Source of the DNA: Moorella glycerini
Lineage (GTDB): Bacteria; Bacillota; DSM-521; Neomoorellales; Neomoorellaceae
Length of the DNA: 64,000 bases
Assembly (NCBI RefSeq): GCF_009735625.1
Contig: NZ_CP046244.1
Span: forward strand, 3,174,909-3,238,908
Reading direction: 5' to 3'
Every line of letters starts with the position of its first letter. Position 1 is the first letter of the stretch. The notes under the pieces are model-generated. The model saw nothing but the letters and a program-made list of their open reading frames with translations. It was not told the DNA's origin and made no database searches. The translations under genes were made by a program, and so were the position numbers. Positions 1 to 64,000 of this stretch are shown piece after piece.

Positions 1-263
1 ATGCCAGGCAAGTTAGTGTCTCTTCGCAAGATAGTACCTCCTTTCGGCTGGTGTCATATCCCGCGCTGTCACGAGGTAAGCGCGGCCATGACCTTTGTAG
101 ATTTTTAGGAACGTTGGATGCCATAGGGTCGGGGGCCCGTTACCCTAAAGACCTTGCTGCCGCACGAAAAACTTATTCCCGTAACGTTGCTCAAGATTAT
201 CTTGTTAAAACAAAGGAGATACTGGAATGGATGAAGAAAGACCAGATATTCAAGCAATTATAG
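1..263 (+). CDS. HEPN-domain protein, C-terminal part (probable toxin of a HEPN/MNT pair)
   Basis: The reading frame is open to the left window edge, so the start is not visible; the first in-frame start inside the window is a GTG at 51. The tail carries the RGHDL-type turn and the final helix with a tyrosine and leucine pattern typical of HEPN (DUF86/HI0074-like) proteins that pair with MNT nucleotidyltransferases. It overlaps the next gene by 37 bases, as expected for a co-translated toxin-antitoxin pair. The catalytic RX4-6H motif is not visible and would lie upstream, or the gene may be damaged: the sequence before residue 17 does not look convincingly HEPN-like. Family assignment rests mostly on the partner gene. 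Confidence 0.5.
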   Translation, partial: ARQVSVSSQDSTSFRLVSYPALSRGKRGHDLCRFLGTLDAIGSGARYPKDLAAARKTYSRNVAQDYLVKTKEILEWMKKDQIFKQL

Positions 264-568
264 AGCAGTTTGCTGATGCTCTAAAAAATCAAGGTATCCA
301 GATCGACAAGATCATTCTGTTTGGCTCCCAGGCCAGAGGCGATGCTAGAGAAGATAGCGATATAGATTTACTAGTAGTATCATCCGATTTTGCTCAAATG
401 CCCCTGTATCGCCGCTATGAAGTGCTGGGCAAAGCCCTGGCCAGGGTAATGCAGCCGATTGAACCTCTAGCCTGCACTCCTGAAGAAGTGCAGGTGGAAA
501 AATTGAGCAAGGCCAGCTTCCTTTACGACGTCCTGGCCCGGCAAAAAACCGTGGAATACCGGCTTTAA
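227..568 (+). CDS. MNT-type minimal nucleotidyltransferase (antitoxin-like)
   Basis: A 113-residue protein with the minimal nucleotidyltransferase signature GSQARGDAREDSDIDL at about residues 33-48. This includes the GS turn and the DxD metal-binding aspartates of the DNA polymerase-beta superfamily. In characterised HEPN/MNT systems the MNT protein neutralises the HEPN RNase, in some cases by transferring AMP to it. The start ATG at 227 lies inside the upstream HEPN gene and follows a GGAG-type site (GGAGATACTGGA) a few bases upstream. The last residues (VEYRL-stop) recur as an isolated scrap near 27448, so this locus or a sister copy has been rearranged elsewhere in the window. Confidence 0.85.
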   Translation: MDEERPDIQAIIEQFADALKNQGIQIDKIILFGSQARGDAREDSDIDLLVVSSDFAQMPLYRRYEVLGKALARVMQPIEPLACTPEEVQVEKLSKASFLYDVLARQKTVEYRL

Positions 569-569
569 A

Positions 570-647
570 TTGACGGACATCGGCACGGAAGAGCTGGGCC
601 ATAAGGAGATTGTCGCCGCCCGTGCCAGGGGCGACTTTCTCTCTTGA
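570..647 (+). pseudogene. Manganese catalase remnant
   Basis: A 25-codon stretch reads LTDIGTEELGHKEIVAARARG and then stops. The DIGTEELGH segment matches the metal-ligand helix (E..H) of manganese catalases/CotJC-like proteins, where it is normally followed by a hydrophobic helix. There is no start codon and nothing of the family on either side, so this is a scrap left by a deletion next to the MNT gene. The assignment rests on one short motif. Confidence 0.45.
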
Positions 648-694
648 CGCAGGGCTAGATCGGCCGCCGCCCATCTCCATCTCCGTGGATGGCT

Positions 695-833
695 GTCATG
701 CCAATCCCGATGTTAAATTACATTTAACCAGCCTACCCCCCTTATCCCCCCCCTTTCTCTCCGCTTCCACTCCGCTTTTGTGCCTATTTTCACAATTAAA
801 TATAATTTAACCCTCCCTCTTCAACGCCTTTGC
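695..833. repeat. 140-bp dispersed repeat, copy A
   Basis: About 140 bases that recur at 28297-28433 with roughly 85 percent identity by eye. The repeat starts with GTCATGCCAATCCCGATG, contains the palindrome GTTAAATTACATTTAAC, a pyrimidine-rich centre with CTCCGCTTCC units, and ends in a second AT-rich near-palindrome. On the minus strand it would include the last codons of a reading frame (KALKREG-stop here, KALKEKD-stop in copy B), so it may be the 3' end and downstream flank of a gene family. No function is assigned. Confidence 0.75.
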
Positions 834-974
834 AATACCGGAACAGCAACTTCCGCCTGGGGACCTAACATCCCCAGTATGCCACGGGCAAAAAGTAGCA
901 TCTAAGCCTTTCCTGGCCATAATAATAGCTTCTAGGGCGATATATCTTCCGTATTCACATTTTGTGACACTTTT

Positions 975-1338
975 TTTGCTATTTCCGTAGCCATTGCCCA
1001 AGCAGGACGCGAAGAAGCAGAAAACCTGGGAAACATTGACAATAAACCCGAAGCGATTGCCAAATTGGTACGGCGTTTAAGGGGACCGATAGAAAATCTA
1101 CCGGCAACTAAAAGCCATGGAGCCAATTTCCCATCATTAATACCGCAACGGTCAGGAGAACGAGTAAAGACCGACCGACGGGATGCTAGGAAACTAGCCC
1201 GCTTACTACGCAGCGGTGAATTAACGCCAGTATGGGTAGCAGATGAAAAAGAAGAAGCCTTGCGCCACCTGACCCGCGCCTATGAAGACGCTCAGGAAGA
1301 TATTCTACGCAAGAAGAACCAGAACGGCAAACTGCTAT
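975..1338 (+). pseudogene. IS110-family transposase remnant (N-terminal part)
   Basis: The frame encodes AQAGREEAENLGNIDNKPEA, then a damaged linker, then PSLIPQRSGERVKTDRRDAR and KLARLLRSGELTPVWVADE. The KTDRRDARKLA segment belongs to the DEDD catalytic domain of IS110 transposases. The normal N-terminus is missing, a segment before PSLIPQR is lost, and similarity stops near codon GKLLL; the C-terminal half of the transposase is absent. It is dead and abuts the 3' end of the minus-strand defence operon. Confidence 0.8.
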
Positions 1339-1451
1339 TATGTTTAGATAGTGTCACGCCATTGTATGATTTTTTTCGAAATGAGCTCCACAATTTGGTT
1401 CAAGACCTTGCCTTTGTTATGCTCTTTTCAACATCTATAAAAGTTAATACT

Positions 1452-2243
1452 CTATTTGAATACGTTTCTTTGGTAAAAAACCACCTGGACAAAAATAACT
1501 CTATCCCAAGCTCCCTTATAAGAAACCATACCTGGACATTTTTCGGCATTTATGCAATTAATACATAGATTCCCCTTTACTCTAGCCTCTTTTGGTTTAA
1601 CACTATCCTTTTTTGATAGTTTCTTGGGTTTATATTGAAACTGATGTTCGCCACGCTCAATTTGATTTTTCATGTTGCTCGAATTTTTATTTTCCCATTT
1701 TCTTTTAACTGCATCATCTTTTCTTAGAATCTGCAAGGCTAATTCTTTTCGCCCTACCAACGCAAGTGAAGCAGCAGCATATTGGCGTATTTCATCATTT
1801 TTAGGCTGGAGACGATATGCCCTCAATAAGTAACCACACGCCGACTCAAAACTATCAGATTTTATACTTACTAATCCCAAAAGCACTAATGCCTGTAACA
1901 ATAATGCAAGATTATCGTCAGTAGTGGCAACTATTGATCTCAAAATTTTGGTAGCTTCTAACCAATTATAGCTTTTTATCATGCAAACTGACATTTGTAA
2001 CAAAACATAAGGATTTCCAATAATATAGTTTCTTAGCCAAACAGCATTTTTGTTAGCTTGTTCCCAGTTTCCATTTTGAGCCATAGTAAGCATTTGATGG
2101 TAAATATGTTTAATATTAAAGGTTGTATATTTATCATTTCTTATTATCTTATAAGGCCTAAATCTTATTGTAACAAATTTGGAACTAGATAAATTTTGAG
2201 CTGTTGTTTTAAGGAGTTCTATTGCATGTTCAATAGTAGTCAT
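1452..2243 (-). CDS. Helical-repeat (TPR-like) protein of unknown function
   Basis: About 263 residues; ATG at 2243 is chosen because AAGGAG precedes it at good spacing. The central part (roughly residues 60-185) is a run of amphipathic helices with TPR-like spacing, such as NWLEATKILRS, SDSFESACGYLLRAYRLQP and GRKELALQILRK. A lysine-rich linker follows, then a small cysteine cluster CINCINAEKCPG near residue 235 that could bind zinc. The extreme C-terminus looks unnatural and may have been altered by the neighbouring IS110 insertion. It is the last gene of the defence operon, so a scaffold or sensor role is possible but is only inferred. AT-rich compared with its upstream neighbours. Confidence 0.6.
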   Translation of the reverse strand: MTTIEHAIELLKTTAQNLSSSKFVTIRFRPYKIIRNDKYTTFNIKHIYHQMLTMAQNGNWEQANKNAVWLRNYIIGNPYVLLQMSVCMIKSYNWLEATKILRSIVATTDDNLALLLQALVLLGLVSIKSDSFESACGYLLRAYRLQPKNDEIRQYAAASLALVGRKELALQILRKDDAVKRKWENKNSSNMKNQIERGEHQFQYKPKKLSKKDSVKPKEARVKGNLCINCINAEKCPGMVSYKGAWDRVIFVQVVFYQRNVFK

Positions 2244-2370
2244 ATTAATCAACTCCTTTACACTCCTATCTCACTAAGGATTCCCAAGCAAAAGCCGCTG
2301 GATTATTACTCATATCGTCACTCTCACTTTTTCTTGAATATTAGAAGTAAGGCATTGAGTAATTCTACTG

Positions 2371-3679
2371 CTAAATGTGATATATAACATCATTGATATT
2401 AAATTTATCAATTTTATCTTCAAGCCCTCTAAATCCCGCTTCTTTTACCAGCTCTTTGGTGAGTTCTTTAGAGAGAGTTTCTGGTGTTAAATCTACTAGC
2501 GTTATACATTTACTTTTATTTATGATTATAGCCTCGCCACGATATTCATGTTCCTGGTAGTTATAAAATTCACCAAAAGGTTTTGATGTTAATATAAAAG
2601 AACTTGGTGAATTTGACACACAGAAAAATAAATTAGCCTTTTCCAGCAAAAAATTCATTTTGTAATACGAAAGGATCTCTTCTTGGCAAAATAGATCTAG
2701 CATCGCATAGGTTATTCCTAAAATTGTTCCTGCCTGGGTTTGAGTTTGTTCTTTTTTTGAATATCCAACAGTGGCAACGATAAAACCTTTTGAAGAAAAA
2801 ATCAGCCTAAACCACTTTCGTTCTTTATTCCATTCCCCTGACGTATAAGGGGTTATACGAATAGTTGTTGAAGTAGTTTTCACATTAATATCCGGTAAAT
2901 CCACACCAGGAGGCCAGAACCGCTTAAATAATGGGTGAAATGCCGTTCTCCAAACAAAATAGCCACCCGGTAGTAACCTATGAGTACGAACACAATCAAT
3001 TATCCTTTGATATTCACTATCATTCCATGTGACAAATTCCCCATATCGCCGTTTTTTAAATACTAAAGCAATGTTACAATACCAAAAAGGATCTGCATTA
3101 CAACTGGTCCACATTAGTGCTTCTTTAATCCTAGGTTCAATGGTACTATCTATACGTTGTTCAGCTATTTTTAACATTTCTTCCCAGGAAGGTAGGACTA
3201 ACTCTGTTCCTTTGCGAATAAAATGGACCAATAAGTTTATTTTTTTCATTGAATAATAATGGTCTTTCGATCTTGTCGGGATCTATGCGAATTAAAAGGA
3301 CGCTTTTTTCACTCTCCAACCCTGAGATATGGAGTATCTCAGGAATCCATTTAGGCGTAGTTAAATTGAAACATCTAGCTTCTATACTTTGTTTTAAGCT
3401 ATTGGCTTCTTTTAACGGTATCCCTTCAATGCCACCCGCATAGTCTCTCCGGCCGCCAGTATCTTTTTCTTCTACAACACCAATGAAAATCAAACCTCCA
3501 TCGGTGTTTGCCATCGCCACTATTCTTTGGACAAGTTTTTCTACATCAAATTTATCATGCCATCTTTTATACTCTACCCGGTCATTTTCTGATGAACCCA
3601 AACAAAACTGTTTCACGTCTTCAATAGTAATTTCTTGTTCTGGATAATAAAGCAGTTTAACAAAAAGCCGCTCATTCAT
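2371..3679 (-). pseudogene. AlbA_2 (Schlafen-type) domain protein split by a one-base frameshift
   Basis: Two overlapping minus-strand frames appear to be one gene. The first (from ATG 3679, after AGGTGAT) is an AlbA_2 domain: the acidic E-Y/F-K type segment RVEYKRW, then VQRIVAMANTDGG and LIFIGVVEE, ending about residue 140 in IERPLLFNEKN. The normal continuation of that domain (xxRKGTELVLPSWEEML) is encoded from about 3230 in another frame, preceded by a stop-bound tail in the first frame. Inserting one base near 3225-3235 would restore a protein of about 430-440 residues. The C-terminal part (from about residue 150) is not recognised. AlbA_2 proteins often occur in defence loci. The break could be a real mutation, a sequencing error or programmed frameshifting; the local sequence has AAAAAA/TTTTTT runs nearby. 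Confidence 0.65.
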
Positions 3680-3704
3680 TTTAATCACCTAACTCGGATT
3701 GACA

Positions 3705-6700
3705 TTACTCATCTTCTTCAAATCCATAGTCCTTAAATTTCAACGTACGGCAGTTTTCCGTAACTGTCCTAATTACATTCTCCGGTAACCCTTCCGGCAT
3801 TTCAGCTTGTATCTCCAGGGTTACTGTTACCCTGGCCCCCATAATAGTGGTAAGGTGCTGCACTACTTCTTCGGCAATCCTACCTGCATCACGGCCTATA
3901 CGAGTACTGTCAAGCTGGACTGTAGCATAAAACCTGGCCTGTTTCTTTTTTTCCGGCTCATTTGGGGGCGGTGTTACAGGGACCTCCTTTCCTCCCGGCC
4001 ACATAACCGGTCCCAAAGTGGAGGCTCCGTATGTTGGCCTGGATCCATCTCTTATACTTTCTTCCTGCGGTACTTTTATAGTAGAACTGGCTAACTGCCT
4101 GGCCGCTACTTCCGGTTTCACCAGGAAATCGTTTAATTCGGGGTTGATTTTTCCATCCCCCAGGCTAAGGCCCAGGTATTTGCCTTCATCGGTTACACCT
4201 TTAGCATAGGCAAAATATTCCTGGGACCCCAACCCTTCCTTTATCGCCGCCAAAAGAACGCTTTCATCGCGGAGCCTGGGCAAATAGCAATAACTGCACA
4301 GGCAGTCCCAGAGTTTTTTAATGGCAATATAGTCTAGTTCCCGCCACAGCCAGCGGTCCAGTTCCATGCGCAGCAGAGCCGGTGACCACTTGAGGATAAG
4401 CTGTTCGGTAGTACGCATCCGTTTAGCAGCCTTCACAATATGACTTTCCGTACCACCGCTAATCCTTGTTGCCTCCCACTCGATGGGATTGGTTCCATCT
4501 TGCGTTGGCACCAGCAACCAGCAGTAGGCCTCTTTCACCCGCAGGTCGACAGTTTCGTCGCTTCGTTTTAAACTCTCGCTGGCCTGGCGGCGCTGGTAAG
4601 CATCCAGGTTCAGAGCTTCAGTATCATCAACCACAGACTTCCAGGCCAGATACCGGCGCGTTTCCTGTTCCAGGCTTTGAAGATAGTCCCTGTCGGGAGC
4701 AACGAAGGCCAGCATATTACGGTAAAGCCGCGGGGAGCTGCCACGGTTGTACAAAATCTCTTCAGCAGTCGCTATGGCTTTGCTGTCCACTTGCCCTGCT
4801 TTATGACTATAAGCTGGTCCCAGCACCACCAGGCGGGCACCCTGATCGTCGGGTACATCTAGGGACGAACTGACGCAGCTATGTACTCCCTGAAAATCAG
4901 CTCGTTCTTTAAATCCTTTTAAACGGCGCTCAATTTCCAGTTCCAGTTCATCGTGTGATATTTGCTGGGCACGATCTTCTACAGTTCGCCTTAAGTTTGG
5001 CGGCAAGTCATACCAGTAGCGTTGATTGCTGGTGTATAAATGAATAAGTTTGTCTTCCATCCGGCCCAGGGCGTCATTAAAGACGGCAATCTGCTCACCT
5101 GGCTGGACTACACCCAGACGAATACGGATATCTTCAATACCCCGCACCCTTTGCTCTCTTACAGAAGGAGCGCTTCCCAGGAATATGGTGCGGGCAACCC
5201 TGCGGGCAGCCATGTAACGGCCAAACCTTGGGTTCTGGGCATCTATTTCATAGGGAATTGAACGGGGACCATCTATATCCTCTTCAATGACCGAGTTCCA
5301 GCCTTCCGGCAGGTAACGGGTAAGTTCTTCCCGGACGGTGACGGTATCAATAGGGATTGAACCTGGCATAATCAATAAACTGGCATCCTGGCGGATCCAC
5401 AGGTCATGGATAGCTGCTGCCATTAGGCGCAGCACGCCGCGGGTCTTCTGGAAACGCTCCAGGGTAGCCCAATCATTGTACAGGCGATCAAAAACCTCGG
5501 GGTGGATGGGGTAACAGGACTTAAGGCGCTCAAAGTAGGCCAACTCCTTGCACTCGGAAGGGAAATCGGTACCGCTTTCCCGGTACATTTCGCTGAAGGC
5601 CCGGCAGACTTCATTCATGGCCGCTTTATCCTGCACGGGCAGGAATAACCTGCGCCTCACAATCTCGAAACCTTCTTCGGCTCCCACAGGTTTCCAGATA
5701 GATTCCATTCTCCCAAAGGTATGCTCGATGACCTCTAAAGCAATCTTGCCGGCCTCACCGCCAATTTCAATATCGGATTCCGGTATGGAGGCCACTACCA
5801 GGCTGTTCTTACTCCTGCGGGCTGCCTCTGTAAGTTCCTGGACAAAGGTCAGGACGGCCTCAAAGCTCCCGGAAACAAGGCCGCTAACTCCGTAAATCTT
5901 CCTGGCGTAGGCCACCAGTTCGTCGATTAATACCAGGCATGGACCGCAGGCATCGAATAGCTCGGCCAGGGTTTCCGAACCCGGGGGTACCGAAGCCTTA
6001 TCAGCATCGCGAATAAGGTCGTACAGTTTGGGGTTACCTGCATGTTCCGCCAGTTGAGCCGCCATTTCTCCCCACAGGGTGCGGATGGTGATCCCCGGGA
6101 AATTAACCGGGCGACGCACTTTAGAAGGATTTAAGGATGTCCCGACCAGCACTGCGACATTAGTTTTGGGACATTCCGAAACGCCAGCTTCTATAAGTAC
6201 CTTTTCTACGTTAGGAATTTTGCTAAATGGCACCTGCCCCCGGAGTAAATGGTAAAGGGCCAGCATACTGTGGGTTTTACCACCGCCAAAAGCTGTCTTG
6301 AGCTGGATTACCGGCTCGCCCCCAAGACCGCTAACACGACGAATGGCCTGGACCAGAAGGCCCTTCATGCCTTCCGTAATATATGTGCGGCCAAAGAATT
6401 CCACCGGGTCTTGATACTCAATCTGGGCCGTTCCCCTTACTACCTGGGATAAATCGGCGGCAAATTCCGCCTGGCGGTAGCGCCCCTGGGCCACATCCGG
6501 GTGCGGTTCTATCACCAACCGCCAGGGTAATAGCCCCTGCCGCGGGGAGTTAACCAGTACACCAGTTTTTTGAGAAAGCCCGTTATTAGTTCCACCGGTC
6601 CTTATACTCGTAGAAGCCCCGTTGGTTCCATAACGTATCTGGCGTACCATTTCCCGGATGGCTTCTGTATTTTCCGCATCAATCTGCTCCAGGAGGCGGG

Positions 6701-7073
6701 CCATAGTATCCAGCGCCCGCCAGGCGTCCTCATCGGAAACCTCTCCCCCGCCTTTATGCGCCCACTTATTGCGGGTAGTTATCAGCTCTTTAATCCAGTT
6801 GCGGTGTTCCCGGCTGAGCTGGTATTTAAAAATGTCGTCCCAGTGGACATCTAACAGGATCAAGGACCGGGCTGCATCAAGGGAGTCAACGAGTTCCCCC
6901 CACTCCCCTTCAGCAGGCAGATCTCTCCGCTGATGATCCAGGAGTTTGCCTAATACTCCCTCCTGCCACCAGTACATGCCGTATTTCCGTTGAATATGCT
7001 GGCAAACGTAGGGCGCTAACACCTCGGTTAACAACTGAAAGCCCCTGGTTATGAGTTGATAGTTATCCGCCAT
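3705..7073 (-). CDS. DUF499 ATPase with N-terminal Swt1/HEPN-like domain
   Basis: A 1122-residue protein. Residues 1-130 form a helical Swt1-type HEPN-like domain with an RNKWAH motif at 101-106, fitting the HEPN RX4H RNase signature. An AAA+-like DUF499 region follows, with Walker A TAFGGGKTHS near 260-269 and Walker B CLVLIDEL near 379-386. The remainder is helical, ending in an IHF-like acidic tail. DUF499 proteins are established companions of DUF1156 methyltransferases and large helicases in predicted anti-phage islands. It starts 41 bases downstream of the methyltransferase and is followed 17 bases on by the AlbA_2 gene, so it is in one transcription unit. The GGGGGA site before ATG 7073 supports the start. 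The HEPN motif makes it the best candidate for an RNA-cutting abortive effector, which is an inference. Confidence 0.85.
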   Translation of the reverse strand: MADNYQLITRGFQLLTEVLAPYVCQHIQRKYGMYWWQEGVLGKLLDHQRRDLPAEGEWGELVDSLDAARSLILLDVHWDDIFKYQLSREHRNWIKELITTRNKWAHKGGGEVSDEDAWRALDTMARLLEQIDAENTEAIREMVRQIRYGTNGASTSIRTGGTNNGLSQKTGVLVNSPRQGLLPWRLVIEPHPDVAQGRYRQAEFAADLSQVVRGTAQIEYQDPVEFFGRTYITEGMKGLLVQAIRRVSGLGGEPVIQLKTAFGGGKTHSMLALYHLLRGQVPFSKIPNVEKVLIEAGVSECPKTNVAVLVGTSLNPSKVRRPVNFPGITIRTLWGEMAAQLAEHAGNPKLYDLIRDADKASVPPGSETLAELFDACGPCLVLIDELVAYARKIYGVSGLVSGSFEAVLTFVQELTEAARRSKNSLVVASIPESDIEIGGEAGKIALEVIEHTFGRMESIWKPVGAEEGFEIVRRRLFLPVQDKAAMNEVCRAFSEMYRESGTDFPSECKELAYFERLKSCYPIHPEVFDRLYNDWATLERFQKTRGVLRLMAAAIHDLWIRQDASLLIMPGSIPIDTVTVREELTRYLPEGWNSVIEEDIDGPRSIPYEIDAQNPRFGRYMAARRVARTIFLGSAPSVREQRVRGIEDIRIRLGVVQPGEQIAVFNDALGRMEDKLIHLYTSNQRYWYDLPPNLRRTVEDRAQQISHDELELEIERRLKGFKERADFQGVHSCVSSSLDVPDDQGARLVVLGPAYSHKAGQVDSKAIATAEEILYNRGSSPRLYRNMLAFVAPDRDYLQSLEQETRRYLAWKSVVDDTEALNLDAYQRRQASESLKRSDETVDLRVKEAYCWLLVPTQDGTNPIEWEATRISGGTESHIVKAAKRMRTTEQLILKWSPALLRMELDRWLWRELDYIAIKKLWDCLCSYCYLPRLRDESVLLAAIKEGLGSQEYFAYAKGVTDEGKYLGLSLGDGKINPELNDFLVKPEVAARQLASSTIKVPQEESIRDGSRPTYGASTLGPVMWPGGKEVPVTPPPNEPEKKKQARFYATVQLDSTRIGRDAGRIAEEVVQHLTTIMGARVTVTLEIQAEMPEGLPENVIRTVTENCRTLKFKDYGFEEDE

Positions 7074-7113
7074 CCTGCAAATTCCCCCTTTACCAGAACC
7101 TTGCCGAAAGCTA

Positions 7114-9906
7114 TCACCTAAAGAGATTTAACTGCTCCGCGGGTGACGCGGCGAATTCAGCGACTTTATTCTGGATGTCCGGCCAGGAAACAACCAGGGT
7201 ATTATAGGCCAGAGCCTCTTCAGTCCAGCCATTCCGTTCAGAAATAGTATACAGGCGGTAAGCCAGGGATTTGGCAGCCTCGCTGCGTTCGCTTCCCATC
7301 TGGTGGGCTAATCTGGCTGCTGCTATTTCTCCGGCGGTATTCAGCAGCCTTACTAGGTACTGGGCACAGAGCCAGACGCACTCTCCCTTTTCCGAACTCC
7401 ACTCAGGGGCAATCTCTTCCCGCTTTAGCAAGCGTACTTTTCCTTTCACGGCCTCCAGCATCCCTTTTTCCTGAAGCCTTTCCACTACCGTATTTTTAGC
7501 GCGGGCCAGGATGTCGGCGGTGCCATAGTCGGCCTCCTTCAGGCCAAACTGTTCAAACCAAGCAATGCAGAAACGGGTATCCGGGTCAAGCTCGCCTTCC
7601 TGGGCGGCAAAATAGGCGTCCAGCTCCTGGTTGATAATCTGCAGGGCCGTCCGTACGGGCATCGGTTCGCCGTTGGCCTCCAGCACTTTTTCATAGCGGG
7701 AAAAGATGGCCATTCCCGGGCCAATGGCGGCCTGGGCCAGGTCAACCGGCGCTATGTTACCCTGCTGGAGTTTTTTCAGGGCCGCCGGCAACTCATTACG
7801 AAGCAACCTGGTAAATTCTCTCCGGGTAATAATCCCGGCCTCTGGGGAACGGGGGCGGCAGACGAGGACGATAGATGAAGCCAGGGCATTGGTACCGTTA
7901 GCCACAGGCCGGTTACTCATTTCGCTCCGCATGGGCCAGGTACCGAAGATGGTAAAACCAGCCCCAATTAGACCATTGAGCATCGTTTCCCAGCCGGTAG
8001 AAGCAACCACTTCATCATCATTTTCATCTTCTTCCCCTTCGCTCTGTTTAAAGGCGTAGTAGACGGTAAGGGGATAGTCGGGATTAGCTTTCTCCCGGAT
8101 GCGGTTAAAGGCTTTTCCCAAACCTGCTTCAAAGAATTCTTTAGCTTTTTCTCTGTTACCGTCAAAACGGTATGGGGTGGCTACCAGCTCCTGGGCTTTA
8201 GGAACCATTAAGGTGCTAAATATTTCCGGATAGATACTTCCAATAGACCTTCTCAACCATATATAGAAAAAATCCGAGAGGTCAGCATAGCTGATATTGT
8301 TATAGTAGGGTGGGTCAGTAGAAATAAGGGCTTGCGCAACACCGTTTACGCAGGAAGTGGCGTCGCGTTGGATGGCTTTACCTATATTATAAGTTGGAGC
8401 ACGCTCTACTACTTTAGTAATCCATTCTGAGGCACCCAAGAAGTTTCCTGTTGAGTTGCTGAAGGGATTGGCTTCCGCGAAATCCCAGGTCATAGGTATA
8501 GCCTGGCGGGCAAATGTGTTCCTTATGGTTTCCCTGCCAGAATGCCAACTGCAAATAGATGACCAATAGTCAGCAGACCTATCTACAGTTAACGCAAGAT
8601 ATGTAGCTACCGCTTCAGTATATGCCCTGGCGCCGGTGCCTCCTTCATCCAGGGTTTTGTTGTCAGCAGCATAACCTGCCGCTATGGCATGTTGATAAAC
8701 AAGCTCTTTTACTTCATCTAACAAATCGCTAAAGGTAATGAGGGCGGTAAGTTGGCGGGGTGTAAAAAGGTCAGAAAAGGTTTTCATGCCATAGTTAGGT
8801 GTTTTAAAATCCCGGGGATTATTTGGTAAATCCGCCTCAGGATACCATGAAGGTCTTGCTTGTAGTGCAATAGCTATATGTTTTTCGCTGGCAGATAAAT
8901 ATATTCTGCCATGCTGCCCTTCCGCTACTATAGCCATCATCTGTTCTCCAATACGACCATTTTTACCTTCATCCCGGATGTACTCAAAAGGTACAGCCGT
9001 CCCACAGCAGATGCACTTCGCCCCCCGGCGGTTAACGGTACCTGCTGGGGGCTTACCTTTACCCAGATGTACTTTATAATTTAACTCTTTTTTTGCCGGG
9101 TCGACTATTGGCTCTATCCATGCCTCCTTACCTTTTTTGGTGGAAAGCCAGAATTTACTTGTGAGAGGCATTTGGCATCCACAAGCAGGATTGGGGCACT
9201 TTACGGTACGTGCCCATAACCAGGCGATTACTGTTGCCTCGCCCACACCATATTCGGCAGGTAAAGTAACTTTAGGATATAAATGGCCTATACGCCGTTC
9301 GGCTTCATCGCGCATCCACCTGCCGTAGTAATAGATATCTCTGGCCAGGCCGGTGGCGCCGGGCCATTCAGCCCCCACGTTTAGCCTGTTCGTTTCGGGG
9401 TTAACCGGAGGCCTGCCGGCAAATCTGGGTGGTATTTCAATTAAAGCCTTGCTAATCAAAACCGCAACAGGGTTGAGATCGCTGGCATGGGCTTCCAAGC
9501 CCAAGCGTTGGGCTTCCAGGGGAATAGACCCCCCACCGCAAAAGGGATCCAACACCGGCGGCGGGTTACCCCCGGTAGACTTTAAAATCTCCTGCCGCGC
9601 CGTATTAAGCACCTTTTCGTTGTTGGAGTTCTCCCATTTCACCAGGTCTTCGATAATGCGAAACAGGCGCCGGCGCTCTTTAGCTTGATCTTCCTCAGTA
9701 GGAAATTCCTCAGGACGGCTTGAGGGATCGTCCACCAGGGAAGCAAAAAGTACCGCCCGGCAGGTGGCTAAAGGTTTCCGCGACCGCCAAAAATGTAACG
9801 TCGAAGGGTGGCCGTGGCGAATAGACTTTTCCCTGGCGGACTCTTTATTAATGGCCTCCAGGGGCAGGGCTACTTCGATCAGCTTTTTCCGGTAAGCCAT
9901 CGGCAT
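7114..9906 (-). CDS. DUF1156 DNA methyltransferase
   Basis: A 930-residue protein. The N-terminal DUF1156 segment (about residues 1-75) contains KKLIEVALPLEAINKESARE and HPSTLHFWRSRKPL. The SAM-binding motif I is LDPFCGGGSIPLEA near 119-132 and motif IV is TDPPYYN near 530, typical of amino-methyltransferases making N6-methyladenine or N4-methylcytosine. Between them lie zinc-ribbon pairs CPNPACGC and CICCG. Size and order match DUF1156 proteins found with DUF499 ATPases and SNF2 helicases. GGAGG sits 6 bases before ATG 9906. The expected job is marking host DNA so that the helicase/nuclease spares it; target sequence unknown. Confidence 0.88.
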   Translation of the reverse strand: MPMAYRKKLIEVALPLEAINKESAREKSIRHGHPSTLHFWRSRKPLATCRAVLFASLVDDPSSRPEEFPTEEDQAKERRRLFRIIEDLVKWENSNNEKVLNTARQEILKSTGGNPPPVLDPFCGGGSIPLEAQRLGLEAHASDLNPVAVLISKALIEIPPRFAGRPPVNPETNRLNVGAEWPGATGLARDIYYYGRWMRDEAERRIGHLYPKVTLPAEYGVGEATVIAWLWARTVKCPNPACGCQMPLTSKFWLSTKKGKEAWIEPIVDPAKKELNYKVHLGKGKPPAGTVNRRGAKCICCGTAVPFEYIRDEGKNGRIGEQMMAIVAEGQHGRIYLSASEKHIAIALQARPSWYPEADLPNNPRDFKTPNYGMKTFSDLFTPRQLTALITFSDLLDEVKELVYQHAIAAGYAADNKTLDEGGTGARAYTEAVATYLALTVDRSADYWSSICSWHSGRETIRNTFARQAIPMTWDFAEANPFSNSTGNFLGASEWITKVVERAPTYNIGKAIQRDATSCVNGVAQALISTDPPYYNNISYADLSDFFYIWLRRSIGSIYPEIFSTLMVPKAQELVATPYRFDGNREKAKEFFEAGLGKAFNRIREKANPDYPLTVYYAFKQSEGEEDENDDEVVASTGWETMLNGLIGAGFTIFGTWPMRSEMSNRPVANGTNALASSIVLVCRPRSPEAGIITRREFTRLLRNELPAALKKLQQGNIAPVDLAQAAIGPGMAIFSRYEKVLEANGEPMPVRTALQIINQELDAYFAAQEGELDPDTRFCIAWFEQFGLKEADYGTADILARAKNTVVERLQEKGMLEAVKGKVRLLKREEIAPEWSSEKGECVWLCAQYLVRLLNTAGEIAAARLAHQMGSERSEAAKSLAYRLYTISERNGWTEEALAYNTLVVSWPDIQNKVAEFAASPAEQLNLFR

Positions 9907-9935
9907 AAAACCTCCTGCACGCTTTGGTTCCTATC

Positions 9936-12900
9936 TTAACCGGCATTTCTGTTGCCGTATAGTACTTCTCCTGCAGCCATCAAGTCAGTAATGTTATAGT
10001 TGATGCTAGTTACGGCAAACTCCGGTTCACGCCTGAATGGGCAGCGTATATACACAGGCCTGACATTGTCGCCCTCTACCTCCACGATGGCCAGGATGTA
10101 ATCTTCCGGCTTATTTAGGGCCGTGAGGATTTCGTTTTTCGTTACCGTGACCGTGGTAGCCCCTTTTAGCCGCCCTTTAACCTCTATAAACCGCAGCTTC
10201 CCGGTCCCGGGCACCCTTGATTCGATATCATAGCCGCATTTCTCAGCACTAACATCGCGGGGCTCAAAACCTAACTGCCGTTCCAGGGACATAACCGCCT
10301 GCATGGCCATATGTTCTATCCTTTTTGTCTCCCGGGCGAAAAGACTGCCTTCTCCGCTTGCTTCACCTTTAAGGCGGTTAATCAAACCCTGGGGAACCAC
10401 CAGGGCTCCGCCGATGACTACCGGCGGCAGGGGGGAGAGATGGCGTTCCTGCTCCAGCTCCTCCAGGCGTCTTTTCAGGCGGGCCGCCAGGTCGTCGGCC
10501 CTTTGCCTGGCCTTTTCCGAGTTAATCCGGGCGTTAATCTTACCAGCCTGTTCTTGGGCCTTTAACTCTTCCGCCCGATGGTCCCAATAGTTAATTTCTT
10601 TGGTAAGGCGGTCCTTAACGGCAGCCATAGTTTTCAGGACTATCTCTTCTTTACGGTTCTTTACCTCAGTAAAATGTTTGGGCACCAGTTTGGTAATGGC
10701 ATAAGACAGCGCCCGCGCCTCTATATCCCCCTGCAGCCAGCTTTCTGCCAACAAGGGGGTTACCAGTTCTGTTTCTGCCTCTGTAGCCGGGCGATAGTCC
10801 AGATAGGGAGCGTATCCGGCATTAAAGGCTCTTCCCTCTTTATCAATCTCAACAAATTGTAATTGCCTTGATACTATCCTGCGGTTACCAGTAGGGTCTG
10901 TCCTCGCGTCCTGGATGGCATGTTCAATATAGAATAAAGCGCGGATATCCTCACCGTTATCGTCAGGGTTGATTAAGACAGCCCCACGTTTAAGCAAATC
11001 CCGGTTGCGTTCCAGAATCAGGTCGATTGTGGCCTCCAGCAATGGATGGCCGGGGCAAAGGAAGGCGGCCACGGGCTTGCCCGGCAAGTTAATCAGATCC
11101 TTTTCAAAACATACCCTTTCATAACGGGGAAGAACAGGCTCACCGTTCCCTATCTGGCGGTCCCGGTTACGGATAACAGCAGGCACATGGGTGATTTCAT
11201 ATCTTTTGGGCTCCCGTTCGCGGAGGCTGCCGCCCAATAATTTAAAGGCCTCTATAAAGAAGGACGCAATGAAGTGCGGTTGCAGGCGCCTGGCCTCCGC
11301 CCGTTCCATTTCTTCTTTTATTTCTCTAACTTTGGTGACATCCATGGTATCCCTGGCTAGGGCTCGCTCTTCGAGAAGTTGTTGCAGGGCCTCATGGTTC
11401 AAGGCATTTTCAACGACCTGGTTTAGCCTGGCCCGCACTTCTGGTTGCTCCCCATAGCGGATAGCCTCGATTAGCAAATCTTTCAGTGACTTGTTGGCAA
11501 AGGTAACCTTACCCAGTACATCAAAAACCCGCCCGCCTAAAGCCTTGCGCTCTTCCTCAAGTTTCTGGAACATGCGATGGAAGACCTCGCCCTCCCGGGT
11601 CTCACCGGCCACCAGATTCCACAGGTGGCAGACCTCAGTTTGCCCGATACGATGAATGCGGCCGAACCGCTGTTCCACACGGTTGGGGTTCCAGGGGAGG
11701 TCGTAATTTACCATCAGGTGGGCACGTTGCAGGTTGATGCCTTCGCCGGCGGCATCGGTAGCTATCAGGATCAAGACATCTTTATCCTGGGTAAAGGCTT
11801 CCTGGACCTTTTTACGTTCTTCCCGACCCATACCGCCATGGATGGTTACCACTGCTTCCTGCTTTCCCAGCAGTGTTCTAATGCGTTCGGCAAGATAATT
11901 TAAGGTATCCCGGTGTTCGGTGAATATCACCAGTTTTAAACGATAACCCTGGGCGTCAAACATCCTGGCATTGTCCTGAAGCAGTTGGGATAATTCTTCC
12001 CACTTGCGGTCCGTGCCGCTAACCCTTACCTTGTAAGCTATCTTTTCCAGTCGCTTTAATTCCTCTATTTCTGACCGTAATTCCTGGATGGTACGGGCAG
12101 CAGTGGCCTGGTCGACGACCAGGTTTTCAGCCTCTGTTAATTCTGTTTCAGGGGCATCCTCCAGGTCGTTAATATCTTCTTCGGTAAGAACAGGCATATC
12201 TTTTTCTTTTAATGTGATGGTGGCGCCCCTTTTGAGCAACTCCTCTTCCTTCAGGCGTTTCTCTAAACGTTCACGCCGCCGCTTTAATGACTGGTAAATC
12301 GCTTCTGGCGACGAGGCCAGGCGCCGCTGCAGAATGGTCAGGGCAAAGCCGACGGTACCCTTGCGTCCTTCATTCTCCAGGGCATCGGCGCGGTTAAATT
12401 CTTCCCGGACGTAATCGGTAACTTCTTTATAGAGATAAGCCTCCATATCCGAAAGGGTATAATTTACTGTATAAGCTATCCGTTCCGGGAACAGGGGCCT
12501 GCCATCAAACTTAAGTAACTCTTCTTTAACCATACGACGCATAAGGTCGGATGTGTCCACCGCATGGACCCCATCCCGGAACCTGCCTTCAAACCGGTCC
12601 CCATCAAGGAGAGCCATAAATAGCTGGAAATCCTCTTCTTTACCATTATGGGGCGTAGCCGTAAGCAGGAGGAAGTGGCGTGTAATCCGCGATAATAACT
12701 GCCCTAACCGGTATCGTTTGGTATATTTAACTTCACCACCAAAAAAGCTGGCGGACATCTTATGGGCTTCATCAACAACTATCAGGTCCCAGTCGCTTTG
12801 CTGGAGTTTGAGCTGCAGGTATTCATCACGGGCCAGCTTATCCAATCGAGCGATGCAGAGGGGTAATTCCTTGAAAACATTCCCTGTCCGGGCAGCCTCA

Positions 12901-13460
12901 ATCCGGTCGTTGGTCAGGATCTCAAAGGGCAAAGAGAACTTGCGCTCAAGCTCGTCCTGCCACTGTTCTACCAGGTTGCCAGGGCAGACGATCAGACAGC
13001 GGCATAAGTCGCCGCGGATGAGAAGTTCCTTTATAAATAAGCCGGTCATAATGGTTTTACCGGCACCCGGGTCATCGGCCAGTAAAAACCTTAAAGGTTG
13101 ACGCTTCAGCATCTCCCCGTAAACTGCTGTAATCTGGTGGGGTAAAGGCTCAACAAGGGAAGTATGTACTGCCAGGTAAGGGTCAAATAGATAGGCCAGA
13201 CGGATCCGCTTTGCTTCGGAAACCAGCCGGAACAGCCTGCCTTCGGCATCAAAGCTCCAGGGTTGACCCCTGGTGACAATCTCTAAAACGGGTTCGTTGT
13301 AACGAAAGAGGAGTTGACTGCCTAAATGGCCGGAACTGTCTTTATAGGTAAGCTCAACAACCGTATTTCCGTGCCATTTAATATCGACTACTGTCACCAG
13401 GCAGTCCGGCAGTATCCCTTTAACACTTGCTCCGCGCGTAAGGTCTTCTAGGCGAGCCAT
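9936..13460 (-). CDS. SNF2-type helicase with C-terminal DUF3883 nuclease-like domain
   Basis: A 1174-residue superfamily 2 helicase: Walker A ADDPGAGKT at about 128-136, DEAH box at 230-233, LLTATPHNG near 262-270, and a C-terminal helicase domain with VTIHGGMGREE, TDAAGEGINLQ and the arginine finger segment WNPNRVEQRFGRIHRIGQ. Coiled-coil stretches lie near 360-470 and 960-1010. Near 1076-1095 the DUF3883 domain shows GYDIES followed by RFIEVKG, a D...ExK pattern like restriction-endonuclease folds. It is the first gene of the leftward defence operon, separated from the methyltransferase by 29 bases. Related DrmD-like helicases act in DISARM, but the partners here (DUF1156, DUF499) are different. 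The start has only a weak AAGAGG site. Confidence 0.87.
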   Translation of the reverse strand: MARLEDLTRGASVKGILPDCLVTVVDIKWHGNTVVELTYKDSSGHLGSQLLFRYNEPVLEIVTRGQPWSFDAEGRLFRLVSEAKRIRLAYLFDPYLAVHTSLVEPLPHQITAVYGEMLKRQPLRFLLADDPGAGKTIMTGLFIKELLIRGDLCRCLIVCPGNLVEQWQDELERKFSLPFEILTNDRIEAARTGNVFKELPLCIARLDKLARDEYLQLKLQQSDWDLIVVDEAHKMSASFFGGEVKYTKRYRLGQLLSRITRHFLLLTATPHNGKEEDFQLFMALLDGDRFEGRFRDGVHAVDTSDLMRRMVKEELLKFDGRPLFPERIAYTVNYTLSDMEAYLYKEVTDYVREEFNRADALENEGRKGTVGFALTILQRRLASSPEAIYQSLKRRRERLEKRLKEEELLKRGATITLKEKDMPVLTEEDINDLEDAPETELTEAENLVVDQATAARTIQELRSEIEELKRLEKIAYKVRVSGTDRKWEELSQLLQDNARMFDAQGYRLKLVIFTEHRDTLNYLAERIRTLLGKQEAVVTIHGGMGREERKKVQEAFTQDKDVLILIATDAAGEGINLQRAHLMVNYDLPWNPNRVEQRFGRIHRIGQTEVCHLWNLVAGETREGEVFHRMFQKLEEERKALGGRVFDVLGKVTFANKSLKDLLIEAIRYGEQPEVRARLNQVVENALNHEALQQLLEERALARDTMDVTKVREIKEEMERAEARRLQPHFIASFFIEAFKLLGGSLREREPKRYEITHVPAVIRNRDRQIGNGEPVLPRYERVCFEKDLINLPGKPVAAFLCPGHPLLEATIDLILERNRDLLKRGAVLINPDDNGEDIRALFYIEHAIQDARTDPTGNRRIVSRQLQFVEIDKEGRAFNAGYAPYLDYRPATEAETELVTPLLAESWLQGDIEARALSYAITKLVPKHFTEVKNRKEEIVLKTMAAVKDRLTKEINYWDHRAEELKAQEQAGKINARINSEKARQRADDLAARLKRRLEELEQERHLSPLPPVVIGGALVVPQGLINRLKGEASGEGSLFARETKRIEHMAMQAVMSLERQLGFEPRDVSAEKCGYDIESRVPGTGKLRFIEVKGRLKGATTVTVTKNEILTALNKPEDYILAIVEVEGDNVRPVYIRCPFRREPEFAVTSINYNITDLMAAGEVLYGNRNAG

Positions 13461-13843
13461 GTAATTGAACCTCTTTTCCCTGGCTTCTTTGTAAACGCGG
13501 GTATATTAAAATTTCCTCCTTTGAGGAAATAACTATATAAATAACCAATTCGTCATAATTTATCTGTATCCTGCATCTATCTCGGCAAATAAAAAAGCTC
13601 GCATTGCAAATGCGATCGACTGTTGCTTTCGGGATTGTCCAGCTACTTGTAGATTTCGGGGTAAGATCTAAAAAACTTATATTCCCTCACTAGCGTTGCA
13701 TAAAGAAAATATTAATTTATCAAGGGCAATAGCGCCCTAAAAACGGCCAAATTTCTAAAATAACCTGGCCTTGCAAGAAAAACCTCCTTATACTAGAGAT
13801 TAAGAGTAGTCCTTTCCCCAAACTTTAATAAAAGGAGGCCAAA
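13461..13843. other. Intergenic region upstream of the defence operon
   Basis: No gene is visible. It must contain the promoter of the helicase operon (leftward) and, on the right, the GGAGG site (AAAGGAGGCC) of the dead IS4 transposase. A short dyad GCATTGCAAATGC occurs near 13602-13614. The DNA is AT-rich near 13680-13730. I cannot assign a promoter with confidence. Confidence 0.4.
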
Positions 13844-14468
13844 ATGCAAGGCAAGGATACCACATTATCCACATTTCACCAATTGTTTTCTCCGGTTTCA
13901 AACCACTATTTCTGGGAAATAACCAAAGGCCTGGAGGTGGATAAATACGCTAAAAAGCCAATAAGCCTTCCAACTAGTTGAATTGATAGCCTTTGCCCAG
14001 CTGGAACAACTTGACGGCCTACGGGATATCAGCCATATCTTTCATGACCCGCAGTTTAGCCGGACCATCAACCTGGAGAGCATCAGTTTTTCCCAGATAT
14101 CCCGCCGTTTAAAGGATTTATCTCCGGAATTTAACCGGCTGTTATTCAATTATCTCACCACCCAGGTAGGCAAAGAAATCGGCTTTGTAAACTTAAGGAA
14201 CGCAATAGGCCGTATTTACCTCATTGAGTCCGCTACCATTAGCCTCTGCCTGACTCAGTATCGCTGGGCCGAGTTCCGCAAGACTAAAGGCGAGGTAAAA
14301 CTCAATCTGCGCTTAAGGTTCTATGAAGAAGAAGTTTTGCCCGATAAAGCAGTCATCACCCCGGCCCAGCCGGCAGATTTTCTCTGTGGTAAGTTTAACG
14401 CAGTTAAGCTGGACATTTTAAACAACAGCAAACTTTACGCCGGTCATCACGGTATTAATTTGCTGTGA
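13844..14468 (+). pseudogene. IS4-family (DUF4372-type) transposase remnant
   Basis: Starting at ATG 13844 the frame encodes a typical DUF4372 N-terminus (MQGKDTTLSTFHQLFSPVS), runs to AKK and then shifts frame near 13960, continuing as FQLVELIAFAQLEQLDGLRD from about 13970. Further on, SATISLCLTQYRWAEFRKTK is the region of the first catalytic aspartate, here replaced by glutamate (ESATIS). The protein ends near VKLDILNNSKLYAG and lacks the second aspartate and glutamate. Frameshift, missing catalytic residues and loss of the C-terminal half show a dead copy. No inverted repeats were identified. Confidence 0.85.
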
Positions 14469-14667
14469 CGTTATAGAAATTGATCCTGTGCTACTTCTGG
14501 TTTAGCTCGATCTTGTTCTGACGGGCAAACCTCCCATTTCTCTCCAAATATTGCGACGAAAGGCCTATCACCCGAAACTTTTAATCTTTTAATTTTGACT
14601 TAGATCGGAATACCTATCTTGCAATTTACCGTCGTTCACTGGGCGGACTATGCGTAAGCGTAAAATA

Positions 14668-14695
14668 GCCCCCACGTATCACCTGAGGTGGGGGC
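14668..14695 (-). terminator. Hairpin at the downstream end of the IS66 element
   Basis: GCCCCCAC and GTGGGGGC form an 8-bp stem around a 12-base loop. On the minus strand the stem is followed by TATTTTA, giving a plausible weak intrinsic terminator just after tnpC and inside the IS end. Confidence 0.5.
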
Positions 14696-14705
14696 AAAAA
14701 CAAGC

Positions 14706-16060
14706 TTAATTATTCGCTAGGCAAACAGGAGGCAAAGTTTCCGACCACGGCAGAAGCTGATCCAGGGCATCTTTGTCCTGGAGGTCCAGGTTGGGAAGTT
14801 TTTCAAAGAGGTGAATGAGATAGTGGAAGGGATTTAACCCGTTTTCTTTGGCTGTTTCTATGATGCTGTAGGTAATGGCGCTGGCTTTAGCACCCCGCGG
14901 GGTGTTGGCAAACAACCAGTTCTTACGGCCGATGACGAAGGGCTTGATGGAGCGCTCGCTGCGGTTGTTGTCGAGTTCCAAACGCCCGTCTTGCAAGAAG
15001 GCTACGAGTTTATCCCACTGGCCCAGGCAATAGTAAATCGCCTGGCCAAAGGAACTTTTGGGCAGTACCCGGGCTTTTTGGTTTTTGAGCCACGCCAAAA
15101 AGGCGTCCAGCACGGGCCGGCTGTGCACCTGGCGGATTTGATATCGTTCCTCTGGTGTTGCCTCTTTCAACTCGCGCTCTATGGCAAAGAGCCGGTTGCA
15201 GTACTCCAGCCCCTCCCGGGCGGCTACGGGTGCATTGCGTTTATCTTCCTTCCAGGTTCCTGAAGCACTTGTAAGGTGGTTTCGTCGGCATGGAGGATAT
15301 CTCTTGTAAGCAGGTATTCATGGAGGCGGTCGTAAATAAGGGCTAACCAGGTGTTGGCTCCATGGAGCACCCAGTTGGCCATTGTCTGCCGGGACAGTTC
15401 AATCCCCAAACCTTTAAACTGCTGCTCCTGGCGGTAGAGGGGTAACCCTGCCCCGTATTTCTGGGTCATTATGTAGGCCATGAGGGAGGGTGATACCGGG
15501 CTGCCGGGAAGTACGGGGGCCGGAATAGGTGCCGTGACAACGGGAGTGGTTATCTCTTCCCGCTCGCAGCGGCGGCAGGAATAGACGTAGCGCACATGTT
15601 TAACCACTTTCACCTGGGCCGGGATGACCTTAAGTTCCTGCCGCACCTCGGTGCTCATCTCATCCAAAGGGCCGCCGCAGCACGGGCAGACCCGTTCTTC
15701 TTCCGGCAGGCGGTGCTCTACTACTTCTACCGGCAGATCTTCCAGGTTCATCTCCCGGCGGCCGCGCCCTTTGCGGCGCTGGTAGGTGATGGTTTCCCAA
15801 TCCGGCTCAGGTGCCTCCGGCCGGGCTTCCGCTTCCGCTTCGTTAAAAAGTAAAAGCTGCTCTTTCAAAGGCTCAGTCCGTTCGCTGGAAAAGCCGAATT
15901 GCCGCCTTTTATTTAAACGGAACTGCTCCATAAACCAGTTTAGCTTGGCGGTCAGTTCGGCATTTTGTTGTTCCAGCTGCATACATTGCTCTTCCAGCTG
16001 CAGGCAGCGGCTTTGCAGCTCTTCTATGGTCATGGCGGCGATAGATTGCGAAGTGTTCAT
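14706..16060 (-). pseudogene. tnpC: IS66 transposase TnpC, internally deleted
   Basis: The N-terminal 278 codons (from ATG 16060) contain the leucine-zipper start, the zinc-finger region CPCCGG and CRRCE, and the first catalytic aspartate in [18 protein letters not shown], then end abruptly. A different frame resumes at about 15215 with REGLEYCNRLFAIERELK and carries the catalytic glutamate region LELDNNRSERSIKPF and the normal C-terminus. Roughly 80-100 residues, including the TDGY second aspartate, are missing at the junction near 15215-15245, and the frame is broken. Normal IS66 TnpC proteins have about 500-530 residues. Confidence 0.88.
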
Positions 16061-16140
16061 GCTTTAATAATTCGACGAATCGCGTCGAATTCCTCTAGAA
16101 TCAACCATAAACAGCAAATATTTCTTTCTGGTGCTTTAGA

Positions 16141-16497
16141 TTACAAGATGGTGCGCGCTTTTACCTCGGGATGGGCCTGGGGCTGTTTTAAGGGGAGGCC
16201 GTCAAGCAGCCAGCGCAGCTCCCGGCGGTTGATGGTGATGGTTGCAGAAGTGGTATCTTGAGGCCAGGGGAATTTGCCCTTCTCCAGCCGGCGGTAATAA
16301 AGCCAGAACCCATTGTGCTCCCAGTGGAGGATCTTTAGTTTATCCCGCTGGCGGTTACAGAAAACGAAAAGGCAGGAAGAGAAGGGGTCCAGCTCGAACC
16401 CTTCTTTGACCAGCACCGCCAGGCTGTCAATGGACTTGCGCAGATCGGTGGCGCCGCAGGCGAGATAAACCCGGTCGATGCCAGCTTCGTTTAGCAT
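16141..16497 (-). CDS. tnpB: IS66 accessory protein TnpB
   Basis: A 118-residue protein of the IS66 Orf2 family, with the family hallmarks VYLACGATDLRKSIDSLA, LFVFCNRQRDKLKILHWEHN and GFWLYYRRLEKGKF. In IS66 it is required for transposition together with TnpA, with an unresolved molecular role. It overlaps tnpA by 7 bases, indicating coupled translation. It appears intact although the element is defective. Confidence 0.93.
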   Translation of the reverse strand: MLNEAGIDRVYLACGATDLRKSIDSLAVLVKEGFELDPFSSCLFVFCNRQRDKLKILHWEHNGFWLYYRRLEKGKFPWPQDTTSATITINRRELRWLLDGLPLKQPQAHPEVKARTIL

Positions 16498-16817
16498 ATC
16501 GCTACCAGCACCCGGACTACCTGGGAGAGCAAGGCGGGATCAAAACCGGGTCTTACCTCGATGCTGGCCGGCCCTATTTTGACCAGTAAAGTATGGCCCT
16601 GATCTATAGATGCCTTTTCACTTATTTCTACCGGTAACCATCGGTTGGATTTCCCAGAGGAAACTACGTTTTGGTTTTTATACTTCCGCAGCCAGTACCA
16701 TAACTGCCTGGGGCTAACGCCCTCTTGGGAGGCGCACCACTCTCTGACGCTTTGCCCGCTGGCCTGGTATTCGGCTATCCGGGTTGCCCGTAGTGCTTGC
16801 AGTTCGGCTTTGGTCAT
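16491..16817 (-). CDS. tnpA: IS66 accessory protein TnpA
   Basis: A 108-residue protein with a helix-turn-helix N-terminal part (RIAEYQASGQSVREWCASQE followed by GVSPRQLWYWLRKYK), typical of IS66 OrfA. A Shine-Dalgarno-like GGGAGA precedes ATG 16817. It is the first gene of the element and overlaps tnpB. Confidence 0.92.
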   Translation of the reverse strand: MTKAELQALRATRIAEYQASGQSVREWCASQEGVSPRQLWYWLRKYKNQNVVSSGKSNRWLPVEISEKASIDQGHTLLVKIGPASIEVRPGFDPALLSQVVRVLVAIC

Positions 16818-16903
16818 AATAAATCTCCCTCCGTTGATGCTCTTGAGGGAGATTATCCTATAAATGTTGCTTTGGTGCTAGGTGGGTTGGGTTTGACGCT
16901 TAC

Positions 16904-17450
16904 GGAAGCGCAAGCTCCGGGCGGGGAGAGAAGAGCTCCCGCCTCCTCCCCCAGCACCTCCAGCTCCATCAGGGCGGCCGCAAGACACACCCCCGGCTAG
17001 GCCGCCGACATGCCTGTCAGTAATAATAAAAACAGGGACACCCGCTGGGTGCCGTAGCTGGCTGGCAACTTTTTTAGCTACATTCTCCGCCCCGTACCAC
17101 CCCACTTTCCGTCCGGCCCACCTCTTTGCCCGTTGCCCTGCTTTCTCGCGGCGCTGCGGCGGGCGCCTGGAAAAGGCGCTTTAACCGGTTGAAGGCGTAA
17201 GACGCAAAGACCAGCGCCCGCCTTTCCTTTTGAGGAAGCCCCCTATTTTGCCGTGATCGAGAAGGCTCCGGCCCTCTGGCCAGCTCCAGATGACGCACCC
17301 GGCCAGGCCGGAATCTTCGGCCCGGATAACCTCGAGCTCCAGGGAAGCGATCAGGCCCTGCTTGAGCCCTCCGCCAGCACCAGGACAACAGGGGCCGCCG
17401 GCCAACCCTGCAAGTGTCATCTAGTTTAGTGATAGATTTGATTTGCTACC
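16904..17450. other. GC-rich segment without a supported gene
   Basis: Between the right IS66 end and the G-rich tract lies very GC-rich DNA unlike its left neighbours. Short minus-strand frames exist (16878-17105, 17074-17388, 17181-17420) but none resembles a known family, and fragments that look protein-like sit in different frames, for instance VCLAAALMELEVLGEEAGAL near 16930-17000. I read it as degenerate coding DNA that arrived with, or was the target of, the neighbouring high-GC block. Confidence 0.4.
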
Positions 17451-17454
17451 AGGT

Positions 17455-17490
17455 AACGGCATTCCTTCCTCCAACGGCATTCCTTCCTCC
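17455..17490. repeat. 18-bp tandem duplication
   Basis: AACGGCATTCCTTCCTCC occurs twice in direct tandem (17455-17472 and 17473-17490), immediately before the G-rich tract. Function unknown; it may be slippage at the edge of the low-complexity region. Confidence 0.85.
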
Positions 17491-17495
17491 TATCT

Positions 17496-17668
17496 GGGTG
17501 GTTTTCGGGTGGTTTGGGGGTGGTTTTAGGGTGGTTTTTGGGTTTTTGGGTTTTTGGGAGGGGTTGAGGGGTTGAAAGGTTGAGGGGTTGGGGGTTGGGG
17601 GTTGGGAGGTTGGGGAATTGGGAGGTTGTTGGGATGGGAGGTTGGGAGGTTGGAGGGTTGGGGGTGCA
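17496..17668 (+). repeat. G/T-rich low-complexity tract, possible G-quadruplex
   Basis: About 170 bases made almost only of G and T on the plus strand, with dozens of GGG/GGGG runs spaced 3-6 bases apart (GGGGTTGGGGGTTGGG, GGGAGGTTGGG, GGTGGTTTTGGG patterns). The arrangement easily satisfies the four-G-run rule for intramolecular G-quadruplexes several times over. It lies about 120-290 bases upstream of the LuxR-type gene, in the same orientation, so it would be in the non-template strand of any leader transcript. Confidence 0.85.
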
Positions 17669-17790
17669 CCGGAAAAACTCGTTTGGAACTCGTTTGGCAA
17701 AGCAGGGAAAAAGCGGTCCGTAGGCGAAAAAATATTGTGGAAAAATATTATGGGTTGGACAGTCTCAACGTTCCGACGGAGCTGGAGCAG

Positions 17791-19173
17791 ATGCTTTTGC
17801 ACATGCTTTTCCGGAAGGTTCAGGAAGAATTTGCGCTTGTGGCCTCCGGCTGGGGCCTCTGGAGCTGGCTTCTGGTTTTTTCTTTTTACGGGCCTCTTTC
17901 GGGCCTGCCCCCCTTCGACAGGCCGTGCCTGCTGCACTCTTTCGCGGCGGCCCACGCCCTGGGTTTTCTGGGGTACGGCCTGGGGAGGGGAAGAGGTTTT
18001 CTCTCAGGGCGCGGGCCGCTATTGTGCGCCGCGGCAGCGGCCCTCCTCTTCCCGGCGGCCTTCCTGGTGCCCCTGCCGCCGGGGCTCTTCTTCTCCGCCG
18101 CCGCTGGACTGGCCTCCGCCTCCCCCGTGCTCTCCTGGGCCCTGGCCCTCTCGGGGCGTAAGGATAGGGTCTCCCTTTTCGTCCTTACCGCGGCGGGGGC
18201 CAACGTCCTCTGCCAGCTTTACTTCGCCGGCGCTCTCCGCCTCTCCTCCTCGCCCTGGGCAGCGCTGTCCGTCCCCACCGCCGGGTACGTCGTCGGCTCC
18301 TGCCTGCTCGGGGGCCCGCGTGGCCCCGTGGAGAGAGAACCCTGCGGCTCCCCGGCGCGCGGCGCCGGGCCGATCCTTTTGTTTATCGCCGCCGTTTACC
18401 CGGTAGGCAGCTTCTTCTACCGGACCTTCATGCCCCTGGCCGGCCGGCACTTCTTTGAATGCTTCGGCTTTCTGCCCTACGCGTCCGCTCTGGCGCTGGG
18501 CGCCCTGCTGTTGAGGAGGCTCCCCCTTGCCGCCCTCGCCGGGCTGTCCATAAGCGTCCTCGGCCTTTCCCTGCTGGGGCCGGGCTTCTTTCCCGGCGCG
18601 GGTCACCCCGCTTTCGCCGCCGCCTGCAGCGGTATCCTCCTGGGCCTGGGCTTCGCCGACCTCTTCCTGTGGCTCTCCCTGCTGGAGAAGGCGTCCGCGG
18701 GCCACCACCGCGTTCTGGGCCTCTGCCTTTCCGCCAACGTGGCCGTGCTGGGGGTTGTCGGCACGCTGGCCAATGTGGCCGGCTTCACCGCCGCCTTCCG
18801 CGCGCCCCACGCGGCCTTCGCGGGGGCCGCGCTCCTCTTCGCCCTGACGCCGCCGGTCCTCTCCCGCCTCGGCGCCGCCGGCACCCCGGAGGCCGCCTCC
18901 GGCGGTCTCGCCCGGCTGACCCGCGCGGAACGGAAGGTGCTTGACCTCCTGCTCACGGACCTCTCCTACCAGGAAATAGCTAACCGTCTCTCCCTCTCAC
19001 CCAATACGGTTAAGTACCACGTGCGGAACATCTACCGGAAGGCGGGGTGCAGCTCCCGGCAGGAGCTCTGCGCCGCGTGCGGCAGGGTGGACGCGGAAAG
19101 CAAGCAGGATAACGCCCTTCCCCCCGATGACTTTTCCCGCAGGGCGGGGGAAAGGGCCGGCATAGAGACGTAA
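17791..19173 (+). CDS. LuxR-family regulator with N-terminal multi-pass membrane domain
   Basis: About 460 residues from ATG 17791, chosen for the GGAG 5-6 bases upstream; ATG 17803 is an alternative and the frame stays open further upstream. Residues about 20-385 are strongly hydrophobic with about ten to twelve potential membrane segments. The C-terminal 65 residues form a LuxR/GerE helix-turn-helix: LTRAERKVLDLLLTDLSYQE, IANRLSLSPNTVKYHVRNIY. This is the architecture of membrane-anchored LuxR sensors common in Actinobacteria (Eggerthella type) and some Firmicutes. Codon use is extremely GC-rich compared with most of the window, which suggests transfer. It converges on the dehydrogenase operon at 19279; whether it controls that operon is unknown. 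Confidence 0.85.
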   Translation: MLLHMLFRKVQEEFALVASGWGLWSWLLVFSFYGPLSGLPPFDRPCLLHSFAAAHALGFLGYGLGRGRGFLSGRGPLLCAAAAALLFPAAFLVPLPPGLFFSAAAGLASASPVLSWALALSGRKDRVSLFVLTAAGANVLCQLYFAGALRLSSSPWAALSVPTAGYVVGSCLLGGPRGPVEREPCGSPARGAGPILLFIAAVYPVGSFFYRTFMPLAGRHFFECFGFLPYASALALGALLLRRLPLAALAGLSISVLGLSLLGPGFFPGAGHPAFAAACSGILLGLGFADLFLWLSLLEKASAGHHRVLGLCLSANVAVLGVVGTLANVAGFTAAFRAPHAAFAGAALLFALTPPVLSRLGAAGTPEAASGGLARLTRAERKVLDLLLTDLSYQEIANRLSLSPNTVKYHVRNIYRKAGCSSRQELCAACGRVDAESKQDNALPPDDFSRRAGERAGIET

Positions 19174-19278
19174 AACTTGGTGACCGGTTGACGATTCTAT
19201 AAGATTACACAATGCAGCTTGCCCCTATGGGGTGTCGGCGCTCCCGCCTGCAAGCGAAAAATGCGGGTGCTTTCAAAT

Positions 19279-19608
19279 TTACCGCTCCTGTTGCCGCTCA
19301 GCAACAGGGGAAAAAGCCGGCGCCACCGGCTTGAGGTTTTCCATACTGAGGACCCTAACCGGGGGCCGCGGGCGCGGCGGTGTGATTTCAGCGTCCGCCT
19401 CACCCTCATCCAGCAAAATCTGGCGCAAAAGCAAGGTGCAGGTCCGGCCTTGACACAGGCCCATGCCGGCCCTGGTAAAACGACGGATGGCCGCCAAGGA
19501 ACGACAGCCGGCCCGCATGGCAGCTCTGACTTCGCCGGCGGTCACTTCTTCGCAGCGGCAAACAATAATATCATCATCTAACAACGGTTTAACCCCCCAG
19601 GCGTTCAA
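19279..19608 (-). CDS. BFD-like (2Fe-2S)-binding subunit of the amine dehydrogenase complex
   Basis: A 109-residue protein with the BFD-type cluster motif: IIVCRCEEVTAGEVRAAMRA (CxC) and GMGLCQGRTCTLLL (Cx4C). In HcnABC, opine, sarcosine and D-hydroxyproline dehydrogenases this domain links the two flavin subunits. Here it is a separate gene whereas it is often fused to the HcnB-like subunit. ATGA-type overlap with the preceding gene (stop at 19605) supports coupled translation. It is the last gene of the leftward operon. The C-terminal 35 residues are proline-rich and not conserved. Confidence 0.88.
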   Translation of the reverse strand: MNAWGVKPLLDDDIIVCRCEEVTAGEVRAAMRAGCRSLAAIRRFTRAGMGLCQGRTCTLLLRQILLDEGEADAEITPPRPRPPVRVLSMENLKPVAPAFSPVAERQQER

Positions 19609-21113
19609 TAACGTTTCTGTCGGGCAATTCTGCGGGCCAGCGGCGCAGCCTTCTTAGGTACGGCCACAGTAACCACCGCGGTGTGGTCGTTGGCCGCCGG
19701 GATGCTTACCCGCAATACGTGCCCGGTACATACTTCGCGCCCTTGCCCGTCTACCATTGCGACCTTTTGCCCCTGTTCCGGCCAGGGCAACATCTCCCAC
19801 GGCAGGGAGATTGCGGCCGTATCTTCACCGTAGTCCAGGTTCACGACAAAACAGGCCTGCCCGGGACAGGCCGCGATACAGCGCCCGCAGCCGTTGCATT
19901 TATCCCAATCGACGACAGGAATATTGGTAATGGGGCGGCCGACCTTAATAGCTCCCCGCGGACAGGCCGTTTCACACGGATTGCAGGGGATGCCTTCGCG
20001 GCATTCAATAACGGCCTTGGGACCCTGGCCCGCCAACCGGGCCCATACCTCTTCTTCTTGTATGTGCTTTAAGGTGCAATCACGGCCGCGCAACTCCCTC
20101 AGCCCTGCGGCAATGACCTCAATTTTGCCGGCGGAGTCCGCCGGCGTTAACAGACCCATATATGCCGCTGCCGCCACGGCGGCCAGCTTGCCCTCCTCCA
20201 TGGCGGTGGAAGCTTCTTCCACGCCGGCAGCATCCCCGGCCACGAAAACACCCGGCACCCCCGTCGCCAGGGTGGCGTCATGCTCAGGCATCCAGCCGCC
20301 GGCTTCCCGGCGGTAATGCAGCCGGCATCCGGCCATGGCAGCCAGCTCGTAAGCCGGCGTCAGCCCTACCGCCAGGCAAATGGTATCTACTTCCAGCAAC
20401 CTCTCGCTCTCAGGGACGGGGCGGCCCGCTGACAAAGCCGCGATTACCGCCCCTTCGACGCATTCCTTGCCCACGGCCTTTAAAATCGTGTGGCCCGTGA
20501 GGACCGGCACGCCTAAGCTTTGAATTTTGGCCGCATGAACCGCGTAACCGCCGATGCGGGGTTGGGCTTCCACTACGGCTACTACCTCCGCGCCACCCTG
20601 GAGGAGCTGGTAGCTAACAATCAAGCCGACATTACCGGCCCCTACCATTAAAATTCTTTTGCCCGGCAAAATTCGGTGGATATTGGCCAGGGTTTGGGCG
20701 GCGCCGGCCGTCATTACGCCCGGCAGCGTCCATCCGGGAAAGGCCAGGGCTTTTTCGCTCGCCCCGGTAGCCAAGATGATGGCCTTAGCCGCTACTGAAA
20801 CTGAACCCGCGGGTGTGGCTATGCCGACGACCTTGCCGGGAAAAATGCCGTAGGCCACCGCGCCCGTCATTACCTGCACCCCGGCGGCCTCAACAGCTGC
20901 CACCAGCCGGGCCGCAATTTTATATCCCCGCATTCCTGCCCAGTGCTCTCGCGAACCGAAAAATTTGTGAATCTGTTTAGTTAATTGGCCGCCCAGGGCA
21001 TGGTTTTCATCGACTAACAATACCCTGGCGCCTAAATCGGCCGCCGTCGCGGCGGCAACCAAACCGGCGGGACCGCCGCCGATCACGACGATGTCGACGT
21101 TGCCTTGAGGCAA
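19605..21113 (-). CDS. FAD-dependent oxidoreductase subunit with two 4Fe-4S clusters (HcnB-like)
   Basis: A 502-residue protein. The N-terminal FAD site is VVIGGGPAGLVAAATAADLG (about 9-28) and a second nucleotide-binding motif is ILMVGAGNVGLIVSY near 155-169. From about residue 375 comes a ferredoxin insert with two cysteine sets, CNPCETACP and CNGCGRCIAACPGQAC. Such subunits oxidise or pass electrons in the HcnABC/opine/proline dehydrogenase family; the added 4Fe-4S domain is typical of anaerobes, where electrons go to a low-potential carrier. It lies between the two small 2Fe-2S subunit genes with overlaps or gaps under 15 bases. Confidence 0.88.
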   Translation of the reverse strand: MPQGNVDIVVIGGGPAGLVAAATAADLGARVLLVDENHALGGQLTKQIHKFFGSREHWAGMRGYKIAARLVAAVEAAGVQVMTGAVAYGIFPGKVVGIATPAGSVSVAAKAIILATGASEKALAFPGWTLPGVMTAGAAQTLANIHRILPGKRILMVGAGNVGLIVSYQLLQGGAEVVAVVEAQPRIGGYAVHAAKIQSLGVPVLTGHTILKAVGKECVEGAVIAALSAGRPVPESERLLEVDTICLAVGLTPAYELAAMAGCRLHYRREAGGWMPEHDATLATGVPGVFVAGDAAGVEEASTAMEEGKLAAVAAAAYMGLLTPADSAGKIEVIAAGLRELRGRDCTLKHIQEEEVWARLAGQGPKAVIECREGIPCNPCETACPRGAIKVGRPITNIPVVDWDKCNGCGRCIAACPGQACFVVNLDYGEDTAAISLPWEMLPWPEQGQKVAMVDGQGREVCTGHVLRVSIPAANDHTAVVTVAVPKKAAPLARRIARQKRY

Positions 21114-21125
21114 AGCCCAAACCTC

Positions 21126-21446
21126 CTACCCCTGGCTCTTGATCTCCATGCCTTCCCGCACGGGAGTAACGCACGAACGGATGTTTTGCTCCCCGTCAAC
21201 AGTAACGAGGCAGTCGGAACAGCGGCCGATACAGCAAAAAATCCCCCGCGGCTCCCCTTTCTTCTCCGTAAAACGCAGGGCCTTAATGCCGTTCGCCAGC
21301 AGGGCTGCGGCGATAGGCTCACCCTCATGGGCTGGAAGGGGACGGCCGTTATAAAAAATAGTAACAGTCCGCGGCTGGGGAGCGTCTCCTAAAATGGGGT
21401 GCGCGACAATACGCAACACGGCAACCGCCTCCCCTGAAAGTATCAT
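21126..21446 (-). CDS. Fer2_4-type (2Fe-2S) subunit (HcnA-like)
   Basis: A 106-residue protein with the plant-type 2Fe-2S signature arrangement of Fer2_4 proteins: the beta-grasp part TVTIFYNGRPLPAHEGEPIA then FCCIGRCSDCLVTVDGEQNI and a final cysteine in RSCVTP. It corresponds to the small iron-sulfur subunit of hydrogen cyanide synthase-like, sarcosine oxidase alpha N-terminus-like and opine dehydrogenase complexes. It is 12 bases upstream of the HcnB-like gene. Confidence 0.88.
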   Translation of the reverse strand: MILSGEAVAVLRIVAHPILGDAPQPRTVTIFYNGRPLPAHEGEPIAAALLANGIKALRFTEKKGEPRGIFCCIGRCSDCLVTVDGEQNIRSCVTPVREGMEIKSQG

Positions 21447-21456
21447 TTTTAAAGGG

Positions 21457-21490
21457 AACTGCCGGCAGGCGCTTTCACCGACCGGCAGTT
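21457..21490 (-). terminator. Intercistronic hairpin after the BMP gene
   Basis: AACTGCCGG and CCGGCAGTT form a perfect 9-bp stem with a 16-base loop between the BMP lipoprotein gene and the Fer2_4 gene. On the minus strand it is followed by CCCTTTAAAAA, a poor U-tract, so partial termination or 3' end protection is more likely than full termination. That would give more binding protein than enzyme subunits. Confidence 0.55.
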
Positions 21491-21507
21491 CTTAAACCCG
21501 GCACAGT

Positions 21508-22572
21508 TTATTTGCCCTTGTTTTTGGCGATCAATTCATCGACGTCGATTTTTCCCGCTTTCAAATCGGCTATAATAGACTCGATTTTCCCTTTGGCCTC
21601 GGGGGTGACCGCCTTGGCGGCCAGCTTCTCGTTCCAAATCAATCCGGTGGCGCCTTCCTTGATGCCCACCAAATAGGCTTTGGGCTCAAATTTGCCATGG
21701 GCAAACAGGTCGGTTATATAAGCGATACCCATCGGCACGCCGTAGATGCTGCTAGCCAGGACATTATCCGGAGCCAGGTTGGACTGATCCTTCCCTACGC
21801 CGATTACAAGAACATTTTTGTCTTTACCTGCCTGGATGACTCCCAGGCCCGCCTGGTCGGCATTCTGCATGACTACATCGGCGCCCTGGTTGATAAGGGC
21901 CACAGCCATTTCCCTGGCCTTGGCCGCATCATCAAAATTACCGGTAAAGGAGTCAAGAACTTTAACGTCGGGTTTGGCAAGTTTCGCACCGGCTATAAAG
22001 CCATCGCGGGCGTTGATTATCGATGGTATCGACATGCCGCCGACATAACCTACTTTATTGCTTTTAGTAACCAGCGCGGCCACCACGCCGCCCAGAAAAC
22101 CTACTTCCTTATTGGATATCTCGAGGGAAGCGACGTTAGGCGCCTGGGAAATGTTGCTGCTGGTGACTACAAAGACGGTTTTGGGGAAATCTTGGGCGAC
22201 TTTTTTGGCCGCGTCGCCGAATTCAAAACCGTGACCAAAAATAATATCATAGCCCGCTGAGGCATAGGCCCGGAAGGCTTCCTCCTGGTCGGACTGGCTG
22301 ACATTTTCCCGGTAGGCCACCTCAGCCCCCTCTTTTTCCTTTGCCAGCATCAGACCCTCATAGGCCGAAGCGTTCCAGCCGTTGTCGTTAATCGTGCCCG
22401 GCAGGAGCATGGCGATTTTTAATTTTTTGGCTGCTGCCTGTTGCCCGGCGCCAGTTTCCTGTTTGGTCTCATTTTTCGGCTCTTCTGCCTTCTTGCCGCC
22501 GCACCCGCCCGCCGCAACGGCAGTAAAAACAGCCAGGGCAACCACAAGGATCCAAATATAAACCTTGCGCAT
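21508..22572 (-). CDS. BMP-family substrate-binding lipoprotein
   Basis: About 354 residues from ATG 22572, selected because AGGAGG lies 10 bases upstream and a proper lipoprotein signal follows (MRKVYIWILVVALAVFTAVA, then AGGCGG with the lipobox cysteine). The mature part has the BMP/PnrA/Med fold markers: KLKIAMLLPGTINDNGWNAS, GADVVMQNADQAGLGV and GVGKDQSNLAPDNVLASSIY. The family binds nucleosides and some other small molecules for ABC import. No permease or ATPase gene is nearby, so it must share a transporter or act as a sensor. It lies in the dehydrogenase operon after the GntR gene. Confidence 0.88.
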   Translation of the reverse strand: MRKVYIWILVVALAVFTAVAAGGCGGKKAEEPKNETKQETGAGQQAAAKKLKIAMLLPGTINDNGWNASAYEGLMLAKEKEGAEVAYRENVSQSDQEEAFRAYASAGYDIIFGHGFEFGDAAKKVAQDFPKTVFVVTSSNISQAPNVASLEISNKEVGFLGGVVAALVTKSNKVGYVGGMSIPSIINARDGFIAGAKLAKPDVKVLDSFTGNFDDAAKAREMAVALINQGADVVMQNADQAGLGVIQAGKDKNVLVIGVGKDQSNLAPDNVLASSIYGVPMGIAYITDLFAHGKFEPKAYLVGIKEGATGLIWNEKLAAKAVTPEAKGKIESIIADLKAGKIDVDELIAKNKGK

Positions 22573-22847
22573 TTCCAACTTTGCCTCCTTTTCCATTTCA
22601 TTTCGCTTTTTTTCCTGTCTGCGTTTTGCCCTAAAAAAAACGGTTGCGCTGTACCCCGCTCTCACCTCCCTAAAATTGGTCGGTCCGGCACTTCCCACAC
22701 CAACCTTCCTCATAAAGTTACCTCGAGGAAAAAACAGTAGGGCGCGTGGCTATAGCCCGGCCAGGGTCTAAAGCAAACACGTAAAACCACCCCCGGCATC
22801 CAATTTGCCTCCCCGCTACCCCCCTACTAACCGCAAGGGAGAGGCTT

Positions 22848-23573
22848 TTAAGGGGGACTGGTAACTAACGCCAACTCGACCAGGCACGGCTTAAAGTATA
22901 CGCCCACGTAGCAAGCAGGATTGTCCTCAAGGGTGTACCATACCTCTTCCCACCAGGTCAAAGGGGTCGCCGCATCCACCTGAAAAATCCCCGCCGCTCT
23001 GTCATAGGACCTTGATTTCATCCAAATCGCCATCTTTACCAATTCGCCGACGCAATGGCGGCGATAATATTCTGTCAGGGTGCGCCAGGGACCGGGTTGC
23101 CAGTCCGCGGCCGAAAAATATCTATGCGGTATTTCGATTTCGGCTAAAATGGCCGGCGATTCATTTTTAAAGTACAGCCAGTCAAAGCTCCACACTTCTT
23201 CTTCGGGTTTCAGGCGCAGTTTGACCTTCGCCTCCGCCGAAGGAGCGGTTTTTGCCGGCCGGCTTGTTTCCAGGCGCGCCACCCCACCCTGGCCTTCCAA
23301 AATTTCAATAAAATCGATGGTGAGGTCCAAGCGCCCGCCCAGGAGGGCTATATCGCGATGAAAATAGGTGCCTTTGCCCTGTTTTTTGGTTATAATGCAG
23401 GCTTTATCCAGGACGTGAAGGGCTTCCCTCAAAGTGCCGCGGCTGATGCCAAGCATCTGCGCCAGTTCCTCTTCGGCGGGCAAACGGTTGTCGGCAAAGT
23501 AGCCCTCTTTAATCATGCCCAGCAGCGCCATCACGGCCTGTTCCTGCAGGGTGTCGCGCTTTAATTTGCCCAT
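22848..23573 (-). CDS. GntR-family transcriptional regulator (UTRA/HutC type)
   Basis: A 241-residue protein. The N-terminal winged helix shows the GntR pattern LPAEEELAQMLGISRGTLRE then ALHVLDKACIITKKQGKGTY (about residues 31-70). The C-terminal part with RLKPEEEVWSFDWLYFKNES fits the UTRA ligand-binding domain. It overlaps the upstream oxidase gene by 13 bases, so it is co-expressed with the operon it probably controls, responding to the amine substrate or a product. A candidate operator lies at 24744-24762. Confidence 0.88.
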   Translation of the reverse strand: MGKLKRDTLQEQAVMALLGMIKEGYFADNRLPAEEELAQMLGISRGTLREALHVLDKACIITKKQGKGTYFHRDIALLGGRLDLTIDFIEILEGQGGVARLETSRPAKTAPSAEAKVKLRLKPEEEVWSFDWLYFKNESPAILAEIEIPHRYFSAADWQPGPWRTLTEYYRRHCVGELVKMAIWMKSRSYDRAAGIFQVDAATPLTWWEEVWYTLEDNPACYVGVYFKPCLVELALVTSPP

Positions 23574-24727
23574 CTTGCTCTTGCCTCTTTAAACTCGCTT
23601 AAATCGAAGCGGCAGCTTCCGGCCACCAGCTCCGCGATAATCTCACCGGCAATAGGCGTCATAATTGCCGAACTTTTAAAGCCCGCGGCAACAAGCATAT
23701 TTTCCGGACCCCAAAATCCCAAATATGGCCTATGATCCCTGGTGCAGGCCACCGGCACCCTCCAGCTGCGGATGGCCTTTAAGGAGACCAGGGCGGGGAA
23801 AAAACGGGCCAGCTCCTGAACGAGGAACGGCAAATTTTCCTGCCGCGACCGGTAGCCGGCTTCGTCGGCCAGTTCCCCGGGGCTGCCGGCCGTCATGGTC
23901 TCACCGACCAGTAAATTGCCGGCGGTACTGCAGGTGCAGCATAAGGAAACCTGGTAACCGTCCGCGCCGCTCTGCTCACTCGCGAAAAAGGAGGCTAGGG
24001 AGAAATAGTTGCGCAACAAAGGCCCCGCCTTTTCCGTTACTAAAGCCTCCCCCCAAATAAAGTCTATGGGGAGGTCTAGCCCGACCGCTTTGACCAACGT
24101 TCTCGTCCACGCTCCGGCCGCCACGACTACCGTGCCGGCGGCGATCTTGCCCCTGGAAGTAATCACTTCTTTTATTTTGCCGTTGGCGACCTCGAAACCG
24201 AGCGCTGGCGTGTTTTCCAGCACTTCGCAACCTTGAGCCGCAGCCTTATTCAAAAAAGCATAGATCAGCTTAAACGGGTTTAGCTGCGCCTCCAGGGAAT
24301 AGCTGGCCCCCACAACCAACTCACCGTTAAGAAGGGGTTCGCGGCGGGTGACCTCCCGCCCTTCCAGAAGTTCAATATTTAACCCCGCCTTGATTTTCTT
24401 TTGCTGTTCCTCCTGCAATTCCGTCCATTCCTGGTGGTTGGTGGCAACTATCAAAGAGCCGGAACGCCGAAATTCTATATCAATATCCAATTCTTCCTGT
24501 AAGCGCAAGAGGCGCTGCCAGCCCGCGAGGCTCAACTCTAGACTCAGGCCCGGCTCCGCATCCTGAAGCTGAACCCGGCCAAAATTCCCCCCTGACGCTC
24601 CCCCGGCGACCTCACCCTGCTCGACAAGGACGGTCTTAAAACCCTTTGTCGCCAAATGATAGGCCGCCGCGGCGCCAAAATAGCCCCCGCCGATAATCAC
24701 GACGTCCGCCAGCAGTTTTTCCACCAC
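23561..24727 (-). CDS. FAD-dependent D-amino-acid/sarcosine oxidase-type subunit (HcnC-like, DAO family)
   Basis: A 388-residue DAO-superfamily protein. The FAD-binding motif is ADVVIIGGGYFGAAAAYHLA (about 8-27), followed by the glutamate VLVEQGEVAGGASGGNFGRV. The C-terminal FAD contact is RDHRPYLGFWGPENMLVAAG then FKSSAIMTPIAGEIIAELV. It should catalyse the amine or imino-acid oxidation step of the complex formed with the HcnB-, HcnA- and BFD-like subunits. The substrate cannot be read from sequence; sarcosine, proline/hydroxyproline, D-amino acids and opines are all used by relatives. It is the first gene of the leftward operon. Confidence 0.88.
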   Translation of the reverse strand: MVEKLLADVVIIGGGYFGAAAAYHLATKGFKTVLVEQGEVAGGASGGNFGRVQLQDAEPGLSLELSLAGWQRLLRLQEELDIDIEFRRSGSLIVATNHQEWTELQEEQQKKIKAGLNIELLEGREVTRREPLLNGELVVGASYSLEAQLNPFKLIYAFLNKAAAQGCEVLENTPALGFEVANGKIKEVITSRGKIAAGTVVVAAGAWTRTLVKAVGLDLPIDFIWGEALVTEKAGPLLRNYFSLASFFASEQSGADGYQVSLCCTCSTAGNLLVGETMTAGSPGELADEAGYRSRQENLPFLVQELARFFPALVSLKAIRSWRVPVACTRDHRPYLGFWGPENMLVAAGFKSSAIMTPIAGEIIAELVAGSCRFDLSEFKEARARWAN

Positions 24728-24743
24728 CTTTTAGGTCGTAAAT

Positions 24744-24762
24744 TTGTTTATACGTTAGACAA
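24744..24762. promoter_or_regulatory. Candidate GntR operator upstream of the oxidase operon
   Basis: TTGTTTATACGTTAGACAA is an imperfect 19-bp dyad (TTGT...ACAA outer arms, partial TA matches inside) located 17 bases before the first gene of the operon. Position and symmetry fit an autoregulatory GntR site, but it is a single copy and unproven. Confidence 0.4.
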
Positions 24763-25092
24763 ATGCTTTGGTAAATATATTCGCCTTTCACCTGCCTGTT
24801 TTCTGCTTGGCGATTAATTTTTTAATATAAATTTTTCAGCCATCGATTGCGGTCCAGTAGACCCTCTCCCCAGAAGGGGTTAAATCCGGCGGCCCGCAGA
24901 TCGCCCCGGCCAGGGACTTCTATCGCGACGAAGATTATTGAAGCGGTTTTGCCGGGGCTTTTTGCGCCGGCGGCAGGCGAACGCACCCGAAAAACCGCCT
25001 GCCGGACCGCGCGGTTAAGCGCCGGCCTTGTTCCAAACCCCGCAGCACGGCTCTCACCATGCCGGCATCCGCCGGTAAAACCTGATAAAGGG
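24763..25092. other. Intergenic region with possible degenerate coding DNA
   Basis: The part next to the oxidase gene (24763-24840) is AT-rich and presumably holds its promoter. From 24822 to 25091 a minus-strand frame is open but has no convincing start (ending FNPFWGEGLLDRNRWLKNLY-stop), and a second frame reads protein-like (AGMVRAVLRGLEQGRRLTAR). I recognise no family and suspect a decayed gene downstream of the antiporter. Confidence 0.35.
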
Positions 25093-26322
25093 TTACTGGC
25101 GGGGGCCGCCGCAGCAGCCGGGGTTCTGCCCGTGACTTGCAGCCTGCAAGAGACGGTTCAGACCGCTGTAGATTGTCTTGGAGTTCTTGGCCAGCAAGGG
25201 CCCTAAAATGGCTAATATCAGCACGTAAAGGGCCGTAAAAGGCTGTAGCCCGGGCTGGAGTCCGGCAGCCCGGGCTAAATTATTAATAATTATGGAAAAT
25301 TCCCCCCGCGCGACGATTGTTAAGCCGATGTTGGTAGAAGCCCGAAAGGAAAAGCCCGCACTGCGGCCCGCCAGCATCCCTGCAACGAAGTTGCCGATGA
25401 GCGTCAGCACTACCGCCATCAGAGCCGGCCAAATCGCCCCTCCGAGGGATAGGGGATCGACTTCCAGACCAAAGCTGAAAAAAAACAGGGCGCCAAAAAA
25501 ATCTCTGAAGGGCACTATTAGGTGTTTAATACGCTCGATATGGTCGGTTTCCGCCAGGACCAGACCCACCAGCAGAGCGCCGAGGGCATCCGGTACCTGC
25601 AGCGTTTCCGCAATCCCGGCGCCCCAGATAAGCATGGCGAGTAAAACTAACAAAAACGCCTCATCCGAAGGTATGTTCAGCCAGCGGTTAAGCTGCGGCA
25701 TGAGGCGGTGGCCTACCGCCAGGAGCCCAAGTATTACTCCCAAAGCCAAAGCCGCCGAGCTTAAAGCACGTGCGGTGGAAATAGTCCCGCCCAATAAGAG
25801 GCCGGATAAAACGGACAGATAGATGGCGACAAAAACATCCTGGAACATCATCAGTCCCAGAATCATCTCGGTTTCAGGATTGGCCGTCCGTTTCAAGTCC
25901 ACGATTACCTTGGCCACAATGGCGCTCGAAGAAATAGTAGTTATTCCTGCTGCCACCAGGATCTCACGCAACGGCCAACCTAACAGCCAGGGGAAAACAA
26001 CCCCCAACATAAAGTTGATGGACATATAAACCGTTCCGCCGGTGATGATGGAGCGGCTCGCCCGCATGAGACGGCCAAGGGAAAATTCCAATCCCAAGTA
26101 AAACATTAAGAATAGTACGCCTAAACGCCCCAATAGGTTAATCACGGGCGCGCTCACTATGAACCTAAAATCTAATACCCCTACGCGCGGCGCGTGGGGG
26201 CCAACAACCATACCTGCCAGGATCAGGATCGGTACTATAGAAAACCGTAACCGTACGGCTAAAATCCCGCAAAGAGCTATAAGCACCAGGGCAAGGCCGA
26301 TTTCCAGCAAGATGTACTCCAT
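25093..26322 (-). CDS. khtU: Cation/proton antiporter, CPA2 family (KhtU/KefB-like)
   Basis: A 409-residue protein with about 12 membrane segments and CPA2 markers: an N-terminal VGPHAPRVGVLD, FLMFYLGLEFSLGRLMRASR, the discontinuous-helix region AGITTISSSAIVAKVIVDLK and ALLVGLVLAETDHIERIKHL. There is no C-terminal RCK domain; the regulatory domain is instead the separate protein of the upstream gene, only 3 bases away. This pairing matches KhtTU of Bacillus, which exports potassium in exchange for protons and is gated by KhtT. Ion specificity here is inferred from the pairing. Confidence 0.82.
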   Translation of the reverse strand: MEYILLEIGLALVLIALCGILAVRLRFSIVPILILAGMVVGPHAPRVGVLDFRFIVSAPVINLLGRLGVLFLMFYLGLEFSLGRLMRASRSIITGGTVYMSINFMLGVVFPWLLGWPLREILVAAGITTISSSAIVAKVIVDLKRTANPETEMILGLMMFQDVFVAIYLSVLSGLLLGGTISTARALSSAALALGVILGLLAVGHRLMPQLNRWLNIPSDEAFLLVLLAMLIWGAGIAETLQVPDALGALLVGLVLAETDHIERIKHLIVPFRDFFGALFFFSFGLEVDPLSLGGAIWPALMAVVLTLIGNFVAGMLAGRSAGFSFRASTNIGLTIVARGEFSIIINNLARAAGLQPGLQPFTALYVLILAILGPLLAKNSKTIYSGLNRLLQAASHGQNPGCCGGPRQ

Positions 26323-26325
26323 GGA

Positions 26326-26823
26326 CTACAGGCTCCCGTGCAAGATCAATCGCTTACAAGCTTTTACCGCTTCCCTGGTGCCTGCCAGAACTAGAGTACA
26401 ATGAGCCGCTATCACCTGGTCCGGGCCGGGCGTGATATGGGTAGTATGATCGGACTCTATAACGGCAATAATGGTAGCACCAGTCTGCTCGCGGACCTTA
26501 AGGCCGCCGATAGTTTTTCCCACCCCAACGGCCCCGGTTTCAACTTTGTACCAATCAATAACCAATTGATCCAGCTCAACCTCCGCCTCTTCTAAAGCGG
26601 TAGGTTTATATACAACGCCTCCCAGGATGGCGCCCACCTGCCTTGCTTCCTGATCGTTTAAAGTTACTGTTGCCGTACATTCCTCCGCGTTGCCCGGATT
26701 AAAAAGGTACAACTCGCGTTTGCCGTCTTCATGGATTATGATAACAAGCTGTTCCCCGCTGCGGGTATTTAGCTGAAACTTGCGTCCAATACCTGGCAAT
26801 TCGATCTCCCGAAGTGGAAGCAT
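26326..26823 (-). CDS. khtT: Antiporter regulatory subunit with TrkA-C/RCK_C domain (KhtT-like)
   Basis: A 165-residue soluble protein. The N-terminal half (LPLREIELPGIGRKFQLNTR, SGEQLVIIIHEDGKRELYLF) matches the KhtT N-terminal domain, and residues about 95-160 form a RCK_C domain (GKTIGGLKVREQTGATIIAV then PGPDQVIAAHCTLVLAGTRE). KhtT binds c-di-AMP and adjusts KhtU activity with pH and cations in Bacillus. It is the first gene of the two-gene unit. Confidence 0.85.
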   Translation of the reverse strand: MLPLREIELPGIGRKFQLNTRSGEQLVIIIHEDGKRELYLFNPGNAEECTATVTLNDQEARQVGAILGGVVYKPTALEEAEVELDQLVIDWYKVETGAVGVGKTIGGLKVREQTGATIIAVIESDHTTHITPGPDQVIAAHCTLVLAGTREAVKACKRLILHGSL

Positions 26824-26890
26824 GCTTTTCCCTCCAGCATCGTAAAATATGGTTTAAATGGTTTCGCTGTTTACCAAAAACTTTTTCGCG

Positions 26891-27064
26891 GCGCGATAAC
26901 CTATCTGGGCGCCGGCAACGGCAAAAACTCCGCCCAGCAGGTTCTCTTCGGTGTCAAATTCCGGCATTACGCCGGGCGCTACTTCTAATAACAAGGCGGC
27001 ACGCGATCTTTTTCTGAAAGCATTAGGAACCGTAGGAACCGTTCGGCCGTCATCCCGGGTTGCC
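26891..27064 (-). pseudogene. Decayed copy of the DUF2283/DUF4258-like gene pair
   Basis: Compared with the intact pair at 27626-28131, the segment GCGCGATAACCTATCTGGGC and onward aligns over about 100 bases, including the nearly identical block ACGCCGGGCGCTACTTCTAA. After a gap, GGAACCGTTCGGCCGTCATC aligns to the 3' part of the second gene. All frames are broken. It shows that this toxin-antitoxin-like unit was once duplicated here and the left copy has collapsed. Confidence 0.7.
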
Positions 27065-27082
27065 GCTAAAAACTATAAAGCT

Positions 27083-27331
27083 TTAGCAGCTGTGGGGTTC
27101 GCCTTTAAAGTCGTTGATGGCCTCTAGTTCTTCCTTTAGGTAGCGCCTTGCTTCTGTACGCCCCAGTAAACGGTAAACATTCTCGCTAGGGTAGGACGTA
27201 GAAGGCTTAAGCCGCTGCACTATATGGTGGCGGTCTTCGTAGGCTACCTGCTCCACTTCTTCAGGAGTCACGGAGTGCTTAGCAATGTGCCTAATACGGT
27301 CGGGCGGCATGATAAACCGTGTTATCTTCAA
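27083..27331 (-). CDS. DUF4258/BrnT-like small protein, probably truncated or fused to an antitoxin tail
   Basis: An 82-residue product. The N-terminal two thirds (RIRHIAKHSVTPEEVEQVAY and VYRLLGRTEARRYL) resemble small RelE-fold toxins in which RHGVTPEEVEE and LGRTxAGRYLxVV are typical. Directly after RYL, where the family continues with a hydrophobic strand, the sequence changes to KEELEAINDFKGEP, which looks like the start of their CopG-type antitoxins (EEL..IPDFKSE). A deletion may therefore have joined toxin and antitoxin. Start ATG 27331 lies in the context CACAGGTGAAATCC, without a strong ribosome site. Confidence 0.5.
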   Translation of the reverse strand: MKITRFIMPPDRIRHIAKHSVTPEEVEQVAYEDRHHIVQRLKPSTSYPSENVYRLLGRTEARRYLKEELEAINDFKGEPHSC

Positions 27332-27447
27332 TGGATTTCACCTGTGGTATATTATAACACAACGTAGCACTAAATAAAATGACAGCTAAATGCTCGTCAA
27401 AGTAGCCGCGGGGACTTCCTTGCCCCGTAAGGGAAAGAAGGCCCTTC

Positions 27448-27467
27448 GTGGAATACCGGCTTTAAAC
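27448..27467 (+). repeat. Scrap of the MNT gene 3' end
   Basis: CGTGGAATACCGGCTTTAAA here is identical to the last codons and stop of the MNT gene at 549-568. Only about 20 bases are shared, but chance identity of this length is unlikely; it probably marks an old copy of the HEPN/MNT locus. Confidence 0.55.
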
Positions 27468-27469
27468 AA

Positions 27470-27497
27470 AAGCGGCAGGCACGCTTTGGCGTTCCTG
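27470..27497 (-). terminator. Possible terminator of the DUF2283/DUF4258 unit
   Basis: CGGCAGGCACGC and GCGTTCCTGCCG form a 12-base stem with one mismatch around a 4-base loop. On the minus strand it is followed by CTTTTGTTT. It lies about 130 bases downstream of the minus-strand pair. Confidence 0.5.
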
Positions 27498-27625
27498 CCG
27501 TCATCTTATTGGCCCTCTTTTTTGCAAAAAATTTTTTCTCCCTAACCGGCCATGCCTGGAAGGCACAAACAATCATGAAAATAGGGCTATTTTCGTGCTA
27601 ACCTTCCTGGATAATTGTACCGTTC

Positions 27626-27886
27626 TCAGCCCACCCGGGCGGTGCTTATATTAGAACTCGGTCCGGTCAGCAAAATGCGGCCAAGAGGAAGCCCTTCGGC
27701 TTCCAGGCGCGATAAATCTATCAGGGCGCTGGCACGGTCAATATCTATGCCTACCAGGTTCCCTTCGGCGTCAAAGTCCAGCACTACGCCGGGCGCTACT
27801 TCTAACGAGTCGGCGCTGTCTTTTTCCGAAAGGTCTATATACAGGGTGTCAGTATCCGCGTAGTAATGGAATTTCATGTTTTTCAC
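27626..27886 (-). CDS. DUF2283-domain protein (antitoxin-like)
   Basis: An 86-residue protein with the DUF2283 pattern: MKFHYYADTDTLYIDLSEKD, then VAPGVVLDFDAEGNLVGIDI and DRASALIDL. The family is small, soluble and usually encoded next to DUF4258-type proteins; an antitoxin role is suspected from this association but not proven. It overlaps the preceding DUF4258-like gene by 4 bases. A decayed paralogue lies at 26891-27064. Confidence 0.82.
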   Translation of the reverse strand: MKNMKFHYYADTDTLYIDLSEKDSADSLEVAPGVVLDFDAEGNLVGIDIDRASALIDLSRLEAEGLPLGRILLTGPSSNISTARVG

Positions 27887-28131
27887 CCCTCTTTGGTGGT
27901 TGCAATTTTAAAATTGCGATCAGGAAAGGCATTGTGAACCGTTTGGCCATCTTCCAGGGTTACCACTCGCAAGTATTTCCCCAAGTCCGGGACATATATC
28001 CAGTGACGTATTCGCCCATCTGGCTGCACTTCACGATACTCGGGTTTACGTATGGCCTGCTCGCACCATTCCACCTTAAGGTAGGGGCGCTTTCGCAAAA
28101 CCTGCTCTTCAAAATAGCGCATGGTTTTCAT
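27883..28131 (-). CDS. DUF4258-like small protein (possible toxin)
   Basis: An 82-residue protein: MRYFEEQVLRKRPYLKVEWC, EYREVQPDGRIRHWIYVPDL, YLRVVTLEDGQTVHNAFPDR. The fold suggested is the small RelE-like barrel common to DUF4258 proteins. The four-base overlap with the DUF2283 gene and repeated co-occurrence of the two families support a two-gene module. Activity is unknown. Confidence 0.65.
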   Translation of the reverse strand: MKTMRYFEEQVLRKRPYLKVEWCEQAIRKPEYREVQPDGRIRHWIYVPDLGKYLRVVTLEDGQTVHNAFPDRNFKIATTKEG

Positions 28132-28296
28132 TTCCTGTTAACCAGCCCTCTCCTGGTAAATATTATACCCTAACTCAAGGTTTCACGCTATAATTATATG
28201 GGTTCTCTTCTTTTTGGGCTTTATCGACCTTGGTGGATGTTTATAATCCTCCCGCAGGCCTCCAGAACTCCCTCCCGCATTGCTGGAACCAGTTTT

Positions 28297-28433
28297 GTCA
28301 TGCTAATCTCGATGTTAAATTACACTTAACCAGCCTAGCCCCCTTTTCCTCCCCTTTCTCTCCGCTTCCGCTCCGCTTTTGTGTCTATCTTCACAATTAA
28401 ATATAATTTAATCCTTCTCCTTCAATGCCTTCC
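28297..28433. repeat. 140-bp dispersed repeat, copy B
   Basis: Matches copy A at 695-833 over the full length with scattered substitutions (for example GATGTTAAATTACACTTAAC here versus GATGTTAAATTACATTTAAC). It ends only 5 bases before the left end of the transposon at 28439, so the transposon may have landed at its border. Confidence 0.75.
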
Positions 28434-28438
28434 TAAAG

Positions 28439-28452
28439 TGTCATTTAGCACA
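28439..28452 (+). repeat. Left terminal inverted repeat of the transposon
   Basis: TGTCATTTAGCACA, the exact reverse complement of the right end at 31753-31766. Confidence 0.88.
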
Positions 28453-28562
28453 CTATCATCCTTAAAACTAGTCCTAACTTTATCAATTTAAAATATCGAG
28501 ATAACATGTAACAGTTCCCCCAAAGTGATATAATTTTAGCAAATTATTCTGGGGGGCTGTTT

Positions 28563-29093
28563 ATGCAACTGGTATACAATTTCGGTATTTCCCTGGAGGA
28601 TTATGCTGCCCGGGGTAAGAAAAATGAGTTTCCCGTCATAGAGTCTTGCCCTATCTGTATGGCCCGGCAGGCTCTAAAGCGGCATGGTTTTTACTGGCGT
28701 AATGCCGGTAGTGACTCGGAAAAGTGGCTACAGCTGCCCATCTGCCGCTTTTGGTGCCGCTCCTGCCGGCACACCTTCTCTCTTTTGCCTTCCTTTCTCC
28801 TGCCGTATTACCAGTATTCCCTTAAGTTCATTCTGGACTGTCTCATATATTTCTTCTCCAAGGCCCGCCTCCTTATTTACTACCAGCTGCTCCAGTTCTA
28901 CCGCCGCCGTTGGGCGAAGAACATGAATTGCATCCAGGCCTTCTTCCGGGAGCAGGGTTACCAGGAAATAATCCCGCCGGAATTTAAACAAAGGGCCATA
29001 AAATTGCTGGAAATGATTGCCGCGTTCCCCAACGCCGAAACCTTTTCCCAAAGGTTCCATAATCATTTCCGGCGCAATTTTATGGCTAATTAA
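28563..29093 (+). CDS. DUF6431-type zinc-ribbon protein of the transposon
   Basis: A 176-residue protein with two cysteine pairs near the N-terminus (ESCPICMARQALKRHG and CRFWCRSCRHTFSLLPS), forming a zinc ribbon, then a basic helical region. Such proteins recur as the first gene of transposons with an rve transposase and ExeA-like ATPase. A DNA-end binding or target-recognition role is inferred from the fold and position. GGGGGG precedes ATG 28563. Confidence 0.78.
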   Translation: MQLVYNFGISLEDYAARGKKNEFPVIESCPICMARQALKRHGFYWRNAGSDSEKWLQLPICRFWCRSCRHTFSLLPSFLLPYYQYSLKFILDCLIYFFSKARLLIYYQLLQFYRRRWAKNMNCIQAFFREQGYQEIIPPEFKQRAIKLLEMIAAFPNAETFSQRFHNHFRRNFMAN

Positions 29094-29235
29094 TTTTACC
29101 ATGCTTTCCCCGGTTCCGTAAAGCCTCCCTGCTACATTAGCCACCACACACCTTTTGCCTGTCCTGGGGGACAGGTTAAGGTTAAACTGGTAAATGACCG
29201 GACCGGTTAACCTTAAATCCTGGGGAGGGGTTGTG

Positions 29236-30492
29236 ATGGACGAGAAGGACCGGGAAAATATCGCTCTTTTTCGCTTTAGCTTGATTGCGCCGTTGTTGCA
29301 GGGTCAGGTAGCCAGCAGGAAGGCCTACCTGGAGAGTATTACGGCCAGACCCCATGAAGTACCGTATTATGGCCTCTGCGACTATAGCCCCCAGACCATT
29401 GCCAGCTGGCTCAGGGATTACCGCCGCGAGGGGTTTGAGGGGTTAAAACCGAAAAGGCGTTCTGACCGGGGAAGGCCGCGGGCCTTATCCCCGGAGTTAC
29501 AGGAGCAACTCCTGGCCCTGCGCCAGGAGGAGCGTTCCTGTCCGGCTTCTGTCTTTTATGAACAACTGGTGGCTAAAGGTGTTATTTTACCGGACGCCGT
29601 TTCTTACGCTACCATTTACCGTTTCCTGAAATCCAGGGGGCTTTTAGGCCGGGAGATGCGGCGGGAGCCGGAACGGAAACGCTTTGCCTATGATACGGTG
29701 AATACCCTCTGGCAGGGGGATGTGGCGGCCGGGCCTTACCTTCGCGTTGGCAACAAAAAGGTGGCTACTTTCCTCTTTGCTTTTATCGATGATTGTTCCC
29801 GCCTGGTGACTTTTGCCCAGTTTTTTACTTCCGAGAAGTTTGAGTCTTTGAAGGTGGTCTTCAAGGAGGCTATCTTACGCCGGGGCATTCCGCAGATGGT
29901 CTACGTGGATAATGGTAAAATCTATCGTTCGGAGCAGCTGCAGCTGGCCTGCGCGGCCCTGGGGATAGCCTTGATCAATACTAAACCCTATGACCCGCAG
30001 AGCAAGGGTAAGATCGAAAGGTTCTTCTTGACCGTCAGGCAGCGTTTCTTGCCCCTGGTTAAAGATGAACACCTTAAATCTCTGGATAACTTGAACCGCT
30101 CTTTCTGGCAGTGGCTGGAGGAAGATTATCACCGCCAGGTCCACAGTGCTTTGGGTATGAGCCCCCTGGATAAGTTTATGTCCCAGTTCAGCCAGGTTAA
30201 GATGGTGAGCGACCCGGCTGTTCTGGAGCCGCTTTTTTTCAAGCGGGAGGAACGGCGGGTACATCATGATGCTACTATCTCCATTAACAAGCGCCTTTTT
30301 GAGGTGCCGCCTCAATTTATCGGCAACCGGGTGGAGGTGCGCTTTGACCCGGAAAAACTGGAGCGGGTCTTGATTTTTGTGGCCGGTAAAGAGGTGGCGG
30401 TGGCACAGCCGGTGGCGCTCAGTGTTAACGCCCGGGCAAAGCGGGAGAGCAAACTTTCTTTTGCCAGCTTACAGGGAGGGGGCCAAAACTAG
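29236..30492 (+). CDS. DDE (rve-type) transposase, TnsB/IS481-like
   Basis: About 418 residues from ATG 29236, chosen for GGGGAGGGG just upstream. The N-terminal part has helix-turn-helix segments (YSPQTIASWLRDYRREGFEG). The catalytic core shows the DDE triad in LWQGDVAAGPYL, MVYVDNGKIYRSEQL and SKGKIERFFLTVRQRF. The C-terminal part resembles the beta-barrel of Mu-type transposases (RLFEVPPQFIGNRVEVRFDP). All catalytic residues are present and no frameshift is seen, so it may be active. The ATPase gene begins one base after its stop. Confidence 0.88.
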   Translation: MDEKDRENIALFRFSLIAPLLQGQVASRKAYLESITARPHEVPYYGLCDYSPQTIASWLRDYRREGFEGLKPKRRSDRGRPRALSPELQEQLLALRQEERSCPASVFYEQLVAKGVILPDAVSYATIYRFLKSRGLLGREMRREPERKRFAYDTVNTLWQGDVAAGPYLRVGNKKVATFLFAFIDDCSRLVTFAQFFTSEKFESLKVVFKEAILRRGIPQMVYVDNGKIYRSEQLQLACAALGIALINTKPYDPQSKGKIERFFLTVRQRFLPLVKDEHLKSLDNLNRSFWQWLEEDYHRQVHSALGMSPLDKFMSQFSQVKMVSDPAVLEPLFFKREERRVHHDATISINKRLFEVPPQFIGNRVEVRFDPEKLERVLIFVAGKEVAVAQPVALSVNARAKRESKLSFASLQGGGQN

Positions 30493-30493
30493 A

Positions 30494-31294
30494 ATGTACC
30501 AGGCTTTTTATGGCTTAAAAGGGGCTCCTTTTGGCAAGGAGCTAAAACCCCAGGATGCCTTCCTTTCCTGCAGTTTAAAAGAAACGAGGGCCCGGCTGGA
30601 GTATTTATCCCGCGTCCGGGGCATGGGGGTCCTGGTGGGGGAACCGGGAGCCGGTAAGACCTTTGCCTTGCGGGTCTTTTGTGCTAATTTAAACCCGGCC
30701 CTCTTTAAGGTTATTTATTTGCCCCTGGCCACAGGGACGGTCATGGATTTTTACCGCGGTTTGGCCCGGGGCCTGGGGGAAGAACCGTCTTTCCGCAAGA
30801 TTGACCTTTTTCACCAGATCCAGCAGGCGGTCCAGGTGTTCTTCCGGGATAAAAAGATTACGCCCGTCTTCATCCTGGATGAGATGCACCTGGCTAACCC
30901 CAAATTCCTGCTGGACCTGGCCCTGCTCTTTAATTTCGCCATGGACGCCTTTAATCCTTTTATCCTGGTCCTGGCCGGCTTGCCTTTTTTGTTGAGCCGC
31001 TTGGAGTTGAACCAGACCCAGTCTCTGGCCCAACGCCTGGTGGTTCGCTTCCAGGTGGAACCTTTAAACCGTGAGGAGGTGGGCGCCTACCTGGAGCACC
31101 ATTTATCCCTGGTGGGGGCTACCAGGCCTTTATTTGAGCCGCCTGCCGTCGAGGCCATCGCTTCTCGCTCCCGCGGCTGGCCGCGCCTGGTGAACAACCT
31201 GGCCCTGACTTCCCTCCTCTGGGGCGCCCAGCTTAAAGCCCAGCTGATTAGTGCTGATGTGGTCCGCCAGGCAGCTGCCGAAATTGGCCTCTAA
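30494..31294 (+). CDS. AAA ATPase, TnsC/ExeA-like transposition regulator
   Basis: A 266-residue ATPase starting at ATG 30494, one base after the transposase stop. Features are the family opening MYQAFYGLKGAPFGKELKPQ, Walker A GEPGAGKT near 49-56, Walker B VFILDEMH near 127-134, and a sensor arginine region ALTSLLWGAQ in the C-terminal lid. TnsC, MuB and IstB relatives select targets and stimulate the DDE transposase. Confidence 0.88.
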   Translation: MYQAFYGLKGAPFGKELKPQDAFLSCSLKETRARLEYLSRVRGMGVLVGEPGAGKTFALRVFCANLNPALFKVIYLPLATGTVMDFYRGLARGLGEEPSFRKIDLFHQIQQAVQVFFRDKKITPVFILDEMHLANPKFLLDLALLFNFAMDAFNPFILVLAGLPFLLSRLELNQTQSLAQRLVVRFQVEPLNREEVGAYLEHHLSLVGATRPLFEPPAVEAIASRSRGWPRLVNNLALTSLLWGAQLKAQLISADVVRQAAAEIGL

Positions 31295-31296
31295 GG

Positions 31297-31608
31297 GTGG
31301 TGGCTATGCTTAAGCTTGCTTCCCCCAGAGACGTGGAAAGTCTCCTGGAGATCCTGGCTTTCGTCCTCTGGGCGAATACTTTTGGGTCCTACGGTGAGGA
31401 ATTGGAACGCCCGGTATTGGATTTCGCCCGCGACCTTTACGCTGAATTGCTAAAATACCTGGAGTCTTTCTATACCGCCCGCGAGGAACCCCATTATTAC
31501 AGCTTTATTTGCCAGTTGCAACTGGAACAAGGATTTGATTTCCAGAGAAAACGCCTGGCTGCCCTTGATAAAAAATTGGCGGAACGGTTCAAGGCCCCTT
31601 CTTTTTAG
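31297..31608 (+). CDS. Small helical protein of the transposon, unknown function
   Basis: About 100-103 residues (GTG 31297 or ATG 31306), predicted largely helical with an acidic central part (GEELERPVLDFARDLYAELL). It starts directly after the ATPase gene, ends just before a terminator and lies inside the terminal repeats, so it travels with the element. I recognise no family. Confidence 0.65.
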   Translation: MVAMLKLASPRDVESLLEILAFVLWANTFGSYGEELERPVLDFARDLYAELLKYLESFYTAREEPHYYSFICQLQLEQGFDFQRKRLAALDKKLAERFKAPSF

Positions 31609-31629
31609 GCCGCGTTGAGCGGCTTTTTT
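31609..31629 (+). terminator. Intrinsic terminator of the transposon operon
   Basis: GCCGC-GTTGA-GCGGC followed by TTTTTT, one base after the stop codon of the last transposon gene. Confidence 0.8.
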
Positions 31630-31752
31630 CTTTGGGGATTTTATTGTGCTAATGTGCAATTCCTGAGAATTTGGGGTGCTGTAATTTGATAATCTTGCAG
31701 TTTGTGCCGGCGGCGTGAGTTACTTTAATTTGAAAAACGGTGGTTAATTTAA

Positions 31753-31766
31753 TGTGCTAAATGACA
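31753..31766 (-). repeat. Right terminal inverted repeat of the transposon
   Basis: TGTGCTAAATGACA, exact reverse complement of the left end. A second similar site, TGTGCTAATG, sits 108 bases inward. Confidence 0.88.
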
Positions 31767-31825
31767 TAATAGCCCGGCGGACAATGATATTGGGATGGTT
31801 TAAATGGGGCAATAAAAAACCCAAA

Positions 31826-31912
31826 GAAAAAACTCCTGTCCCTTACAGACAGGAGTCATCGGCGCGTAAGGCGCATTTTCGAGATCCTCCGGGCCGACTC
31901 CTTGGCCTTAGC
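31826..31912 (-). promoter_or_regulatory. Fluoride-riboswitch-like element with extra hairpin, orphan copy
   Basis: Reading leftward: hairpin GGCC-AAGGAGUC-GGCC, a short extra hairpin (GAG-GAU-CUC), CGAAAAU, hairpin GCGC-CUUAC-GCGC, then CGAUGACUCCUGUC. The loop GGAGUC can pair with GACUCC, as in the fluoride aptamer pseudoknot. The 3' side is reused in an intrinsic terminator (ACUCCUGUC...GACAGGAGU, then a run of U). The same layout recurs at 39177-39262. Ordinary fluoride aptamers have only a short linker where the extra hairpin lies here. The RNA points into the right end of the transposon, so its former target gene is gone. Confidence 0.6.
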
Positions 31913-32049
31913 TTAACTTAACTATATAATCTTTATTATTAAATGTCAATTTCCTTGTCATATAATTTGGGGTTATTTCCCCTTGACATACTAAAGGCCG
32001 GGCTGTTAAATTTAAATACGAACTGGAATACTTGGAGAAGAGACTTCTC

Positions 32050-32175
32050 CAAACGGTGATGGAGTTCACCGGAAAAACCACCCGTAAGGGTTGATGACTC
32101 CTACCAAGGATCAAATTCCTGGTAGGAGAATGTGCAGTTAGCCCAACTCCTACCAGGTAGAGTCTGGAGGAGTTT
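32050..32175 (+). promoter_or_regulatory. Fluoride (crcB) riboswitch upstream of the dynamin-like gene
   Basis: The aptamer core is GGUG-AUGGAGUU-CACC at 32055-32070, a CCC-GUAA-GGG stem at 32081-32090, and UUGAUGACUCCUACC at 32091-32105, matching the conserved fluoride aptamer including the GGAGU/ACUCC pseudoknot. Downstream, CTGGTAGGAG (32119-32128) can pair either with the aptamer strand CTCCTACCA or with CTCCTACCAG at 32147-32156. That second strand can alternatively pair with GGAGGAGT (32166-32173), forming a hairpin that ends in TTTTTTT and covers the ribosome site. This gives a simple three-strand switch expected to turn the gene on with fluoride. Confidence 0.9.
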
Positions 32176-32179
32176 TTTT

Positions 32180-33991
32180 ATGAGCCAGGTAAGGCAAGAT
32201 CAGCAAGCGAAGGTAACTAAAGATGCAAGTACCCTTTTTTTACAAACTTTAGAGCTTCTGAATGGCTTGGGGCCAGAATTTGAAGAAGTGAGACAAAAGA
32301 TCCAGGCCTTGCAAGAGCGGCTTTTAAACGAACGCTTTCACCTTGCCGTTCTCGGGCAGTTCAAGCGCGGTAAAAGTACCTTTATAAACGCTCTTCTGGG
32401 CGATGAAGTGTTACCCACAGCCATCCTGCCCCTGACTGCCGTTCCTACCTTTCTTCTCTGGGGTCCCGAGATCCGTGCCCGCGTTCTCCGCCAGGAGGGC
32501 CACCAAAGAGAAGAATTTACAGGCCGGGACACTAGAGCTTTAACTGCTTTTCTTGCGCAATTCGTTACTGAAGCAGGGAATCCCAAAAATCATAAAAAGG
32601 TATCCCAGGTTGAGGTCTTCTACCCCTCCCCTCTTCTTCACAAAGGAGTAGTCTTAATCGATACTCCCGGCATTGGTTCAACTTTCCGGCATAACACTGA
32701 AGCTACACTTAACTTCCTGCCCCAGTGTGATGCTGCCTTATTTCTCGTTTCGGCGGATCCGCCGATCACCGAGGTGGAAGTAGAATTTCTGAAAGCGGTC
32801 CGTTCCAAGGTTACTCACCTTTTCTTTATTTTAAATAAGGTAGATTATCTCAATAAGGAAGAAATAACATCTCTTTTAACCTTCATTAAAAATGTTTTGC
32901 GGGAGCAAATTGGCATAGAAGGAGACCCCCCCATCTTCTGCGTGTCGGCCCGTCTGGGACTTGAGGCCCGAAAAACGAATGATACCGCCCTCTGGAATCA
33001 TAGCGGCCTGGAAGAAGTCTGGCGTTATCTTGTTGATTTTCTTGCTCGCGATAAAAACAACGCCCTGCAGGCAGCCCTGGCTAAAAAAGCTATCGATATA
33101 ATTGCCGACATTATAATGCGCTTGCAGCTTACCATTCGTTCCCTGGAGATGCCCCTGGCTGAACTAGATGACCGCCTGCAAATATTTGAGAAAAAAATTC
33201 AGGAGGCTGAGCAGCAACGAGTCTTGCTGGGAGATCTCCTGGCCGGCAACCGGAAACGAATGGTGGCGTTTCTGGAGGAACAAGTTGAAGCCTTACGCCA
33301 GAAGGCCCGGACTCACCTGCAAGGAATTGTCCAGGATCGTCTGGCCGGAATGGGTAACAGGTTTAATGAAAATGCAATCCGGGAAACCCTGGCCAATGCC
33401 ATCCCTGATTTTTTTGAACATGAGCTCGGTGAAATGGCGCGCGTTTTTGACCAGCGGGTTACCGAAGTGCTGCGCCCCTACCAGCAACGAGTCGATGAGC
33501 TGATTGAGACGGTGCGGAAAACGGCTGCCGAGCTTTTTGACATTCCTTATCATGCTCCCAGTAGTTCCGGCGCTTTTGAGATGAAACGCCAGCCGTATTG
33601 GGTAACCCACAAGTGGGATTCCAGCTTTAACCTTCTCCCGGAAGGTATATTTACCAGGCTTTTGCCAGAGAGTTTACGCCGGGCAAAGATGACAGAAAAA
33701 TTGAGGCAACAAATTGAAGCCTTGGTTTTAAACAATGTGGAAAACTTGCGCTGGGCCACTTTACAGAATCTAGATCAAGCCTTTCGCCGTTTCGGATCCA
33801 GTCTAGATGAGCGTCTCCAGGCAACCGTTTTAGCTACCCGGGGAGCCATCCAGGCGGCACGGTCAAAACGCCTGGAGCATACCCAGAATGTGGTTCAAGA
33901 GATTACCAGGCTCCAGTCCATTACCAGGGAATTCTCGGAAATTCAGGCCAAATTCGAGGCATTCATTGAGGGTCAAGGAGTTTGGAGGTAA
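32180..33991 (+). CDS. Dynamin-like GTPase (bacterial, fluoride-controlled)
   Basis: A 603-residue GTPase starting at ATG 32180 behind GGAGGA. G1 is LGQFKRGKST (about 58-67), G3 is LIDTPGIGST (159-168) and G4 is LNKVD (218-222), in the Dynamin_N arrangement. From about 300 to the end it is mostly helical with long coiled-coil stretches (ELDDRLQIFEKKIQEAEQQR) and basic patches, like the stalk of bacterial dynamin-like proteins. No membrane segment is obvious. The fluoride riboswitch directly upstream places it in the fluoride response. Fluoride-metal complexes mimic the gamma-phosphate of GTP, and bacterial dynamins protect membranes under stress; either link is conjecture. It is followed 4 bases on by the DUF6062 gene. 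Confidence 0.83.
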   Translation: MSQVRQDQQAKVTKDASTLFLQTLELLNGLGPEFEEVRQKIQALQERLLNERFHLAVLGQFKRGKSTFINALLGDEVLPTAILPLTAVPTFLLWGPEIRARVLRQEGHQREEFTGRDTRALTAFLAQFVTEAGNPKNHKKVSQVEVFYPSPLLHKGVVLIDTPGIGSTFRHNTEATLNFLPQCDAALFLVSADPPITEVEVEFLKAVRSKVTHLFFILNKVDYLNKEEITSLLTFIKNVLREQIGIEGDPPIFCVSARLGLEARKTNDTALWNHSGLEEVWRYLVDFLARDKNNALQAALAKKAIDIIADIIMRLQLTIRSLEMPLAELDDRLQIFEKKIQEAEQQRVLLGDLLAGNRKRMVAFLEEQVEALRQKARTHLQGIVQDRLAGMGNRFNENAIRETLANAIPDFFEHELGEMARVFDQRVTEVLRPYQQRVDELIETVRKTAAELFDIPYHAPSSSGAFEMKRQPYWVTHKWDSSFNLLPEGIFTRLLPESLRRAKMTEKLRQQIEALVLNNVENLRWATLQNLDQAFRRFGSSLDERLQATVLATRGAIQAARSKRLEHTQNVVQEITRLQSITREFSEIQAKFEAFIEGQGVWR

Positions 33992-33995
33992 AAAT

Positions 33996-34715
33996 ATGTC
34001 AATCGCGTCTGCTTATATTCAACTGGAAACAGCGTTAAAAAAGCCGGGTTGTCCAATTTGTACCATCGCTAAGGAAACCGGCAGGCGATATCTCGATAAC
34101 TTGTTGTATGAGTATGTTAATGACCCGCTTATACGTTCCTGCATTGAAGCCTCGTGGGGCTTTTGCCAGCAACACACCAGGGAACTTATGGATTTCAGCA
34201 TCTATAGCCTGGGTATTGCCATAATCAATGAAGGCCTCCTGGATAACTGGGCTAAACACCTTACCAATCCGGCCAATTTTCTTTCTGCTGACAACAAAAG
34301 CAGCTTCCCGAGGCTGTTGAAGCGCCATTCTCAAGAAGGACCGGGCAGCAAACTCGCTGCCGCCCTGAAACCTACAAATTCCTGCCCCGCCTGTAGGAGT
34401 GAGGAAGAAATAACCCAGACTATCCTTCGTGAATTAAATTATCAAGTAGCCGCTAATGATGGCAACATCACCGCCTTATATGACAAATCCCCCGGGTTAT
34501 GCCTACCCCATTTTCGCCGGGCTATAGCTTTGGCAGAGAACCTAGCCAGCGTTAAAATGCTAGTGCAGTTGCAACTTAAAAAAATTCAGGCCTTACAACA
34601 TGAGCTCAAAGAATTCATTCGCAAACAGGACTATCGTTTTATCGACGAACCCCGCGGCCAGGAAAAGGATTCCTGGAGAAGAAGCTTAACCCTGCTGGCC
34701 GGATATGCAACTTAA
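33996..34715 (+). CDS. DUF6062-type protein with two CxxC/CxxH zinc-like sites
   Basis: A 239-residue protein starting at ATG 33996 after GGAGG. It has two parallel half-sites: GCPICTIAKETG with GFCQQHTRELMD, then SCPACRSEEE with GLCLPHFRRAIA. CxxC followed about 35-40 residues later by CxxH, twice, suggests two zinc ions or an internal duplication. It appears soluble and helical. DUF6062 proteins are of unknown function. It is translated with the dynamin-like GTPase (4-base gap) and thus presumably also fluoride-induced. A diverged copy of its last 26 codons lies at 37838-37920. Confidence 0.7.
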   Translation: MSIASAYIQLETALKKPGCPICTIAKETGRRYLDNLLYEYVNDPLIRSCIEASWGFCQQHTRELMDFSIYSLGIAIINEGLLDNWAKHLTNPANFLSADNKSSFPRLLKRHSQEGPGSKLAAALKPTNSCPACRSEEEITQTILRELNYQVAANDGNITALYDKSPGLCLPHFRRAIALAENLASVKMLVQLQLKKIQALQHELKEFIRKQDYRFIDEPRGQEKDSWRRSLTLLAGYAT

Positions 34716-34743
34716 TGGTTCCTTGTTGTTTCGTTGAATGAAT

Positions 34744-36246
34744 TTAATTGTCTTTTCCGAATATGCTGTTATACAAATCTTCGCCATAACTAGTTTGCAA
34801 GGGTTCACCTTCGATTAACTTAAAAGTTCGTGTTCCGTCGGCTTGCCTTTCAGCCCGCAGGAAAAGTGCAGTTGCCATTTTTTTATCGAAAAAGCCATGG
34901 GCAAATTCATATAAATGCGTAACGAAAAAAACCTTGATGTGTTTTTCCAATAAAGCGCTTACTATCTGCCTTGCAATCTCCGAACCTTCTCTTTCGTTTG
35001 TCGCGGCAAATGATTCATTAAACAGCACCATGGAATTTGACGTTATATGGTCTATGATATCGCTCATTCTGCTAAGTTCTTCATCGAGTTTGCCGCTTTT
35101 CATGGTAACGTCTTCTTCCCGTTTGTAGTGCGTGAAAAGGCTGTCGCAGAAATTGGCGCAGAAAGATTCAGCCGGCACAAACATACCGCATTGCATCATT
35201 AATTGGGCCAAACCTATGCTGCGCAAAAAAGTCGATTTGCCACCCTGATTGGCGCCTGTAATTATTACGAGCTCTTTATTGTCGGCATTCACATCATTGC
35301 CTACAATTTTTTGTTCCAGGGTTAAAGCCAGACAGACGTCGTATAATCCTTTAAAAGAATGTCTGCGTTCGCCGGGAGCTACAGGGAGGGGAAAGCACGT
35401 TGGCTCCCCTATGTGAGTAAGGCGTTCATACAAGTTCAAACAACCGATGTAAAAGGCCAATTCGGTCCGCAAAACGTTAAAAAAACTGAGAATATGATCA
35501 TTGGACTGGGCGAGGGCATTGGCAACAAGGTTGATCCCCCTGTCTTTTAATTCCGACAGGGCCCTCGCCCCGCTTTCGTCGCGATCGGCGATATAAAAGG
35601 TGTAAACGGGCGCTTTTTTGGTAAAAACTCTCTCTATCCAGCTCTGTTTTTTATCTTGGGGTTTACGGAGAATGTAATTGATACCTTTATTACCTTTTCC
35701 TAGTTCAGCGCTGATCAAAACTCCCTCACGGAATTTCAGTTCCTTTAGATGATTTTGGATGCAGGCGAAATATTCATCGCTAAGTTCTTTGTTGAGCATC
35801 GCGAAAAAAGCGGTAAAGCCGTCTGATTCAAATTTATCGGCATGTTCATCGGCGATAGTTCTTAGTTTTTTAAGCATGTCCACAAACATCTGCAACACTT
35901 CTACCGATCTATACAATATGGCAGCAGGGTATCTGCTGAAAATGCTTAAGTAATTTTTTTTCTCTTTTTCAATTGATTCTACCGCGATATCGTAGATAGC
36001 CCTGACAATGGCAGAATTTTTCAGGCAATCTCTTAAAATATCCTGCCGGTATAATACTGTCTCCAGATCATTATTTAAACCGGACAAAACGGCTTTTTGG
36101 GCCACATCAAATAGAAATTTGTCACCGAGGGCCATGGCGTTGAACAGCGTGTTTAATTCCAGATCTTGGGTCAGCGCTTGTTCATTCCACGGTAATTTCT
36201 CCTGAAGGTCAAAATCATGATCTTTAAACATGAGAAAAACCTTCAT
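34744..36246 (-). CDS. MutS-like ATPase, second of a pair
   Basis: About 500 residues from ATG 36246, which overlaps the stop of the upstream gene (ATGA). Only the MutS core (helical lever) and ATPase domain V are present: Walker A TGANQGGKSTFLRSIGLAQL near 328-347, SLFTHYKREEDVTMKSGKLD, Walker B-like MVLFNESFAATNEREGSEIA and VFFVTHLYEF. The mismatch-binding domain is missing, so a role in mismatch repair is unlikely; it resembles the shortened MutS-related proteins of Firmicutes. It converges with DUF6062, with 28 bases between. The DNA is more AT-rich than the neighbouring genes. Confidence 0.83.
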   Translation of the reverse strand: MKVFLMFKDHDFDLQEKLPWNEQALTQDLELNTLFNAMALGDKFLFDVAQKAVLSGLNNDLETVLYRQDILRDCLKNSAIVRAIYDIAVESIEKEKKNYLSIFSRYPAAILYRSVEVLQMFVDMLKKLRTIADEHADKFESDGFTAFFAMLNKELSDEYFACIQNHLKELKFREGVLISAELGKGNKGINYILRKPQDKKQSWIERVFTKKAPVYTFYIADRDESGARALSELKDRGINLVANALAQSNDHILSFFNVLRTELAFYIGCLNLYERLTHIGEPTCFPLPVAPGERRHSFKGLYDVCLALTLEQKIVGNDVNADNKELVIITGANQGGKSTFLRSIGLAQLMMQCGMFVPAESFCANFCDSLFTHYKREEDVTMKSGKLDEELSRMSDIIDHITSNSMVLFNESFAATNEREGSEIARQIVSALLEKHIKVFFVTHLYEFAHGFFDKKMATALFLRAERQADGTRTFKLIEGEPLQTSYGEDLYNSIFGKDN

Positions 36247-37778
36247 AATTTTATCCGCTCCTTTAAACAATCGTATGTGAGTCGATACTTTTCGGCAATT
36301 GCTAGCGCGTATGCAAGTCCATCGGCAGGCCTTCTTACAATTTTATATGTTCGTACTGCCGGATTTTCGGGTACTACCGTGCTGACCATGCTTACGGTTT
36401 TCTCGCTTAAAAAAGCCAATTCATCTATGAAGGTTACGCAAACGCATAATAAATCAAGTTGTATTATCCTCTCCATTACTTTCCGGCTCAAATATATAGC
36501 ATCTTTTAATGTTGTGGAAGTGAAAATCTCGTTCATGATGATGATGCTATTGCAAGTGGCCTTGTTGAGGATATCGTGTATCCTGACCAAATCATCCTGT
36601 AGCTTGCCACGGAGATTTTTAACGTTTTCTTCCTTTTCAAAATGGGTAAAAAGCTTGTCGAAGAGAAAGAGGCGCGCTTCCCTGCCCGGGACGGGGCAAC
36701 CAAGGCTGGCCAAATAATGCAGCTGTCCGAAGGTACGGGCAAAGGTTGTTTTACCGCCCTGGTTCGGACCGGTTACTACAAATATACGCTCCTTACCTTT
36801 TAGGTAAAAATCATTACAGACAACGGCTGAGCCTTCGTTAATGAGTTTATAAGCCAGGGCCAAATCAAATCCTTCATAATCATAAACTTCCTTACATGTA
36901 CTGGAAATTTGCGGATAGCAAAATTTCAATCCCTTTCGTTTGAATATCGCGACATACTCCAGATAAGCAATGTAAAATTGTATCTCCCGATCAAAAACGG
37001 CTATCGTTTCATCCAGATAATTGCCGTTTTCCATACAGTAATTATCAAGGCGCAAAAATATATCGGCATACAATTGGGCAACTAAATCAAGTATTTTTGC
37101 TTCAACATGGTTCATATCCGGCCAAGTGGAAAATTCAACCTTGTAATCTTTCACCGCTCCTTGCTTGAATTTCTCAAATGTTTTTTCCACTTCCGCGCTA
37201 TAATCAATCTCATCTTCATATTTGCGGACCTTGATGCGGTTACCTTTGATGAGTAAACAATATTTTACGGTAGATAAATCGGCTTTTAGCTTTTTCGTTT
37301 CTGTTAGCAAAGACCTAAAACGGTCGGAATGGGTATAGTTTATCAGATATTCGCGGAAGGCTAAAAAGCCGCGTGATTTTAACTCTATAAGGGTTAAATC
37401 ATGTACCAGGCAATTAACGGCGTCGCAGTAAATTTCTACCGCATCTAAAAACCATCTTTCCTTTTGGTATTTATAATAAAGCTTGTCTGCTTGGGTGAGA
37501 TGTTCGCGCATTGTGCGCATTTTTTGGGTAAATGATTTTATATGCTCAAAGAATGTTTTATTTTCCAGATCCTGCATTATTTCATGACGATAGTTGATCG
37601 CGTCGATATCGTTCAACGAAGTGTAAAAAAACGGTTTTAAATTATATTCTTCTTTGCCGGCCGTAATGGTGTCTATAATCTGATCCAGATTTAAATCAAC
37701 AAAAAAGATGGGAGCTTCGAGTGTTTCTTTTATTATCCCGTCTTCAGTTTTTTTAAATAGTATGCTTTGGAAAGTCAT
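36243..37778 (-). CDS. MutS-like ATPase, first of a pair
   Basis: About 511 residues from ATG 37778, chosen for GGGAGGTG upstream. ATPase motifs are VVTGPNQGGKTTFARTFGQL near 333-352, KLFTHFEKEENVKNLRGKLQ, SIIIMNEIFTSTTLKDAIYL and VCVTFIDELA; in the last motif the usual TH is TF. It is similar in layout to the next gene and overlaps it by 4 bases, so the two probably form a heterodimer as MutS-family ATPases do. No DNA mismatch-binding domain is present. Genes for MutS-like proteins have been noted near fluoride-responsive RNAs in other bacteria, but no riboswitch lies directly upstream here. Confidence 0.83.
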   Translation of the reverse strand: MTFQSILFKKTEDGIIKETLEAPIFFVDLNLDQIIDTITAGKEEYNLKPFFYTSLNDIDAINYRHEIMQDLENKTFFEHIKSFTQKMRTMREHLTQADKLYYKYQKERWFLDAVEIYCDAVNCLVHDLTLIELKSRGFLAFREYLINYTHSDRFRSLLTETKKLKADLSTVKYCLLIKGNRIKVRKYEDEIDYSAEVEKTFEKFKQGAVKDYKVEFSTWPDMNHVEAKILDLVAQLYADIFLRLDNYCMENGNYLDETIAVFDREIQFYIAYLEYVAIFKRKGLKFCYPQISSTCKEVYDYEGFDLALAYKLINEGSAVVCNDFYLKGKERIFVVTGPNQGGKTTFARTFGQLHYLASLGCPVPGREARLFLFDKLFTHFEKEENVKNLRGKLQDDLVRIHDILNKATCNSIIIMNEIFTSTTLKDAIYLSRKVMERIIQLDLLCVCVTFIDELAFLSEKTVSMVSTVVPENPAVRTYKIVRRPADGLAYALAIAEKYRLTYDCLKERIKL

Positions 37779-37837
37779 GAGAAGAACACCTCCCTGCCAA
37801 ACAGCACGCTGTAGAAATTCCATGGACAAAGAGTGCC

Positions 37838-37920
37838 TCTTGTTTTATTAACGAACCGCGTGGTCAGGAAAGGGATTTCTGGATAAGCAGTTTACACCTG
37901 CTGGCGGGTTATAAAAATTA
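37838..37920 (+). pseudogene. 3' end remnant of a second DUF6062 gene
   Basis: The plus strand encodes CFINEPRGQERDFWISSLHL then LAGYKN-stop, closely matching the DUF6062 C-terminus RFIDEPRGQEKDSWRRSLTL LAGYAT at 34636-34715. Nothing of the gene remains upstream. The pair of MutS-like genes therefore sits between two copies of the DUF6062 3' end. Confidence 0.8.
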
Positions 37921-37939
37921 AAGATGGTATTACAGGGAT

Positions 37940-39130
37940 TCAACGAAAAGTATTTTTACCGACATAGAGCATCAGCAACACCGAAAGTAGCTGGGTTGCT
38001 ACTGAAAAGGCTACCACGTATCCTGCTGATAGGTCGTAAAGCATCCCCATTAATGCACTTCCCAGAAACCAAAATATACCATAGCCGGTATTAAACACCC
38101 CATAGGCAGTACCACGCCTGTCAAGGGATATCATATTGGCCACGGCAGCGCGTAAGACGGATTCCTGCGCCCCCATGCCTATGCCCCAAATTACCATTCC
38201 AACCAGAGCCATGGTGAAGCCTCCTAAAAACACCAGAGGGGCAAACAAGGATGAGACCAGACCAGCAATAGCCAAAACATAAATGCCTATCCGGTCGAAC
38301 AAATACCCGAATATTAAAGCAGCAAGGGCATCGGCTATCATGGCGATAGCATAAAGTATGGGAATCCAATTACTTGATACCAGTGATCCTTTGCCTAAAT
38401 GATAAGCAATTAAGGGATAATCAACGTAACCTGCCGCTATGAAAGCAACTGCTACCAGGTAGAGCCAAAATGTTCTTGGTAATCCCTTGCCCGCAGGTAT
38501 GGCTTGGGCCGCTTCCAGCTCTCGAGGAGTTGGGTATAAAAGCCTGGCAACAGCAAGGACTGTAATCGCTAAGATAGCCGGGATAAACAAAACGGCAAAC
38601 CCAGTTTGATAGCCGCCTCTTAAATAAAGTACTAAAGCTACAATCAGCGGGCCGGTAACGGCCCCGATTTGATCCATAGCCTCATGGAGGCCAAATCCCC
38701 ATCCCCTTCCCACTTCCGAAGTAGCGTGGGAAAGCATGGCATCGCGGGCAGGAGTGCGAATAGCTTTGCCTACTCGCTCAGTAATCATCAAAATGGCCGC
38801 TAGCTGCCAGTTGCCTGCCAGGGCCAAAAGGGGTACCGCAAAAAGGTTAAGAATATATCCCACAATTGTAATGGGCCAGTATCTCCCTGTACGGTCGCTT
38901 AAATAGCCGGAAATCAACCGTACGCCGTAACCCAACAATTCGCCTAGTCCGGCAACGAAGCCAACCACTGCCCCGCTAGCCCCCAGCAATGCCAGGAAAG
39001 GCCCGGTAATGCTGCGCGCCCCTTCATAGGTCATATCGGAAAGCAGGCTAACAATCCCTAGTAAGATAATAAATTTAAATGCCTTTTGTAGCGAAGGGGT
39101 TATTTTTTTGCCTTTACTCTGTTCCTCCAT
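37940..39130 (-). CDS. MFS transporter controlled by a fluoride-like riboswitch
   Basis: A 396-residue membrane protein with 12 predicted helices and MFS loop motifs, including YLSDRTGRYWPI after helix 2 and RVGKAIRTPARDAMLSHATS. This subgroup of MFS proteins includes drug and metal efflux candidates without known substrate. AAGGAGG precedes ATG 39130. The leader contains the extra-hairpin variant of the fluoride-like aptamer at 39177-39262, and the neighbouring CPA2/UspA operon is under a normal fluoride riboswitch. An ion or toxic-compound export role is a reasonable inference. Confidence 0.82.
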   Translation of the reverse strand: MEEQSKGKKITPSLQKAFKFIILLGIVSLLSDMTYEGARSITGPFLALLGASGAVVGFVAGLGELLGYGVRLISGYLSDRTGRYWPITIVGYILNLFAVPLLALAGNWQLAAILMITERVGKAIRTPARDAMLSHATSEVGRGWGFGLHEAMDQIGAVTGPLIVALVLYLRGGYQTGFAVLFIPAILAITVLAVARLLYPTPRELEAAQAIPAGKGLPRTFWLYLVAVAFIAAGYVDYPLIAYHLGKGSLVSSNWIPILYAIAMIADALAALIFGYLFDRIGIYVLAIAGLVSSLFAPLVFLGGFTMALVGMVIWGIGMGAQESVLRAAVANMISLDRRGTAYGVFNTGYGIFWFLGSALMGMLYDLSAGYVVAFSVATQLLSVLLMLYVGKNTFR

Positions 39131-39176
39131 CAGGAAACCTCCTTAAAATTTATAGCCCCAAAATAAGGGAATAAAT

Positions 39177-39262
39177 GACTCCTGCCTGCATTATCCAGAC
39201 AGGAGTCATCAGCGCCATGAGCGCATTTTCGAGATTTCTCGAGGCCGACTCCTTGGCCTCGG
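39177..39262 (-). promoter_or_regulatory. Fluoride-riboswitch-like element with extra hairpin, upstream of the MFS gene
   Basis: Reading leftward: CGAGGCC-AAGGAGUC-GGCCUCG (7-bp stem, 8-base loop), then CGAG-AAAU-CUCG which shares bases with the first stem, then AAAAU, hairpin GCGC-UCAUG-GCGC, then UGAUGACUCCUG. Loop GGAGUC complements GACUCC. The 3' strand also forms a stem with CAGGAGUC at 39177-39184 on a following segment, though the U-tract after it is poor (AUUUAUU). The order of elements equals that at 31826-31912. Most loops differ, while the GGAGUC, CUCGAAAAUGCGC and GAUGACUCCUGUC blocks are kept. Confidence 0.6.
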
Positions 39263-39302
39263 ATTAAGCTAAATCAACTTTTCTCCAGAATTTATCCTTC
39301 CC

Positions 39303-39731
39303 TTATTTTTTCCCCTTAATTATTAACACCGGACAGCTCGCCAGTCTTACCACGGCCTCCGAAACGCTTCCTAAAAGGTAACGCTTGATACCACTTAAAC
39401 CCCGGGCACCTAGTACCAGTAGATCATAACCCTCCTCTTCCACCAGGCGGGCCAGGGTATCGGCCGGGTGGCCCGGCACTACTCTGGTGGTTAAGGTTAG
39501 ACCTTCACGGGCAGCCAGGTTTGTAGCTTCTTCCAAAGCTTTGCTAAAAAAGTTTTTGGCATCTTCCAGAACCCCATTAACTTCGTCTCTGGTATCGGCA
39601 AAATCGGGTACATGGGCCACGGAAACAACGGTAATTTGCGCCCCGTATTTTTTAGCCAGGTCGAGGGAAACATGGAGAGCTTTCCTGGCATGAGGCGAAC
39701 CATCGTAGCCTACTAGAATCTTGTTAAACAT
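39303..39731 (-). CDS. Universal stress protein UspA family
   Basis: A 142-residue protein with the ATP-binding type Usp pattern: KILVGYDGSPHARKALHVSL at the N-terminus and GARGLSGIKRYLLGSVSEAV (Gx2Gx9GS) near 113-132, then CPVLIIKGKK. It begins 3 bases after the CPA2 antiporter stop, so it is in the fluoride-riboswitch operon. UspA proteins have been reported in fluoride-responsive operons. Confidence 0.92.
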   Translation of the reverse strand: MFNKILVGYDGSPHARKALHVSLDLAKKYGAQITVVSVAHVPDFADTRDEVNGVLEDAKNFFSKALEEATNLAAREGLTLTTRVVPGHPADTLARLVEEEGYDLLVLGARGLSGIKRYLLGSVSEAVVRLASCPVLIIKGKK

Positions 39732-39734
39732 GGT

Positions 39735-40913
39735 TTAATTACCCTCCTCTTTTTGGGGTATCAATGCATGGCGCCGTTTTTCTTGTTTTACCGCCGGTGC
39801 CAGGTCGGGCCGGAAAAAGGCCTGGGCAATCATTGTCGGTACTACGGCGCTAAGAATAACTACCGTCACCAAAATCGTATACTGGGCCTGGCTGATATAG
39901 CCATGGTTCAAGCCAAACAACGAGGAAATGGTGCCGAAGGTCAGCCCGGTAGACATCAGTAAAGTGGTATACATGCCTTCCCGCGGTTCAAATTTAAAGA
40001 AACGCGTTGCCGGCCAGACACCAATGAATTTAGTTGCTATTTTAATCAAAAGCGCGATGATAATTATCCCGGCGCTGGTAATCACTGCTGGAAGGGAAAC
40101 AAAAAGTCCAGCTTTTAGAAAGTAAAAAGGCGTCAAGAAAGCAAAGGCCATAGTCCGCATTCTTAAAGTCAAATTCTTCTCTTCGAGGAAGAAACCGGCA
40201 ACGGCCAGTCCTAACAGGTAAGCCGGCAAAACAGCTTCGCTATTAGCCATGGAGGCCAGCCCGCCCAGCAAGAAAAGGAGAAAGAACAGGTACTTAATTT
40301 CCAGTTGGCTTACCCGGTTACCATAATGCTGGATAAATAAACGGCTGAAGCGCGGTACTATAGCCAGGACTACGGCTGTTACCGCAATAAATAAGACCAT
40401 CCAGGCATTAAAATTGGCAAAAAGAACTCCCAGGGCCACTACTGTCCCTAGATCCGTTATAAAACAGGCCGCCAGGATAATCCGGCCTAATTCACTTTCA
40501 TTCAGGCCGGTCTCTACCATCACGGCATAGACCACGGCTACGGAGGTAGTCGACAGGGCAATACCGGCAATTTCAGCCGCCGGCAGAGTCCAGCCCAGGG
40601 CATAATAAGCATAGGCAAAAGCCCCGCCAAAAGGCAAAGCAAAGGAAAGCAGACCGATTGCTACGCTTTCTTTAAACCTGCTGCGCAAAACTACCGGATC
40701 GACCTCGGCCCCGGCCAGGAAGGTGAGGATAATGCTGCCAACCCCGGCCAGGAAATCAACCCACGGCGTGGTGTGTAGACCCAAAAAATTACCGCCAATT
40801 ACGCCCACCGCTATTTCCATCAAGGAAATGGAGATCCCTGTCCAACCGGCCAATAAACCTCCTGCCAAAGCTAAACCCAGCCACTCGGCTGCCACGAGCC
40901 ACATGTTTTCCAT
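39735..40913 (-). CDS. CPA2-family cation/proton antiporter under a fluoride riboswitch
   Basis: About 392 residues from ATG 40913, chosen for GGGGAGG upstream. It has about 12-13 membrane segments, FLAGAEVDPVVLRSRFKESV (end of helix 3/4), AEIAGIALSTTSVAVVYAVM and ILAACFITDLGTVVALGVLF, the last with the paired acidic residue of the ion-binding region. There is no C-terminal RCK domain. Its leader carries a fluoride riboswitch (40993-41092). Na+/H+ antiporters are an established class of fluoride-riboswitch targets, possibly by exporting fluoride or restoring proton and cation balance. It is the first gene of a two-gene operon with uspA. Confidence 0.87.
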   Translation of the reverse strand: MENMWLVAAEWLGLALAGGLLAGWTGISISLMEIAVGVIGGNFLGLHTTPWVDFLAGVGSIILTFLAGAEVDPVVLRSRFKESVAIGLLSFALPFGGAFAYAYYALGWTLPAAEIAGIALSTTSVAVVYAVMVETGLNESELGRIILAACFITDLGTVVALGVLFANFNAWMVLFIAVTAVVLAIVPRFSRLFIQHYGNRVSQLEIKYLFFLLFLLGGLASMANSEAVLPAYLLGLAVAGFFLEEKNLTLRMRTMAFAFLTPFYFLKAGLFVSLPAVITSAGIIIIALLIKIATKFIGVWPATRFFKFEPREGMYTTLLMSTGLTFGTISSLFGLNHGYISQAQYTILVTVVILSAVVPTMIAQAFFRPDLAPAVKQEKRRHALIPQKEEGN

Positions 40914-40992
40914 CAGCTTAACCTCCCCTTTTGTTAGACCAGGGATCGGCATGAGCTTTAAAAAGGCTTGGGCAGCTCGGGGCGCGTAACAA

Positions 40993-41092
40993 TAAAAAGC
41001 TCCTACCGATCACTGGCCGCTTTCGGTAGGAGCTATTAGCTCATTGAGCATTAGGCGAGCTCCATCGCCGTTGGGGGGTAATTCGCCCCCCG
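40993..41092 (-). promoter_or_regulatory. Fluoride (crcB) riboswitch upstream of the CPA2 antiporter
   Basis: Reading leftward from 41069: GGCG-AUGGAGCU-CGCC, linker UAAU, hairpin GCUC-AAU-GAGC, then UAAUAGCUCCUACC. The loop GGAGCU complements AGCUCC; compared with the copy at 32050 the pseudoknot pair has changed together (U-A to C-G), supporting the structure. The strand AGCUCCUACC forms the 5' arm of an intrinsic terminator (AGCUCCUACCG...CGGUAGGAGCU followed by UUUUU at 40993-41034), so ligand binding should prevent termination. A GGGGGGCGAAUUACCCCCC hairpin (41072-41092) precedes the aptamer. Confidence 0.83.
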
Positions 41093-41190
41093 GTATTGTC
41101 TAAAGAATATTATAGCAGCGACATCTAATATTGCAAGTATTTTTTAGTCTAGTCTAGCGCAAGCTGCCCTGCGAGCATGAAGGTATTTGT

Positions 41191-42342
41191 TTAAGCCTGG
41201 TCCTGCAAAGGTATCGTGATGCTAATATGGGTACCTTTACCCGGGGCGGTGTTAATTTTCATCTCACCGTTTAAGAGCTGGACCCTCTCGCGGATGCCTA
41301 CCAGCCCGTAGCCATTACTCTCTTTATCGCCCTGGACAGAGTTTAGCTCAAATCCCTTGCCCATATCGCGGATCGAAATGGTAATCTTATCGGGCAGCAT
41401 CTCCATTTTAACCAGGGCGCTTTCGACCTGGGCGTGCTTTTTAATGTTATTAACCGCCTCTTGAATAATGCGAAAAAGGGCTGCCTCTATGGTGGTGTCC
41501 AGCCGGCGCTCCTGCCCGAAGAAAAGAAATTCAATTTCCAGGCCGTATTGTTCCTTATAAGTGGCAAAGTACCGTTTCAACGCCGGGGCCAGGCCCAGAT
41601 CGTCGAGGACCATGGGCCGCAGGTCAAAAATAATCTTGCGGACGTCCTGCAAGCTCAGCATGACGATATTTTGCAGGGCCAGCAATTCCTCCCTGATTTT
41701 ACCCGGATCTTTATCTAAAAGTTTCAGGCAGTACTCGGCCCGCATAACGATGTTGGCCATGGACTGGGCCGGGCCGTCGTGAATTTCCCGGGCAACGCGC
41801 TTGCGCTCTTCCTCCTGGGCCCGGATAATGCTGAGGGCCATCTGCTGTGTTTGCTGCAGTTCCCCAAGCTTTAAGCTCAAATCGTGGAGCCCGCCGTTTA
41901 AATAGGTTAGGACCACCCCTACCTGGGAAATTAACTTTTCTGCCCTCTGGATAGTTGTTTGTAAACGGCGGAGGCTCATTTCCAGGTGATTGCGCCGGTA
42001 TTGCAGCACCTTCTCCTTTTCCCTGAGCTTAATAAGTTCAATCTGCAAATTATAGGCCGTATCGTAGGCAGTTTTGATATCTCGCTCGGTATAGCGGTTA
42101 AAGTCTCTGCTTACCTCTGCCAAACGCAACCGGGCTCTTTTTTCCGCCCGCTCCAGCTTATCAACCTCCGTTATAATGGCGTTCAACTCATTCTTGACTG
42201 CTGTCAATTCACTACTAACCAGGTTCGCCTCAGTGCGTGTATTTTCAGCGATATCATAAATCTGAGCCTGACTGCGCTCAATGGCTTCGATAGTTTCTTT
42301 GACGATGCGATCCAGGGTACTGATGTCCAGCACCGGGCTCAC
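41191..42342 (-). CDS. Soluble DegS-type sensor histidine kinase
   Basis: A 383-residue protein without membrane segments. Residues 1-170 are a long coiled coil as in DegS. The HisKA_3 phosphoacceptor helix reads EEERKRVAREIHDGPAQSMA, with the histidine near residue 187. The HATPase part has EAVNNIKKHAQ (N box) and GYGLVGIRERVQLL with GKGTHISITIPL at the end. No DegU-like response regulator gene follows; the only receiver domain in the locus is fused to CpaE (47789-49009). It follows the HAMP protein by 15 bases, as the last gene of the Tad locus. Start GTG 42342 or GTG 42333. Confidence 0.87.
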   Translation of the reverse strand: MSPVLDISTLDRIVKETIEAIERSQAQIYDIAENTRTEANLVSSELTAVKNELNAIITEVDKLERAEKRARLRLAEVSRDFNRYTERDIKTAYDTAYNLQIELIKLREKEKVLQYRRNHLEMSLRRLQTTIQRAEKLISQVGVVLTYLNGGLHDLSLKLGELQQTQQMALSIIRAQEEERKRVAREIHDGPAQSMANIVMRAEYCLKLLDKDPGKIREELLALQNIVMLSLQDVRKIIFDLRPMVLDDLGLAPALKRYFATYKEQYGLEIEFLFFGQERRLDTTIEAALFRIIQEAVNNIKKHAQVESALVKMEMLPDKITISIRDMGKGFELNSVQGDKESNGYGLVGIRERVQLLNGEMKINTAPGKGTHISITIPLQDQA

Positions 42343-42357
42343 CTCGCACCAAAGGAT

Positions 42358-43974
42358 TTAAGTTTTATACTGCCAGGCTAAAGCTTTAAGGCGTTCGATC
42401 ATCCGTAATAGCTTTTTGGCCAGGGAATCAATTTCTTGCCAGTCGGCTAAGGGTAACTGGCCGTCACTGCTTAAGCTACCCTGTAACAATTTATTTAAGG
42501 CAGGGAGATAATCACCGAAATCCTTGGTTAAGGTATGGGAAGTAGTTGCCAACCATTCCAATTCCTCCCGGATTTCGAGTTCTACTTCTTTCTTTCCCTG
42601 GAGAATCTGCCTGAGCTCCACCCACGTCGTAGTGGAAGCAGCCAAATTGTCTTGTAACGCTCCGACCTGGAGCAGGCTTTTTTCCAGCGCCTCCCGGTTA
42701 GCTCTGCAAGCATCCATCAGCGCTATGAGTTCCAGCCTGAGATCTTTTAGATAAGTGTATGTATCTCGCAGTGCCTGGCTTAAGTTTTCGGCAGCGGTGG
42801 TTAACCCCTCATTCCCCGATTTTGCCGCCTCTAAGGCCACCTCGACCACGAAGGGAGCCAAATGCTCGCTAAGCGCCGCCAGGTTAGCAATACCCGCTGA
42901 CCAGAGCTCTCCCTTTTCCAAAAGTAATGCTTGTAATTTTTGGCTTTCAGCCAGTTCATGGTAAAAGTCGTTTAGTTTGCTGGTGGCTGTTCTAACAGCC
43001 GTGGCTCCCTTTTCAGCGGCCCCTAAAGCATTGTTGGTCAGAGTGAAACTCGCGTTTTGGCGCTCGCTGGTTTGCTGGAAGCGATTTACCAGTTGTTCTG
43101 CCAGGGAGGCTGACAGCGCCAAAGCCTTTAGCTGTTCCTCAGCATTTTCTTTCAGGTAAGCCAGGTTGCGGAGGAAACGGCTATTGGTGCGGCCTGCCGT
43201 TTGGAGGGAACTATGGAGTTGCTCCATTCCTTTCTGCACATCGGCAATACTTATTTTAACTGACTGGATTAAGTTGGCTAAATGAAAAGACATGGTGTTA
43301 AAGGAATTGGCGAGATCGCCCAATTCATCTCCACCCAAAACGTTTGCCCGGGAAGAAAAATCGCCGGCAGAAACCAGTTCTGCGGCAGCCGTTAACTCGG
43401 CTAAGGGTTTTTGCAGGATTCGCTTGGTAAGTATGGCTGCTAAAAAAATACCGGCCAGAACAGCGGCCAGGGCAAACAAGGCCCAATCAACAGCCATAGC
43501 TAAAGTGGAATTTTTTAATTGCGCCGGGTTAAGGCCTAAGCGGACATAACCAATAGTCTCGCCCCCAAAGGGCGTGATGGGAGCCGTGAATTCATTTGCG
43601 GCTGCCGCCGTATCGACGCCGGCTGTCTTCCCGCCAGCCGGAAAATTGTTAGTACTTGCGGCCAGCACCCTGCCGCTGGTATCAGTAACGACTACATAAT
43701 CTATGTTACCATACGAGTTGAGCTTGTGAACAATACCTGTTAAAAAATCAAGGTTTCCTGATAAAATATATTCGGCAGCAAACAGAGCTACTGTACGGGC
43801 AATTTCCTGGCCTTTCCCCTGGTATTCCCGGCGGATCAGGGCCTGTTCACGAAGAAAAAAAGAGGACCCGACCACGGGGATTATAAAGAGTAATAGTAAA
43901 CCCAAGGCTAGAGTTATTTTGTTGATAACCGAAATACGCCTGCTGCCAATAGCTAAGTTAATTCCTTTAAACAT
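42358..43974 (-). CDS. HAMP-domain membrane sensor with degenerate chemoreceptor-like signalling region
   Basis: About 538 residues from ATG 43974 (GGGAGGAG upstream). One membrane helix near 17-40, an extracytoplasmic segment of about 120 residues with a PAS/Cache-like look (YGNIDYVVVTDTSGRVLAAS), a second membrane helix near 160-182, then a HAMP domain (LAELTAAAELVSAGDFSSRA). The long cytoplasmic coiled coil has no kinase domain; near 380 it contains VALEAAKSGNEGLTTAAENL, which recalls the hairpin tip of methyl-accepting proteins (IEAARAGExGRGFAVVAxEV) but with key residues changed. It may pass signals to the adjoining soluble kinase. It overlaps the DUF192 gene by 8 bases. Confidence 0.8.
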   Translation of the reverse strand: MFKGINLAIGSRRISVINKITLALGLLLLFIIPVVGSSFFLREQALIRREYQGKGQEIARTVALFAAEYILSGNLDFLTGIVHKLNSYGNIDYVVVTDTSGRVLAASTNNFPAGGKTAGVDTAAAANEFTAPITPFGGETIGYVRLGLNPAQLKNSTLAMAVDWALFALAAVLAGIFLAAILTKRILQKPLAELTAAAELVSAGDFSSRANVLGGDELGDLANSFNTMSFHLANLIQSVKISIADVQKGMEQLHSSLQTAGRTNSRFLRNLAYLKENAEEQLKALALSASLAEQLVNRFQQTSERQNASFTLTNNALGAAEKGATAVRTATSKLNDFYHELAESQKLQALLLEKGELWSAGIANLAALSEHLAPFVVEVALEAAKSGNEGLTTAAENLSQALRDTYTYLKDLRLELIALMDACRANREALEKSLLQVGALQDNLAASTTTWVELRQILQGKKEVELEIREELEWLATTSHTLTKDFGDYLPALNKLLQGSLSSDGQLPLADWQEIDSLAKKLLRMIERLKALAWQYKT

Positions 43975-44338
43975 ACGGCTCCTCCCTATCATCAAACACT
44001 AACCTGTCACCCATTCTGGTGTTAGTTTGCTTAAGCCGCCCCGCCGGTAGTTCCACCACCAGCCTGGAGCGACGGATGAGGGGACTAAAGCGAAACGGCC
44101 GCAAATTGGCCAGGGTAAAAAGAACCTGGCCATCGGCAGCGACAAAGAGCACGTCCAGGGGAAATTTAAGAAAACAAGTATGGATTGCCTGGCAGGGTAA
44201 CAAAACTAAAGCTTCCTCCTCACCCACTGCCGGGCGCCCCATCCACCCTAACAAGCGCTCGTAAAAGGTGCGGGCCAGGCGAACTTCTTTGGCCAGCACG
44301 ACCTGTTTGGTAACGTTAAATATAATTATTTTAATCAC
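43967..44338 (-). CDS. DUF192 protein
   Basis: A 123-residue protein with DUF192 features: RTFYERLLGWMGRP, the strand LLPCQAIHTCFLKFPLDVLF and PAGRLKQTNTRMGDRL. The fold is a small beta-barrel of unknown biochemical role, often encoded with Tad pilus genes. Located 34 bases after tadC. Confidence 0.88.
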   Translation of the reverse strand: MIKIIIFNVTKQVVLAKEVRLARTFYERLLGWMGRPAVGEEEALVLLPCQAIHTCFLKFPLDVLFVAADGQVLFTLANLRPFRFSPLIRRSRLVVELPAGRLKQTNTRMGDRLVFDDREEPYV

Positions 44339-44372
44339 CCCATATCCGGCTAGACCGCCCGTTTAAACACCC

Positions 44373-45305
44373 TTACTTAATAAAATACTTCGTAATCTGA
44401 ATTACTGCCGGGCCCAACAAAACTACAAAAATGGCCGGGAAGATGAAAAAGACCATGGGAATCAGCATTTTTACCGGCGCTTTCATAGCCAGTTCTTCAG
44501 CCCGCTGGCGGCGTTTAAGGCGAATTTGTTCCGCCTGCAACCGGAGGACGTTACCGATGCTTAAGCCCAGCTGGTCGGCAAGGATTACTGCGCCTGTAAA
44601 AGAAGCCAGATCTTGTACCCCGGTACGACCTGACAAATCGCGCAGGGCTTCGGCCCTGGGCTTACCCATTCTTATCTCCTGCAAAGTAAGGCCAAATTCC
44701 TCCGCCAGGGGACCTTTGCTTTTCTCCACTACCTTAAGTAAAGCGCCGTCAAAACCGAGGCCGGCCTCAACACTTACCGTCAAAAGGTCCAAAACGTCAG
44801 GCAGGCTCTTTTCTATTGCCTGCTGTCGCTGCCGGCCTTTGACTTGCAGGTAAAAATCCGGTCCATACCAACCGGCCAGCAGCCCCAGCAAACTAAGGAT
44901 AAATATACTCTGAACCTGTTGTACCAAACTCGTTCCTGCTAACGCGCCCAAAACAGCTGCCAACCCGCCGGCTAAGTATTTTATCACCAGGAGTTCCCGG
45001 GGCGCTATTTTACTTTGGAGATTGGCGTAATTTATCCTGCGGCCCAGTTCGGCTTCTTTTTCGGCCGGTAACATTTTGATCAATTTTTGGCTCCACATGC
45101 CGAGTATGGGCTTGATAGCGCGTTGGTAGAAAGGGGCTTTGAGTTCCCGTTCCCTTACCGTAGAAACCGGCTGGCTGCCCAACACCTCGCTTATCCGCCG
45201 GGTCTTCCTTGGGTTGGCTCGGGTAAGTTGCTGGTAAAGCATGACGGCTAGCAGAAAAAATAGCCCAAAAACCGCTACGGCAATGACCAAAGGCATATGC
45301 GCCAC
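44373..45305 (-). CDS. tadC: Tad pilus inner-membrane platform protein TadC
   Basis: A 310-residue T2SSF-domain protein with membrane helices near the N-terminus, residues 110-150 and the C-terminus, and the conserved segment SLPDVLDLLTVSVEAGLGFD then ALRDLSGRTGVQDLASFTGA. TadB and TadC form the platform for the CpaF motor. It starts 2 bases after tadB, and upstream and downstream genes are all in the same direction. Confidence 0.92.
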   Translation of the reverse strand: MAHMPLVIAVAVFGLFFLLAVMLYQQLTRANPRKTRRISEVLGSQPVSTVRERELKAPFYQRAIKPILGMWSQKLIKMLPAEKEAELGRRINYANLQSKIAPRELLVIKYLAGGLAAVLGALAGTSLVQQVQSIFILSLLGLLAGWYGPDFYLQVKGRQRQQAIEKSLPDVLDLLTVSVEAGLGFDGALLKVVEKSKGPLAEEFGLTLQEIRMGKPRAEALRDLSGRTGVQDLASFTGAVILADQLGLSIGNVLRLQAEQIRLKRRQRAEELAMKAPVKMLIPMVFFIFPAIFVVLLGPAVIQITKYFIK

Positions 45306-45307
45306 CC

Positions 45308-46279
45308 CTAAACTTCAATACTAATGATCCTACGAATTATGATAACGCCCATGAGCTGCGCCAGCACGGCACTAAGTAGCATGATGACGCCGGTTCTGGT
45401 GGTAAAAAGAAGGCTTAAATAGCCGGGATTTAGTAAGTAGATAACTGTGGTAAGGACAACGGGTAATAAACCGATAATCAGGCCCGATATCCTTCCCTGG
45501 GCGGTCAGGGTTTTAATCTCACCTTTGATGCGTACACGCTCCTTGATGGTATGGGCGATATTATCCAGGATTTCAGCCAGGTTGCCGCCTACCTGGCGCT
45601 GGATTAGGACCGCCGTGATTACCAGGTCCAAATCGTCGCTTTTTACTCGTTCTGTAAGGCCGAGCAGCGCTGTTTCGGTAGAACTGCCCCAATTCATCTC
45701 TAATAACGTTATACCAAATTCCTTAGCAATGGGATCGGGCATTTCCCGTCGCACCATGTCCATGGCCTGCAAAAAGCTAAAACCAGACCGTAAGGCGTTG
45801 GCCATAATCACCAGGGCATCACCAATTTGACCGTTAAATTTAATCCGGCGTTTATTTTGTTTGACCCGCACGGCAAAAAAGGGCAGGTACCCGCCCAAGC
45901 ATGCCGCCGTTATCGCGAAAGGCAAGTTATTTGTAAAAAAGAAAGATATAATCCCCAGTCCTAAAAGCAATAAAAAAGTTAATCCCAGGAATTCCTCCCC
46001 TTTAAGGAGGACATCCGCCCTGGTAAGTTCCTCCTCCAGCTTAGTCTTCAAGCCCCTGGCTCCCAGTATTTTCCCGATTAATTCCAAAGCTTTACGGCTA
46101 GCTTTACCTTTCTTGCCCTGAAAGTTGCTCCAAACCCTCGGCCTTTGCTTACCTAAAATTTTTTCCAGCTGTGCTGTCACTAGCACCTGCTCCTGGTACC
46201 GTAATCCGGTTAAGTAAAAGGTCAAAAGAAACATTGCCAGGAAAACCATAACTGCAGTTACGACTGGTACCGTCAACAA
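45308..46279 (-). CDS. tadB: Tad pilus inner-membrane platform protein TadB
   Basis: A 323-residue T2SSF-domain protein: N-terminal helix, two central helices near 90-135, the family segment QIGDALVIMANALRSGFSFL then LVITAVLIQRQVGGNLAEIL, and a C-terminal helix. It is 9 bases downstream of the CpaF gene. Confidence 0.92.
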   Translation of the reverse strand: MLTVPVVTAVMVFLAMFLLTFYLTGLRYQEQVLVTAQLEKILGKQRPRVWSNFQGKKGKASRKALELIGKILGARGLKTKLEEELTRADVLLKGEEFLGLTFLLLLGLGIISFFFTNNLPFAITAACLGGYLPFFAVRVKQNKRRIKFNGQIGDALVIMANALRSGFSFLQAMDMVRREMPDPIAKEFGITLLEMNWGSSTETALLGLTERVKSDDLDLVITAVLIQRQVGGNLAEILDNIAHTIKERVRIKGEIKTLTAQGRISGLIIGLLPVVLTTVIYLLNPGYLSLLFTTRTGVIMLLSAVLAQLMGVIIIRRIISIEV

Positions 46280-46288
46280 TCTCCCCTC

Positions 46289-47647
46289 CTAAAGAATTGA
46301 CGAGCTGAAAATCTCAGGAGGCAAAACAATGCCGTTAGCTTCTAACTTACTTAAAAATTTGGGTCTAATCCCGGTGGCTAAAAAGCGCCCTTTTACCTTA
46401 CCTCCCTGGTCATAGCCTTCCTGCCGGAAAAGAAAAATGTCCTGCAGGGTAATAATCTCCCCCTCCATACCCTGCACTTCGGTAAGGTGGGTAATCTTAC
46501 GGGAACCGTCTTTGAGGCGACTCTGGTGGATGATCAGATCAATAGCCGAAGCTATTTGCTCCCGGATGGCCCTGACCGGCAAGTCCATTCCGGCCATGAG
46601 AACCATGGTCTCCAACCGGGAGAGCATATCCCGGGGTGAATTGGCATGACCGGTTGTTAAGGACCCGTCATGGCCGGTATTCATGGCCTGGAGCATATCC
46701 AAGGCTTCGCCGCTCCGTACCTCGCCAACTACAATGCGATCGGGACGCATCCGCAGGGCATTCCTCACCAGGTCACGGATGGTGATGGCTCCCCGGCCTT
46801 CAATATTTGGCGGCCGACTTTCCAGGGTAATTACATGTTCCTGGCGTAACTGGAGTTCGGCGGCGTCTTCAATGGTAACTATCCTTTCGTCACCGGGTAT
46901 AAAGGAAGAAAGGATATTTAAGGTGGTTGTTTTACCGCTGCCAGTACCGCCGGATACGATGATATTTAGCCGGCCTTTAACGCACATTTCCAAGAACTTG
47001 GCTATCTCTGGCGTTAAAGTGCCTAATTGAATTAGATCCTCAATAGTTAAAGGATCTTTAAAAAACTTGCGAATGGTAATGGTGGGCCCGTTTAAGGCCA
47101 CCGGCGGAATGATAGCGTTAACCCTCGAACCGTCCGGTAAGCGGGCATCGACCATGGGCATACTCTCATCAATTCGCCGCCCGAGAGGAGCAACAATTTT
47201 TTCGATAATGTGCATGACATGGGCATTATCGCGAAACCTAACGTCAGTGAGCTGTAATTTACCCCTACGCTCCACATACACTTTTTGCGGCCCGTTGACC
47301 ATGACCTCGGAAATTTCCGGGTCATTTAAAAGGGGAGTAATGGGGCCAAAAGCAACCGCATCATCGGTAATTTCCCGCGCCAGGCGCTGGCGTTCTGCCC
47401 GCGGCAGGGGGTCCCCTTGATCGGCCAAAATCTCTAGAACCCGTTGTTCAATCTTAGCAGCTAACTCCCCGCCTTCATTGTCGTCTTCTAAGGCTTGTGC
47501 TTTCAATTCATCAATTATTTTCTTGTGCACCAGAAGTTTTAGCTGGGCGTAGGGGTCTTTATTAACCGGGAAATTCATTCTTTCCCGCCTGTTGCCGTTT
47601 TCCCTGGCATCCTCTATTTGTTGCTCTAAGCGGGCTAATAGGGACAT
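46289..47647 (-). CDS. cpaF: Tad pilus motor ATPase CpaF/TadA
   Basis: About 452 residues from ATG 47647 (GGGAGG upstream). A secretion ATPase of the VirB11/CpaF type: Walker A IVSGGTGSGKTTTLNILSSF near 227-246, the Asp box ERIVTIEDAAELQL, Walker B MRPDRIVVGEVRSGEALDML and the His box TGHDGSLTTGHANSPRDMLS. It powers Flp pilus assembly at the inner face of the membrane. Located 141 bases after the CpaE gene. Confidence 0.95.
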   Translation of the reverse strand: MSLLARLEQQIEDARENGNRRERMNFPVNKDPYAQLKLLVHKKIIDELKAQALEDDNEGGELAAKIEQRVLEILADQGDPLPRAERQRLAREITDDAVAFGPITPLLNDPEISEVMVNGPQKVYVERRGKLQLTDVRFRDNAHVMHIIEKIVAPLGRRIDESMPMVDARLPDGSRVNAIIPPVALNGPTITIRKFFKDPLTIEDLIQLGTLTPEIAKFLEMCVKGRLNIIVSGGTGSGKTTTLNILSSFIPGDERIVTIEDAAELQLRQEHVITLESRPPNIEGRGAITIRDLVRNALRMRPDRIVVGEVRSGEALDMLQAMNTGHDGSLTTGHANSPRDMLSRLETMVLMAGMDLPVRAIREQIASAIDLIIHQSRLKDGSRKITHLTEVQGMEGEIITLQDIFLFRQEGYDQGGKVKGRFLATGIRPKFLSKLEANGIVLPPEIFSSSIL

Positions 47648-47788
47648 GGGCTTAACCTCCCTAAAACCAGGTATAAACATGACGCTAAGAACCTTAAAAA
47701 CCGGGCTTTAGTGCTTACTCCTACCTGGTCCTTCCAGGGTTTAAGGAAGGATTAGGTGGGAGAGTTAAAACAGGGTACCGGGAAAGGG

Positions 47789-49009
47789 TTAAAGCAGCTT
47801 ACTTAGAAAGAAGAATCTTTTTTGCCTGCCTTTAATACGCTTACCCATTGCCGCAGGCATAAAATTTTCCGCTAATTCTTTAATCCTTTGGGCTATGACG
47901 CTCCCCGGGTGGGTCAGGACAAATGGATGACCCCGGTTAACTGAGGCAAGCACCATTTTTTCTGCTTGGGGTAATATTGCCAGGGGCGTAACGCCAAGAC
48001 TTTGCTTGATTTCAGCCAGGGAGATGCCGTTTCCCAGGGTGGATTTGTTAAGCACCGCTTTAACCTTGCTAGCCTGATTTAAGCGTTCCAGTACTTCCAG
48101 ATCTGTCTTGGCACATTTCAGTGCCGGCAAATCAGGTGTAAAAATAAGCAAAATATCGTCGGCTAAATCCAGGGCGCTTAAGGTTAAGTCATTGAAAGCA
48201 GGAGCAGTGTCTACAACTATATATGCGTAGTTACCCTTCAATAGTTTAAGAATGGCTTCTATATCCTTAACCGCCACAACTTCTGCCTGTTCCGGCTTTA
48301 ATGGTGCCGGCAAAACCTTAAGCCCTGAGAGGTGAGGATAAAGATAGTTGTCTACCAGGGAAATCTCACCGCGATCTTCTTCCTGAACCAGCTCAGCAAT
48401 GGTACCCTGGGGAAGAATATTAAGCATTAAGGCCACATTGCCGCTTTGCAGGTTTAAGTCGACCAGGGCAACGTTTTGCCTCGTCTCCCGGGCCAAGCTG
48501 ACGGCCAGATTGCAGGCTAAGGTGGTCTTGCCAACTCCACCTTTACTGGAAAACACGACGAGCATCCGATTGGCCGGTGCCGTTGTCTGGGGAGCTTCCT
48601 TAGGCGCCGGAGCCCTCAGTTGCAATATTTGCTGTTTCTGGGTTCGCCCGACGCGACGAATAGTTTCGGCTAAATCACTGCTGGTGAAAGGCTTTACCAG
48701 GTAATCCCTGGCACCGGCGGCCATGGCCTTGCGCAGGTATTCCGACTCCTTTTGGATGGAAATGATGACCACCGCCGTTTCAGGCACCCGGCTGGTAATG
48801 GCTTCGGAGGCGGCAATACCGTCCATACCGGGCATATTGATATCCATTAGAACCACATCAGGCCGCAGGGCCTCGACGGCACGAATGGCCTCTTCACCGT
48901 CACTGGCTTCACCGATCACTTTGATATCTTCTTCGAAATAAAGTAGACGCTTAATATCTTCCCGGGTGGTAGAGATATCGTCGACTATTAAAACGCTGGT
49001 CTGGCTCAT
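47789..49009 (-). CDS. cpaE: CpaE-like protein: receiver domain fused to a ParA/MinD-type ATPase
   Basis: About 406 residues from ATG 49009 (GGAGGGG upstream). Residues 1-120 form a complete receiver domain: DD near 10-11, phosphoacceptor Asp55 in VVLMDINMPGMDG and Lys106 in DYLVKPF. Residues about 150-390 form a ParA/MinD ATPase with the deviant Walker A SSKGGVGKTTLACNLAVSL. CpaE positions pilus machinery; many homologues have a degenerate receiver, whereas all phosphorylation residues appear intact here, so it may be the output of the histidine kinase at 41191. Confidence 0.92.
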   Translation of the reverse strand: MSQTSVLIVDDISTTREDIKRLLYFEEDIKVIGEASDGEEAIRAVEALRPDVVLMDINMPGMDGIAASEAITSRVPETAVVIISIQKESEYLRKAMAAGARDYLVKPFTSSDLAETIRRVGRTQKQQILQLRAPAPKEAPQTTAPANRMLVVFSSKGGVGKTTLACNLAVSLARETRQNVALVDLNLQSGNVALMLNILPQGTIAELVQEEDRGEISLVDNYLYPHLSGLKVLPAPLKPEQAEVVAVKDIEAILKLLKGNYAYIVVDTAPAFNDLTLSALDLADDILLIFTPDLPALKCAKTDLEVLERLNQASKVKAVLNKSTLGNGISLAEIKQSLGVTPLAILPQAEKMVLASVNRGHPFVLTHPGSVIAQRIKELAENFMPAAMGKRIKGRQKRFFFLSKLL

Positions 49010-49097
49010 ATAAACCCCTCCGCAAACTTGCATCCCTATTACCTGAGACTACTGTTAGCCGCAATTGCTGTTTGGTAATAGGTTTACCTGCCGGCTC

Positions 49098-49832
49098 TTA
49101 ACGTACTAGCTGCGGTATTTTTATTGATGGCAGGGTAATAATGTCCTGGTCAGCAGGTGCCCTTAAGAGCAGTCTAATGCTGCCTTTTTCCGAGCAGAGA
49201 ACTATAGGTTGTGCTTGCTCAGGAGTCACCATTAGCGTCACATTGCGGTAACCAATTTGCTTTTTTCCGTCAGCAACCGGCTGGCCAGGAGCGGCCAGGG
49301 TCTGATCTACGGAGAGCACTTCTACGTTTTGGACCAGTAAGGAGGTAAGGCCGGCTTTCTCCTGACCGGCTGCCGCCGGCAAATCAAAGGTCCCCAGGAC
49401 ATCGACCCGATCCCCGGGGCGCAACAAGCCGGCCAAACCGGAAACATCATTTACGGCCACCGTTATAGCCCTCTTACCGGGGCTTATAAGAAAAGCTAGA
49501 CCGTCGGCAGCATCTTTGCCGCTGGCCAGTTTTTCAAGGCGCAGTATCTCCCCGGGTAGGATCTCCGACTTAACCGTCTTGCCCAGGGCTTCCTTGGGTT
49601 CCGTAATGGCCTTGGCACTGATATATTGGGCTGGCAGTTCTTTGACTTCGATCATCTGGGTGGTGATTGGCGTCCTGGCCGGAATCCGCACCCGCGCCAC
49701 CACCACCTGGATAAAATCTCCCTTTTGCTGATAAGTCTTTTTCAAGTTATCCAGATAATAGTAAACCAAAACAGCTGCCACCAAGGCCGTCACTAAAGAT
49801 AAGACCAAAAGCAATTTGTTGCGCATGGGCAC
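49098..49832 (-). CDS. cpaB: Tad pilus assembly protein CpaB/RcpC
   Basis: A 244-residue protein: N-terminal membrane anchor (KLLLVLSLVTALVAAVLVYY), then a SAF/AFP-like domain (VVVARVRIPARTPITTQMIE) and the CpaB segment GKRAITVAVNDVSGLAGLLR followed by PGDRVDVLGTFDL. In Gram-negatives it acts at the secretin; here, with no visible secretin gene, it probably acts in the envelope of a monoderm or atypical cell. Confidence 0.92.
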   Translation of the reverse strand: MPMRNKLLLVLSLVTALVAAVLVYYYLDNLKKTYQQKGDFIQVVVARVRIPARTPITTQMIEVKELPAQYISAKAITEPKEALGKTVKSEILPGEILRLEKLASGKDAADGLAFLISPGKRAITVAVNDVSGLAGLLRPGDRVDVLGTFDLPAAAGQEKAGLTSLLVQNVEVLSVDQTLAAPGQPVADGKKQIGYRNVTLMVTPEQAQPIVLCSEKGSIRLLLRAPADQDIITLPSIKIPQLVR

Positions 49833-49842
49833 ACCTCTTTAG

Positions 49843-50784
49843 CTATTGCACCAGTTTAACGCCCTGCAAGCCGTAGTTTCGCTGGCCCGGATCCGCTTCG
49901 CCCGCTACAACGGTGCGAATAAAATAACCTTCAATAAAGTTTTCATTGCCCTCCCCGCGAACCTGTTCCACTAAAAAAGCGGCAAAGCCGGCAATAATTA
50001 TGGACTTGATCTGGCCGTCTTGGACCAAATTGGGTTCATAAACCGGTAAAATCAGGATGCGGGGGCAAGCGGGAGCAAAATGTTCTGGTGTACAGGGAGG
50101 CGAATGCCGGCAGAGCTCTAGACGGTAATCAATGGCCCTCTTGGTTGGGTTGGACATATTACCCGTCTCGGTATTAACAACGTCGCCCACCGCCAACCTG
50201 CCTTCATAACCGTACTTTAAATTGTCCTCGTAATTGCTGGCGCCACCACCGCCTAAGGACAGGGCTGAGTAGGTACCCGGACCGAGGGGGGAGTCCTGGC
50301 CGGCACCTTGCTTGAGAATATACTTGCTCCCAAACTGGAAATCTTGATCTGGAACCGCCAGCGGCGCTGCACCCCTTACCGCCTTAATTCCGGCAACCAT
50401 CGCCACCCCTCTGGCCCTAACCTCACCGCGCTCAAAGCCCATTAACCGGGCCAAAAAATAATTTACTTCTTTACTTGCCGTTACGGTAAGGAAGTTGCCA
50501 TCTGCCGAAACTTCCGCCTGAACTGTTTCGGTGGCCCCATTCATAAGGGCGTAGTCAATAGCTGTATTCCTGGCCAAATCAGGATTGCCAGGCAGCTCCC
50601 TGGCCCCGGCCAGGGCGGCAGCATCAACGGCATTAATTAACAGGTGACGGTTTAAAGCCAGAAGACCCAGATCAATAACTAAGGCAGCAAAAGATAACAT
50701 GGCCACCATATTTAAGGCCACAAAGACTGCCGCGAAGCCCTTCTCCTCCCGTAATAATTTGCCAAACTTTGATCGGCTTACCAT
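49843..50784 (-). CDS. TadG-like pilus assembly protein
   Basis: A 313-residue protein with the N-terminal Tad-like motif (REEKGFAAVFVALNMVAMLS then FAALVIDLGLLALNRHLLIN and AVDAAALAGARELPG), one membrane helix near 17-40 and a long extracytoplasmic part with glycine-rich and cysteine-containing segments. These proteins are minor pilin-like components processed or exported with the Flp system. It starts 6 bases after the TadE gene. Confidence 0.87.
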   Translation of the reverse strand: MVSRSKFGKLLREEKGFAAVFVALNMVAMLSFAALVIDLGLLALNRHLLINAVDAAALAGARELPGNPDLARNTAIDYALMNGATETVQAEVSADGNFLTVTASKEVNYFLARLMGFERGEVRARGVAMVAGIKAVRGAAPLAVPDQDFQFGSKYILKQGAGQDSPLGPGTYSALSLGGGGASNYEDNLKYGYEGRLAVGDVVNTETGNMSNPTKRAIDYRLELCRHSPPCTPEHFAPACPRILILPVYEPNLVQDGQIKSIIIAGFAAFLVEQVRGEGNENFIEGYFIRTVVAGEADPGQRNYGLQGVKLVQ

Positions 50785-50790
50785 GGCACC

Positions 50791-51198
50791 CTATTCCACT
50801 CGCATGTTAGTCTCGGCTGTTAAGGGAAAGGGGTTGGGTAGTAAACTATTGAGGACCGGTGTAACTAATTCTACGCCGTAAGTCACCTTCACTTTAAGCG
50901 CAGTTCCGGGGTTACGCAGTCCTTGTTCTGGAACAATGGTAATATCGCCGTCGGTGAGGCTAAGGGTAAAAGCCACTTCCTTTACCCGGTCCCGAATTTC
51001 GTCATCGCTCGCTCCAACGACCCCCATCCGGGCTCCTTCTCTGCTAGCGCTGGTTAGAACCAAATAGCTATGTAAAATCCGGCCCATATCCAAACTGCCC
51101 ATTACCAGGAGGAGTAAAAGCGGTAGGATTAAGGCCAACTCCACCAGTGCTTGTGCTTGACGGCCGCTAAGAAGTTTTTGCCACCACAATTTTTTCAC
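50791..51198 (-). CDS. tadE: TadE-type minor pilin
   Basis: A 135-residue protein opening with the TadE pattern SGRQAQALVELALILPLLLL, one hydrophobic helix and a C-terminal soluble domain. TadE/F pseudopilins are cleaved by the prepilin peptidase and prime Flp fibre assembly. It overlaps the peptidase gene by 4 bases. Confidence 0.9.
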   Translation of the reverse strand: MKKLWWQKLLSGRQAQALVELALILPLLLLLVMGSLDMGRILHSYLVLTSASREGARMGVVGASDDEIRDRVKEVAFTLSLTDGDITIVPEQGLRNPGTALKVKVTYGVELVTPVLNSLLPNPFPLTAETNMRVE

Positions 51199-51716
51199 CA
51201 GCTCAAGTAGGTTAACAAAGTACCCAGGGCTAGAACCGCACCGTAAGGCAGCGTCTCCTCAATGCTGGTCTGATTAAGGCTAAACCTTGACCCGGTTACA
51301 GGTAAACCCCGGGACAAAAGATAGGCATTAATGAAAAAAGTATTTAATGTAATTAAAAACCTCCCTTTACGGGTTAGATAAACAAAAGCCCACACGCCAC
51401 CCACCAGGGCACTGAGTAAAAAGGCACGCAAGGTAAAATATGGGCCTTGCAGAGCACCGATAACCGCCAGCATCTTGACATCGCCGGCCCCGAGTCCACC
51501 TAAATAAAAGGGCAACAATAATAGCAAGAAGCCTAAAATCATACCTGCTAAACTCTGCCCGACGCCGCCAATCCCGTTGGTCAACCAGGCATAAAGAAGG
51601 CCAAAAATAATAGCCGGTAGCAGTACCCGATTATAAATCTGGCGCTTACTTAAGTCCGTATAGGCGCAGGTAAGCAGGAAAATAATCAGTACCGCGTCTT
51701 TTAGCACTGGTATCAA
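51195..51716 (-). CDS. cpaA: Prepilin peptidase CpaA/TadV (A24 family)
   Basis: A 173-residue membrane protein with both aspartates of A24 peptidases: one in LTCAYTDLSKRQIYN near residue 22 and one in GGLGAGDVKMLAVIGAL near 79. No N-methylation domain, as usual for the CpaA subfamily. It should cleave the Flp and TadE leader peptides. It lies 75 bases downstream of the flp gene, past a hairpin. Confidence 0.92.
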   Translation of the reverse strand: MIPVLKDAVLIIFLLTCAYTDLSKRQIYNRVLLPAIIFGLLYAWLTNGIGGVGQSLAGMILGFLLLLLPFYLGGLGAGDVKMLAVIGALQGPYFTLRAFLLSALVGGVWAFVYLTRKGRFLITLNTFFINAYLLSRGLPVTGSRFSLNQTSIEETLPYGAVLALGTLLTYLSW

Positions 51717-51746
51717 CCCTTTATTGCTCTTAAACCTTTTAAAAGT

Positions 51747-51782
51747 CGGCCCTACTTAAGAGCTTGAACTCAAGTAGGGCCG
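51747..51782 (-). terminator. Hairpin between flp and the rest of the Tad operon
   Basis: CGGCCCTACTTGAG and CTTAAGTAGGGCCG pair into a long stem (with one internal irregularity) 10 bases after the flp stop on the minus strand, followed by ACTTTTAAAA. It fits a leaky terminator or stabilising 3' end that would let Flp be made in excess over assembly proteins. Confidence 0.65.
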
Positions 51783-51791
51783 CTTTGTAAG

Positions 51792-51968
51792 TTAGTTGAT
51801 TGCCTGTCCGGAGAGCTTATTGCCCACTCCTTCGAATATATGTTGAATACCGCCGCTTAAAATTCCCAAAGCACCAATTAGAACAATTGCCACTAGAGCG
51901 ATGATTAAACCGTATTCAGCCATTCCCTGCCCGTTTTCCTCATGAACAAGCCTTTTAAGTAATTGCAT
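51792..51968 (-). CDS. flp: Flp-type major pilin
   Basis: A 58-residue gene starting at ATG 51968 behind AAAGGAGGCGGG. The product has a short basic leader (MQLLKRLVHEENGQ), the cleavage context G-QGMAEYGLIIALVAIVLIG with the conserved Glu and Tyr of Flp pilins, one hydrophobic helix, and ends NKLSGQAIN. Size and motif match Flp pilins of Tad systems. The peptidase at 51195 would process it. It is the first gene of the leftward Tad operon. Confidence 0.93.
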   Translation of the reverse strand: MQLLKRLVHEENGQGMAEYGLIIALVAIVLIGALGILSGGIQHIFEGVGNKLSGQAIN

Positions 51969-52076
51969 TATCCCGCCTCCTTTCGCAATTGTTAATTTAA
52001 TTTTAGCAATTTAGCGGAGAAGTTCCATCAGACTTCGGTCTCATTTTAAGCTATGACTTTTGTCCTATATCGTTTC

Positions 52077-52152
52077 AGGACCGGTCCTAATTTTTACCGC
52101 CTTAATTTAAGCTTAATTTAAGATTGACGTCCTCCCCTGAATGTTCTAGAAT
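52077..52152 (+). promoter_or_regulatory. Promoter and symmetric sites in the Tad/TetR divergent region
   Basis: A sigma-A type promoter for the TetR operon is visible: TTGACG (52124-52129), 17-base spacer, TAGAAT (52147-52152). Just upstream are a tandem 11-bp direct repeat CTTAATTTAAG (52101-52122) and the perfect palindrome AGGACCGGTCCT (52077-52088). Either could be an operator for the TetR protein or for control of the divergent flp gene. Binding is unproven. Confidence 0.55.
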
Positions 52153-52206
52153 TGCAATTGAAGAGTTGAATGCCTGTTCATTGCTTGAAAATTGGGGGAA
52201 GGGTTT

Positions 52207-52839
52207 TTGGTTTACCGGCGGACGAAAAAGGTAGATCAAAAGCTGGAGGCGCGCCTGCAGGCCATAATGCAGGCGGCGAGGGAAGAATTTGCCCGGCACG
52301 GGTTTTATGGTACTTCGGTTAAAGATATCGCTCGCCGGGCGGGGGTGGGCATCGGCACGATTTACTTATATCTGCGTAATAAGGAAGCCCTCTTTACCGC
52401 CCTGGTCAACGAAGCCTATGAGATGGTCCTGGAACGTATTGCCCGGGCCCGCAAAAACGCCGCCGGTGGACGCCAAAAACTCCAGGTTTCTATGGAGGCA
52501 GCCCTGGCGGTCTTACAGGAAAACCGTGACCTGGCCCGGGTAATGCTGGTCCAATCGCCGGCGGGCCACCCGGCGGTGGCAGAACAACTCTACGACCTGT
52601 TACGGCGTCTAACGCAGCTTGTAGAGGAAGACGTGCTGGAGGGCATCCAGAGGAAGGAGCTACCGCCCCAGGATGCCCATGTCGCAGCTTTAGCCTTTGT
52701 AGGTACCTTTTACCAGGTGGTCATTAGCTGGCTGAAAGAGGGCATTCCTTCTGATTTGACGGCGGCGGGAAAAGAGCTGGTAGCCTATAACTTGCGCGGT
52801 CTGGGTTATCGCCTGGAAGGAGACATTGGGAATGGCTGA
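52207..52839 (+). CDS. TetR-family regulator
   Basis: About 210 residues (TTG 52207 behind GGGGAAGGG, or TTG 52192). The N-terminal helix-turn-helix reads AIMQAAREEFARHGFYGTSV then KDIARRAGVGIGTIYLYLRN, followed by KEALFTALV, typical of TetR. The C-terminal ligand domain is helical and not assignable. It is the first gene of the menaquinone operon, overlapping the phosphorylase gene by 8 bases, so it probably regulates itself and that operon. Confidence 0.88.
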   Translation: MVYRRTKKVDQKLEARLQAIMQAAREEFARHGFYGTSVKDIARRAGVGIGTIYLYLRNKEALFTALVNEAYEMVLERIARARKNAAGGRQKLQVSMEAALAVLQENRDLARVMLVQSPAGHPAVAEQLYDLLRRLTQLVEEDVLEGIQRKELPPQDAHVAALAFVGTFYQVVISWLKEGIPSDLTAAGKELVAYNLRGLGYRLEGDIGNG

Positions 52840-53689
52840 AGGAAAGATACTGGCGGATATTGGCTTTATCGGTGGCTCGGGCACTTTTAGTTTGAACTTT
52901 CCCGAGGAATTAGAGGATCCTCGAACAGAGATTCTGGCCCGGGATGTGGTTTTTGCTACCCCCTGGGGTCCCAGTGCTCCCTTAATCCTTTTTCGCACCG
53001 GTGACCCACCGCGCCGGGTGCTGGCGGCCAAAATGCATGGACGGATTCCCGGAGTCTCCTGGGGCGAGAGTTCACAGCGCCTGTTCCATGCCTTTATGCA
53101 GGCTAAAGTCCGGAAGATCATTGCTGAGGGCGGCGTAGGAAGTGTGAATCACCTCCTGGATCTGCGGGACATTGTCGTGGTGACCGATTACATTGATTTT
53201 TCCATGCGCCGGGATGTGGGGTTGCAGGAGGGCTACCTGTCAATAATGCGCCAGCCTATTTGCCCTTCCCTGCACAAAACTCTGGTAGCAACAGCTAGAG
53301 AAACCCCCCTGGGGAGGGTCTTTGACCGCGGCGTTTACCTGGTGACAGATGGGCGCCACTTTGAGAGCGTAGCCGAAGTAAACCTGTTTCGCCAGTGGGG
53401 GGCGGATGTCGTAGGCCAGACCCTCTGCCCCGAGGTCTACCTGGCCAGGGAAATGGGGGCCTGCTACGCCGGCATCTACCTGATAGTAAATTACGGGGAA
53501 GGTGTGGTGAAACCCTGGGAACACAGGGAGTTAAAGGATATCTTTTTTGATGATGCCCCGGCCTTTGGCCGCATTATCCTGAAGGCCCTGGGACGAGTGA
53601 CTTTTAATGAGGACTGTGGTTGCGCTACGCTGCGTAAACCAACCCTTTTGCGCCCGGAGAATATCGGTAAGTCTTATCCTGATGCCTAA
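52832..53689 (+). CDS. Purine nucleoside phosphorylase of the MTA phosphorylase family
   Basis: About 285 residues from ATG 52832 (GGAAGGAG upstream). Family marks are the phosphate loop IGFIGGSGTFSL at the N-terminus, AEGGVGSVNHLLDLRDIVVV, and the C-terminal GADVVGQTLCPEVYLAREMG with the active-site Asp/Asn replaced region. It resembles MTA/MTI phosphorylases, although VGQTLCPEV differs from the common VGMTxxPE. Placed directly before mqnE, mqnA and mqnC, it may release adenine from aminodeoxyfutalosine (or clear MTA or 5'-deoxyadenosine formed by radical SAM enzymes) instead of the usual MqnB hydrolase, which is not in the window. Confidence 0.82.
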   Translation: MAEGKILADIGFIGGSGTFSLNFPEELEDPRTEILARDVVFATPWGPSAPLILFRTGDPPRRVLAAKMHGRIPGVSWGESSQRLFHAFMQAKVRKIIAEGGVGSVNHLLDLRDIVVVTDYIDFSMRRDVGLQEGYLSIMRQPICPSLHKTLVATARETPLGRVFDRGVYLVTDGRHFESVAEVNLFRQWGADVVGQTLCPEVYLAREMGACYAGIYLIVNYGEGVVKPWEHRELKDIFFDDAPAFGRIILKALGRVTFNEDCGCATLRKPTLLRPENIGKSYPDA

Positions 53690-53721
53690 GATAGCTACAC
53701 CAGAAGGGAGTTTGACAGGCC

Positions 53722-54840
53722 TTGTCTGCCATTGTAGAACATATCAGGACGGAACTCTCCCGGGGAGAATTGGCGGCCGTAGCTGCCAGGGTGTATGCCG
53801 GGCAAAGGCTGAGCCGGGAAGACGGTATTCGCCTGTTTGAGAGCCAGGACCTCCTGGGCATCGGGTTCCTCGCTGACCTGGCCCGGCAGCGGGCTTGCGG
53901 CGATGACGTTTACTTTATTAATAATGCCCACATTAATCATACTAATGTCTGTCAAAATCTCTGTGATTTATGTGCCTTTGGTAAACAGGCAGGCAGTCCG
54001 GAGGCATACACCCTTACCCTGAGTGAAATTGAGGCCAAGGCCAGGGCGGCGGCCGCCGCAGGGGTCACCGAGATTCACATTGTCGGAGGTTTGAATCCGG
54101 AACTGCCGTATGAATACTACCTGGACCTGATCCGTACGGTGCGCCGGGTAGCACCCCGGGCCTGCATCCAGGCCTTTGATGCCGTAGAAATTGACTATAT
54201 AGCGACCCAGGCCGGGCGGCCTGTAGCTGACGTGCTCCAGGAACTCCGGCAGGTGGGCCTGGATTCCCTTCCCGGCGGCGGGGCCGAAATCTTTACCCCG
54301 GAGGTGCGCCGGCGCCTTTGTGCCAGGAAAATTGACGGCCAGCGCTGGCTCATGGTCCACGAAACTGCCCACCGCCTGGGTATACCCACCAACGCCACCA
54401 TGCTCTACGGCCACCTGGAGACAGCGGCCGACCGGGTGGACCACCTCCTGGCCCTCCGGGAACTCCAGGACCGGACGGGTGGCTTTTTGGCCTTTATACC
54501 CCTGGCCTTTCACCCGGCCAACACGGCCTTTAGCAACCTGCCGGGAACCACCGGGGTGGACGACCTGAAGGTGCTGGCCATCAGCCGCCTGCTCCTGGAC
54601 AACTTCCGTCACATCAAGGCCTTCTGGATTATGATGGGACCGAAATTAGCCCAGGTGGCCTTGCATTTCGGGGTTAACGACCTGGATGGTACCGTCCGGG
54701 AAGAACGTATTTTTCATGACGCGGGAGCCGCTACGCCCCAGTACCAGCCTGCCGCAAGCTTTTTGCGCAGCATCCGGGCCGCCGGCCGGATACCGGTGGA
54801 ACGGGACACATTATACCGGGAAATCCGCCGCTATGCCTGA
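53722..54840 (+). CDS. mqnE: Aminodeoxyfutalosine synthase MqnE (radical SAM)
   Basis: A 372-residue radical SAM enzyme. The 4Fe-4S motif CQNLCDLCAFG lies near 77-87, preceded by the family sequence NNAHINHTNV; GGLNPELPYEYYLDLIR and SLPGGGAEIF follow. MqnE joins chorismate-derived 3-(1-carboxyvinyloxy)benzoate with the adenosyl part of SAM. It starts at TTG 53722 after GGGAG. It is similar to mqnC downstream; the two are separated by mqnA. Assignment as MqnE rather than MqnC rests on the CxxxCxxC context and size. Confidence 0.92.
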   Translation: MSAIVEHIRTELSRGELAAVAARVYAGQRLSREDGIRLFESQDLLGIGFLADLARQRACGDDVYFINNAHINHTNVCQNLCDLCAFGKQAGSPEAYTLTLSEIEAKARAAAAAGVTEIHIVGGLNPELPYEYYLDLIRTVRRVAPRACIQAFDAVEIDYIATQAGRPVADVLQELRQVGLDSLPGGGAEIFTPEVRRRLCARKIDGQRWLMVHETAHRLGIPTNATMLYGHLETAADRVDHLLALRELQDRTGGFLAFIPLAFHPANTAFSNLPGTTGVDDLKVLAISRLLLDNFRHIKAFWIMMGPKLAQVALHFGVNDLDGTVREERIFHDAGAATPQYQPAASFLRSIRAAGRIPVERDTLYREIRRYA

Positions 54841-54853
54841 AAGGGGGATGGGG

Positions 54854-55720
54854 ATGGGCATGGAATGGCCACGGCTGGGCCGGGTGAGTTACCTGAACTG
54901 CCTGCCACTATTTCACGCTCTGGAGACGGGGCGGGTAAAAGTACCGGCCAAAATAGTTGCTGACCACCCTGCGGTTTTAAATAAGGCCTTCCGGCAAGGG
55001 GAACTGGAGGTCACGGCCGTCTCTTCCCTGGCTTACGGGCAGTTTACAGAAGAGGCCCTGGTTCTACCGGGATTATCTATCTCCTGCCACGGCAAGGTTG
55101 GCAGCGTGGTCCTGGTCAGCCGGGTACCGGTGGCGGAACTCGGGGACCGGCCCCTTTCCCTTACACCTTATTCGGCCACCAGCGTGGTTTTGTTGCGTAT
55201 CCTCCTGCAACGGTTTTATCGCGTTGCGCCAGACCTTTTTATTCGCCCGGCCGGCAGCCCCCCGGATTGGGGCCAGCCGGAAGCATTGCTTGCTATTGGG
55301 GATGAGGCCCTGCAGGTTGTCCGGGCAGGTCGCTACCCCTTTGTTTATGACCTGGGGGAAGAGTGGCGCCAATTAACCGGCAAGCCAATGGTCTTTGCCC
55401 TCTGGGTCGCCAGGAGGGACTTTGCGGCTGCGTACCCGGCGGAACTGGCCGGTATCTGGCAGGCTTTACAGGCAGCCCGGGCCTGGGGAAAAAGGCACCC
55501 GGGGTCCCTGGCGGCGGTAGGAGCCCGGCTGCTGGGGGTGGAGCCGGAATTCATCGAGGAATATTTTACCCTGTTAAACTATGACCTGGATTGGCCCCAC
55601 CTGGAAGGCCTTTTAACCTTCTACCGCCTGGCCCATGCTGAGGGCTTACTACCACATCCGGTAGCTCTGGAAATTTGGGGAGGAGAAGATGAAGGAAACT
55701 ATCGCCTGCAAAGTGCTTGA
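54854..55720 (+). CDS. mqnA: Chorismate dehydratase MqnA
   Basis: About 288 residues. Several in-frame ATGs (54848, 54854, 54860) follow AAAGGGGG; 54854 gives the best spacing. The protein has the MqnA/D periplasmic-binding fold: RLGRVSYLNCLPLFHALETG, then TAVSSLAYGQFTEEALVLPG and SLTPYSATSVVLLRILLQRF. It removes water from chorismate, the first step of the futalosine pathway. Overlaps mqnC by 32 bases. Confidence 0.92.
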   Translation: MGMEWPRLGRVSYLNCLPLFHALETGRVKVPAKIVADHPAVLNKAFRQGELEVTAVSSLAYGQFTEEALVLPGLSISCHGKVGSVVLVSRVPVAELGDRPLSLTPYSATSVVLLRILLQRFYRVAPDLFIRPAGSPPDWGQPEALLAIGDEALQVVRAGRYPFVYDLGEEWRQLTGKPMVFALWVARRDFAAAYPAELAGIWQALQAARAWGKRHPGSLAAVGARLLGVEPEFIEEYFTLLNYDLDWPHLEGLLTFYRLAHAEGLLPHPVALEIWGGEDEGNYRLQSA

Positions 55721-56759
55721 CGGTGAGCGTTTGAGTTTTCATGAAGCGGAGCGCCTTTATCAAGAGGCCGGCTTGCTGGAACTGGGTTACCTGGCCAACC
55801 GGGTCCGCCAGAAGCTGCACCCCGAGGGGACGGTCACCTTTGTCGTGGACCGGAATATCAACTATACCAATATCTGCGTCAATGCCTGCCGTTTCTGCGC
55901 CTTCTATCGCTTGCCCGGAGATCCGGAAGGGTACCTCCTCAGCCGGGAGGAAATCGGCCGTAAAATAGAGGCTACCCTGTCTGCAGGTGGGACCCAGATC
56001 CTGATGCAGGGGGGCCTGCATCCCGAACTTGGCCTGGCCTGGTTTGAGGATCTCTTTTCCTGGATTAAATCTCGCTATCCGGTCACCCTTCATTCCCTAT
56101 CCCCCGTAGAAATCGACGACCTGGCCCGGAAAGAACGGCTGCCGGTGGCCGAGGTTTTGCAGCGGCTGAAGAAAGCGGGGCTCGATTCCTTGCCCGGCGG
56201 AGGGGCGGAGATTCTGGTCGACAGTGTTCGTAACCGGGTTAGCCCTAAAAAGACCTCCACGTCCCGCTGGCTGGAGGTGATGCGTGCAGCCCATGCCCTG
56301 GGAATGAAATCAACGGCCACTATGGTTTTCGGGTTGGGAGAAACTATCGGTGAAAGAATTGCCCACCTGGAGGCTATCCGGCAGCTGCAGGATGAAACCG
56401 GTGGCTTCACGGCCTTTATTCCCTGGAGTTTCCAACCCGGCAATACCGACCTGGGTGGTGAGGAGGCAGGCGCCTGCGAATACCTGCGCATACTCGCCCT
56501 TTCCCGGATTTACCTGGATAACTTCCCCAATATCCAGGTCTCCTGGGTAACCCAGGGAACCAAGATAGCCCAGACGGCCCTTTTCTTTGGCGCCAACGAT
56601 TTCGGTTCCACTATGCTGGAGGAAAACGTAGTCCGGGCGGCAGGGGCTTCCTTCCACGCCGATCAGGAGGAGCTCCTCCGCTGCATCCGGGCGGCCGGTT
56701 TCCGGCCCGCCCAACGCGATAATGAGTATCATATTTTGCGCTACTACGAGGCAGTGTAG
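55689..56759 (+). CDS. mqnC: Cyclic dehypoxanthinyl futalosine synthase MqnC (radical SAM)
   Basis: A 356-residue radical SAM enzyme with VDRNINYTNICVNACRFCAF near 52-71 (CxxxCxxC), GGTQILMQGGLHPELGLAWF and DSLPGGGAEILVDSVRNRVS, followed by the C-terminal signature GSTMLEENVVRAAGA. It cyclises dehypoxanthine futalosine on the way to menaquinone. GGAGAAG precedes ATG 55689, inside the 3' end of mqnA. Last gene of the operon; mqnD and mqnB are not in the window. Confidence 0.93.
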   Translation: MKETIACKVLDGERLSFHEAERLYQEAGLLELGYLANRVRQKLHPEGTVTFVVDRNINYTNICVNACRFCAFYRLPGDPEGYLLSREEIGRKIEATLSAGGTQILMQGGLHPELGLAWFEDLFSWIKSRYPVTLHSLSPVEIDDLARKERLPVAEVLQRLKKAGLDSLPGGGAEILVDSVRNRVSPKKTSTSRWLEVMRAAHALGMKSTATMVFGLGETIGERIAHLEAIRQLQDETGGFTAFIPWSFQPGNTDLGGEEAGACEYLRILALSRIYLDNFPNIQVSWVTQGTKIAQTALFFGANDFGSTMLEENVVRAAGASFHADQEELLRCIRAAGFRPAQRDNEYHILRYYEAV

Positions 56760-56899
56760 TAATCAGCGCCAGCCCAGGCGCTTAGCTATTAGCGCGCATC
56801 AGGACCGGCGTTACCAATTAAACCTGTCGCTATGTGTTTGCCTTTGGTGTCATGTAATATTTGTTCGGGCAATAACGGCCGCTATTTGGCAATTACTCC

Positions 56900-57706
56900 C
56901 TAACTGTAATTCCTGATTACCAGTTCAGTTACCGGTCCGCGCCTGTCGGCGCGGCAGCTTATGACCCTCCGGGCATGTACTTCTGTAATATCATAGCCAC
57001 GATAAAGCTCCCTGATAAAAGGAGTATCAGAATTACTGAGCATCACCAGACAATTTCTCCTATCAAGGAGCTTAAAGACTCCGGCCAGCCGCTCCTGATC
57101 TTCTTTGCCAAAGGATTCCGAAGTATAGCTTGTAAAGTAAGCCGTTGTTGACACGGGATGGTAGGGCGGGTCAAAGTACACAAAATCACCCGGTCGGGCA
57201 TAATGTAAAACTTCGCTAAAATCCCCGGGGATAATCCTTGCCCGTTGGAGGGCGGTATTGACAGCACGGAGGTTCTCCTCATCTACTATCTTCGGGTGTT
57301 TGTAGCGGCCAAAAGGGACGTTGTATTTGCCCTGGCGGTTGACCCGCCACAGGCCGTTATAAGCCGTTTTGTTTAAATAAAGAAAACGGGAGGCCCGGCT
57401 TACTTTATCCAACTGTTCCGGGTCTTGCGACCGGATGGCATAGTAATACTCCCTGTCGTTACGATGCTTTTTTAAGTCGGCGAGCAAGAGCTCTAAACTA
57501 TCCCGCACTACCAGATAAAAATTAATCAGTTCCGGATTGTTGTCCATAAGCACGGCTTCAGGGGGCATTAAATGAAAAAATACGGCTCCGCCGCCTAAAA
57601 ACGGTTCTAAATAAAGGTTAAACTTTTCCGGGAAAAGGAGTTCAAATTGCAGTAATAGCTGACCTTTCCCCCCTGCCCATTTTACAGGTGGCCTGGGTTT
57701 TACCAT
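56900..57706 (-). CDS. Dam-type DNA adenine methylase, orphan
   Basis: About 268 residues from ATG 57706. Motifs of the class alpha D12 family are PPVKWAGGKGQLL at 7-19, YLEPFLGGGAVFF near 32-44, LNKTAYNGLWRVNRQGKYNV and YFDPPYHPV near 176-184. No restriction endonuclease gene is beside it, so it may act in regulation or phage defence rather than a restriction pair. It lies alone on the minus strand between the mqn operon and the germination genes. Alternative start upstream at 57754. Confidence 0.88.
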   Translation of the reverse strand: MVKPRPPVKWAGGKGQLLLQFELLFPEKFNLYLEPFLGGGAVFFHLMPPEAVLMDNNPELINFYLVVRDSLELLLADLKKHRNDREYYYAIRSQDPEQLDKVSRASRFLYLNKTAYNGLWRVNRQGKYNVPFGRYKHPKIVDEENLRAVNTALQRARIIPGDFSEVLHYARPGDFVYFDPPYHPVSTTAYFTSYTSESFGKEDQERLAGVFKLLDRRNCLVMLSNSDTPFIRELYRGYDITEVHARRVISCRADRRGPVTELVIRNYS

Positions 57707-57881
57707 CAGTAATACCTGGCACTCCTCACTAAGGCCAAAATTGAGCCCAGGCAACGCTGTGCGCCAGGAAATGAAGCAAAGCGATGCCGCGCTCCTGGAA
57801 AGGTTGTTTTGTTCCTCCGCTTAAATATTTTACCATACTACCAGAAAACCGGAAACCCGTAATCTCTTTTCAGCAGCTGCC

Positions 57882-58115
57882 TTATTCCTGGGGGCCCAGG
57901 ACGAGCCGGGCCAGCGGCTCAAAAAATTTTATGAGTGCCTCCGAAGGAAAGAATATTTTATGCCCCAGGGACCAGGGGACCCCCAGGGCCAGCCCCAGGA
58001 GGGAGAGGACGGCAAAAGCGACTAGTTCCCGCCAGGCCCGGCGCCGGACCAGGGGCGGGACATCCAGGAGGAAGATAATGGTATATACAACCACTAAAAT
58101 GAACAAACCTGCCAT
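57882..58115 (-). CDS. Small membrane protein of the ger operon
   Basis: A 77-residue protein with two predicted membrane helices (LFILVVVYTIIFLLDVPPLV and LVAFAVLSLLGLALGV). It follows the gerC-type gene by 49 bases on the same strand. Small two-helix proteins, often called GerD- or YlaH-like, occur at the end of ger operons in Clostridia; no closer identity can be given. Confidence 0.65.
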   Translation of the reverse strand: MAGLFILVVVYTIIFLLDVPPLVRRRAWRELVAFAVLSLLGLALGVPWSLGHKIFFPSEALIKFFEPLARLVLGPQE

Positions 58116-58164
58116 TAAGGCACTCCTTACATAACAAGTCTTAGCAGGGAGCCGGTTGCTTTAA

Positions 58165-59442
58165 CTAGCGCGCCCCGGGCTGCCAGGGACGACCTGTCAT
58201 CCCGGTACGTCTTAATTTAGCTTCCACGCTGATGGTAACAGGCAGCTTTTTAAATTCTTCGTTCCAGCGTCCCTGTAACTGGCGCCACAGTTCAAGGTGC
58301 CGGCGGTGGAGGACGCCGCCGAAGCCGAAAACATCAGTTCCTGCCGTCTTGGCCTGATTGAGGGCACTGCTGATTTCAGCCGTAATCTGATCTGCCATCC
58401 GGCTTTCTAGCGATTTAATGGCCTCTTCCCTGGTAAAGTCCAGGCTGCACTGCTGTTCCAGAAGCTCGCCCTCCACCTTGACCTTGATCTTGCCCTGGAG
58501 CTGGCCCCCTTGCATGTCGATGCTTACTTCTGCGTGGGCCTCAGTAATATCTACGGCAACCTTCGTATTATTTTCCTGACAGCTTAACGCCAGTACGGCC
58601 CGTCGCACTTTATTGCGCACCCAGGCCCAGCCGCGGGTTTGCTCTTTATCCAACCACGCCACCAGTTTGTCGTGGTAAAATAGGCCGGCGCCGTTGAGGC
58701 GCACCGTCCTTACTGTTTCCGGTTCCTTTACCCGTCCCTCTGTACCCCCGGTTTCCCGGGAACCGCCGCTGCTTGACGGCGCAGCAGTGCCAATAAGGGG
58801 CGGGAACGGCTGGGGGCTGAGCTCCACTACCGGCAGGACAGTGGTTGCCGCTTCACTGGATAAATCAAAAAAAACGTCGTTGACATTGGGAATAAAACCG
58901 TAGCCGCTGCTCTGCACCCACTTATGGAGACCGCTTATTTCCTTGCCCAGGTTAGATTCCATGTCCCCCTGCTCTTTGATTAATACCTCCCGTGCTGCTC
59001 CCCGGGTAAGCAGGATTAAAGTCGTGCGGCGTAATTCCGGGTGCCGGTCAATAAAATCGAGTAACTCTCCCAGGCCCTGGCGGGCCATTTCTTCTCCTAC
59101 CAGTACAGCGTTAGTATGGGCCAGATAAACCCGGCGGGGGAGACCGGTGGTAATTTGCCGGCAGGCGGCTATAAGGGTTTCTCCCCAGCCATTGCGGAGG
59201 GTGGCCTGGCGATGAGGTAAAGTTCCCCCTCCTCCCCTTTCACCCCCGCCGGTCACACCCGGCCGAACGAATTCATAGGTTAAAAGACGCTGCTCTCCTG
59301 CCAGGTCTACCGCCATGCTGGACAGGAAGGCCAGTTCATTTATCTCCCGGCGATCCCAGCAGCCGCTCAAGAATATAGCCATCAAGATGGCTACCAGGCC
59401 ATAAGTTGCATATAAAAAATTGCTCCTGTCTTTAAAAGCCAA
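58165..59442 (-). CDS. gerC: Spore germination lipoprotein, Ger(x)C family
   Basis: A 425-residue protein with a lipoprotein signal (YGLVAILMAIFLSGCWDRRE) containing the lipobox LSGC. The Ger(x)C family start WDRREINELAFLSSMAVD is followed by the typical C-terminal domain (KVEGELLEQQCSLDFTREEA). A proline/serine-rich insert lies near 225-260. GerC-type subunits sit with GerA and GerB in the inner spore membrane as germinant receptors. It is 62 bases downstream of gerA. Confidence 0.92.
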   Translation of the reverse strand: MAFKDRSNFLYATYGLVAILMAIFLSGCWDRREINELAFLSSMAVDLAGEQRLLTYEFVRPGVTGGGERGGGGTLPHRQATLRNGWGETLIAACRQITTGLPRRVYLAHTNAVLVGEEMARQGLGELLDFIDRHPELRRTTLILLTRGAAREVLIKEQGDMESNLGKEISGLHKWVQSSGYGFIPNVNDVFFDLSSEAATTVLPVVELSPQPFPPLIGTAAPSSSGGSRETGGTEGRVKEPETVRTVRLNGAGLFYHDKLVAWLDKEQTRGWAWVRNKVRRAVLALSCQENNTKVAVDITEAHAEVSIDMQGGQLQGKIKVKVEGELLEQQCSLDFTREEAIKSLESRMADQITAEISSALNQAKTAGTDVFGFGGVLHRRHLELWRQLQGRWNEEFKKLPVTISVEAKLRRTGMTGRPWQPGAR

Positions 59443-59504
59443 TATACCACTTCCTGTTCGAATGCGCCACTGAACGCTATAAGCCGGTCTTTTTGCAAGT
59501 ATAA

Positions 59505-61205
59505 TTAAATCTTCCTCGCCGGCTTCCCCATCTTCTTTCTCCCCTTTTTCCTGGCTGTAACGCTTTTTTTCTTATCTTCACCCAAACGCGTTTCCAGTTC
59601 GTCCCGGGCATTTTTATCTCTGGCTGTAATAAAAGGGTGCAGGCCGGGTTTTATGCGCCGCAAATCTCGCCAGCCGGTGAGTACGGGCCGCCAGAGCATG
59701 GCCCACCAGGGCACCCTCACCACCAGGTCTTTTTGCGCTTCCCAAATAAATGGTGCCAGGGGGCTGAGAAAAGGCTCACCAAAACTCCTCAGGCTCACCA
59801 GGTGGATTAAAATTACCAGCAAGCCGGCAAAAATGCCGAGCAGGCCCAAAAAACCGGCTAAAAAAACCATTGGCAAGCGGAGCATCCTCACGGCCTGGCT
59901 GAGGCCAAAAGTAGGTATAGTAAACGAAGCGATGGCCGTAGCTGCAATAACAATAACCATTGCCGCAGACATCAGCCCCGCCCGGACGGCTGCTTCACCG
60001 ATAACCAGGGCTCCTACGATGCTGATCGCCGGGCCAATGGCCCGGGGCAACCTTATGCCGGCTTCAATGAGAATTTCAAAGAGTACCTGCATGATTAAAG
60101 CTTCAACAACGGCCGGGTACGGCACCAGTTCACGCTGGGCAGCGATAGAAATTGCCAGGGGAGTAGGAATCATTTCCTGGTGAAAGGTAGTCAAAGCTAC
60201 ATAAAGGGACGGCAGTAGCAGGGCGATAAATATTCCTAAAAAGCGGAACAGGCGAACCCCTATACTTAAAGGCCAGCGCTCATAATAATCGTCCGGGGCA
60301 TGCAACTGGGATACCAGGCTACCCGGGAGGATCAGGGCAAAAGGTGTACCATCAGTCAGGACGGCTATCCTGCCTTCTAATAAATCGGCAACCAGTTTAT
60401 CCGGCCTTTCCGTGCGGTTAAGCTGGGGAAAGGGGGAATGGGGAGCGTCTTCAATGAGTTCCTCAATATAGCCGCTTTCCAGGATACCGTCAATATCAAT
60501 GCGCTGCAACCGGCGGCGGAGTTCTTCCAGAATTCCCTTTAATACCAGTCCTTCCAGGTAACAGATAACCACCTTGGTGCGAGTGCGCCGGCCCAGGTTC
60601 ATAGCTTCAAAACGAAGCTCGGGCGCACGCAGCCGCCGCCTGATGAGAGAGATATTCGTTGCTAAATTTTCAGCAAATCCCTCGCGGGGGCCACGGATAC
60701 TAACTTCATTGACAGGTTCTTCTACCGGCCTTTTTTCCCAACCTTCTATACTGAGCAGCAGGCACCGGTTGTAACCTTCAACCATTAAAACTGCCTTGCC
60801 GTCCAGTAAACCGGCGATTATCTTTGACCACAGCCGCTCTTCTTGAAGATCGCCGATGGTTAACCTGGCACGGATCAACCGGCTAAATTTTGCCTCGTCC
60901 CCCGGTAGCGGTACTGCCTGCAAGGCTAACAGGGAACGCAGGATATCCCGCTGGACCACATCCCGGTCGATCAGGGTTTCCAGGTAAACCAGCGCCAGTT
61001 TTTGGCCCGGCAGCTCTATCTCCCTGATGACCAGGTCCTCACTCCGGCCGAAGGTTTTTTTAAGGTAATCGATGTTGACTACCAGCCTGGTATTTATCGG
61101 CAGGGCGTGTTCGTTTGAAGTTTGCCTGCCGGGGGTGGCTTCGCGCCATAAAAGGCGCCATAACCAGAGCAAAGCCAGCACCTTCTCTAGCCAAAAACTT
61201 GGCAC
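59505..61205 (-). CDS. gerA: Spore germination protein GerA family (germinant receptor A subunit)
   Basis: A 566-residue frame. The family core is intact: soluble N-terminal domain with DRDVVQRDILRSLLALQAVP and VMVEGYNRCLLLSIEGWEKR, then RGPREGFAENLATNISLIRR, LVADLLEGRIAVLTDGTPFA and five or six membrane helices ending in a basic tail. The frame opens at GTG 61205, but a sigma-G promoter at 61216-61245 would place the transcript start only a few bases before it; TTG 61172 behind AGAAGGTG is a likely real start. With gerC and the small protein it forms one forespore operon. Confidence 0.92.
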   Translation of the reverse strand: MPSFWLEKVLALLWLWRLLWREATPGRQTSNEHALPINTRLVVNIDYLKKTFGRSEDLVIREIELPGQKLALVYLETLIDRDVVQRDILRSLLALQAVPLPGDEAKFSRLIRARLTIGDLQEERLWSKIIAGLLDGKAVLMVEGYNRCLLLSIEGWEKRPVEEPVNEVSIRGPREGFAENLATNISLIRRRLRAPELRFEAMNLGRRTRTKVVICYLEGLVLKGILEELRRRLQRIDIDGILESGYIEELIEDAPHSPFPQLNRTERPDKLVADLLEGRIAVLTDGTPFALILPGSLVSQLHAPDDYYERWPLSIGVRLFRFLGIFIALLLPSLYVALTTFHQEMIPTPLAISIAAQRELVPYPAVVEALIMQVLFEILIEAGIRLPRAIGPAISIVGALVIGEAAVRAGLMSAAMVIVIAATAIASFTIPTFGLSQAVRMLRLPMVFLAGFLGLLGIFAGLLVILIHLVSLRSFGEPFLSPLAPFIWEAQKDLVVRVPWWAMLWRPVLTGWRDLRRIKPGLHPFITARDKNARDELETRLGEDKKKSVTARKKGRKKMGKPARKI

Positions 61206-61215
61206 TTGATGGAAC

Positions 61216-61245
61216 TAGTATGAAACCCATTAGGGGTTTATATAC
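61216..61245 (-). promoter_or_regulatory. Sigma-G-type promoter of gerA
   Basis: On the minus strand GTATA, an 18-base spacer and CATACTA match the forespore sigma-G consensus (GHATR-N18-CATDHTA) exactly. Position directly in front of gerA fits the known sigma-G control of germinant receptor operons. Confidence 0.8.
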
Positions 61246-61341
61246 CAGGAACGCCTCGATATGGAATAGCTTGTAATATCAGCATAAAATACGCTAGAGA
61301 CCGAAATTTAAAAAACCTGGTAACGGCGGTCAAGAGCAGTT

Positions 61342-61370
61342 GTATATTTTCCCTTTAAGCGGAAATATTA
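61342..61370 (+). promoter_or_regulatory. Possible sigma-G-type promoter of gerB
   Basis: GTATA (61342-61346), a 17-base spacer and AATATTA (61364-61370) fit sigma-G except for A instead of C at the first -10 base. It lies 39 bases before the gerB start codon and points rightward. Confidence 0.5.
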
Positions 61371-61408
61371 ATTAGGAAATACTGACCGGTCGCCAAGAGG
61401 AAGTAACC

Positions 61409-62500
61409 GTGGGTGAAAAAGGCAGGATATCTCTCTGGCAATTTTTTCTGCTGGTTACCGGGTTCCTTATTGGTACCTCTACCCTGATCGTCCCTGTCGG
61501 GCCGGCCAAACAGGACGCCTGGATATCTTATCTTCTAGCGGGAACCCTGGGTCTGGGTGCTGCCTATTGCTATACCGCCCTCGGCCGGCGTTTCCCGGGG
61601 GAATCACCGGTGCAATATGCCTGCCGGGTTCTGGGGCGATGGCCGGGAATCTGCTTTAATATTATTTTTCTCTGGTACGCCCTGCACCTGGCGGCCCTGG
61701 TTTTGCGTAACGTTGTTGATTTATACAAGGTGATCGTTTTGCCCCAAACACCAATGGAAATCGTTGCCGGGGTTTTTGCCGGCCTGGCCGCCTACGCCGT
61801 TCGCCTGGGGATAGAAGTCCCGGCCCGGATGGGCGAACTGCTACTTCCTTTTATTATCGTTGCCATTTTAGTTCTCACAGCCCTGGCTGTATCTGTCCCG
61901 GGACTGGTTCACTGGGAAGCCCTCCTCCCGGTTATGGAAAGGGGGCCGCTGCCTGTCCTGCGCGGGGTCTACCCGGCCTTTGTCTTTCCCTTTGGCGAAA
62001 CCGTCTTCTTTTTGGTTCTATTACCTTTTTTAACCGAACCCAAAAAAAGCTTTGCTCCCTTCGCCCGGGCCGTAATCATAGCAACATTGCTCACCACGCT
62101 GGTACTGGTGCGTAACATCATCGTCCTGGGCGCATCCGAAACGGCGCGCATTAATTTCCCCAGCCTTATAGCCATCCAGATGATTAATATTGGCGACTTT
62201 TTGCAACGCCTGGAACCGGTCATCATTTTCGTCTGGAGTTTTACCATTTTATTGAAACTGACTGTTGTCTACTATACCTTTACCCTGGGCACGGCCCAGC
62301 TTTTAGGCCTGCAGGATTACCGCCCCCTTGTGCTGCCGGCAGGCCTTCTGCTAACCTTTTTCACCATGAGCCTCTATGAAAATTTTTCCCAAATGATAAT
62401 CTTTGCCGGTCGCGCCTTCCCGTTTTATTTCCTCCCTGCTTACCTGATCTACCCGGCCTCGCTGCTCCTGGTAGCTAAAATACGTAACATTAAAGGGTGA
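61409..62500 (+). CDS. gerB: Spore germination permease GerB family (germinant receptor B subunit)
   Basis: A 363-residue integral membrane protein with 10 predicted helices and the endospore germination permease opening (ISLWQFFLLVTGFLIGTSTL), GAAYCYTALGRRFPGESPVQ, and FPFGETVFFLVLLPFLTEPK in helix 6-7. GerB subunits, of the APC superfamily, bind the germinant amino acid. Start GTG 61409 behind AGAGGAAG. Unusually it is transcribed away from gerA and gerC, which face left; the three still complete one A/B/C set. Confidence 0.9.
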   Translation: MGEKGRISLWQFFLLVTGFLIGTSTLIVPVGPAKQDAWISYLLAGTLGLGAAYCYTALGRRFPGESPVQYACRVLGRWPGICFNIIFLWYALHLAALVLRNVVDLYKVIVLPQTPMEIVAGVFAGLAAYAVRLGIEVPARMGELLLPFIIVAILVLTALAVSVPGLVHWEALLPVMERGPLPVLRGVYPAFVFPFGETVFFLVLLPFLTEPKKSFAPFARAVIIATLLTTLVLVRNIIVLGASETARINFPSLIAIQMINIGDFLQRLEPVIIFVWSFTILLKLTVVYYTFTLGTAQLLGLQDYRPLVLPAGLLLTFFTMSLYENFSQMIIFAGRAFPFYFLPAYLIYPASLLLVAKIRNIKG

Positions 62501-62532
62501 GACCACTGCTAACAGGTACATAATTCCCTGCC

Positions 62533-62544
62533 TGTACCGGTACA
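62533..62544. repeat. Palindrome upstream of the spore protein gene
   Basis: TGTACCGGTACA is a perfect 12-bp palindrome 20 bases before the start codon at 62565, within the probable promoter. Possible operator. Confidence 0.5.
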
Positions 62545-62564
62545 ATATTGCGGGGGTGATTAAA

Positions 62565-62816
62565 ATGGGCCACAAAAAGGATAATGACCGGCTGCGGACG
62601 GAAAGACAGCTCGACAAATTAAAGTGGGAAACAGCCAAAGAATTGGGCCTGGACGATGACCTGGCCAGCGCAGGAGATGAATTGACCACCAGGGAAGCCG
62701 GTAAAATCGGCGGCAATATGGTGCGCAAGCTGGTCAAGGCCGGGGAAAAGGCCCTGGCCGGGGAAGGCGATCGGAAAGCCCGTTTAAACCTGCAGGATAG
62801 CTATAGCCGGTCATAA
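62565..62816 (+). CDS. Alpha/beta-type small acid-soluble spore protein
   Basis: An 83-residue protein from ATG 62565 behind GGGGGTGAT. The SASP signature is KLKWETAKELGLDDDL (protease GPR cleavage region normally KxEIAxELG) and TTREAGKIGGNMVRKLVKAG (normally SRxxGxxGGxMVKxMI). It differs from standard SASPs in having tryptophan and a more charged N-terminus. SASPs coat spore DNA. Confidence 0.88.
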   Translation: MGHKKDNDRLRTERQLDKLKWETAKELGLDDDLASAGDELTTREAGKIGGNMVRKLVKAGEKALAGEGDRKARLNLQDSYSRS

Positions 62817-62832
62817 ACCGGCTTATTTTTTT
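62805..62832 (+). terminator. Intrinsic terminator of the spore protein gene
   Basis: AGCCGG and CCGGCT form a 6-bp stem followed by TATTTTTTT; it begins inside the last codons of the gene and ends 16 bases after it. Confidence 0.8.
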
Positions 62833-62895
62833 GGGTTTTGTAGCCGCGGCCAGCTTAGCTGTACCATGGCCTTTTAGTCCGGGCAAAAAACTGTG

Positions 62896-62937
62896 CCTCC
62901 CGGCATAAAGTTTAGCAGGCAAGAAACTTCCGGGAGG
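62896..62937 (+). promoter_or_regulatory. Hairpin that sequesters the mntR ribosome-binding site
   Basis: CCTCCCGG (62896-62903) pairs perfectly with CCGGGAGG (62930-62937); inside it AAGTTT pairs with AAACTT, with a CATA bulge on one side and a 10-base loop. The 3' arm contains the GGGAGG ribosome site of the MntR gene (ATG 62945). No U-tract follows, so it is not a terminator. Translation should require melting or refolding. Confidence 0.7.
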
Positions 62938-62944
62938 GAGAGCC

Positions 62945-63418
62945 ATGTTAACAGAAAGTATGGAAGATTACCTGGAGATGATCTACAGGCTAATCCAGGA
63001 AAAAGGTTATGTCCGGGCGGTCGACCTGGCCGGAGCCCTGAACGTCCAGCCTTCATCCGTGACCAGGATGATACAAAAGCTCCATGAAGAAGGTTTTATC
63101 CAGTACGAAAAGTACCGGCATATTGCCCTCACCGATAAAGGGAAGCGGCTGGGATATTTCCTCGTCTGGCGCGATGCCATGCTCAAAGAGTTTTTAACCC
63201 TCCTCAACGCCCGGGTAGGGGTGGAAGAACAGGTAGAAGGTATCGAGCATTACATCACGCCGCCTACCATGTGCCTGTTCCGCAACCTGGTCCAGTATTT
63301 TCGCACCCATCCCGAGTGCCTGGAGGAACTCCAGGCCATGAACCGGCTTAACAAGTACCCGGAAGGAGAAAAACTGGAGGACCTCAGGGCCTGGCTGTTC
63401 CGCCACAGCAGCGACTAG
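62945..63418 (+). CDS. mntR: DtxR/MntR-family metal-dependent regulator
   Basis: A 157-residue protein. The winged helix reads TESMEDYLEMIYRLIQEKGY, RAVDLAGALNVQPSSVTRMI, QKLHEEGFIQYEKYRHIALT; the metal-site region has the acidic and histidine residues of the dimer domain (GIEHYITPPTMCLFRNL). The opening LTESMEDYLE contains the Asp of the first metal site as in Bacillus MntR. It lacks the SH3-like domain of DtxR, matching the short MntR type. It converges with feoB (6-base gap). Iron versus manganese sensing cannot be told with certainty. Confidence 0.87.
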   Translation: MLTESMEDYLEMIYRLIQEKGYVRAVDLAGALNVQPSSVTRMIQKLHEEGFIQYEKYRHIALTDKGKRLGYFLVWRDAMLKEFLTLLNARVGVEEQVEGIEHYITPPTMCLFRNLVQYFRTHPECLEELQAMNRLNKYPEGEKLEDLRAWLFRHSSD

Positions 63419-63424
63419 GGAGCA

Positions 63425-64000
63425 TTAACCCCCAAGCGCGGCTCCTAATAGACCTGCCAGCAGCTTTGCCAGGAAGCAGGCAGCAAAGCCCAGGGCCGTC
63501 GGGATGACAGCCGCCAGGAGGGGCCACTTCAGGCTTTTTGTTTCTTTATAAATGGTCAGCAGGGTGGTCCCGCAGGGCCAGTGCAACAGGGAAAACAGCA
63601 TGACATTAAGGGCGGTAATCCAGGTCCACCCGTGCCGCACCAGGATTTCTCCCAGCGCGGCCAGGCTATCCACCTCTGTGAGCATACCGGTGGCAAGGTA
63701 ACTCATCAACAGGATGGGGATGACGATCTCATTGGCCGGCAGGCCCAGAATGAAGGCCAGGAGGATGTAGCCATCCAGGCCCACAGTCTTTCCTAAGGGC
63801 TGCAGCCAGCCGGCCAGGTGGTCGATAATACTGGAAGTGCCCAGGTGGACATTGGCCAGGACCCAGGTAAAGGCTCCGGCCGGAGCGGCCACCAGGACAG
63901 CCCTGGCCAGCACATAGAGGGTCCGGTCCAGGACGGAGCGGGCGATTACCCGTAACACCTGGGGCGGCCGGTAGGGGGGCAATTCCAGGGTAAAGGAGGA
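63425..64000 (-). CDS. feoB: Ferrous iron transporter FeoB, C-terminal part
   Basis: The frame stays open to the right window edge, so at least 192 residues of the C-terminus are visible. It begins with the FeoB sequence TLELPPYRPPQVL, followed by two Gate-type membrane regions (ARAVLVAAPAGAFTWVLANV, GYILLAFILGLPANEIVIPI) and the conserved HWPCGTTLLTIYKETKSLKW. The N-terminal GTPase domain lies beyond the window. It ends 6 bases from mntR in convergent orientation. Confidence 0.92.
   Translation of the reverse strand, partial: SSFTLELPPYRPPQVLRVIARSVLDRTLYVLARAVLVAAPAGAFTWVLANVHLGTSSIIDHLAGWLQPLGKTVGLDGYILLAFILGLPANEIVIPILLMSYLATGMLTEVDSLAALGEILVRHGWTWITALNVMLFSLLHWPCGTTLLTIYKETKSLKWPLLAAVIPTALGFAACFLAKLLAGLLGAALGG

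Follow-up and report, generated by a model that had tools for sequence, protein, structure and literature searches.

Fluoride riboswitches of the crcB-motif class (RF01734) have been reported to control genes for exporters, Na+/H+ antiporters, pyrophosphatase, enolase, formate hydrogen lyase, mutS and universal stress proteins (Usp) (PMC2864571, PMC11139923, PMC5533749). In Enterobacter cloacae FRM, the operon ppaC-uspA-eno-gpmA-crcB forms a multi-gene fluoride island that is controlled by a fluoride riboswitch and has transposase genes nearby; as described, it is without dynamin, DUF6062 and MutS-like genes (PMC5533749). Bacterial dynamin-like proteins, such as IniA, BDLP, DynA, the DLP1/2 pair, LeoA and SynDLP, have in common a GTPase domain and a long helical stalk; in the case of IniA, a lipid-interacting loop targets the protein to the membrane, which it remodels (PMC6715688). 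Here, we analysed a locus of Moorella glycerini, situated in a window of 64,000 nucleotides (the whole stretch of DNA under analysis), in which a fluoride aptamer precedes a gene for a dynamin-like GTPase, followed by a gene for a DUF6062 protein (PF19538).

The leader of the dynamin gene shares its aptamer class and its predicted fluoride-ON logic with the crcB-motif regulon, and antiporter, Usp, enolase and mutS genes, already known from that regulon, are neighbours here as well. The difference is that dynamin and DUF6062 are absent from the gene lists examined, that the dynamin pairing extends over many phyla and that the aptamer is the gene's own leader. Compared to the bacterial dynamin-like proteins, which include its best structural matches, the present dynamin has about 17-19% identity, is under predicted fluoride-riboswitch control, carries a PYWVTHKW signature in its tip loop and is encoded by a single gene together with DUF6062 instead of a dynamin pair. 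In the full-text literature covered, which did not extend to the gene list of Baker et al. 2012, dynamin appeared together with fluoride riboswitches or fluoride resistance only in one unrelated chloride review, and DUF6062 nowhere. The pairing of switch and dynamin points to an arm of microbial fluoride defence that apparently has not been reported before.

The aptamer matches the Rfam model RF01734 over its full length (E = 4.8e-13), with a score (Table 1) above the gathering score of 34 bits, which bears out the original prediction, made from the sequence alone, of a fluoride aptamer before the dynamin gene. Its upstream position was correctly predicted, but not the distance of 75 bases, as 69 nt separate the aptamer match from the ATG. 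Three hairpins were predicted in the leader: one of the aptamer's 3' strand with GGUAGGAG (-19.7 kcal/mol), one of GGUAGGAG with the second copy of CUCCUACC (-22.6 kcal/mol) and a terminator hairpin with the Shine-Dalgarno sequence inside (-15.1 kcal/mol). By prediction, the three are mutually exclusive. The same arrangement occurs in five genomes, with a layout common to three other genomes of the genus and to G021, which belongs to another family of the same order; the loops differ. The segment 32118-32178 is more stable than 200 of 200 shuffled sequences (z = -2.97). Without fluoride, pairing of the aptamer's 3' strand with GGUAGGAG would make the downstream CUCCUACC available for a terminator, in which the Shine-Dalgarno sequence would be buried as well. 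When fluoride is present, the aptamer would fold and retain its 3' strand, GGUAGGAG would pair with the downstream CUCCUACC as an antiterminator, and Shine-Dalgarno sequence and ATG would be exposed. A simpler leader, in which the terminator takes the aptamer strand directly, is present in the family-mate G017, and both leaders can be read as fluoride-ON. With the switch leader in five genomes and the pairing in many phyla, the proposed fluoride-riboswitch control of the dynamin and DUF6062 genes is strongly supported at the level of sequence, and the genes would presumably be induced by fluoride in Moorella glycerini.

Table 1 Features of the fluoride island and of related fusion genes; positions are those of the window unless a contig is named.
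Feature	Position	Strand	Evidence or remark
Orphan (fourth) fluoride aptamer, pointing away from dynamin	31843..31916	-	28.3 bits, E 1.2e-5 in whole genome
Fluoride riboswitch aptamer (RF01734) of dynamin gene	32046..32110	+	cmscan 56.6 bits; separate genome-wide search
Expression platform of dynamin gene	32098..32179	+	read from sequence and predicted hairpins
Platform element CUCCUACC (aptamer's own 3' strand)	32098-32105	+	
Platform element GGUAGGAG	32121-32128	+	
Platform element, second CUCCUACC copy	32147-32154	+	
Terminator arm and Shine-Dalgarno GGAGGAG	32166-32172	+	
U-run ahead of dynamin ATG (GGAGGAG-U7-AUG)	32173-32179	+	
Dynamin-like GTPase, 603 aa, fluoride-linked clade	32180..33991 (stop included)	+	Pfam Dynamin_N 100 bits
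DUF6062 protein (PF19538), 239 aa	33996..34715	+	Pfam 97.3 bits (cut-off 27)
MutS-like ATPase (MutS_V only), downstream gene of pair, convergent with DUF6062	34744..36270	-	Pfam 90.1 bits
MutS-like ATPase (MutS_V only), upstream gene of pair	36243..37829	-	Pfam 70.4 bits
MFS transporter	37940..39130	-	Pfam MFS_1 97.3 bits
Third fluoride aptamer, ahead of MFS gene	39193..39267	-	31.5 bits, E 1.1e-6 in whole genome, below gathering score
Universal stress protein	39303..39731	-	Pfam Usp 126.8 bits
CPA2-type Na+/H+ (or K+/H+) antiporter	39735..40952	-	Pfam Na_H_Exchanger 132 bits
Second fluoride aptamer, ahead of CPA2 antiporter and Usp	41020..41078	-	cmscan 37.9 bits
Dynamin_N-DUF6062 fusion	L058:15460-17535	+	contig carries fluoride aptamer too
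Dynamin_N-DUF6062 fusion	L071:2949-5051	-	contig carries fluoride aptamer too

Pfam searches likewise agree with the predicted order of a 603-residue dynamin-like gene and a DUF6062 gene (the cut-off of Dynamin_N is 27 bits). The GTPase motifs GQFKRGKS (G1), DTPG (G3) and NKVD (G4; NKxD) were found in the dynamin, their residues being invariant in 57 homologues, and dN/dS values of 0.25 (comparison with G008) and 0.15 (with G012) indicate purifying selection on the gene. Its AlphaFold model (pLDDT 81.5, pTM 0.71) consists of a GTPase domain and a long helical stalk, with a poorly ordered, partly low-confidence loop (residues 453-496) between two of the longest stalk helices. Structure comparison matched the model to IniA (Z 24.5 over 521 residues), BDLP (Z 22.3 over 530 residues) and also mitofusins, while BDLP was the closest sequence profile in the PDB; as modelled, the protein fits into the membrane-remodelling BDLP/IniA fold class, which would be in keeping with the membrane protection suggested in the original prediction. 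W474 of the tip loop is invariant in the family, W479 is near-invariant and the PYWVTHKW signature is conserved. Since the loop is partly of low confidence in the model, it is from the relatives that we infer a contact of the stalk tip with lipid. No other dynamin was found in the genome to which the window belongs.

To what extent does the pairing recur? A dynamin profile scan of 84,980 species genomes yielded 386 relatives, of which the best 80 were retained, and their loci were scanned with a covariance model; the aptamers used to build it came from the order to which the window belongs. A same-strand aptamer lies at most 500 nt upstream of the dynamin gene in 59 of these best 80 loci (one of them, L079, weak at E 0.3), and in 11 more it is located farther upstream, ahead of the operon, with intervening genes that are usually, for example, MutS-like, antiporter or DUF6062 genes. 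Of the other ten loci, four lie at contig edges and four are on short contigs; in the remaining two (L096, L102), no aptamer was found. Rfam's own model confirmed the aptamer in all 14 distant loci that were re-checked, including contigs of Methanospirillum and Methanolinea. According to the phylum labels as recorded, the best 80 loci span at least 15 phyla, methanogenic archaea included; Bacillota, Atribacterota, Thermodesulfobacteriota, Planctomycetota, Acidobacteriota, Spirochaetota, Chloroflexota, Latescibacterota, Sumerlaeota and Euryarchaeota are among these phyla, and single labels may be wrong because most loci stem from metagenome bins. The association is thus not unique to this strain; uniqueness was an outcome that, according to the original prediction, would have refuted it. 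Of the two families suggested there for a survey of genes downstream of fluoride aptamers, both recur, dynamin across many phyla. These locus scans and the genome counts in Bacillota given below led us to reject a chance or strain-specific pairing. Given the recurrence and the negative literature search, the dynamin can best be described as a new gene family that spans phyla and belongs to a known regulon; the mechanism proposed for it is plausible.

The link is a property of one dynamin clade. Among 398 evenly drawn Bacillota genomes, with clade membership defined by a profile score of at least 328 bits, a fluoride aptamer was present in 30 of the 31 genomes with the clade versus 125 of the 367 others (Fisher P = 1.6e-12), and in the 31st clade genome, G063, a weak aptamer immediately precedes the dynamin gene. 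Genomes of this sample with only low-scoring dynamins showed no enrichment (aptamer in 14 of 39, P = 0.72). On gene maps, 20 of 21 dynamins of 320-500 bits were aptamer-linked and those of 100-320 bits mostly unlinked; here, the unselected counts are preferable, since some mapped loci (L167-L175) had been chosen for DUF6062 with aptamers. A tree, calculated with a quick method and including some long branches, places most unlinked tandem dynamins apart. A general link between dynamins and fluoride was rejected, as a single clade is linked and tandem dynamins mostly are not. The search for plasmid-borne copies turned up distant dynamins only.

DUF6062, the gene of which starts four bases past the dynamin stop, possesses two C-x2-C ... 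C-x2-H sites (C19, C22, C57, H60 and C130, C133, C169, H172) that are invariant in 17 sequences and may bind zinc. The AlphaFold model is all-helical (pLDDT 89.5), and no Foldseek match in the PDB was better than E 1, a result with which a known fold is still compatible. Profile comparison revealed no homology to the dynamin family, and an origin of DUF6062 as a detached part of the latter was rejected. Several Bacillota (L206, L237, L239, L240, L242) show the order aptamer-DUF6062-(antiporter-Usp)-dynamin. In L171, L172 and L175, the aptamer belongs to the DUF6062 gene itself, and the stretch retrieved contains no dynamin. In two related Bacillota contigs, Dynamin_N and DUF6062 are fused, both domains scoring over their Pfam cut-offs. 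The dynamin clade and DUF6062 occur together in 15 of the 398 Bacillota genomes (P = 6.6e-7). As 21 of 53 genomes with DUF6062 are without a fluoride aptamer, its link to fluoride is partial; given fusion, shared operons and co-occurrence, the most fitting reading is that of a partner protein of GTPases of this type, in fluoride settings and beyond them.

The genome (3.56 Mb, 99.97% complete) has three fluoride aptamers beyond the one named in the original prediction, and all four are located within positions 31843-41078 of the window, an island of roughly 9 kb that also carries MutS-like, MFS, Usp and CPA2-antiporter genes; those at 31843 and 39193 score under the RF01734 gathering score. On the convergent minus-strand side, one aptamer precedes the antiporter and Usp genes, and another precedes the MFS gene together with two MutS-like genes. 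The same MutS-like pair (34744-37829, minus strand) is found behind fluoride aptamers in many loci; its downstream gene matches the NCBIfam models of MutS and KamC far below their cut-offs, and DNA repair is possibly not the role of the pair. The orphan aptamer retains a terminator and has no fluoride-type gene downstream now, its counterparts standing ahead of HEAT/DUF190 genes in the relative L156 and ahead of DUF190 beside a CrcB pair in the relative L157; here, those genes are gone. A 51-bp remnant nearby (31772-31822) matches sequence that, in a relative, lies downstream of the HEAT gene and points to a deletion, so that a transposon as sole cause of the orphan aptamer is not supported. 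An IS481-like transposase gene and a neighbouring ATPase gene (28563-31608, plus strand) are inserted beside the island, and a second CPA-type antiporter gene without an aptamer of its own (25093-26823, minus strand) lies on the far side of the transposon; the small protein adjoining it resembles, in our reading, KhtT/KhtU. Further families recurrent in fluoride islands are a HEAT-repeat protein, DUF190, an alpha-alpha toroid protein and a helical family without Pfam match (L047:4756-5259, L072:13213-13560, L055:7327-8172, L094:11752-12222).

A whole-genome search of the window's genome (G000) found no CrcB/Fluc, while a CrcB pair is present in every other genome of the genus searched except G010 (58% complete), which makes the window's genome a useful case. 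Its single CLC contains GSGIP and GREGP, which we take to be motifs of chloride-type CLCs. With no CrcB and a CLC of this type, the cell would have to deal with fluoride through the island's genes for the antiporter, the MFS transporter, the stress protein and the dynamin. Within the genus, G000, G008 and G012 have an intact dynamin, and in other genomes it is fragmentary or missing; since it was lost or has decayed in several of them, it is not essential. In G008, it is followed by enolase instead of DUF6062. The dynamin module is thus accessory, with shuffling gene content.

But, why should a fluoride switch control a dynamin? With moderate confidence, we favour the explanation that a fluoride-ON riboswitch drives a fluoride-dedicated dynamin and its partner DUF6062, which would maintain the membrane under fluoride stress. 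The dynamin would most likely bind to the cytoplasmic membrane through its stalk-tip loop and maintain or remodel it under the acid, ion and envelope stress caused by entry of HF/fluoride, whereas DUF6062, as a zinc-type helical protein with two sites, may serve as regulator or adaptor of the dynamin. It is unlikely that the dynamin acts on proteins instead, as one of a group of NTP-driven machines, the MutS-like ATPases among them, by which enzymes inhibited by metal-fluoride would be stripped or recycled: MutS-like pairs without other MutS domains do recur beside the dynamin, and their ATPase part has a further match, far below the model cut-off, to the aminomutase reactivase KamC, but the modelled full-length fold, stalk included, matches membrane-acting dynamins, and a direct sign of such recycling was not found here. 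Just as unlikely is an action of fluoride on the dynamin itself, in which GDP and a metal-fluoride would mimic the transition state and lock the assembled form, creating a fluoride-responsive device or a minor sink. The invariant GTPase motifs and solved GDP-AlF4 complexes of dynamin-family GTPase domains (e.g. 6djq) are in line with it; however, metal-fluoride trapping is general to such GTPases and leaves the fluoride control of this clade alone unexplained, and, taken as a stoichiometric sink, the protein would seem insufficient for fluoride at micromolar to millimolar levels. A twofold action of fluoride, by riboswitch induction and by a GDP-metal-fluoride lock of the membrane-assembled dynamin with DUF6062 as release or zinc-sensing factor, appears slightly less likely still.

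Enolase under fluoride riboswitches has been read as a spare copy of an inhibited enzyme (PMC11139923), and it neighbours the dynamin in 22 of the best 80 loci. By analogy with enolase and pyrophosphatase, the dynamin could be overproduced because fluoride inhibits it, in line with the earlier idea of a GTPase inhibited by metal-fluoride complexes. We regard this as very unlikely: the dynamin is the only one in the window's genome, so that there is no housekeeping dynamin of which it could be a duplicate, the gene is absent from several genomes of the genus, and housekeeping-type dynamins have no fluoride link. Most improbable of all is that the gene is merely carried along in a mobile fluoride island, regulated without a fluoride-specific purpose; its patchy distribution and decay in relatives would fit, but most loci, from many phyla, have the aptamer in the leader of the dynamin gene itself, the gene is under purifying selection and other dynamins of the same phylum are unlinked.

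Known genes of the fluoride regulon serve ion export, proton buffering and the replacement of inhibited enzymes. That a dynamin with a probable role in membrane maintenance should share this switch in many bacterial phyla and in methanogens implies that damage to the membrane, or its remodelling, may be a general part of fluoride stress. The system offers an inducible single-gene test of bacterial dynamin function and provides a first functional context for DUF6062.
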